The position numbers and the translations under genes were made by a program. Below are positions 1-36,249 of a DNA stretch of 36,249 bases, one piece after another. Below the pieces are notes generated by a model. It was not told the origin of the DNA. It did no database searches and saw only the letters and a program-made list of their open reading frames with translations. Position 1 is the first letter of the stretch; every line of letters starts with the position of its first letter. This DNA comes from Gammaproteobacteria bacterium (GTDB taxonomy: Bacteria > Pseudomonadota > Gammaproteobacteria > Steroidobacterales > PWYM01): NCBI GenBank assembly GCA_003567475.1, contig PWZL01000083.1:1-36249 (forward strand), read 5' to 3'.

Positions 1-2
1 GC

Positions 3-1028
3 GTGAACGACGCGAACGGCATGCTCAACTCGGTGCTCTGGCCGGGCGTCGAACTCAACCAGAGCGGCATGTTCGTCGAACGGCAGACCGCGCTTCGCCA
101 CGATCGTCGACTGATCAGCGGGCTGCGCTACGACCGCGTTACCGCACGGGCCACCCGTACGGAAGAGCAGCCCGGCGGCAATTTTCTCTCCCCTGGCGCA
201 CTCTATGCGCTGTACTACGGAGACGCTGACGGAACACGACGCAACGAGAACCACTGGAGCGCGCTGCTGCGCTACGAGCAGGACCTGAGCCGCGCGCCCG
301 GGCTGTGGTATGTGGGGTTCTCACGCAGCCTGCGCACGGCCGATGCGACCGAGCGCTACATGGCTTCCAATGCCGCCATGCCGTCGATGCGCTGGGTCGG
401 CAACCCGACGCTTTCCCCGGAGCGTCATCACCAGCTCGAGACCGGTCTGTTCATCAGCCAGCCGCGCTGGGACTTCGATGCATCGGTGTTCGTCAACGAC
501 ATCGACGGCTACATCCTCCGCGATCGTTTCCGTGAGCCAGGCAACAACGCGACGATCTACCGCAACATCGACGCAAGACTCTGGGGCGGTGAGATTGCGG
601 TCGGTCGCGAGCTGGCGGAGGGCTGGCGCGGGGAAATCGGCCTCGGGTACGTCCGTGCAGACAACCGCAGCGACCGACGCCCCATCGCCCAGACCCCTCC
701 GCTGGAGGCGCGGGCCAGCGTGCAGTTCCGCAGCCAGCAATGGCTTGCGGGGCTTGGGCTGCGTGCGGCTGCCCGGCAGACCCGCGTCGACGACAATCCA
801 TGGGTGGGAAGCGGCCTCGACACCGGCCCCACTCCCGGGTGGCTGTCAGTGAACCTGAACGCCCGCTATCGCCTCTCGGAGCAGCTGCGACTGGATGCCG
901 GCATCGACAACCTGTTCGACCGTTTCTACGCGGAGCACCTGAACCGCGCCAGCACCTTCGATGTGGATCAGGTCCAGGTCAACGAGCCAGGCCGCAGTCT
1001 GTGGTTGCGGCTGGGGATGGAGTTCTGA
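3..1028 (+). CDS. TonB-dependent copper receptor (OprC/NosA type), C-terminal part
   Basis: This is the 3' part of an outer-membrane receptor gene; the 5' part lies outside the window, and the frame is open from the left edge. The 341 visible residues are almost all beta-barrel, with alternating aromatic strands and periplasmic turns. The C-terminus has the TonB-receptor signature GIDNLFDRFYAEHLNRA followed by VNEPGRSLWLRLGMEF, ending in the terminal Phe needed for barrel insertion. The block RPIAQTPPLEARASV and the ending YAEHLNRA...VNEPGRSLWL resemble the copper-receptor subfamily (OprC/NosA) more than siderophore receptors. By family knowledge it would take up copper or a copper complex using TonB-ExbBD energy. 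The subfamily call is inferred from the C-terminus only; the plug and TonB box cannot be seen. It converges on the two-cupin gene, with only 10 bases between them. Confidence 0.8.
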   Translation: MNDANGMLNSVLWPGVELNQSGMFVERQTALRHDRRLISGLRYDRVTARATRTEEQPGGNFLSPGALYALYYGDADGTRRNENHWSALLRYEQDLSRAPGLWYVGFSRSLRTADATERYMASNAAMPSMRWVGNPTLSPERHHQLETGLFISQPRWDFDASVFVNDIDGYILRDRFREPGNNATIYRNIDARLWGGEIAVGRELAEGWRGEIGLGYVRADNRSDRRPIAQTPPLEARASVQFRSQQWLAGLGLRAAARQTRVDDNPWVGSGLDTGPTPGWLSVNLNARYRLSEQLRLDAGIDNLFDRFYAEHLNRASTFDVDQVQVNEPGRSLWLRLGMEF

Positions 1029-1038
1029 CGCCTGAGAC

Positions 1039-1884
1039 TCAGTAGCGCGGTGGCTCCAGCCAGGGCACCTTTGCAAACGGCGCGAGATCAGGCGGCAACA
1101 CCGGGCGGTACGGTGCGTCAAAGTCGAAGGGTGCCTCACCCTCCGACCAGACGTTCACGTGGGCCCCACCGACGAAGCGGATCAGCATCACACAGCCCCA
1201 GCGGGTCCCGAAGGGCCCGTGCGGGATGCCGGGCGGGCGCCAGAAATAGGCGCCCGGCTGCATGGTGCCATGCGGCCCGCTCAGTGAACCGCTGACGACG
1301 TAGCATTCCTCGACCACGGGGTGATGCTCCTGCGGCCCACGACGTCCCGGCGGTTCGGAATGCGGCAGCACCATCGAGAGCAGGGTACGTTCACCGGTCT
1401 CCGGGTCGTGCCGCAGATCCTTGCGGCTGATACCGAGGTGGGCGAGCTTCGGGTCGTTCACCGAGAGATCCCAGGGTATACGAAGCGCATCCACGCGGAG
1501 CACCTCGCCTGCCCCACCCTCGCCGGCATGGGTCGCCGGCTCACGGTCGAAGAAACTGAGCACCACCGCACCTCCCGGGGTGCGCATGCGCGCCCGGGTC
1601 GTGCGGGCCGGCACGTGACCGTAGCAATCATGACCGAACAGCTGTCCGTTCAGTTCCACCGTGCCGTCGAGCACGTAGAACTCCTCTGCCGCCTCCAGGT
1701 ATTCCGGTCCTTCGCGCTGCCAGCCTGGCGGATAGCGGATGAGGATGGAGCAGGCGCCGTCGGCCGGATCCCGGCTCAGGAACTTGAACTCGGCATCGGG
1801 CCGCGCGAGGCCAGGCCCGATACGGAGCCAGGGCAGGATCTGTGCCTGCAGAAATTCGATATGGGGGCGGTCAAGCATGGGCAT
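1039..1884 (-). CDS. two-cupin-domain protein (DUF4437/ChrR-like)
   Basis: A 281-residue protein made of two cupin barrels, with no signal peptide. The N-terminal barrel (about 20-120) contains the EEFYVLDGTVEL strand-turn that marks cupin motif 1. The C-terminal barrel (about 165-255) contains HHPVVEECYVVSGSL and, later, GIPHGPFG. Together these supply the His-x-His/Glu/His set usual for a divalent metal. The fold and order match the DUF4437/ChrR-type double cupins, whose substrates are mostly unknown. It is the last gene of a minus-strand run with a RidA-like gene 22 bases upstream, so it is probably co-transcribed and acts on the same small molecule. The start at 1884 was chosen as the first ATG after the RidA stop; an in-frame ATG at 1878 is possible. 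The domain call is strong, the function unknown. Confidence 0.75.
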   Translation of the reverse strand: MPMLDRPHIEFLQAQILPWLRIGPGLARPDAEFKFLSRDPADGACSILIRYPPGWQREGPEYLEAAEEFYVLDGTVELNGQLFGHDCYGHVPARTTRARMRTPGGAVVLSFFDREPATHAGEGGAGEVLRVDALRIPWDLSVNDPKLAHLGISRKDLRHDPETGERTLLSMVLPHSEPPGRRGPQEHHPVVEECYVVSGSLSGPHGTMQPGAYFWRPPGIPHGPFGTRWGCVMLIRFVGGAHVNVWSEGEAPFDFDAPYRPVLPPDLAPFAKVPWLEPPRY

Positions 1885-1906
1885 GAATCTTCTTGTGGTG
1901 CCGTCG

Positions 1907-2332
1907 TCAGCCGGCGGGCGAGGCGTCGACCAGTCCGCCCTCGACCAGGGCCATCGCCTCGATCTCGATCATCAGCTCCGGCAGGGCCAGCGACTTCACT
2001 TCGACGATCGTGTCCGCCGGATACGGCGGCGAGAACCAATGCCGGCGCAGTTCGACGATGCGGGGGAAGTGGCTCATGTCGGTGAGGTAGATCGTGACCT
2101 TGAACACCTTCGACAGGGATGACCCCGCGGCCTCGAGGACCTGCTGGATGTTCCTGAAGGTCTGCTCGGCCTGCGCGTCGAAATCACCGACGCCGACCAG
2201 TTCGCCGGCAGGGCTGATCGCCGCCTGACCGGAGAGGTGGAGCACATTCCCCACCCTGAAACCCTGTGAAATGCAGTAGGGCTCCAGCGGATCGGGCTCG
2301 GTACGGATGCGGGTGGCCTGTGTGTCGCTCAT
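1907..2332 (-). CDS. RidA/YjgF/UK114-family protein lacking the catalytic arginine
   Basis: A 141-residue RidA-superfamily protein. The family hallmarks are LHLSGQAAIS (about 31-40), the helix FRNIQQVLEAAGSSLSKVFKVTIYL (59-83) and the C-terminal strand LMIEIEAMAL (120-129). Canonical RidA reads PAR(S/T)xVEV here, and its Arg binds the imine/enamine carboxylate. This protein reads PADTIVEV with Asp107 in that position. By family knowledge, members without this Arg lack 2-aminoacrylate deaminase activity and belong to other Rid subfamilies, often tied to specific catabolic pathways. The start is supported by AAGGAG six bases upstream. It lies 34 bases after the VOC gene and 22 before the two-cupin gene, consistent with one transcript. 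A second RidA-like gene at the right end of the window keeps the Arg. Confidence 0.88.
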   Translation of the reverse strand: MSDTQATRIRTEPDPLEPYCISQGFRVGNVLHLSGQAAISPAGELVGVGDFDAQAEQTFRNIQQVLEAAGSSLSKVFKVTIYLTDMSHFPRIVELRRHWFSPPYPADTIVEVKSLALPELMIEIEAMALVEGGLVDASPAG

Positions 2333-2366
2333 GTCGGGCTCCTTGAGGATGTTCGGGGTCGATCGA

Positions 2367-3365
2367 TCACGATGCCTCTACCAGCTCGATCCGTTCTCCG
2401 GCCGGGCCAATCACCGTTGCCACGCGACTCTCGCCATAGGCGCGCCCGCCCGGGCGATGGGGTGGGGTGATCAACAGGGCGGGATCGATGGCATCAAGAT
2501 CGCGCACCGTAAAGGATGACATCGCCACGCCAGGTGGCAGGTCACCGTCGGCGACCGGCCGCGGGCCAGCACTCACCGGGTAGCCGTCGATCTCGATGGA
2601 GTTGCTGAACTCGGCCAGGCGAACAAGCGCCAGCGGAAAGGCATGGTCTTCGGGCAGCCCCTGGGCTCGGGCGATGATGGCCACCGGCGTTTCCATGAAA
2701 AACGCCTCTCGCGCTCCGAAGGTCTCCACGTAGAAATCCGTCAGTGCGCGCGCATCCGGACCGGCCACCACCATGATGAACGGACGATCGATCTCCACCC
2801 GAGGCGTGAGCAGCGTCGAGGCTGCCCGGTCGCCGGTCTCGGTGGTGAAATAGAAAAGCTCCTGTGAGGGGCCGGTGAACTGCACCGCGCGAATACTCGA
2901 GGTACCACCGCCGAGATAGTCCGGCCCGCCGACATGCGCGAACGGGGAGTCGAGCAGCTGCCGATAGACTTCGTCCGGGTCCTCGACGATGATCTCGATC
3001 GCGTTCCAGCCCCAGGTGGTCATCGCCCGATAGTCTTCGGGCACCGCCACCTCAATCACGCGCAGAAACACCTCGTCCCCGCTCTCGCCCTGCAGAAGCG
3101 CGTAGGGCCGACCGGCGACCGCCGGTGCGCCCCAGCTTGCGGCGAGCACCTCCGACACCTCGCCACGCTCGACGATGTCGTAACGGAGATGCCGTCGGTA
3201 GAGGGCGGCCGTGGCCTCGACATCGCGGGCGCCGACAGTGGCGATCCTGATCTTCTGCATGTTCGGTGTCGCGTCCTCTGCGTGGCTGGCGTGGCTCCCC
3301 GTGAGCCCCAGGGTGACGACAAGGGACACACCGAGCATGAGTGCCCGCAAGACACGAAAGCCCAT
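2367..3365 (-). CDS. exported protein with two VOC (glyoxalase/dioxygenase) domains
   Basis: A 332-residue protein with an N-terminal Sec signal peptide (about 1-29, hydrophobic ALMLGVSLVVTLGL, with a likely cut after SHAEDA or SHASHA). Two vicinal-oxygen-chelate modules follow, about 36-175 and 195-330. Each begins with a beta strand and an ALYRRHLRYD- or ALTDFYVETFG-like helix, and ends in a strand such as ERIELVEA. VOC proteins bind a metal in paired beta-alpha-beta-beta-beta units (glyoxalase I, extradiol dioxygenases, resistance proteins), so a periplasmic small-molecule role is inferred. The metal ligands are not obvious, so it may be catalytically unusual. GAGGGAGAA precedes the ATG by four bases, and a TATACT -10 element sits about 30 bases upstream of the start codon. 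It is the first gene of the VOC-RidA-cupin run; the transporter upstream may be co-transcribed or separate. Confidence 0.75.
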   Translation of the reverse strand: MGFRVLRALMLGVSLVVTLGLTGSHASHAEDATPNMQKIRIATVGARDVEATAALYRRHLRYDIVERGEVSEVLAASWGAPAVAGRPYALLQGESGDEVFLRVIEVAVPEDYRAMTTWGWNAIEIIVEDPDEVYRQLLDSPFAHVGGPDYLGGGTSSIRAVQFTGPSQELFYFTTETGDRAASTLLTPRVEIDRPFIMVVAGPDARALTDFYVETFGAREAFFMETPVAIIARAQGLPEDHAFPLALVRLAEFSNSIEIDGYPVSAGPRPVADGDLPPGVAMSSFTVRDLDAIDPALLITPPHRPGGRAYGESRVATVIGPAGERIELVEAS

Positions 3366-3397
3366 GTCCGTTCTCCCTCGAGATGACGTGCGGGCCC

Positions 3398-3403
3398 AGT
3401 ATA
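3398..3403 (-). promoter_or_regulatory. candidate -10 element for the VOC-RidA-cupin genes
   Basis: On the minus strand this reads TATACT, a near-consensus sigma-70 -10 box. It would put the transcript start about 26 bases before the VOC start codon. No convincing -35 hexamer is seen 16-18 bases upstream, so an activator or extended contacts would be needed. This is inferred from the motif only. Confidence 0.35.
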
Positions 3404-3452
3404 AAAGAGTTCACGGCCAGACGAGCGGACAGTCGCCCTGGACTTGTCCACC

Positions 3453-7132
<3,680 letters not shown>

Positions 7133-7179
7133 TCGGGATCCATGGCCGGGCGCCCACCGCTGGCGGCGGGCAAACCACG

Positions 7180-7208
7180 AACGGCGACGCGCAAGCGTCG
7201 CCGTTTTT
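7180..7208 (+). terminator. rho-independent terminator of katG
   Basis: An 11-base-pair stem (AACGGCGACGC / GCGTCGCCGTT) closes a GCAA tetraloop at 7191-7194, followed by a T run to 7208. It lies about 50 bases after the katG stop codon. Stem, GNRA loop and T tract together make a textbook intrinsic terminator. Confidence 0.9.
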
Positions 7209-7270
7209 CATTTCAGCCACCGAGCATAGGTCCCTAGGGTCACCGTCCCAGCGAAGTGTTTCCGGAAGGT

Positions 7271-7297
7271 TAAAGTTTGGCCGGTTACCGCCGATAC
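7271..7297 (+). promoter_or_regulatory. FliA (sigma-28) promoter of the chemoreceptor gene
   Basis: The sequence is TAAAGTTT (7271-7278), 11 bases, then GCCGATAC (7290-7297). The enterobacterial/pseudomonad FliA consensus is TAAAGTTT-N11-GCCGATAA, so 15 of 16 defined bases match with exact spacing. Transcription would start near 7305, about 70 bases before the chemoreceptor start codon. This places the gene in the late flagellar/chemotaxis regulon. Confidence 0.85.
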
Positions 7298-7373
7298 GCG
7301 ACATCAAGTTCCTGGCCCGGGCTGCTGATGGCAGTTTCGGATCACCCTGGAACAACTCCAAGGGACAGGCGAT

Positions 7374-9581
7374 ATGAAGACTCTTCTGCAGCGATTGAAT
7401 CTCGGCCTACGTGGCAAGTTGATGGCGGCCGTTGGCCTGAGCCTCGGCCTGATTGTGGCCGCCGCCATGATCGGTCAGGGTGTCGCCTGGTCTGAACTGA
7501 GCGCCGAGCAGCCCCCAGCGGTGCGGATCGACAACCAGGTCAAGGCGATGGAGCTGGATTTCCGCTTTCAGGTCCAGGAATGGAAAAACCTGCTCCTACG
7601 GGGCGCGGAGCCCGCCCAATACCAGCGGTTCCTGAGCGCGTTCGAGGCACGAGAGTCGGCTGTTCGCCAATCCGGACTTGACCTGCTGACGCAGCTCGAG
7701 AATCTGCAGGCCCAGGAGCTGCTGACCCAGTTCATGGCCGCCCATGAGTCGATGGGAACGGGCTACCGCAATGCGCTGGCGGAATTCGAAGCAGCCGGCT
7801 TCGACCCCGTCGCCGGTGACCGCGCCGTCGCTGGCATGGATCGCGCACCCGGCCAGCAACTGGGTGCGCTGTCCGAGCTTACCGCCACACTCGCCACCGA
7901 ACAGGTCGTCGGCACCTCGATCTCCGTCAGGCGAATCATCATGTTCAGTCTGATACTGATCGCTGTGCTGGTGGTCGCGACGCTCGTCGGCCTGTCCATG
8001 TGGATCAACCGGGGCGTGGTCGGTCCTGTACGCGATGTGGTTGATGCTGCTCAGCGAGTCGCCCGCGGTGACTTCACCCTCGCGGAGTCGCGCGAGCGCC
8101 GCGACGAGATCGGCGAACTCGACCAGGCCATGCGCGATATGGTCCGTACACTCGACCGGTTCAGCAATGCCCAGCAGACGCTGGCAGAGCAGCATGATCA
8201 AGGGATGATCAGTGAGCGTCTGGATGAGGCAGCTTTCTCGGGCGCCTACAGCGCACTGGCACGGCGGGTGAACGAGCTCGTCGCCAGTCATCTGACGGTG
8301 CAGACCAGGATGGCCGAGGTGGCTGCAGCCTATGCCCAGGGCGACTTCAGCGCACAGATGGAGCCGCTGCCTGGTGAGAAGGCACGGATCACTGAAGCCA
8401 TGAATACCGTACGCGACAATCTGGGCGCCATGAAGGAAGACATCCTGACACTTTCTGCCGCCGCCGGACGCGGTGATTTTTCGGCCCGCGGCGACGCGGA
8501 GCGCTATCGCTTCGCCTTCCGAGAGATGGTCGAGGCGCTGAACAGCCTGATGGAACAGGGCGATGCAGGACTGAGCGATGTCGGGCGGGTACTCGGCGCT
8601 CTGGCCGAGGGGGACCTGTCGCAGAAAGTCGATCGTCACTACGAGGGTGCTTTCGGGCGCCTGGCCGCTGATGCCAACCGCACCGTGGCGCAGCTTGCCG
8701 TGCTGATCGGCGGGATTCAGGACACTGCAGAGTCCGTGCGTGCCGCAGCACGGGAAATCGCTGCCGGCAACACCAATCTTTCCCAACGGACGGAAGAGCA
8801 GGCCGCCAGCCTCGAGGAAACCGCGTCGAGCATGGAGGAAATGACCTCCACAGTCAGCCAGAATGCCGACAACGCCCGCCAAGCCAACCAGCTCGCCCGA
8901 AGCACACACGATGTGGCGGGCGCAGGCGGACAGAAAGTCCGCGAAGTGGTGCAATCCATGACGGCCATCACCGAGAGCGCCCGCAAAATCGAAAACATTA
9001 TCAGCGTGATCGATGGCATCGCCTTCCAGACCAACATCCTCGCACTCAACGCTGCGGTGGAGGCTGCCCGCGCCGGCGAGCAGGGCCGGGGCTTTGCCGT
9101 TGTCGCGAGCGAGGTGCGAACACTGGCTCAACGCTCAGCGCAGGCGGCCAAGGAAATCAAGGCCCTGATCGGCGAGTCGGTGGGCAGCGTGGAGGCGGGC
9201 AACGCACTGGTATCGGAGGCTGGCGAAACAATGAACGAGATCGTCACTTCCATCAAACGCGTCACTGACATCATGAGCGAAATCTCGGCGGCCTCCGACG
9301 AACAGCGCCAAGGCATCGAGCAGGTCAATACGACCGTCTCTCAGCTCGACGAGATGACACAGCAGAACGCCGCCCTGGTAGAACAGGCCACAGCGGCCGC
9401 CGGTGCTCTCGAACAGCAGGCCAACCAGCTCGGACAGTCGGTCAGCGTATTCAGGCTGCGCGCGGCAACGAGGCAGCCAGTACCGGACCGCTCGGCGCTC
9501 GATGGTCGCACGCCGGCTATGCCGAGCGTGGCCACCGCCGACGCGTTCGCTGACGAGATGCTCGCGCCGCTCGCAAGCTGA
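7374..9581 (+). CDS. methyl-accepting chemotaxis protein with several HAMP-like modules
   Basis: A 735-residue chemoreceptor. TM1 spans about 14-36, the periplasmic sensor about 37-185 (helical, no recognised Cache motif) and TM2 about 187-209. HAMP starts near 210 ([18 protein letters not shown]). Further HAMP-like units carry the repeated G(D/E)FS/GDLS turns near 322, 366 and 415. The signalling hairpin has its conserved tip at about 549-583 ([25 protein letters not shown]), which binds CheA/CheW. The C-terminus lacks the NWETF pentapeptide tether for CheR/CheB. AAGGGA lies eight bases before the ATG. The gene is monocistronic, behind a FliA promoter and facing the convergent SDR gene 11 bases away. 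The ligand is unknown. Confidence 0.95.
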
Positions 9582-9592
9582 GACAGCGCGCG

Positions 9593-10348
9593 CTAGAGGA
9601 ACACATCGCCACCATTGGGACTGATGCACTGCCCCTGATAGTGACGGGCGTCTTCGCTGGCAAGAAAGACATAGCTCGGCACGATGTCGTCGACCTCTGC
9701 CAGCCGGCCCAGCGGAATCCCCGCGCGGATGGCCTCCAGCACGTCCTCCGGAACATCCTCCAGCATCGGTGTACGGGTCGCGCCGGGCGCGACACAGTTG
9801 GCGGTGACGCCGGAGCTGCCGAGCTCGAGGGCCAGCGTGCGCGTGAACGACAGAATCGCCCCCTTGGCCGCGGTGTAGTGCGCGAAGCCTGGCGCGCCCT
9901 TGTAGGCGAGTTGCGAGGCGGTATTGATGATTCGGCCGCTGCCACGTTCAAGCATCTGCCCCAGCAGTGCGCGCGTCACCAGGAACGTCCCGCGCAGGTG
10001 GACGCCGAGCACCCGGTCCCAGTCCGCCACCGTGATGTCCTGGACCGACGCACTCGCCGCGACCCCGGCGTTATTGACCAGCAGATCGACCCGGCCGAAC
10101 TGCTCGAGTACAGCCTGCGTCATCGCCGCGACGGCTGCCTCATCGCTGACATCCGCCTGGCAGGCGAGCGCACGGCGACCGAGCTGCTCGATCTCGCTGC
10201 ACAGAGCGGCCGCCGCCGCGGCCTCGGCGTCGGAGGGATGATTGACGATGACGTCCGCGCCCTCGCGCGCGAAGGCCAGCGCGACACCACGGCCTATCCC
10301 GGAACTGCTGCCCGTGACCAGTGCCACCCGATCGGCGAGTCTCATCAT
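9593..10348 (-). CDS. short-chain dehydrogenase/reductase (SDR, FabG-like)
   Basis: A cytoplasmic NAD(P)(H)-dependent oxidoreductase of 251 residues with the classical SDR layout. The cofactor motif TGSSSGIG is at 12-19, the NNAG motif at 92-95, and the catalytic Ser145, Tyr158 and Lys162 (HYTAAK) are all present. The motif set and length match 3-oxoacyl-ACP-reductase-like and sugar or polyol dehydrogenases; the substrate cannot be told. The frame is open for 116 more codons upstream. The start at 10348 was chosen because GGAGGA lies seven bases before the first of two ATGs and because the Rossmann fold starts right after it. A TATACT -10 candidate is at 10380-10385. It is divergent from an unknown exported gene and convergent with the chemoreceptor. 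Confidence 0.92.
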   Translation of the reverse strand: MMRLADRVALVTGSSSGIGRGVALAFAREGADVIVNHPSDAEAAAAAALCSEIEQLGRRALACQADVSDEAAVAAMTQAVLEQFGRVDLLVNNAGVAASASVQDITVADWDRVLGVHLRGTFLVTRALLGQMLERGSGRIINTASQLAYKGAPGFAHYTAAKGAILSFTRTLALELGSSGVTANCVAPGATRTPMLEDVPEDVLEAIRAGIPLGRLAEVDDIVPSYVFLASEDARHYQGQCISPNGGDVFL

Positions 10349-10379
10349 CCTGATTCCTCCAAGCGTATGCCCCGTAAAC

Positions 10380-10385
10380 AGTATA
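10380..10385 (-). promoter_or_regulatory. candidate -10 element of the SDR gene
   Basis: This reads TATACT on the minus strand, about 32 bases before the SDR start codon, giving a leader of roughly 25 bases that includes GGAGGA. No good -35 box is visible. Motif-based inference only. Confidence 0.35.
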
Positions 10386-10503
10386 GGCGGCTGGCCGTCC
10401 ACGCAGGGCTGGGTTAGCGTATTGCCATGTCCCCGAGCCACGCCTCCCGGGTTGATCCCCTGCGCCGGCACCCCCGCCGAGCCCTCTCGCGGTGCTGCCC
10501 GCC

Positions 10504-11481
10504 ATGAGACGGCGTCCCGCCTGGTGTCGGGACCGCACACTGCGGATGGCCAGCCGGGCGAGTGCGGCCCTGGCCAGCCTGATCCTCGCGACAGCGACGC
10601 TGGCCGAGGAGAAGTCGACCGGTCGGGCGCTGGACAGCGACGACAATCGGCTCGCCACCCTGGTGGCGACCGCGCCAGAACTGCCGGCTGACGCACGTCT
10701 CGAGCTGGCCGGTATGATTGTCGAGGCCGCGCTGATCGCCTACGAGCAGGAGCTCGAGACCGTCCGCGAAGACCTGCAGCGCGAGGGAGGCGATCCGGAA
10801 AGACTCACCCGCTGGTACCGCGCCACCGCACCCCTCGTGGCCGGGCTGCGCGCCGCCCAGGCGCAGATTCCTGTCGCCCGACATCTCAACCTGCACGCTG
10901 ATCGACAGGGGCAGGTGCTGCTGCTGATCGACGGGGAGGCGCTGTGGATGAGTTGGCCGCGACCCTCGGCACAGCGCAGGTTGGAGCGGGAACTTGTGGA
11001 AGCCTTTTGCCAGCGCCACGACTGCCCCGGCCGGGATCGCGCTGATTCCGGCGAGCGCCGGGCGGGGACTCCGGCCGTGCCGGATGCCCCGCTGACCGGG
11101 CAATGGGCGCTGGCCCAGCATGCCGCCCCGGCCTGGACCACGACCGCGGGGGTCCGTTGCGAGTTCAGTGAGCTTGCCGGTCGCGCCGAGAAAGAGGCGG
11201 TATGCCGGGCGCTGATCGGGGAACTGGAAACCCTGGTCACCGCGCTACGTCGGGCCCTTCGACGGGGCGAGCAGATCGAGTGGCCGCACGTGCGAATCGC
11301 CCACGCCCTGCCCGCGGGAGAATCGGCGCTGGTGGTCAATGCCGGGAGAGATTATCTGGCGGTGGTCACGCCGCATCTCATCCGCGAACCTGTCGACTGG
11401 TCGGAAATACAGCACTGGCTGCAAGCGCGAGTCGAGGGCCGGCCGGCACTGGCGACCGTTCGCCGCGCCGTGGAACCCTGA
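10504..11481 (+). CDS. exported protein of unknown function
   Basis: I do not recognise a family. The 325-residue product starts with an arginine-rich stretch and a hydrophobic segment (ASAALASLILATATLA) ending in a likely signal-peptidase site before EEKSTG, so it is probably periplasmic. The mature part is helical and rich in Arg, Glu and Ala. It has a helix pair near 50-100 and four Cys (about 168, 173, 214, 227) that could form disulfides. A Trp-containing stretch near the C-terminus reads REPVDWSEIQHWLQARVEG. Starts at 10492 (GTG), 10504 and 10546 are all possible. The last gives the most standard signal peptide and 10504 keeps the full charged N-region. It sits 81 bases upstream of the amidase on the same strand, so co-transcription is possible. 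Codon use fits a real gene, but the function is unknown. Confidence 0.6.
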   Translation: MRRRPAWCRDRTLRMASRASAALASLILATATLAEEKSTGRALDSDDNRLATLVATAPELPADARLELAGMIVEAALIAYEQELETVREDLQREGGDPERLTRWYRATAPLVAGLRAAQAQIPVARHLNLHADRQGQVLLLIDGEALWMSWPRPSAQRRLERELVEAFCQRHDCPGRDRADSGERRAGTPAVPDAPLTGQWALAQHAAPAWTTTAGVRCEFSELAGRAEKEAVCRALIGELETLVTALRRALRRGEQIEWPHVRIAHALPAGESALVVNAGRDYLAVVTPHLIREPVDWSEIQHWLQARVEGRPALATVRRAVEP

Positions 11482-11562
11482 TCGCGCCCGCGATAGAGTG
11501 TGGCACCGCCGCCTGTGTTCATCCCCCACCAAGGGTCTGAAGTCTCGCCCGGAGTCGCCGTC

Positions 11563-13197
11563 ATGAGCTGTCACACTGTTGCACGCCATCGCCTGTTCGT
11601 TGTTGGCCTGGCCCTGCTCGTCACCGCCTGCGCCACGCCTCCGGCGCCGACCGATCGCCAAGACACCGTCGTCGCGCCAACGGCGACGACCGCAGCCGTG
11701 CCTGCCGCCGAAGAACTGTCCATTGCGGAGATCCAGGCGCAGATGGCGGCCGGCGAACTCACGGCCAGAACGCTGGTCGAGGCCTTTCTCCAGCGCATCG
11801 ACGCCATCGACCGCACCGGTCCCACATTGAACTCGATCATCGAACTCAACCCGGACGCCCGGCTCGAAGCCGCACGTCTCGACGAGGAACGCGCCGCCGG
11901 CCGCCTCCGCGGACCCCTGCATGGTGTCCCCGTCCTGCTCAAGGACAACATTGATGCGGTCGGGATGGCGAACTCGGCCGGTTCGCTGGCCCTCGCCAGT
12001 CACCGCCCGGCCGAGGACGCCTTCCTCGTCGCGCGCCTGCGCGAGGCCGGGGCGATCATCCTCGGCAAGGCCAACCTCAGCGAGTGGGCCAACTTCCGCT
12101 CCACACGCTCGACCAGCGGCTGGAGCAGCCGCGGCGGCCAGACCCGCAATCCCTACATGCTGGATCGCAATCCCTGCGGCTCGAGCGCCGGCAGTGCCAC
12201 GGCGGTGGCGGCAAATCTCGTCACGGTCTCGGTCGGGACCGAGACCGACGGCAGTATCATGTGTCCGGCGGCAGTGACCGGTCTGGTCGGCATCAAGCCC
12301 ACGCTTGGCCTGGTCAGCCGCCAGGGCATCATCCCGATCGCCATCAGTCAGGACACCGCCGGTCCCATGGCGCGCACGGTAGCCGATGCCGCCGCCCTGC
12401 TGGGTGCCATGGCCGGCGCCGACCCGCGTGACCCCGAAGGCATTGCAGCCGCCGCGCATATCCAGCGCGATTACACCGGTTACCTGCGGGCCGATGGCCT
12501 GGCCGGCGCGCGCATCGGCGTGGTCCGCGAAACCTTCGGTTTTCATCCTGGAGTCGATGCGGTGCTCGAGTCGGCGCTGACGACCTTGCAGGCCGCAGGT
12601 GCCGAACTCGTCGATCCGGTGGAGATCGCGACACACGAGCAATACCGTGAAGCCGAGTATGCCGTGCTGCTGCACGAGTTCCGCCGGGGCCTGAACGCCT
12701 ATCTGGCGGAGCACGACACACCGATCGCCAGCCTGGCCGAGCTCATCGAGTTCAACCGGGCGCATGCCGAAGAGGTGATGCCGTGGTTCGGCCAGGACAT
12801 CCTCGAGCTGGCGGAATCGGTGGGCAACGCCGAAACTGACGCGGATTACCTTGAGGCGCTCGAGACCGCAAAGCGGCTGGCGCGGGTCGAGGGCCTGGAA
12901 GCGACGCTCGCGGCCCATGAGCTGGACGTGCTGCTGACCGCGGCCGTGGGGCCGGCCTGGCCGACCGACCCGATCAACGGCGACCACTTCCTCGGCGCCG
13001 GTTACTCGCTCGCCGCCGTCGCCGGCACGCCCAGTCTCACCGTGCCGGCGGGGACGGTCGCCGGGTTGCCGGTAGGCCTGGTCTTCATGGGGCCGGCATG
13101 GAGTGAGGGCCGGCTGATCGAGCTGGCCCATGCCTTCGAGCAGCGTCACCAGGCACGCCGGCCGCCGGCGCTGAAGCCCACGTTACCGATCCCCTGA
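11563..13197 (+). CDS. exported lipoprotein amidase (amidase-signature family)
   Basis: A 544-residue amidase-signature hydrolase, the GatA/fatty-acid-amide-hydrolase fold that cleaves carboxamides. The catalytic triad is visible: Lys127 in VLLKDNID, cis-Ser207 in CGSSAGSA and nucleophile Ser231 in GTETDGSI. The N-terminus (MSCHTVARHRLFVVGLALLVTAC) is a lipoprotein signal with lipobox VTAC, so Cys23 would be acylated and the enzyme tethered on the periplasmic side. It is therefore not the cytoplasmic tRNA amidotransferase subunit. The frame is open 21 codons further upstream, but 11563 was chosen for the lipoprotein signal and a GGAG about nine bases before it. No gatB or gatC is nearby. The substrate is unknown; a peptide or xenobiotic amide is possible. 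It converges with the stress-protein gene, with 58 bases between. Confidence 0.92.
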   Translation: MSCHTVARHRLFVVGLALLVTACATPPAPTDRQDTVVAPTATTAAVPAAEELSIAEIQAQMAAGELTARTLVEAFLQRIDAIDRTGPTLNSIIELNPDARLEAARLDEERAAGRLRGPLHGVPVLLKDNIDAVGMANSAGSLALASHRPAEDAFLVARLREAGAIILGKANLSEWANFRSTRSTSGWSSRGGQTRNPYMLDRNPCGSSAGSATAVAANLVTVSVGTETDGSIMCPAAVTGLVGIKPTLGLVSRQGIIPIAISQDTAGPMARTVADAAALLGAMAGADPRDPEGIAAAAHIQRDYTGYLRADGLAGARIGVVRETFGFHPGVDAVLESALTTLQAAGAELVDPVEIATHEQYREAEYAVLLHEFRRGLNAYLAEHDTPIASLAELIEFNRAHAEEVMPWFGQDILELAESVGNAETDADYLEALETAKRLARVEGLEATLAAHELDVLLTAAVGPAWPTDPINGDHFLGAGYSLAAVAGTPSLTVPAGTVAGLPVGLVFMGPAWSEGRLIELAHAFEQRHQARRPPALKPTLPIP

Positions 13198-13255
13198 CGA
13201 CACACCGGTCCTGGCCGAACTCCCGCGCACACGCCCAGGGCAGTCGGCCGACAGG

Positions 13256-14119
13256 TCAGCGCATCAGCAGCGTCGGGATGCTTGCCGAACGCAACAGGTC
13301 GGCGGTCTTGCTGCCGAACAGCAGCGTGCGGATCGGCGAGTGACCGTACGCGCCCATCACCAGCATGTCGATATCCCGCTCCAGAATTGTCCTGGCGATG
13401 ACGCTCTCGGGATCCCCCGGAATCATCTCGACGTGGGCCTCGAATCCACCAGCCTCCAGCCTCTCGCGGGCCCAGTGCAACTGACGCTCACCGTCGGCGC
13501 GCGACTTGCCGGACATCAGCACATGGATCGGCAGGCCTGTGAACAGGCTACCCTCGGCCACCATCTGCACGCCCTTGCGGGTCACTGCGCTGCCATCGAA
13601 CGCGATCAGAACCTGGCGGGGCTCACGGAATGCCTGCGAGACGGTCAGAATGGGTTTATCCAGCGAGCGCACCATGCTCTCGACATGGCGTCCCAGGTCA
13701 CGCTGCGTGATCTCGGCGGACTCTCCCCTACGCCCAAGCACGAACAGCTCGACATTCTGCTGCTGCTCCTGCAGCGTCTGCAGCAGTTCACCATGGCGCT
13801 GCCGGATATCGGCGGTCTGCACACCGGCGGCCATGGCCCGCTCGCGCAACCCGGTCAGGAACAGCCGTCCCTGCTCACGGGCCGAGCGACTGCGCGCCTC
13901 GTCCGCCTCCGAGAGCGTGTTGAGCAATGCCTCGCGGGTATCGATCCCCAGGGCACCACTGCGATCCCGGACGGCGGGGTTCCCTTCCTGACGGTCGATG
14001 ATGTGCAGGAATTCCAGCGGCAGCTTGAGGCGCATGGCCGCCCAGGAGGCGTAGTCGGCGACGAACTCGGCAAAGCGCGACTGATCGACACAGGCGAGAA
14101 TTCTGTCTTCGGTCTCCAT
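13256..14119 (-). CDS. universal stress protein, tandem UspA domains
   Basis: A 287-residue cytoplasmic protein made of two Usp alpha/beta domains (about 1-145 and 150-287). The first ends in LDKPILTVSQAF and the second in ASIPTLLMR. The second domain has the ATP-binding signature, VMGAYGHSPIRTLLFGS, close to the family G-x2-G-x9-G-S. The first has LGRRGESAEITQRDLGRHVES, which is degenerate, so only the C-terminal domain probably binds ATP. An upstream open stretch of 26 codons is discarded because METEDRILACVDQS is the usual Usp N-terminus. It lies 10 bases after the SulP transporter gene, so they are one transcript. SulP proteins are sometimes fused to, or paired with, Usp domains, which suggests a role in controlling the transporter. 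That link is inferred. Confidence 0.93.
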   Translation of the reverse strand: METEDRILACVDQSRFAEFVADYASWAAMRLKLPLEFLHIIDRQEGNPAVRDRSGALGIDTREALLNTLSEADEARSRSAREQGRLFLTGLRERAMAAGVQTADIRQRHGELLQTLQEQQQNVELFVLGRRGESAEITQRDLGRHVESMVRSLDKPILTVSQAFREPRQVLIAFDGSAVTRKGVQMVAEGSLFTGLPIHVLMSGKSRADGERQLHWARERLEAGGFEAHVEMIPGDPESVIARTILERDIDMLVMGAYGHSPIRTLLFGSKTADLLRSASIPTLLMR

Positions 14120-14129
14120 GCCGGCGCCC

Positions 14130-15596
14130 TCAGTGACCGGCAGCCGGGTCGGCATCAGGGTCGGACAGCTTGTCGACAATGGTGGCGCTGGCTTCATCCA
14201 TACCGATCACCTCGACGTCGGTACCCTCACGCTGGAACTTGTTGACCACCCGATCAAGCGCCCCGACCGCGGTGAGATCCCAGATCTGTGCACGGCTGAC
14301 ATCGATCCGGACTTTCTCGATGACCTCCCGGAAATCGAAGGAATTCACGAATCGCTCTGCCGAGGCGAAAAACAGCTGCCCGGTCACCGTGTACTGGCGC
14401 ACCCGACCCTCATCCACGGCAATCGAGCGGACGACGAAGCGTTGACCGACCTTGTGGGCGAAGAAAAACCCTGACAACAACACACCGGTGAGCACGCCCT
14501 TGGCCAGATCGTGGGTCGCCACCGTCACGATCACGGTGGCGATCATGACGATACTCGAGCTTTTCGGGTGTTCCCGGAGATCGCGTATCGAGCGCCAGTT
14601 GAAGGTGCCGATCGACACCATGATCATGACGGCCACCAGCGCCGCCATCGGGATCTGCGCCACCCACCGGTCGGCGAACACCACCATCAGCAACAGAAAA
14701 ACGCCGGCGGCCAGCGAGGAGAGTCGGCCGCGCCCCCCGGACTTCACGTTGATCACCGACTGGCCGATCATCGCGCAACCGGCCATGCCGCCCAGGAAAC
14801 CGGAACCGATATTGGCGATGCCCTGCCCGACACACTCACGGTGCTTGTTGCTGGAGGTGTCCGTCAGGTCATCGACGATCGCTGCGGTCATCATCGACTC
14901 CAGCAGACCGACCACTGCCAGGGTGGCCGACACCGGGAGGATGATCATCAGCGTGTCGAGAGTCAGGGGCACATCCGGCAGCAGGAACACCGGCAGCGTG
15001 TCCGGCAGGGTGCCCATACTGCCGACCGTGCGGATGTCGAGTCCCATCGCGATCGACACCCCGGTCAGGACCACGATGGCGACCAGCGGTGAAGGAATCG
15101 CCCGGGTCAGCCGCGGCAACAGGTAAATGATGGCGAGGCCTGCGCCGGTCATGGCATAGACCTGCCAGCTCACGTTGGTCAACTCGGGAAGCTGGGCGAG
15201 AAAGATCAGGATGGCCAGCGCATTGACGAAACCGGTGATCACCGAGCGCGAGACGAAACGCATCAACGTCGCAAGCCGCACCCAGCCGGCGATGATCTGC
15301 AGGATGCCGGTGAGGATGGTGGCTGCGAGCAGGTACTCCAAGCCATGATCGCGCACCAGCGTGACCATGAGCAGGGCCATGGCACCGGTTGCCGCGGAGA
15401 TCATGCCGGGCCGACCGCCGGTGAACGCAATCACCGTGGCGATGCAGAAGGCGGCATACAGCCCGACCTTGGGATCCACACCGGCGATGATCGAGAAGGC
15501 GATCGCCTCGGGAATCAGCGCCAGCGCGACCACCAGGCCGGCGAGCAGGTCATTGCGGGCGTTCGACAGCCAGTCCTGTCGTAGTGTCTTGAGCAT
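14130..15596 (-). CDS. SulP-family anion transporter with STAS domain
   Basis: A 488-residue inner-membrane transporter of the SulP/SLC26 family. It has about 12-14 hydrophobic segments (to about residue 390), starting with the typical [36 protein letters not shown]-terminal STAS domain (about 400-480) includes [23 protein letters not shown]. Known family substrates are sulfate, bicarbonate, chloride or dicarboxylates; which applies here cannot be told. The start at 15596 ([17 protein letters not shown]) is favoured over an upstream frame extension because it fits the family N-terminus, although no clear ribosome binding site is seen. The Usp gene follows 10 bases later. The nucleoside transporter gene ends 103 bases upstream on the same strand; continuous transcription is possible but not shown. 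Confidence 0.92.
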
Positions 15597-15698
15597 AGGG
15601 GGCCCGAGGCGCCTGGGGAAGCAGGCCTCGTCGCGGACCCGGCGCGCGCACGTTAACATGAAACGTTGGCAACCGCCCGCCGACGTCGCGCTGGTGGC

Positions 15699-16988
15699 TC
15701 AGAACGAGGTGATCACCCCCGCCATGGTCGCCGTCATGAGCGTGGCGAGCGTACCGCCGAGCACGGCCCGCAGACCAAAACGGGCAAGATCGGCCCGGCG
15801 GTCGGGCGCGATGCCGCCAATGCCACCGATCTGGATGGCGATCGAGGCGAAGTTGGCAAAGCCACAGAGCGCATAAGTGGCGATCAGCAGTCCCCGCTCG
15901 CTCAAGTCATCGGCCACCTGCGCAAGCTGCACATAGGCCACGAACTCGTTGGCGACAACTTTCTGGCCGATCAGCGAGCCGACCGCTGGGGCGTCATTCC
16001 AGGGCACCCCCGTGAGCCAGGCCAGGGGCGACAGCAGATAGCCGAGTAACAGCGCGAGGTCAGTCTCGACCACGGCGCCGTGCCGCCCGGACAACCAGCT
16101 GCTGAGTCCGGTCAGTTCGCCCAACCAGACCAGCGGGAAATTAATCAGGGCGATCAGGGCGAGAAATGCCAGCAGCATACCCCCCACGTTAAGCGCCAGG
16201 CGGACCCCGTCTCCCGCGCCGACCGCGGCCGCCTCGATCACATTGGTGGTGGTGCGCTCAGCCTCCCTCGGCGCCCCCTGTCCAAGGGTCAGTGGCCGTT
16301 CTGTCTCGGGCATGAGCAGCTTGGCCACCACCAGGGCGGCAGGCGCCGCCATCACGCTGGCTGACAGCAGATGCTTGGCGTAGAAGGCCTGCGCTGCCGG
16401 ATCGCCGCCCCCGAGCAGCACCACGTACGCCGCCATCACCCCACCGGCAATAGTGGCCATACCGCCCACCATCAGCGTCATCAGCTCCGAGTGCGTCATG
16501 CTCGAGATGTACGGCCGCACGACCAGCGGTGCCTCGGTCTGGCCGACGAAGACATTGGCGCTCACGGCCAGCGTCTCGGCGCCGGAGACGCGCATCACCC
16601 GGGTGATTGCCCAGCTCATGGCGCGCACGATCCGCTGCATGACCCCGAGGTGATAGAGCACGCTCATCAGCGCAGCGAAAAACACGATGGTCGGAAGCAC
16701 CTGCAGCGCGAAGACAAAGCCGAACTGCTCGACGTCAACGAAGTCGCCGAAGATGAAGGTCGCACCTTCACGACTGAACGAAATCACCCGCACGAAACCG
16801 CGGCCCAGCGCATCGAACAGCGTCGTACCAAAGGGCGTCAGCAGGACGAACAAGGCCAGGCCGAGCTGCAGGGCCAGGCCGGTGCCGATCAGCCGCCAGT
16901 CGACGGCGTGGCGATGACTGGAGCAGGCCCAGGCGATCCCGATCAGCACCGCCATACCGAAAATGCCGAAAGCGATCGTCGTCAACAC
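15699..16988 (-). CDS. concentrative nucleoside transporter (CNT/NupC family)
   Basis: A 429-residue inner-membrane H+- or Na+-coupled nucleoside importer. The two CNT signature regions are visible: [16 protein letters not shown] (about 147-161), which holds the re-entrant loop and substrate-binding Gln-Thr-Glu, and [13 protein letters not shown] (about 340-352). The Glu-rich and Asn-rich positions match those contacting nucleoside in characterised CNT structures. Its start overlaps the 3' end of the 2OG/Fe(II) oxygenase gene by 7 bases, giving strong evidence of translational coupling. It is the last gene of the kinase, nucleoside hydrolase, oxygenase and transporter operon. This places it as the uptake step for the nucleoside those enzymes use. 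Purine or pyrimidine preference cannot be read from the sequence. Confidence 0.94.
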
Positions 16989-17824
16989 GCCTTGAGCCCG
17001 ATCTCGCGCAGGCGCTCCTGGAGATAATCGTGCGCGGAGACCTCAGGCGAAAGCATCACTTCGGGCCGGGGATGCAGGAACATCGGCATCGAATAGCGCG
17101 ACCGGTTGTCGCTGACAGGCGGATTGACGACCCGGTGCTCGGTCGAGGGAAACCAGCCGCCCGAGGCCAGCTGCAGCATGTCGCCGACATTGACCGTGAT
17201 CATGCCGGCGTCGCAGGGCACGGCGTGCCAGCGCCCATGACGGTCGCGGGCCTCGAGACCGGGCTCGCTGCCGGAGAGCAGCAGGGTGATGAGGTTGATG
17301 TCCGCATGGGCCGCCGCGCGCTCGGCGCCGGGCTCGATCGTCGTGTCGAGTGGTGGGTAGTGCAGGATGCGCAGCAGGTTCTGCCGACTGCCCTCGAGCA
17401 TCGCCACCAGCGGGGCGCTGTAGCCGGCGCGCACCTCTGCAGGGCTGCCCGCATCGATCCAGCCCAGCAACACGCGACCGAAATCGACCAGGGCCTCATA
17501 GGCTCGCCAGGTCACCGCCGCGACCGCCGGCGGCAGGGCGGCCTGAGGATAGACGTGATAGAACTCCTTCAGATCCTTCACGGTCCGCCCGCGGGCGTTC
17601 TCCGAACCGAGCGGGAAATAGCCTGTCTGGCTCTCGACATCGCGAGTCCAGGCAACCTTGTCCTCGGCGGCAAAAAACGCCGCCCATGCCGCATAGAGCT
17701 CCTCGATGAGACCGGTCTCGAGCGGGTGACCGGTCAGCACGGCGAAGCCTGTTTCGCGCAGGGAGGTGACAAAGCGCCGCGGAGCGTCCGCATCGCGACA
17801 ATCGACGGTGGCGATCGTAAACAT
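16982..17824 (-). CDS. 2-oxoglutarate/Fe(II)-dependent oxygenase, isopenicillin-N-synthase-like
   Basis: A 280-residue cytoplasmic dioxygenase of the IPNS-like (DIOX_N plus 2OG-FeII_Oxy) type. The iron triad is His173-x-Asp175 (AAHADINLITLL) and His230 (STEHRVVNP). Arg243 and Ser245 (RYS) would hold 2-oxoglutarate. The N-terminal domain has the family's ETGFAVLTGHPL and a TGYFPLGSE turn. Start 17824 was chosen because MFTIATVD begins the family domain; an 11-codon upstream extension is unsupported. It follows the nucleoside hydrolase by 11 bases and overlaps the nucleoside transporter by 7, so it belongs to the nucleoside pathway. Fungal thymine 7-hydroxylase and pyrimidine-deoxynucleoside 2'-dioxygenase are 2OG oxygenases acting on such molecules, so an oxidation of a base or nucleoside is a reasonable inference. 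The actual substrate is unknown. Confidence 0.9.
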   Translation of the reverse strand: MFTIATVDCRDADAPRRFVTSLRETGFAVLTGHPLETGLIEELYAAWAAFFAAEDKVAWTRDVESQTGYFPLGSENARGRTVKDLKEFYHVYPQAALPPAVAAVTWRAYEALVDFGRVLLGWIDAGSPAEVRAGYSAPLVAMLEGSRQNLLRILHYPPLDTTIEPGAERAAAHADINLITLLLSGSEPGLEARDRHGRWHAVPCDAGMITVNVGDMLQLASGGWFPSTEHRVVNPPVSDNRSRYSMPMFLHPRPEVMLSPEVSAHDYLQERLREIGLKAC

Positions 17825-17835
17825 GGAAACGGACT

Positions 17836-18780
17836 TCAGGCGTTGGCAGGGCCGCAATCAGCAACGCTTAACGTTAGCATGAAAACCCGCTTCACCGCCG
17901 CTGCCTCCACGCCTGTCAGCACCTGCACCTCAGGACCGCCAGCGGTGCTCCGCCGGGTCTGTCCTCGGGCCTCGCCGTCCTGTATCACCTCCAGCGCCAT
18001 CCGCTCACCGCGAAAGTACTCGGGATGACTGAGCGCGATCAGCGCACTGGGATCGTGCAGGTGACAGCCGGGTATCCCGACGGCCTGCTCGTAAAAGGCG
18101 ATATAGAATTGCGCGGCCTGGGCCAGGAAGCCGCCCACCCGTGGCGCCCGCTGCGCGATCTGCGCGAAGTCCTCGCGAGTGCACATCACCTGCGTGGTCA
18201 CGTCCAAGCCGACCAGCGTGACGGGCCAGGACGCCGACAGCACCGCGGCGGCTGCCACCGGGTCGGCCCAGAGGTTGTACTCGGCCTGCGTCGTGATATT
18301 GCCGGGAACGCCCACCGCACCGCCCATCAGCACGACCTCGGCGACCTGCGTGGCGAGCTCGGGCGCGTGTGCCAGCGCGAGCGCCAGATTGGTCAACGGC
18401 CCGATAGCGCAGAGCGTGATCTCGCCCGGACGGGCCGCGACCTCGTCGCGAATGAGCTGCCAGGCCGGGCGTGGATCGGGCGCGTGCCGTGGCTCGAACA
18501 CAGGCGTCTCGCCCAGCCCCTCGGGGCCGTGCACGAAATCCGCCTCCCGCCTCGGCAGGCCGTTGAGCGGGGCCTCGGCACCGCGGGCCACCGGAACAGG
18601 CAGCGCCGCCCCGGCCAGCTCCAGCAGACCCAGCGCATTGCGGGTGCTTCGCTCGACTGAGACATTGCCGTGCACGGTGGTGACAGCACGCAACTCGAAT
18701 GCCGGACAGTTGAGCGCGTAGACCAGTGCCAGCGCATCGTCCACGCCGGGGTCGGTGTCGATGATGATCGATCGGCGCAT
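17836..18780 (-). CDS. nucleoside hydrolase (IUNH family)
   Basis: A 314-residue enzyme that splits nucleosides into base and ribose. The N-terminal Ca2+ site signature DTDPGVDDA (8-16) is intact, VTTVHGN follows, and the catalytic-region HDPSALIAL (about residues 240-248) carries the conserved His/Asp. The PLTNLALAL helix is also typical. Length and motifs fit the inosine-uridine-preferring (RihA/B/C-like) family; base preference cannot be assigned. The frame is open 45 codons further upstream, but ATG 18780 is chosen because it overlaps the kinase stop by one base (TGATG) and starts the conserved strand IIIDTDPG. Such overlap indicates translational coupling. It sits between the kinase and the oxygenase. 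Confidence 0.95.
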
Positions 18781-19673
18781 CAGTCGTGCTCGCGGGCCGC
18801 AGCCATGAACGACAGGACCTCGGCGCGGGTCGGGATGGCATCGGCCGCACCGGGCCGGGTGACCTGCAGCGCGGCCGCAGCCGCGGCCTCGCGCATGGCT
18901 CCGGGGGCATCGCACCCCCGCGCCAGCGCGGCAACGAGATAGCCCAGAAACACATCCCCCGCGCCGGTGCTGTCCTGCGCCGTGACCGACCAGGCCGGGG
19001 TGTCCAGAACCTCATCCCTGGCATGCAGGCGCGCACCAGCCGCGCCGGCGGTCACGAGCGTCATCGGCACACCCAGCGCCGCAGGTTCGCGGCCGAGATG
19101 TGCGCTCAGCTGCATCGCCTCGATGGCGTTGACCGCGAGCAGACCGACATGTGGCAGCACCGAGGCTGCGGCGGCAGGCACGAAGGGGGCTGCGCTGTAG
19201 ACCACTGTCAGACCGAGCTCGCAGCCGAGCGCAGCGGTGGCGGTGACCGCGCTGGTCTCGTTCTGCAGTACCAGCCAGTCGCCCCGGCGGGCACCGGCCA
19301 GCGAGCGACGCACCGACTCGAGCGCCAGACGATGATTCGCACCGGCATGCAGCACGATACGGTTGTCGCCCCGGGCATCCACCTCGATACGCGCATGGCC
19401 CGTCGTCCCCTCCAGCACGTCGATGCCGGCGATGGCGATACCCTCAGCCGCCAGCCGCTCGCACACCCACGCGCCGTCGGCACCGACCGCGCCGATCATA
19501 TGCACCCTGGCGCCGGCGCGGGCCGCAGCGATCGCCTGGTTGGCACCCTTGCCACCCAGGCTGGCAGCGTAATCGAGCGCATGCAGGGTCTCGCCCGCTT
19601 TCGGCAGCCTCGACAGGCGGTAGACATGGTCGATATTGATCGACCCGACGACGTAGAGAGTAGCTTGGGACAT
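18780..19673 (-). CDS. PfkB-family carbohydrate kinase (ribokinase-like)
   Basis: A 297-residue sugar kinase. PfkB signature 1 is at about 39-45 (GGKGANQ) and the catalytic motif at about 240-246 (DSTGAGD), with Asp as the base and GAGD forming the anion hole. The N-terminal [22 protein letters not shown] is typical of ribokinases. In this operon it would phosphorylate the ribose released by the nucleoside hydrolase; it could instead be a nucleoside kinase of the same superfamily. Start 19673 was chosen because the conserved first strand begins just after it; an ORF extension of 40 codons is unsupported. It is the first gene of the operon, and its stop overlaps the next gene's ATG. It is divergent from the molybdenum hydroxylase genes, with an 81-base spacer holding a palindrome. 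Confidence 0.93.
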
Positions 19674-19714
19674 GCATTGGCCCTGCAGGCGGCTGGCGAC
19701 CGGACGACGCGGAT

Positions 19715-19724
19715 AGGGTACCCT
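19715..19724. promoter_or_regulatory. palindrome between divergent nucleoside and molybdenum-hydroxylase operons
   Basis: AGGGTACCCT is a perfect 10-base palindrome, flanked by GGAT on the left and ATCC a few bases to the right. It sits near the middle of the 81-base divergent spacer, where both promoters must lie. It could be a shared operator. No regulator gene is adjacent, so the role is inferred from position only. Confidence 0.35.
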
Positions 19725-19754
19725 TTTATCCTGCACTGGCATGAGAGGGTTGCC

Positions 19755-20237
19755 ATGAGTACGCTGAGGCTTGAGGTCAACGGCCAGGACCACATACTGG
19801 AAAATGTCCCGGACGACATGCCGCTGTTATGGGTCCTGCGTGACCGGCTCGGCCTGGTCGGCACCCGCTACGGCTGCGGAATCGCTGAATGCGGCGCCTG
19901 TACCGTGCATCTCGGGGGCTCGCCGGTGCGTGCCTGCCAGGTGCCCGCACGCGCGGCAGCCGGCCAGCCCGTGACCACCATCGAGGGCCTCGCACAGCCA
20001 GATGGGACCCTGCATCCGCTGCAGCAGGCGTGGATCGACCATGACGTGGCCCAGTGCGGCTACTGCCAGAGCGGTCAGCTGATGAGCGCGGCGGCCCTGC
20101 TGGCCCGTCATCAGGCGCCCAGCGACGCTGACATCGACGCCGCCATGGCCGGTAATCTCTGCCGCTGCGGCACCTACCTGCGTATCCGCCGCGCGATCCA
20201 TGACGCGGCCGGCAGGCGGCAGGCGATCGAGACATGA
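19755..20237 (+). CDS. iorA: 2Fe-2S subunit of a molybdenum hydroxylase (isoquinoline 1-oxidoreductase alpha-like)
   Basis: A 160-residue iron-sulfur subunit that passes electrons from the molybdenum site. The first cluster ligands are Cys41, Cys46, Cys49 and Cys61 ([13 protein letters not shown]). The second are Cys101 and Cys104 (CGYCQSGQ) with Cys136 and Cys138 (NLCRCGTY). This is the two-cluster arrangement of the xanthine-oxidase family small subunit. GAGAGGG lies five bases before the ATG. The stop overlaps the start of the large subunit by four bases (ATGA), so the two are translationally coupled. No FAD subunit gene is present, which fits the two-subunit IorAB type that passes electrons to a cytochrome or quinone. 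The substrate, a N-heterocycle or aldehyde, is not determined; the gene symbol is by resemblance only. Confidence 0.9.
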
Positions 20238-22531
20238 GCGCACCGGGGGTCGACAGGCACCGGGGCACGCGCAGTCTGCAGACGATCGCACAGGCGGTGC
20301 TGACACCGCCGGAGCGATGCCCGGGGCTCGCGGTCGCCCGCCTCGACCGGCGCGGCTTCCTGCAGCTGACCGGGCTTGCCGGCGGTGGCCTGATGCTGGC
20401 CTTCAGCCTGCGGCCCGCTGGTGCTGCGACAGACCCGGCAGGCGCGACAGCCGACAGGGACACTCTGGCCCCCAGCGCCTATCTGCGCATCTCGACGGCG
20501 GGCATCCTGATCCACGCCACCCAGCCCGAGTGTGGGCAGGGCGTAAAAACCGCGATGCCCATGATCATCGCCGAGGAACTGGACGCCGCCTGGTCGGATG
20601 TCGAGGTGCGCCAGTCGTGGATCAGCGAGGCGGACTTCGGGCGCCAGTTCGCCGGCGGCTCGACCGGCATCCCGCGCGTATGGCTACCGATGCGTCGCGC
20701 CGGCGCCGTGGCCCGAGCGATGCTGCTGGCGGCGGCGGCCGAGCGCTGGGGCGTCGCCGTCGAGGAATGCACCACGGCCAACAGCCATGTGCTGCATGCG
20801 TCGAGCGGTCGGCGCGCAGCCTATATCGCGCTGGCCGAAGCGGCCGCGCACCTGCCGGTGCCGGATCCGGACCACATCCCGCTGAAGTCGCGCGAGGCCT
20901 TCCGCCTGCTCGGCACCCGGATCACCGGTGTAGACAACACCGCCCTGGTCACCGGACAGCCGCTGTTCGGCAGCGATCAGCAGCTGCCTGACATGCTGCA
21001 TGCAGCGTACGTGAAGTGTCCGGCGATCGGCGGCCGGGTGCGCAGCGCGAACCTCGACGTGATCCGTGCCCTGCCCGGCATCGAATCGGCCTTCATCCTG
21101 GAGGGCAATGGCGACCTGACCGAACTCAAACCCGGCATTGCCATCCTTGGCCGCGAGACCTGGGCGGTGATGCAGGCCCGTGAGGCCCTCGAGGTCGAGT
21201 GGGACGAGACCGGCGCGGCGCGGGATGACTGGGCGGAGACGCGGGCGCAGGCCCTGCGCCTGGCGGAGGCTGCCGGTGCCGAGCGGCTGGCAGCGCATGG
21301 TGATACGGCCAAGGCACTGGCCGAGGCGGCGACCACGGTCGAGGCGCTGTACAGCTACGCGTTCGTCGCGCACGCACAGCTGGAACCCCAGACCTGCACG
21401 GCCTGGTACCACGCCGACGAGGGGCGCATGGAACTGTGGGCGCCGACCCAGACGCCACAACGCGCCGTGAGCAATGTCGCCGGTCTGCTCGGTCTGGATG
21501 AAGCCGCGATCACCCTGCACCAGCTGCGCATGGGCGGTGGTTTCGGACGACGGCTGGTCAACGACCCGGTCTGCGAGGCGGCCGCGATCGCCTACCGGGT
21601 CGGCCGGCCGGTGAAGCTGCAGTGGACGCGGGAAGACGACATGCGTCACGACTACCTGCGCGCAGGGGGCTTCCATGCACTGAAGGGTGCTGTCGATCCC
21701 GAGGGGCGTGCGGTGGCCTGGCAGAACCACTTCATCACCTTCACGGCCGACGGACGCACTCCGGTGTTCGGTGGCCACCTGCAGCCAACCGAAGACCTGG
21801 GCCATCTCATCGCCAACTTTCGTCTGGAACGTACCCAGCTGCCGTGGCTGTCGCCCTGTGGCTTCTGGCGCGCGCCGGGTGCCAGCGTCTTCGCCTTCGC
21901 GCTGCAGGGCTTCCTGCACGAGCTTTCGACCGCCGCCGGGCGCGATCATCTCGAGTTTCTGCTCGAGATCCTCGGTGAGCCCCGCTGGCTGGAACCGGAC
22001 AACACCTGGGCCCTGCATACCGGACGGGCCGCCGACGTGCTCAAGCTCGCCGCGGCGCAGGCCGGCTGGGGGCGCCCCCTGCCAGAGGGTCACGCGCTGG
22101 GGCTGGCGTTTTATTTCAGTCATGCCGCACACGTGGCACAGGTCGCGGAAGTCAGTGTCGAGGACGGGCAGCGCATTCGCGTACACGAGGTGACCGTCGC
22201 CTGCGATGTCGGCCAGATCGTCAACCTGAGCGGCGCCGAAAACCAGAGCGAGGGCTCGGTGATCGACGGGCTGAGCGCCATGGCCGGCCAGCAGCTCACC
22301 CACGAGCAGGGGCGCGTGCGCGAAAGCAACTTCGACCGCTATCCCCTGCTGCGCATGCCGCAGGCACCGCGTGTCCGCACGCACTTCATCCAGAGCGACT
22401 GGGCGCCGACCGGGCTGGGCGAGCCCGTGCTGCCGCCGGTCGCGCCGGCGGTCTGCAACGCCGTCTACACTGCCTGCGGCCGGCGCATCCGTCATCTGCC
22501 CATCAGTCAAGACGGTTTCACCCTGGTCTGA
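20234..22531 (+). CDS. iorB: molybdopterin-binding subunit of a molybdenum hydroxylase (isoquinoline 1-oxidoreductase beta-like), Tat-type leader
   Basis: A 765-residue large subunit of the xanthine-dehydrogenase superfamily in the IorB arrangement. An N-terminal twin-arginine-like leader (Arg39-Arg40 in [11 protein letters not shown]) and hydrophobic segment (about 44-62) suggest Tat export with the small subunit as partner. The molybdopterin-binding repeats include [12 protein letters not shown] (about 435) and GFWRAPGA (about 542). The catalytic base Glu is expected in the C-terminal GLGEPVLPP, which is present. These enzymes hydroxylate aromatic N-heterocycles or oxidise aldehydes in the periplasm. 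The leader is longer than usual because 38 residues precede the RR; the alternative is a later start. The CIA30 gene follows four bases later. Confidence 0.9.
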
Positions 22532-22535
22532 TGCC

Positions 22536-23111
22536 ATGCTCTGCCCTCTCGTGTGCCTGCTGATGCTTGCCTCGGGGCCTGCCGCCACGGACGCGCTGCT
22601 GCTCGATGACTTCACCGACGCGCAGCAGCGCTCGGCACTCGGCACCCGCTGGCAGGGCTTCACCGATGGCGTGATGGGCGGGCGCTCGGAGATCGAGGCC
22701 GGCTATGCCGACAGCGAGACCGGTCGCCACCTGTACATGCGCGGCCCGGTTCGCCTGGAGAACAATGGTGGCTTCATCCAAGTGCGCCTGCCGCTGACCC
22801 CCGACCGGGGCCTGTTCGATGCCTCGGCCTGGGACGGCATCGCGCTTGTCGTGCGCGGGCGTCCGGGGCCGTACTACCTGCATCTGCGCACCGCCGGCAC
22901 GCCCAGGGTGTGGCAGTACTTCAGTGCGCCCGTGGCGGTCACCGCGGACTGGCAGCGCGTGGTGGTGCCCTTCTCCGCCTTCCGCGGCCAGTATCTGACG
23001 GCACCGCTGGACCGCGACCGCCTGCGTTCGATCGGCGTCGTGGCTTACGGCAAGGCGTTCGAGGCAGACCTGGAGCTCGCGCGGATCGAACTGGTCCGCA
23101 TCGACCCGTAG
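22536..23111 (+). CDS. CIA30-domain exported protein
   Basis: A 191-residue protein with a hydrophobic N-terminus (about 1-20, MLCPLVCLLMLASGPAA) likely acting as a signal peptide, then a CIA30 domain. The family hallmark is the QGFTDGVMGGRSE block (about 39-51), followed by the galactose-binding-like beta sandwich. VWQYFSAPVAV and WQRVVVPFSAF are typical later strands. CIA30 was named from a mitochondrial complex I assembly factor, and in bacteria its role is unclear. The start at 22536 is four bases after the IorB-like stop, suggesting the same transcript. No clear ribosome binding site is seen, so it may rely on termination-reinitiation. A link to maturation of the molybdenum enzyme is possible but only inferred from position. 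Confidence 0.82.
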   Translation: MLCPLVCLLMLASGPAATDALLLDDFTDAQQRSALGTRWQGFTDGVMGGRSEIEAGYADSETGRHLYMRGPVRLENNGGFIQVRLPLTPDRGLFDASAWDGIALVVRGRPGPYYLHLRTAGTPRVWQYFSAPVAVTADWQRVVVPFSAFRGQYLTAPLDRDRLRSIGVVAYGKAFEADLELARIELVRIDP

Positions 23112-23172
23112 GCCTGACCCTGTCCTGCAGGATCCGTGCAATCGGCGGCCCGCCCAAGAGGTCTTCTTCCCT

Positions 23173-24078
23173 GTGAGCATGCCCACGACAACACCGCGGC
23201 AGAGGAGGCGGCCCACCATCAGCCTGCTTGCCGCTGTCCTGATGAGCACAATTGTCGCGGGCGGGCCGACGCAGGCCGACACCCGGGACGAGGCTGCGTG
23301 GATGCGGGCCATCTTTGCGCCCTTCGAGACGCTGCTCGAGGCGCACCTGATCGAGCAACCCTTGCAGGACGGCGGCCTGGTGTCCGCGTTCGATTACGCC
23401 GGGGCACTCGCTGACCCGACCCTTCCGGCACGGCTCGAGCGTCAACGCCAGCGACTGGCCGCATTCGATCGGACTGCGCTCGACACTCGCGAACGCGCAG
23501 TCGCCTTCTGGATCAACGCCTACAACTACTTCATGGTCGACCACATCCTCTCGACACCCGCGCGCGACGGCCTGGTGGAGAGCGTGAGGGACTACGGCAC
23601 GCTGTTCAATCCGTATCGGGTGTTTCGCCGGGCACAGTTCGAGGTCGGCGGACAACGTTTCAGTCTCGACGACATCGAAAAGGGGATTCTGCTGGGCGCG
23701 GAGTTTCGCGAGCGCGGCTGGAAGGATGCGAGGGTCCACTTCGCGGTGAATTGTGCATCGGTCGGCTGCCCACCGTTGCGCCGGGGGCTCTACCTGCCGG
23801 GCCAGCTCGACACGATGCTGGCGGAAACCACCCGGCACGCGCTGAACACACCACGACATCTGCGCATCGAGGGCGACACGCTGTACCTCTCGCGAGTGTT
23901 CGACTGGTACACGCAAGATTACGTCGAGGCGGCGGGCTCGGTGGAGGCCTTCATCGCCCGCCATGCCGACGACACGGTCGGCGCCGCGCTCGCGCAGGTT
24001 CAACGGTCGCGCCGCATCCCTTATGACTGGCGGCTCAATCGTCCCGAGAATTTTCCGGAGCTGGCTGAACGCCCCTAG
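23173..24078 (+). CDS. exported DUF547 protein
   Basis: A 301-residue protein with a signal peptide (about 1-36: Arg-rich start then [20 protein letters not shown]). A DUF547 domain follows, with the family hallmark [16 protein letters not shown] (about 115-130) and [16 protein letters not shown] (about 191-206). A Cys pair and His are well placed for a catalytic or metal role, though no activity is established for the family. The GTG at 23173 has AAGAGG about 11 bases upstream; the ATG at 23179 is an alternative two codons later. It follows the CIA30 gene by 61 bases and is the last gene of the plus-strand run starting with iorA. A link to the molybdenum enzyme is inferred only from adjacency. 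Confidence 0.85.
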
Positions 24079-24176
24079 GGCCTGTGAGTGACGCGACTGC
24101 GCAGCGGTGCTTCGGTCTCCGGAATGACCTCAACCTGAGCGCGCAACCTGCGGCCCCGTTGATTATCGATGGAGAA

Positions 24177-24536
24177 TCAGTCTCTCCCTTCGGTAGCGGT
24201 TCCGGGTTCGTCGGCCTCCCCGGCGACTTCACTCCGCCGGCGAGGTTTGTCCGGGCCGTGGTGCTGACCGCGACGGTTCGCCTGAGCCATGCGGTTGGCG
24301 AACGTGCTGGCCTTGCCGCTGGCCTTTTCCTGCTCGAGCGCATTGACGAACTCGATGGTCGAGAGGGACCGAACCCGCCGGTGATGGTGTATCACAGCCT
24401 GGACGGCGATCGCGATCGCCAGGTACGTGCGGATCGTGTTCCGGGACAGGCCGGTTCGTCGCTCGACCTCTCGAATCGGCAGGCCGTCACGGTGGTGCCA
24501 GCGCCGAATGACACTCAATAAGTCCACGTCTATCAC
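24177..24536 (-). pseudogene. IS21-family transposase relic, IstA-IstB in-frame deletion fusion
   Basis: The reading frame starts like IstA of IS21 elements: GTG at 24536, then [12 protein letters not shown] and the helix-turn-helix [18 protein letters not shown]. It then jumps straight to the IstB ATPase after its Walker A motif: [18 protein letters not shown] and [14 protein letters not shown]. The rest (from about codon 95) matches neither protein recognisably. Most of istA, including its DDE catalytic domain, and the IstB Walker A are missing, so the element cannot transpose. The junction falls at a shared Thr-x-Leu codon run, as expected from deletion between short repeats. One IS end is recognisable next to it (24583-24642); the other end is not. 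It lies between the DUF547 gene and the toxin-antitoxin pair. Confidence 0.75.
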
Positions 24537-24582
24537 TCCTGAATAACTCCCGCCGTCCTGCGGCGGGGGAAGCGTTACCCAT

Positions 24583-24642
24583 GGGTCAAATTTGGATGCA
24601 AACACCTGAGTCTAGTGGGTCACTATTGGCTGCAAATCAACA
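24583..24642 (-). repeat. IS21-type terminal end with two direct repeats
   Basis: Two copies of a related 22-23 base unit, GGGTCAAATTTGGATGCAAA (from 24583) and GGGTCACTATTGGCTGCAAA (from 24617), lie outside the relic IstA start. Multiple repeated end sequences like this are typical of IS21-family ends. On the minus strand the end would begin TGTTGATTTGCAGCC at 24642. No matching opposite end was found, although GTTGATT at 24158-24164 is a weak resemblance. Confidence 0.6.
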
Positions 24643-24684
24643 CAGTGAGATCAGCGTGCAGCAGGACTGCCTGAAGCGAGCAGC

Positions 24685-24708
24685 CTTGACTTGTCAAGAA
24701 TCGTCAAG
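24685..24708. promoter_or_regulatory. operator-like repeats upstream of the toxin-antitoxin genes
   Basis: CTTGAC-TT-GTCAAG (24685-24698) is a perfect inverted repeat, and GTCAAG occurs again at 24703-24708. The cluster ends 13 bases before the antitoxin start codon. TTGACT at 24686 also resembles a -35 box. Autoregulation of toxin-antitoxin operons by the RHH antitoxin is family knowledge; binding here is inferred. Confidence 0.5.
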
Positions 24709-24721
24709 TTACTCCGCCCGC

Positions 24722-24934
24722 ATGAGTGCTATCAAGATCAGTTCCAAGGTGGATCAGCAGGTCTGGAACGAACTGCGGGCGATGGCCCATGAAAGTCACC
24801 AGAGTGTCTCCGGACTGCTGACCGAGGCGATCAGCGAATACCTGGCGCGCCGACGCGTGCGCCCGACGGTCATGGCGCACTTCGAGGACTCTATCGAGCA
24901 GAACCGGCGCCTCGGTGACTTGCTTGCCCGCTAG
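24722..24934 (+). CDS. ribbon-helix-helix antitoxin (CopG/RHH family)
   Basis: A 70-residue protein with an N-terminal ribbon-helix-helix fold: the strand AIKISSKVDQQV, then helix WNELRAMAHE and helix SVSGLLTEAISEYLARRR. The C-terminal tail (HFEDSIEQNRRLGDLLAR) is the charged segment that would cover the toxin. It binds DNA as a dimer and neutralises the Doc toxin encoded just downstream; its gene overlaps that toxin gene by 20 bases. The ATG at 24722 starts the RHH motif. Inverted and direct GTCAAG repeats just upstream are a likely autoregulatory operator. The pairing of an RHH antitoxin with a Doc toxin differs from the classical Phd-Doc pair but is known. Confidence 0.85.
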   Translation: MSAIKISSKVDQQVWNELRAMAHESHQSVSGLLTEAISEYLARRRVRPTVMAHFEDSIEQNRRLGDLLAR

Positions 24935-25307
24935 GGTCGCCTATCTTTCTGCCGACGAAGTGCTGGCCATACATGTCGAGCTGATCACCACCTTCGGCGG
25001 GGCAGGCGGCTTGCGCGATGGCGGGCTCCTGGAAAGCGTGCTGCATCGGCCACGGACCGGCTACTACGCCGACGTCGCGGAAATGGCCGCAGCCATGTTC
25101 GAGTCACTGCTGATGAATCATCCTTTCGTGGATGGCAACAAGCGTGTCGCCTTCTTCGCCACTGATGTGTTCCTGCGGCTCAACGGCTGGCGCCTGGTGG
25201 TCGACGCGGACGAAGCGCATGAGTTCCTCATTGGCTTGCTGGAAATCCAGCACTGCGAATTTGCTCGCCTGTTGCCGTGGATTCGTGATCACATCCATAG
25301 GCTCTGA
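24915..25307 (+). CDS. doc: Doc-family toxin (Fic fold kinase)
   Basis: A 130-residue Doc (death-on-curing) toxin of the Fic fold. By family knowledge Doc phosphorylates EF-Tu and stops translation. The catalytic Fic motif reads HPFVDGNKRVAFFATDVFL (69-87): His is the base, and the following Asp/Gly/Asn-Lys-Arg form the ATP-binding turn, with Gly in place of the frequent Ala of Doc. The N-terminal region is YLSADEVLAIHVELI (about 10-24), which matches the usual Doc start. The GTG at 24915 was chosen, so it overlaps the antitoxin gene by 20 bases; a TTG at 24924 is possible. Functional status cannot be judged, but all core residues are present. Confidence 0.9.
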   Translation: MTCLPARVAYLSADEVLAIHVELITTFGGAGGLRDGGLLESVLHRPRTGYYADVAEMAAAMFESLLMNHPFVDGNKRVAFFATDVFLRLNGWRLVVDADEAHEFLIGLLEIQHCEFARLLPWIRDHIHRL

Positions 25308-25380
25308 TGCCTGGCATAACCTGCAGGAACACGTCGGCGAGCAGCCGGCGCCTGCCAGCGAAAAGGTGCTTTATTCGGCT

Positions 25381-25386
25381 TATACT
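25381..25386 (+). promoter_or_regulatory. candidate -10 element placing transcription start at the ATG
   Basis: TATACT lies seven bases before the start codon of the small membrane protein, so transcription would start at or next to the ATG and give a leaderless mRNA. No -35 is seen at the usual distance. Motif-based inference only. Confidence 0.3.
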
Positions 25387-25392
25387 CACGTC

Positions 25393-25812
25393 ATGGACAA
25401 GTTCGCCAGGCGTTATGCAGCAGCTTTGGGCGTCATCGCGGTGCTCCTGCTCGGGTGGTGGTTGCTGGCGCGCGACTCGCAAGTGGTGGCATTCAACGCG
25501 CTGCTGACGTCTGATCCCGTGGTCGGGTCCTACGTCTACCCGTTCAGAGTCGTCGAATTCGACGGTGGGGTCGCCGTCATGTCCAGCCCGAGAGCCGCCA
25601 ACGTACCCGTGTTGCAATTCGTGCGCACCGCGCATCCCGAACTGCGTCATCGGCCCGTGGACGATCCCGCGGTGATGACCGCGCAGGAAGAGCTCGTGAG
25701 TGTCCAGGCACGGGCCGCGAGGATCGTACGCGACCAGCCGGATGTCGCGAGCGTCCGATGGCAGCTCGACGAACGCTGGTACGCTGAACGCGGCGTCAGA
25801 ATCGAGCGCTGA
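25393..25812 (+). CDS. small membrane-anchored protein of unknown function
   Basis: A 139-residue protein I do not assign to a named family. One transmembrane segment (about 9-26, AALGVIAVLLLGWWLLA) follows a short basic N-terminus, so the rest would face the periplasm. The soluble part has VGSYVYPFRVVEFDGGVAVMSSPRA and ends in PDVASVRWQLDERWYAERGV; the amino-acid pattern looks like a conserved small protein, not random coding. The ATG at 25393 has no visible ribosome binding site. A TATACT -10 box at 25381-25386 ends seven bases before the ATG, so the mRNA may be leaderless. It lies 80 bases after doc and 33 bases before the symporter gene. Its function is unknown. Confidence 0.6.
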   Translation: MDKFARRYAAALGVIAVLLLGWWLLARDSQVVAFNALLTSDPVVGSYVYPFRVVEFDGGVAVMSSPRAANVPVLQFVRTAHPELRHRPVDDPAVMTAQEELVSVQARAARIVRDQPDVASVRWQLDERWYAERGVRIER

Positions 25813-25845
25813 CGTCCTCGCCCGGACCGGGCGCCAGAGGCAGGC

Positions 25846-27273
25846 ATGCTAAGCTCGGGGGGCATGAATACGTCCTCTCAGCCTGGTCGGCCGGATCGCC
25901 TGAGGGAACTGCACCCGCGATCTCTGAAGCGACTGAGCGCCACGCTGGCGGTGCTGGTGCGGACCCGTCTGTGGGCGCAGATCATCGTCGGTATGCTGCT
26001 CGGCATCACTGTGGGCGCCGTACTCTCGCCGCGTGCGGGCTTCGTGGCGGACCAGGCGACAGCCGACATCATCGGCAACTGGCTGGCGCTGCCGGGGCTT
26101 CTGTTCCTGCAGCTCATCTCGATGATCGTGTTGCCGCTGGTGTTCTGTTCGATCGTGCTCGGTCTTGCCTCCAGCGACAGCGCCCGTGAGCTGCGCCAGG
26201 TCGGCGGCCGGGCGCTTCCGTTCTTCCTCGTCACCACCCTGTTTGCCTGTATGGTCGGCTTGGGCGCGGCACTGCTGCTCGAACCCGGCAACTACCTTCC
26301 CGAGGAGCTGCGCCTGGAAGCGCGCGCCGCGGAGGCAGGCACCGGGGCGAGCTCGCCGCAGCTGCCAACCGACGACACCCATCCGGTCGCCCGACCGGCC
26401 TTGGGCGACGTACCCCGGACGCTTGTGGATCTGCTTCCCGCCTCACCGCTGGAAGCCGCGGCCAACCGCGCCATGCTGCAATGGGTGATCTTCTCGCTGG
26501 TGATCGCCGTGGCCATCGTGCGTATGGCACCTCAGATCGCTCGACCGCTCATTGATCTCCTGGGCGCCATTCAGGAAATCTGCATGATCGTCATCAAGTG
26601 GGCGATGTTCATCGCGCCCGCGGCGGTATTCGGCCTGCTCGCCCAGATCACCATTCGAATCGGGCTGGAGGCCCTGCTGGGCATGTCGGCGTATGTGGGT
26701 ACGGTGCTGGTCGCGCTGGCGATCCTGCTGTTCACCTATACCCTGCTGGCCTGGAGCCTCGCCGGACTGCGCCCGCTGCGCTTCCTCGCGGCAAGTCGTG
26801 AGGTGCTGCTGCTGGCGTTTGCCACCAGTTCGAGTGCGGCGGTCATGCCACTGTCCATCAAGGTCGCTGAAGAGAAGCTTGGCGTCCGCAAGGCAATCGC
26901 TCGCTTCGTCGTCCCTCTGGGAGCCACGGTGAATATGGCGGGGACCGCCGCGTATCAGTGTGTCGCCACCATTTTCCTGGTGCAGGTGTTTGGTATCGAT
27001 CTCAGCACCGGACAACTGGCGCTGATCGTGCTGACCACCGTCGGCGCCTCCATTGGCGCGCCGGCGAGCCCCGGTGTCGGCATCGTCATTCTCGCGATGA
27101 TCCTCGCCACCGTGGGGGTGCCGGCGTCAGGTATCGCCCTGATCCTCGGGGTCGACCGCATCCTCGACATGTGCCGAACGGCAGTCAATGTGACCGGCGA
27201 TCTCGTCGCCTGCGCCTGGATCGAGCGCAGTTTGCCGGCGCAGGATCTGGAAGCCACCGTACATCCGGGCTGA
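25846..27273 (+). CDS. dicarboxylate/amino acid:cation symporter (DAACS, GltP/GltT-like)
   Basis: A 475-residue inner-membrane symporter of the SLC1/DAACS family. The serine-rich hairpin ATSSSAAVMP (326-335), the TM7 motif (NMAGT, 363-367) and the TM8 motif DRILDMCRTAVNVTGD are all visible. Asp441, Arg444 and Thr445 match the GltPh residues that bind the substrate amino and side-chain carboxylate groups, so an acidic amino acid or dicarboxylate is likely. The usual NMDGT is NMAGT here: Ala365 replaces the Asp that binds a sodium ion in GltPh. AGAGG lies five bases before the ATG at 25846; an ATG at 25864 is an alternative. An 11-base-pair stem (27278-27311) follows the stop. It converges on the TonB receptor gene. 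Confidence 0.93.
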   Translation: MLSSGGMNTSSQPGRPDRLRELHPRSLKRLSATLAVLVRTRLWAQIIVGMLLGITVGAVLSPRAGFVADQATADIIGNWLALPGLLFLQLISMIVLPLVFCSIVLGLASSDSARELRQVGGRALPFFLVTTLFACMVGLGAALLLEPGNYLPEELRLEARAAEAGTGASSPQLPTDDTHPVARPALGDVPRTLVDLLPASPLEAAANRAMLQWVIFSLVIAVAIVRMAPQIARPLIDLLGAIQEICMIVIKWAMFIAPAAVFGLLAQITIRIGLEALLGMSAYVGTVLVALAILLFTYTLLAWSLAGLRPLRFLAASREVLLLAFATSSSAAVMPLSIKVAEEKLGVRKAIARFVVPLGATVNMAGTAAYQCVATIFLVQVFGIDLSTGQLALIVLTTVGASIGAPASPGVGIVILAMILATVGVPASGIALILGVDRILDMCRTAVNVTGDLVACAWIERSLPAQDLEATVHPG

Positions 27274-27277
27274 TGCG

Positions 27278-27311
27278 CGTTGCGGCGATCCCCTGAGGGC
27301 TCGCCGCAACG
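27278..27311. terminator. hairpin between convergent symporter and TonB receptor genes
   Basis: CGTTGCGGCGA and TCGCCGCAACG form an 11-base-pair stem around a 12-base loop, between two converging stop codons. There is no T run on either strand, so intrinsic termination is uncertain. The position fits a shared transcript end or an mRNA-protecting stem. Confidence 0.5.
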
Positions 27312-27326
27312 ACACATCATGACTGA

Positions 27327-29930
27327 TCAAAAACGTACGCCAACCTCGACGCCATAGCGCCTCAGCCCACCGGGTGAAACAAAGGCCCCTCCGGCCTCAG
27401 CCGCCGGAATGACCTCCTGCAGATAATTCTTGTCGAACAGATTATCTGCAAACGCAGTGACCCGCCATGTTTCGGATTCAACCCCTACGCGAAGGTTCAC
27501 CACACCGAATGCGTCCCTGCGGGTGCGGGAGTAATCCGCGAGCAGTGGCGCCGTTGGTGGACCAAACCGCGTAATCACATCTGTATTTCGTTCCTGCAGC
27601 GTGCTGAACCATGTCGGGCCCGTAAGCCTGTAGTCCAGACGCGCCGTCCAGTCCAAATCACCGCGCAACGGTAGAATGATTTGCGTACCGAGATTGAGGG
27701 TGTAGTCCGGTGTGTAGGGAGAGGTATTGCCTTCGGTGTTTGGCCGGGCAAAATTGCGTTTTATTTCGCTTTCAGTGATGTTCGCCGAACCGAAGACACT
27801 CCAGCCCTCGGTAATCGCGAAGTCCAGTGAGGCCTCCGCGCCATAAATTTCGACCTTCGAAATATTCGAGACGACACGCAGAAGACCGAAAGGACCAGTG
27901 AAGAATTCGAAGATCTGCATGTCCTTTACATCTGTGTAGTAGCCTGCAAGCTCATACGACAAACGTCCATCGAAACCTCGACCCTTCAGACCCAGTTCAA
28001 ACGCACTGGTCCGTTCCTTTTCGTACTGATCCGGCAAATTGAGATTCGAACCTCTTTCAAGATTGAAAAAATTCCGGATCACTGCCTCCGTACCACTGCT
28101 GTTGAACCCGCCGGATTTGAACCCTATCCCCCAACTGGCATAGATGGAGAGATCCTCGATAGGCTGATACACGATGCTCAGCTTTGGCTGAATTTGACTG
28201 AACGTTGCAGATACTGGCACCAGCCCCTCAGGATTGAGCACCGGGTTCAATCCCGGGTTCAGGAAATTATTGGCCGGCGTAGTCTCAGTGCCGTTCGGTA
28301 TATCAACGATACCGGGGATCTGGGCCCCCACCCATCGCGAACGCGCGTCAACCGGAACTTGTGGGCGTACGTCACGCTCTTCACGATCGTAGCGCAGCGC
28401 GAGGGACGCCACCCATGCCTCAGCCAGATCGAATTCCAATGAACCGAAGAGCGAATAGACGTCCGTCGTGAACTTGTCATCTGCGAGTTGTTCTGTCGGA
28501 TTTCTCAAGTCAGTGGTAAAACACTCCGGAATGATGCCCTGGCCAGTGTCCAACCCGAGATTCACACAGGTTCGACGGTCAATCCGAAGATAATAAACAC
28601 CACCTTGCCATCGGAGCGCGGCATCACCAGGCCCGATCAAACGCGCCTCGAAGCTCCAATCCTCCTGCGTACGACGCTGATACTGGACACCATCACAGGT
28701 CGTGGGCGTATACGGTACCAGCAGGGAATTCTGGCCACCTGGAGGCACCGGAGGGCCAGGAACAGTACCGAGAAAACCAGGCGACTGAACGGGAAACCCG
28801 GTTAATGCAGACACTGTTGCTCGACATGTCGGTTCATTCCAAAAGAAGCCGAAGCCGCCGGCGTTGCCGTCCGCAAAAAACTCGTTGTCTATACGGTTAT
28901 AAGCGACGAAGCTACGAAACGTAGCGAAATCCATCTCATGATTCAGTAACGCCGACAGTTCCACCGTATCCTGCTCGTTTCTCGGCGCGACGTTGGCATG
29001 GTGGACAAAACGGTGATCATTCACATCCAGAAATGCAGCAGGACCGATCAGGGCCTGAAACGGTGGGAGCGAAAACACGATGTTGAAGTTGATCGCTGCA
29101 CTCTCATTGCGACCGTAGCGCGCCTTCAAATCCAGATCTGTATCTGGCCCAAGCGGTAGGACAAGCCGCCCGTAAGCATTCCACCGCTCATAGTTATCGA
29201 CACTTGCCGACGAGCCTCTAGGCACATCTGCGCCCGCACCATGCACTGATCTGACAGCATCGGCATAGACGTCGAATTCAGGAGAGTTCATGAAACTGTT
29301 GCGATAAAAGCCGTCTGATTTCTCGAAATCGGCCGACAACACAAAGCCTGCACCATCGCCACCGATAGGGCCACTGATGCGAGCAAACGCATCGTAGGTG
29401 CTGTCATTGGCGACAGCCGCAGAGCCCGTAAACTCTAACTCGTCGCCCGGACCACGCGTTGTTACAACAATCGCACCCGCCGATGCGTTGCGACCATAAA
29501 GTGCGCCTTGAGGCCCCTTCAGCACTTCGATCTGTACCAACTCACCTTGATTCTGAAAGATCGAAGCGCGGTTCGTTTTCTGCACACCATCGACGACAAG
29601 CGCCACGTTATTCTCAGCATCACGGGTACCGTTGAGGCCACGAATACTGACCTGGACATCGCCCACTTCTGCCGTCGAAGCCACGAGGCTGACACCAGGG
29701 GTGAGCTGAATGAAGTCGCGGGCAGAGCGGATACCAGCCTGCTCAATGGTTTCGCTGGTAAAGACGGTGAGCGCTGCTGGAATATCTTCCAGCCGCTCCT
29801 GAATACCTCGCGCGGTAACTACGATTTCCTGCAAGCCACCCTCGTTGGCGGGCTGCCCGATCGCCGGAACTGCCAGCACGGTGAGCGCGCCACCGCATAG
29901 CACCTGCTGCACCGCTGCACGAATTGTCAT
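27327..29930 (-). CDS. TonB-dependent receptor, ligand unknown
   Basis: An 867-residue outer-membrane receptor. A signal peptide (about 1-25) precedes the TonB box EIVVTA (35-40). The plug domain (about 45-165) includes VVDGVQK and a GPQGALYGRNASAGAIVV segment. The beta barrel ends in FADNLFDKNYLQ and the final GVRF with C-terminal Phe. The plug pattern is that of the large group of receptors found in catabolic loci of oligotrophic proteobacteria; the ligand cannot be read. GGAGGGG lies six bases before the ATG at 29930; a TTG one codon upstream is less likely. A good sigma-70 promoter is at 30109-30137. The AT content of this gene is visibly higher than the surroundings, a sign of transfer. 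Confidence 0.93.
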   Translation of the reverse strand: MTIRAAVQQVLCGGALTVLAVPAIGQPANEGGLQEIVVTARGIQERLEDIPAALTVFTSETIEQAGIRSARDFIQLTPGVSLVASTAEVGDVQVSIRGLNGTRDAENNVALVVDGVQKTNRASIFQNQGELVQIEVLKGPQGALYGRNASAGAIVVTTRGPGDELEFTGSAAVANDSTYDAFARISGPIGGDGAGFVLSADFEKSDGFYRNSFMNSPEFDVYADAVRSVHGAGADVPRGSSASVDNYERWNAYGRLVLPLGPDTDLDLKARYGRNESAAINFNIVFSLPPFQALIGPAAFLDVNDHRFVHHANVAPRNEQDTVELSALLNHEMDFATFRSFVAYNRIDNEFFADGNAGGFGFFWNEPTCRATVSALTGFPVQSPGFLGTVPGPPVPPGGQNSLLVPYTPTTCDGVQYQRRTQEDWSFEARLIGPGDAALRWQGGVYYLRIDRRTCVNLGLDTGQGIIPECFTTDLRNPTEQLADDKFTTDVYSLFGSLEFDLAEAWVASLALRYDREERDVRPQVPVDARSRWVGAQIPGIVDIPNGTETTPANNFLNPGLNPVLNPEGLVPVSATFSQIQPKLSIVYQPIEDLSIYASWGIGFKSGGFNSSGTEAVIRNFFNLERGSNLNLPDQYEKERTSAFELGLKGRGFDGRLSYELAGYYTDVKDMQIFEFFTGPFGLLRVVSNISKVEIYGAEASLDFAITEGWSVFGSANITESEIKRNFARPNTEGNTSPYTPDYTLNLGTQIILPLRGDLDWTARLDYRLTGPTWFSTLQERNTDVITRFGPPTAPLLADYSRTRRDAFGVVNLRVGVESETWRVTAFADNLFDKNYLQEVIPAAEAGGAFVSPGGLRRYGVEVGVRF

Positions 29931-30108
29931 CAAAATCCCCTCCGCAATAAGCTCACCGCCCCATGATTCTGAGTGCCCGGCGTCACTGCCAGCCTGCCTT
30001 CAGCTTCTCTGCTGAGGAGAAATCCGTTTCTGTCGTAACTTGTCGGTCTTCCCCCGTGACGCGAAAAATCGCCAAATGACCATCGTCGAATTTGTGATAT
30101 TTTCAATT

Positions 30109-30137
30109 CTTATAGCGAGGCATGCTGGCTTCGTCAA
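30109..30137 (-). promoter_or_regulatory. sigma-70 promoter of the TonB receptor gene
   Basis: On the minus strand the sequence reads TTGACG, 17 bases, TATAAG: five of six matches at -35 and five of six at -10, with ideal spacing. Transcription would start near 30102 and leave a leader of about 170 bases before the receptor ATG. The promoter overlaps the alternative upstream start of the AllA-like gene, which supports using the later ATG for that gene. Confidence 0.7.
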
Positions 30138-30169
30138 CCGCAACATTCCTACTGGGGAGTGATAAAACC

Positions 30170-30757
30170 ATGGCCGCATCCGATACAGCTAGCCGTCCCA
30201 TCAGAACGTTCAAGATTCCTGTGCGTGAAGCGACTCCTGAGGCGTTGGCGCCCTATGGGACCGTGCTGGGCTCGCTGCCAGAGATACCGCCGCTACCGAT
30301 CAATTTCTATGATGGTACGGTCACGGTCAGAAAGCCCGCGGAGTTCATCACCGACTCCCCTGCGGAGTTCACAGTCTGCAGATTGCAGCCACGGCCAATG
30401 ACACTAGAGTTCCTGGAGCGCCATCCTCGCCATACACAGGCTTTCCTGCCGCTTGGGGGAAAGCCATTCATCGCGGTCTTTGCTCCCCCCACACCCGATA
30501 ACGAACTCCCCGAGATCGAAACGCTGGAAGCCTTTGAATTTGATGGAACTGCGGGCTTCATGATGCATATCAATACATGGCATGAGTTCCCGTTTGCTGT
30601 TCGCGAAGATACGGATATCGTGGTCGTTTTGAGTCGGGATACCAACCAGGCATTACATGACGACAACGTCATTGAAGGCGAGGCTCATGGCCCTGACCTG
30701 GATAAGCGAAACCTGGTCGCGAGGCTGGGATTAAGAGTCGAGCTGGAAACGGATTAG
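30170..30757 (+). CDS. ureidoglycolate lyase family protein (AllA-like)
   Basis: A 195-residue protein of the ureidoglycolate lyase (AllA) family, whose known members split ureidoglycolate to glyoxylate and urea at the end of allantoin (purine) breakdown. Shared features are an EALAPYGTVLG start, LERHPRHTQAFLPLGGKPFIAV (family pattern LERHPxGxQAFIPL) and the later WHEFPFA. The C-terminal tail of about 30 charged residues is longer than in E. coli AllA. Start 30170 is favoured: GGGGAG lies ten bases upstream, while the ATG at 30122 has a badly placed site and lies inside the divergent promoter. No other allantoin gene is nearby, so a related substrate is possible. Its stop overlaps the MFS stop antisense by four bases. 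Confidence 0.8.
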   Translation: MAASDTASRPIRTFKIPVREATPEALAPYGTVLGSLPEIPPLPINFYDGTVTVRKPAEFITDSPAEFTVCRLQPRPMTLEFLERHPRHTQAFLPLGGKPFIAVFAPPTPDNELPEIETLEAFEFDGTAGFMMHINTWHEFPFAVREDTDIVVVLSRDTNQALHDDNVIEGEAHGPDLDKRNLVARLGLRVELETD

Positions 30758-32067
30758 CTGACGCGAGATTCCGCTTCTGCAAGACGCAAGGCAGAGGCTT
30801 GAAAAGGTTTGAGCGTAAACCAGAATACGAACGCGGACAGGCTACTGAAAACCACTCCGACGAGCGCCAGCGAATACCCGACGGCGAGCGGGTCGCCAAA
30901 CACATAGTCGGTTATCAGGGCGGTGACGGTGGGCCCTGTTCCGATCCCGGCCAGGTTGATGCACAGAAGATAGACGGCTGCATACTGCGCTCGCATCGGT
31001 GCGGGGGTGATCATCTGCAAGGCTGCCGCGCCGATCCCGAACGGAAAGGCGCCGAAGAAGAAAAACAGATATAGACCGGCCACTGTCAATCCCGAACTCG
31101 GCGCCAGCGGTGCCAGCGCAGCCGCGAACACCAGCCCTACGCAAGCAATCAGCGTAGCGCGCAGATGCGCATCCTTATGACCTGCGCGCATGAATTTGTC
31201 GGACAGCCAACCGCCGGTGAGCATCCCCGCAGAACCGAACACCAGCAAGCCAATCCCGAGCACAGGCCCCGCCTGTCCGGGCGAGAAGCCATGCACCCGC
31301 ACCAGGAATGTAGGCGTCCAGGCAAGGAACGAGTTGAACACCAGAGAGGCCAGTGCGAAGCCCGCCAGATGACCGAACACGGCACGTTTTTGCAGCAGTG
31401 CAAAGCGAAAGATTTGCGCGAACGGTAGCGGCGCCGGAAGACCACCACGTCGAGCAGGCTCTGTGACTGTAAACATGAGCAGGATAACCGGCACTCCCAT
31501 CAAGCCGGCAATGAAAAACACGATTTGCCAGCTCCGGATCTCTCCTACCCACGGCAATGTGACCGCATCGAGCCCGGTGGTCAGCCCGACCACGATCCCA
31601 CCGATAATGAAAGCGAGACCCGCCCCGACCGTCACCCCTGAGTTGTAAAACGCGTGCGCTCTCCCGAGCTTCTCTTTCGGGAACCAGTCATAAATCATTG
31701 AATACGCTGCAGGCGACAGTGCCGCTTCGCCGACGCCTACCATCATTCGCGCGACCAGCAGATGCCAGAAGTGCTTGGCCAGGCCGCACGAGGCACTCGC
31801 GAGGTTCCATACAATCATGCCGATGATGATGATCGGCCGTCGGGCGGATCTGTCTGCCAAGCGGGCGATCGGAATGCCCATAAGGGTGTAGAAGATCGCG
31901 AACGCCGCACCATGTAGGAGGCTGATTTGGGTGTCGTTGATGCCGAGATCGCGTTGAATCGGGATGATGAGCAGCGACAGGATGATCCGATCAGTAAACG
32001 AGACCGTCCACGCGAGAAACAGAATGGTGACCCCGTACCAAGCTGTTCTTAGGTTGTCCTGCTCCAC
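30754..32067 (-). CDS. major facilitator superfamily transporter
   Basis: A 437-residue inner-membrane transporter with 12 predicted helices in two six-helix halves (about 10-210 and 225-425). The loop-2/3 signature is GIPIARLADRSARRPIIIIG (about 63-82), close to the MFS motif G-x3-D-R-x-G-R-R. Loop 8/9 carries GGWLSDKFMR. The substrate is unknown; the pattern resembles the spinster-like or anion-cation symporter groups often next to TonB receptors. A GTG at 32067 is the start, with GGGGG four bases upstream; an overlapping ATG at 32069 is out of frame. Its 3' end overlaps the AllA-like gene by four bases, tail to tail. With the TonB receptor it could form an outer- and inner-membrane uptake pair. 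Confidence 0.93.
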   Translation of the reverse strand: MEQDNLRTAWYGVTILFLAWTVSFTDRIILSLLIIPIQRDLGINDTQISLLHGAAFAIFYTLMGIPIARLADRSARRPIIIIGMIVWNLASASCGLAKHFWHLLVARMMVGVGEAALSPAAYSMIYDWFPKEKLGRAHAFYNSGVTVGAGLAFIIGGIVVGLTTGLDAVTLPWVGEIRSWQIVFFIAGLMGVPVILLMFTVTEPARRGGLPAPLPFAQIFRFALLQKRAVFGHLAGFALASLVFNSFLAWTPTFLVRVHGFSPGQAGPVLGIGLLVFGSAGMLTGGWLSDKFMRAGHKDAHLRATLIACVGLVFAAALAPLAPSSGLTVAGLYLFFFFGAFPFGIGAAALQMITPAPMRAQYAAVYLLCINLAGIGTGPTVTALITDYVFGDPLAVGYSLALVGVVFSSLSAFVFWFTLKPFQASALRLAEAESRVS

Positions 32068-32174
32068 ATCACCCCCAAAGAATACGCAACGGTGCAGAAC
32101 AAGCCACCGGAGTTTCGCTCCAAGTCATGACGCGCTGAAGATAGCACGGGCCGTCATCACCCGCGCCGCAGATT

Positions 32175-33038
32175 TCAGATCGCCGCCTTGCGCATCTCCT
32201 CGATGTAAATCTCACGCAGACGGGCAACGACGGGTCCCGGATGTCCGGTGCCTACGTGCACCCCGTCGATCTCGATGACAGGCGTCACGAACATGGAGGC
32301 CGAAGTGATGAAGGCCTCATCGGCGGCCTGCGCTTCAGCGATGCTGAAGCCCCGCTGCTCGACTTCAAGTGCCGCCTCGCGGGCGAGGCGGAGGACGGCG
32401 CTGCGGGTGATCCCGTGCAGGATGGCGCGGCTCAACTGGCGGGTGATGATCCGCCGATCCTTGACCAGGTAGGTGTTGCTCGATGCGCCCTCGGTGACCA
32501 GGCCATCCTCGACCAGCCAGGCGTCAGCGCAGCCTGCCTGCCGGGCAAGCGTCTTGGCCCAGCAGGCGTAGAGCAGCTGCACCGATTTGATATCCCGGCG
32601 ACCCCAACGCAGATCGTCGAGCGAGATCACCTTGATGCCGGCCCGCCCCGCAGGGCTTTCTGCCAACCCGGGTTTCGACTGGGTAAAGAGCACGACGGTG
32701 GGTGGACACTGGCTCGGATCAGGCCACAGGAAATCCCGGTCGCCCGAACTCCCACGGGTGATCTGCAGGTAAACCATGCCATCGGTGAGGCCATTGCGCG
32801 CCACCGCCTCACGATGGATTGCCAACCAGCGCTCGCGGTCGTACGGGTTGACCAATGACAGTGCTTCGCAGGAGCGCTGCAGGCGCGCCAGGTGCCCGTC
32901 GAAGTCCACCAGTCGCGCGTCGAGCACACTCGTGACCTCGTAGACCCCATCGCCCATGAGAAAGGCCCGGTCGAAGACCGAAACACGGGCATCGGCTTCC
33001 GGGACGAATTCGCCATTGAGGTAGACACTGCGATTCAT
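32175..33038 (-). CDS. dat: D-amino acid aminotransferase
   Basis: A 287-residue PLP class-IV transaminase that swaps amino groups between D-amino acids and 2-oxo acids (for example D-Ala + 2-oxoglutarate to pyruvate + D-Glu). It has the class-IV start YLNGEFVPEADARVSVFDRAFLMGDGVYE. Catalytic Lys151 is in RRDIKSVQLL and the PLP-binding Glu183 is in VTEGASSN. The DIKSVQLL context is typical of D-amino acid transaminases (canonical DIKS/DIKT); branched-chain IlvE or PabC cannot be fully excluded. The ATG at 33038 is eight bases after the dgcA stop, with an AGG/TAGG stretch upstream. It is the last gene of the D-amino-acid operon. It would feed D-glutamate to DgcN. Confidence 0.88.
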   Translation of the reverse strand: MNRSVYLNGEFVPEADARVSVFDRAFLMGDGVYEVTSVLDARLVDFDGHLARLQRSCEALSLVNPYDRERWLAIHREAVARNGLTDGMVYLQITRGSSGDRDFLWPDPSQCPPTVVLFTQSKPGLAESPAGRAGIKVISLDDLRWGRRDIKSVQLLYACWAKTLARQAGCADAWLVEDGLVTEGASSNTYLVKDRRIITRQLSRAILHGITRSAVLRLAREAALEVEQRGFSIAEAQAADEAFITSASMFVTPVIEIDGVHVGTGHPGPVVARLREIYIEEMRKAAI

Positions 33039-33046
33039 CCTGACAC

Positions 33047-34009
33047 CTATCCCCAGAGGTTGGCTGCGGGCGGATGTACCCCATCGGCATCGTAGCGCAG
33101 CGCCGGTGTGCGATCGCGTGCCAGCAGCAGCGGCCCGTCGAGATCCACCACTTCTGCGCCCTGGGCAAGCAGCACAGCCGGCGCCATCGCCAGCGAGGTA
33201 CCGACCATACACCCCACCATCAGCCGATAGCCGCGTGCCTGCGCCTCGGCCCGCAGGGCCACGGCCTCGGTGAATCCACCAGTCTTGTCCAGCTTGATAT
33301 TGAGCATGTCGTATTTTCCGCTGAGCGTTGGCAGACTCGTGCGGTCGTGGCAGCTCTCGTCGGCACATACCGGCAGTGGCCGCGGCATCCCGGCCAGCGC
33401 TGCATCCTCGCCGGCGGGCAGGGGCTGTTCCACCATGGCCACGCCAAGGCGCAGGAGATGCGGCGCCAGTTCGGCATACAGCTCGGGGCTCCAGCCTTCG
33501 TTCGCATCGACGATGATGGCGGCGGCGGGCGCGCCGGCACGCACGGCCTCCAGCCGCGCCATGTCATCGGGTGAGCCCAGCTTGATCTTGAGCAGCGGCC
33601 GCGCGGCATGACGGGCCGCCGCAGCACGCATCCGGTCAGGGGTATCCAGGGACAACGTGAATGCCGTCATCACCGGCCGCGGCTCGGGCAGACCGGCGAG
33701 CGCCCAGGCGGGCGTCCCCGCACGCTTGGCCTCCCAGTCCCACAGCGCGCAGTCGAGTGCATTGCGTGCGGCTCCGGCAGCCAGGACCTGCTGTAGCGCA
33801 GCGCGATCGATGTCTTCGGGCAGGCCTTCGAGCTGGGCCGTTACCGACTCGATGCTCTCGCCGTAGCGGGCGTACGGCACGCACTCACCACGCCCGACGA
33901 TCCCGTCCCGGGTGACCTCGACCATCACCACGCGGGCCTCGGTCTTGGCGCCCCGTGAGATCGTGAACGTCTCGGCAAGCGGAAACGTCTCGGCGCGGAT
34001 CTGGATCAT
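33047..34009 (-). CDS. dgcA: N-acetyl-D-glutamate racemase DgcA (enolase superfamily)
   Basis: A 320-residue enolase-superfamily epimerase/racemase of the dipeptide-epimerase-like (muconate cycloisomerase) subgroup. Catalytic Lys141 and Lys143 sit in the LLKIKLG motif. The Mg2+ ligands are Asp168 (IIVDANEG), Glu194 (VEQPL) and Asp217 (VCADES). The opposite catalytic base Lys239 is in NIKLDKTGG. The substrate loop motif GCMVGTSLA (266-274) also fits. Alone it could be called L-Ala-D/L-Glu epimerase. Next to a DUF1611 (DgcN) gene it matches the DgcN-DgcA D-glutamate pathway, where it turns N-acetyl-D-glutamate into N-acetyl-L-glutamate. Start 34009 was chosen because MIQIRAETFPL is the family start; 60 codons of open frame upstream are not similar. 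It lies 25 bases after dgcN. Confidence 0.85.
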   Translation of the reverse strand: MIQIRAETFPLAETFTISRGAKTEARVVMVEVTRDGIVGRGECVPYARYGESIESVTAQLEGLPEDIDRAALQQVLAAGAARNALDCALWDWEAKRAGTPAWALAGLPEPRPVMTAFTLSLDTPDRMRAAAARHAARPLLKIKLGSPDDMARLEAVRAGAPAAAIIVDANEGWSPELYAELAPHLLRLGVAMVEQPLPAGEDAALAGMPRPLPVCADESCHDRTSLPTLSGKYDMLNIKLDKTGGFTEAVALRAEAQARGYRLMVGCMVGTSLAMAPAVLLAQGAEVVDLDGPLLLARDRTPALRYDADGVHPPAANLWG

Positions 34010-34034
34010 GACGACGGACTGGGCGCGCGGGAAC

Positions 34035-35039
34035 TCACAGCGCGGCCAGCGCATCGACCAGCTTACCCGCACCGAAGCGGTAAGGATCGGTGGCCGGCAG
34101 GCCCATTCGATCTTCCACCGCGGCCAGATGGGTGCGCGCGCTGGACTCGTCCATCGCCTTGGTATTGACCGATACCCCGGCGACGACACAGGCCGGATTG
34201 GCGATTCTCGCCATCGCCAGCGCCATGTCCCGCAAGGCCTCCAGCGAGGGCAAGGAATAGCCCGGCAAGCCGCGCATATGAGTGCGGGTCGGCTCTTCGC
34301 TCAGGATCAGCGCGTCGGGCTGACCGCCATGGATCAGCGCCAGGGTGACCCCCGAGTAGCTGACATGGAACAGGCTGCCCTGGCCTTCGATGAGATCCCA
34401 GTGATCGGCATCATTGTCCGGGGTGAGCCACTCGATCGAGCCGGCCATGAAATCGGCGATGACCGCATCCAGCGGTACGCCATCACCGGTGATCAGGATA
34501 CCGGTCTGACCGGTGGCCCGGAAGGTCGCCGACATGCCCCGGGCGCGCATCTCACGCTCCATGCACAAGGCCGTATACATCTTGCCCACCGAGCAGTCGG
34601 TGCCGACGGCCAGCAGGCGTCTGCCCCGACGCTTGACGCCATCGGCAATCGGATAACGCACCGAGGGGACCCGCACATCGTGCAAGCGCCGGCCGGTCGC
34701 ACGGGCCACCGCTGCCAGGTCCTCCTCGTCACGCAGCAGCGTGTGCAGGCCAGAAGCCAGATCGAACCCTTCCTCCAGCGCCTGCACCAGCACTTTCTTC
34801 CAGTGCGTACCGATCACGCCACCGCGATTCGCCACGCCAATGACCAGCGTTCTGGCGCCGGCGGCGCGAGCTTGGGTCAGGCTCATGTCGGGCAGGCCCA
34901 TATCGGCCTGGCATCCGGGCAGCCGGAACTGCCCCACGGCATACTCCGGTCGCCAGTCCCGGATGCCCTGGGCGACTTTCGCCGCCAGGGCATCGGGCGC
35001 ATCGCCAAGAAACAGCAGATAAGGCGTCGGGATGCTCAT
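34035..35039 (-). CDS. dgcN: D-glutamate N-acetyltransferase DgcN (DUF1611)
   Basis: A 334-residue DUF1611-family protein with an N-terminal alpha/beta domain (about 1-130) and a P-loop-like C-terminal domain beginning LLAVGTDCSVGKMYTAL (142-158). The Gly/Lys turn may bind the phosphates of acetyl-CoA rather than ATP. Later motifs are FRATGQTGILITGDGVPLDA and EGQGSLFHVSYSGVTLALIHG, typical of the family. DgcN, described in marine proteobacteria and haloarchaea, N-acetylates D-glutamate as the first step of its catabolism and is encoded next to DgcA. That pairing is exact here. ATG 35039 lies three bases after the stop of the VTT-family gene, so the two are probably coupled. Confidence 0.85.
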   Translation of the reverse strand: MSIPTPYLLFLGDAPDALAAKVAQGIRDWRPEYAVGQFRLPGCQADMGLPDMSLTQARAAGARTLVIGVANRGGVIGTHWKKVLVQALEEGFDLASGLHTLLRDEEDLAAVARATGRRLHDVRVPSVRYPIADGVKRRGRRLLAVGTDCSVGKMYTALCMEREMRARGMSATFRATGQTGILITGDGVPLDAVIADFMAGSIEWLTPDNDADHWDLIEGQGSLFHVSYSGVTLALIHGGQPDALILSEEPTRTHMRGLPGYSLPSLEALRDMALAMARIANPACVVAGVSVNTKAMDESSARTHLAAVEDRMGLPATDPYRFGAGKLVDALAAL

Positions 35040-35042
35040 GGC

Positions 35043-35738
35043 TCAGACGTTCCCGCTCTCGGCGCGGGCCTTGATTCGACGGGTGACGAGACTGCCCAGG
35101 CCGAGAAACAGGGCCAGCAGGAACAGCGGCAGGACTGTTGCAGTGCCGGGCGTGTCTTGCTCGAGCCCGCGCTGGAACAGACCATGAATCGCCCAGCAGT
35201 ACATGGCCCATTTCGGTGCCAGGCCCACCACCGCGGCCAGCAGGTAGGTCGGCCACGACAGGCGCAGCAGCCCCGCGCTGTAATTGATGATGCCGTGGTG
35301 GAATCCAGGCAAGGCGCGCAGCGCCGCCTGGGTAAAAAAATCACTGCGCCTGGAGAGGATCCGGAAGGTGCGGTGACCGGCGAGGCGACGATGTACGGCG
35401 TCGCCCAGAAATCCGGCCACGGCGTAGGCCGCCACCGCCCCAAGCACGCTCCCGACCAGCATCAGCGCGGTCGCCACCACCGGCGGATAGAAGGGCGCCA
35501 CCACCCAGACCACGAGAGTCCCCGGAAGGCTCAGGGCAAACAGCAGGATCTGCAACAGCACCAGCAGTGGCGCGGTCCATGGTGACTCCGCAAGCGCAGC
35601 GCCCCAGGCGATCGCCGCCGCACGATCCACCGGCTCCGTGACCGCGAAGCCGACACCTGCCACCAGCAGCAGCGCCAGCAGTGCGAGCCGCCAGCGGCGG
35701 CGTGAGGGGGGCGGCTGGCTGCGCTCGCTGGGCGACAC
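35043..35738 (-). CDS. VTT-domain (TVP38/TMEM64/DedA-like) membrane protein
   Basis: A 231-residue inner-membrane protein (about 5 transmembrane segments) of the VTT/SNARE-associated family. Its hallmark is FALSLPGTLVVWVVAPFYPP near residues 65-85. FFTQAALRALPGFHHGIINYSAGLLRLSWPTYLLA (about 133-168) carries the family's conserved Arg and Pro-Gly turn. Members of this superfamily move lipids or keep the proton gradient; the function here is unknown. The frame is open up to 35816, overlapping the RidA gene. GTG 35738 lies just after the RidA stop (seven bases) and is preferred over GTG 35774 or TTG 35816; the start is uncertain. The stop is three bases before dgcN, so it belongs to the D-amino-acid operon by position. 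Confidence 0.85.
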   Translation of the reverse strand: MSPSERSQPPPSRRRWRLALLALLLVAGVGFAVTEPVDRAAAIAWGAALAESPWTAPLLVLLQILLFALSLPGTLVVWVVAPFYPPVVATALMLVGSVLGAVAAYAVAGFLGDAVHRRLAGHRTFRILSRRSDFFTQAALRALPGFHHGIINYSAGLLRLSWPTYLLAAVVGLAPKWAMYCWAIHGLFQRGLEQDTPGTATVLPLFLLALFLGLGSLVTRRIKARAESGNV

Positions 35739-35745
35739 GCCGCAC

Positions 35746-36249
35746 TCAGTCGCGGTCGCCAACGGTGTGGTCACTCGCCGCGGGCGTGACCGACGTATCC
35801 GCCGGGCGCACCGCAACGACCTCGATCTCCACCAGCCAGCCCGGATTCACCAGCCCGGCGACCTGCATCACTGACCGCGCTGGGAGATTCGGCTGGGCTG
35901 CAGTGCCGAAAAATTCGCTATAGGCCTGCATGAAGCCGCGAAAATCCATGCGTCCTTCGAGGGCCGGATCTCCGACCAGGAACACCTGCATCTTGACCAC
36001 ATCGCCCATGCCGAGGTCGAGGCGTTCAAGAATCTCCTCGATCCGCACCAGCACATTGGTGGTCTGCACACGCGTGTCGCCCCAGGCAGCCACACTGTCG
36101 CGCGCCGCCTCGGGATTGACCAGGCTGGGAACCTGACCGCTGACATAGACGAGGGCATGTCCGGGTGGGATCTCGACCGCCTGGGCGATCGGGAAGTCCG
36201 ACCCGGGAATCGGGTAGCGAACCGGCGGCTCCAGCGGCTCGGCAAGGAC
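35746..36249 (-). CDS. RidA-family protein, incomplete at the right window edge
   Basis: This is the 3' part (167 visible codons) of a RidA/YjgF/UK114-family protein; the start lies beyond the window. Visible family features are LVYVSGQVPSLVN, the helix TTNVLVRIEEILERLDLGMGDVVKMQVFLV and the end WLVEIEVVAV. The catalytic arginine is present (NLPARSVMQV), unlike in the RidA-like protein at the left end of the window. It would therefore be expected to hydrolyse 2-aminoacrylate or related imines made by PLP enzymes. As the most upstream visible gene of the operon containing a PLP D-amino acid aminotransferase, this fits a protective or pathway role. The extra N-terminal length is larger than in small RidA proteins. 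It ends seven bases before the likely start of the VTT gene. Confidence 0.88.
   Translation of the reverse strand, partial: VLAEPLEPPVRYPIPGSDFPIAQAVEIPPGHALVYVSGQVPSLVNPEAARDSVAAWGDTRVQTTNVLVRIEEILERLDLGMGDVVKMQVFLVGDPALEGRMDFRGFMQAYSEFFGTAAQPNLPARSVMQVAGLVNPGWLVEIEVVAVRPADTSVTPAASDHTVGDRD

Follow-up and report, generated by a model that had tools for sequence, protein, structure and literature searches.

In the window, by which we mean the whole 36,249-nucleotide stretch of DNA analysed here, three genes encoding a TonB-dependent outer-membrane receptor, a cupin resembling ureidoglycolate lyase (AllA) and an MFS transporter stand between a DAACS symporter gene and a D-amino-acid transaminase gene (Table 1). 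The three reading frames lie where a preliminary description of this DNA had placed them, and Pfam bears out their families. The four-base tail-to-tail overlap of the AllA-like and MFS genes (30754-30757) was likewise found as described, as was the absence of a regulator, exactly three genes being present at 27327-32067. The extent given earlier holds for this three-gene core, and the true inserted stretch is slightly wider (27274-32174). Because the receptor and AllA-like genes diverge and the MFS gene converges with the AllA-like gene, the block is not one operon. A regulatory motif shared by both upstream regions was considered and rejected, since the 188-bp divergent spacer and the 107 bp upstream of the MFS gene have no 8-mer in common and promoter and terminator scans gave results at chance level. 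The inverted repeat listed in Table 1 is missing from the corresponding junctions of the congeners G003 and G004. The top model for the MFS protein is 2A0114 (D-galactonate transporter), at a score below its cut-off.

Table 1. Features of the window that bear on the inserted block.
Feature	Position	Strand	Description
Whole window			Contig C18 of a 3.06-Mb draft genome, 102 contigs
Left flank, DAACS symporter (glutamate/C4-dicarboxylate type)	25846..27273	+	Resident; PF00375
Inserted block	27274..32174	.	~4.9 kb; flanking genes adjacent without block in congeners G003, G004
Terminator-like inverted repeat	27280..27312	.	Between symporter stop and receptor stop; read by eye, outside terminator-scan list
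TonB-dependent outer-membrane receptor	27327..29933	-	868 aa; PF00593 (barrel) and PF07715 (plug)
Receptor/AllA-like divergent spacer	29934..30121	.	188 bp
AllA-like cupin, H104/E155 clade	30122..30757	+	211 aa; PF04115 Ureidogly_lyase
MFS transporter	30754..32067	-	437 aa; Pfam MFS_1
Right flank, D-amino-acid transaminase	32175..33038	-	Resident; NF005209, 349.5 bits vs cut-off 320

The 16 kb around the block were searched as DNA in five genomes of the genus, its own included. Two of the four congeners, G003 and G004, hold the flanks without the block, and none of the four holds the block beyond short patchy similarity; G001 and G002 are uninformative on the insertion site because the DgcN flank is missing from them at E 1e-10. 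On contig C67 of G004, positions 1-2410 correspond to window 32175-34584 and positions 2443-3107 to window 26609-27273, with a 90% DNA match over the last 665 bp of the symporter gene and 32 bases between the symporter and transaminase stops. On contig C99 of G003, the two stops overlap as TGATCA; the same symporter end also occurs at the end of contig C30. We conclude with great confidence that a piece of ~4.9 kb was inserted cleanly between the convergent ends of the DAACS symporter and D-amino-acid transaminase genes, both of which are intact. The block has no mobile-element gene and its ends share no direct repeat of at least 8 bases, the sole repeat found being one 9-base inverted match; it thus lacks the mobility gene, target-site duplication and terminal repeats by which transposon or integron cargo would be recognized.

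Lower GC and foreign codon usage were found in all three genes. The receptor, AllA-like and MFS genes have GC contents of 0.552, 0.550 and 0.591 (0.580, 0.599 and 0.694 at third positions). The surrounding genes are richer in GC, at 0.656 on the left and at 0.644, 0.690 and 0.663 in the three that follow on the right. Fit to the codon usage of the host genome averaged 0.323 (sd 0.054, minimum 0.187) in 50 genes outside the block, and the values for the receptor (-0.097), the MFS gene (0.048) and the AllA-like gene (-0.153, computed apart because its coding score lay below the gene-set threshold) all fall under that minimum. The AllA-like gene is therefore as foreign as the receptor gene; the compositional contrast with both sides reported in the preliminary description stands. 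Codon usage like that of the neighbours and synteny conserved across the genus were both looked for, and neither occurred. The earlier proposal of transfer is borne out by the empty site in two congeners together with the foreign codon usage, and we regard lateral origin of the block, rather than two losses, as very likely. The comparison covers only four congeners, two of them without the DgcN flank at E 1e-10, which leaves some room for a block ancestral to the genus and later lost from G003 and G004; this history is nevertheless improbable, since it requires two losses that each gave a neat tail-to-tail junction, and since the block has foreign codon usage and occurs in none of the four. 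An assembly chimera, which a short stretch of odd composition in a metagenome-type draft of 102 contigs can resemble, is hardly credible, because both flanks continue a resident gene order that is found joined in two congeners and because foreign DNA would have had to land exactly between two stop codons and then return to the right base.

A second stretch nearby, window 23108-25391, carries a DUF547-like gene, a transposase-like fragment and an RHH/Doc toxin-antitoxin pair and is missing in G003, whose contig C30 runs from window 23107 to 25392 within ~57 bases; with the block, it makes two gains within 9 kb. At the edge of this stretch lies a 56-bp element (window 25332-25387) that has copies at ~84-93% on numerous contigs from the genus; it may serve the toxin-antitoxin cassettes as a site of recombination or insertion.

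AllA is described as a nickel-dependent, urea-releasing lyase (PMC3793230). The AllA-like protein of the block passes PF04115 (72.6 bits, gathering cut-off 23), and its predicted structure (mean pLDDT 87.8) retrieved AllA structures on top in a structure search (2bdr, E 1.9e-13; 1yqc, E 5.9e-13), the TM score of 0.85 to 1yqc by target length pointing to an AllA fold in the model. Residues E99, H101, Q106 and H154, which by the cupin motif would occupy metal-ligand positions, are conserved in 86-87 of 87 aligned rows. H104 and E155 are each conserved in 86 of the 87, the exception being the distant L026, and both are missing from all seven reference AllA-type rows (E. coli, Phyllobacterium, Rhizobium, Acidithiobacillus, Vibrio, Tistrella and Sinorhizobium); an extended C-terminus carries E187, again in 86/87 rows. 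The conservation of E155 among 80 loci of relatives was partly selected, because the search patterns include GTWHE[FV]PF, and H104 lies outside the patterns; among the 12 pattern-free rows (L015-L026), 11 keep both residues. Seven loci that are copies or were taken for near copies (L093, L094, L099, L115, L121, L158 and L159) were left out of the residue counts and of the tree, which also left out L023, as too short, and L026. The block enzyme thus resembles AllA/DAL3 (EC 4.3.2.3) in its PF04115 membership, its AllA fold as predicted and its four cupin-type positions, but it differs in the added H104 and E155, in the extended C-terminus with E187, in scores far below the model cut-offs and in a clade whose genomic setting is not purine catabolism. 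A literature survey, mostly of titles and abstract openings, found no paper on the H104/E155 clade or on the cassette.

The host genome has a second AllA-like gene, on contig C32, that is 45% identical to the block copy. In the tree, the C32 copy groups with the genes of G001 and G004, which directly adjoin a DAACS symporter gene, and the block copy pairs, on long branches and with support of 99/99, with L044 from a Sphingomonadales draft. This separation, the C32 copy with congeners and the block copy with Sphingomonadales, argues for lateral gain and against duplication; at 55% identity between the block copy and L044, no donor is named. At E 1e-45, the AllA-like protein is rare, occurring in 4 of 385 genomes in the class of the L044 genome and in 1 of 369 in the host's own class, that one being the host itself. 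The nearest relatives of the receptor are 46% identical (contig C6 of the same genome) and 43-44% identical (L046 and L048, Halieaceae), and the nearest MFS protein found in a search of ten genomes is 52% identical (G060); that search is unfit as an enrichment test, since the loci were chosen partly because an MFS gene had been seen in them.

Neighbours were counted, over all open reading frames, at 80 of 129 confirmed relatives (GTDB loci), with at least 16 kb of sequence at 50 of the 80. The AllA-like gene is accompanied by a SAM-methyltransferase-like protein at 31 loci, an MFS protein at 28, a TonB receptor at 24, a double alpha/beta hydrolase at 24 and a CoxL-type hydroxylase at 19. MFS and receptor genes both lie near it at seven, five of which are Azospirillaceae loci with the MFS gene just before the AllA-like gene and the receptor downstream; the host's own C32 locus likewise has an MFS gene (42%), the AllA-like gene and a receptor gene. 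The order in Halieaceae and Porticoccaceae is a receptor or MFS gene, hydroxylase genes and the AllA-like gene, with a berberine-type oxidase, a hydrolase and a UbiD decarboxylase in some. The kinds of genes that make up the trio recur together only inside such larger clusters: none of the 80 loci was recognized as having the trio alone, free of further catabolic genes of these kinds nearby. Synteny thus does not show that the three genes are functionally linked. The block shares with the CoxLMS-type hydroxylase clusters of Halieaceae, Porticoccaceae and Binatota an AllA-like gene that there lies next to or near hydroxylase genes and, in some, a receptor 43-44% or an MFS protein about 51% identical to its own. 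Unlike those clusters, it lacks genes for a hydroxylase, for UbiD, for a berberine-type oxidase and for an alpha/beta hydrolase, and its host genome lacks such a hydroxylase. In G001 and G004, an AllA-like gene of the same clade stands beside a DAACS gene, as in the window, but there the pair is co-directional and nearly overlapping, whereas in the window the two were brought together by the insertion and have the receptor gene between them.

Several further arrangements were seen at these loci. A ~118-aa protein without Pfam match and a ~395-aa methyltransferase-like protein occur together near AllA-like genes at 23 of the 80 (e.g., L100, 8668-10223). On an Acidithiobacillus caldus plasmid (L156, 1400-9562), molybdenum hydroxylase, AllA-like, ring-opening amidohydrolase, AtzE-type and HpxZ-type genes stand in a row that is apparently an N-heterocycle degradation set. 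G001 and G004 have DAACS, AllA-like and regulator-like genes side by side, and in the host genome (L015, G000:C32 69000-88900) the same genes are spread apart by numerous additional ones, namely GMC oxidoreductase, MFS, methyltransferase-like and TonB receptor genes, as if a catabolic cluster had grown around the AllA-like gene. To the right of the block, the D-amino-acid transaminase, DgcA and DgcN (window 32175-35039) pass their NCBIfam cut-offs and form a D-glutamate catabolic set beside the glutamate-type symporter. A link of the block to these genes was considered and rejected: none of the 80 AllA-like loci has DgcN, DgcA or the transaminase, so their nearness to the block looks accidental. 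A DAACS gene was present at two of the 80 (L115 and L121), both in congeners of the window and on the very contigs that carry L020 and L021.

These settings bear on a rival reading, in which the block scavenges purines or ureides and its AllA-like protein is a genuine ureidoglycolate lyase. PF04115 membership, the AllA fold and the conserved cupin-type positions are consistent with that reading, as are an NCS1-type permease (PF02133) adjoining the cluster of a relative in L052 and a 31% relative in Acidithiobacillus caldus that lies between molybdenum hydroxylase and ring-opening amidohydrolase genes. We nevertheless consider it unlikely. The protein scores 32.7-55.6 bits against the eight ureidoglycolate-lyase NCBIfam models that it matches, with cut-offs of 160-315, and passes none; H104 and E155 are missing from the seven reference proteins; its relatives lie in oxidative catabolic clusters; and the tree places it apart from the AllA proteins of E. 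coli and Phyllobacterium, whose branches are very long. No CoxL/xanthine-dehydrogenase-type protein was found in the host genome, where the best hit has E 3.5e-8 and each of three controls gave E 0. A search for allantoicase carries no weight either way, since it gave no match in the host or in any control genome. The scores below cut-off, the two residues, the oxidative settings and the missing xanthine-dehydrogenase-type protein together weaken the purine/allantoin reading and make a role in ureidoglycolate breakdown unlikely; ureidoglycolate is probably not the substrate. The preliminary description had proposed a transferred uptake-and-cleavage cassette for a nitrogen-rich or ureido compound, of which the transfer holds, uptake and cleavage remain as the best functional reading that we infer, and the ureido part finds no support. 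An iron or siderophore uptake module joined to an unrelated cupin is also improbable: the best receptor model is indeed TonB-siderophore, but at 168.5 bits it stays under its cut-off of 223.5, as the receptor does for every NCBIfam receptor model matched, and the nearest receptors outside the host genome, those of Halieaceae, immediately precede CoxLMS-AllA-like genes, a catabolic setting.

The block as a whole is best explained, by a modest balance of probability, as a transferred scavenging module of importers and a metal cupin lyase. That the three genes work together is somewhat better than an even bet, and lyase-type cleavage by the AllA-like protein, argued by analogy, is a tentative assignment of a little under even likelihood. 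The receptor would draw on TonB energy to move a solute that is scarce or large through the outer membrane, and the MFS protein, whose best match is an organic-anion type model, would carry the solute or a fragment of it across the inner membrane. The AllA-like metal-dependent cupin could then cleave the solute by an AllA-like retro-addition (C-N or C-O at an OH-bearing carbon), which would release a carbonyl acid to feed central metabolism. The reaction type is drawn from AllA and the substrate class from the neighbours of relatives; on that basis, the substrate is probably not ureidoglycolate but an oxidized organic acid formed when natural products or heterocycles are broken down. We further speculate, as a long shot, that the H104/E155 clade is a separate metal-cupin lyase family splitting unstable hydroxylated (hemiaminal or hemiketal) compounds that arise in natural-product catabolism through molybdenum hydroxylases or other oxidases, and that the block is a portable cross-feeding unit. 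If so, a host with the importers and the lyase but without the hydroxylase would live on half-oxidized intermediates from neighbours that carry the full cluster. The block offers a clean, datable case of a bacterium gaining an uptake-plus-enzyme set. It also draws attention to a recurrent protein branch that is apt to be labelled ureidoglycolate lyase by family models, yet whose settings are oxidative catabolic clusters. The substrate of this clade, once found, would name a step in several pathways.
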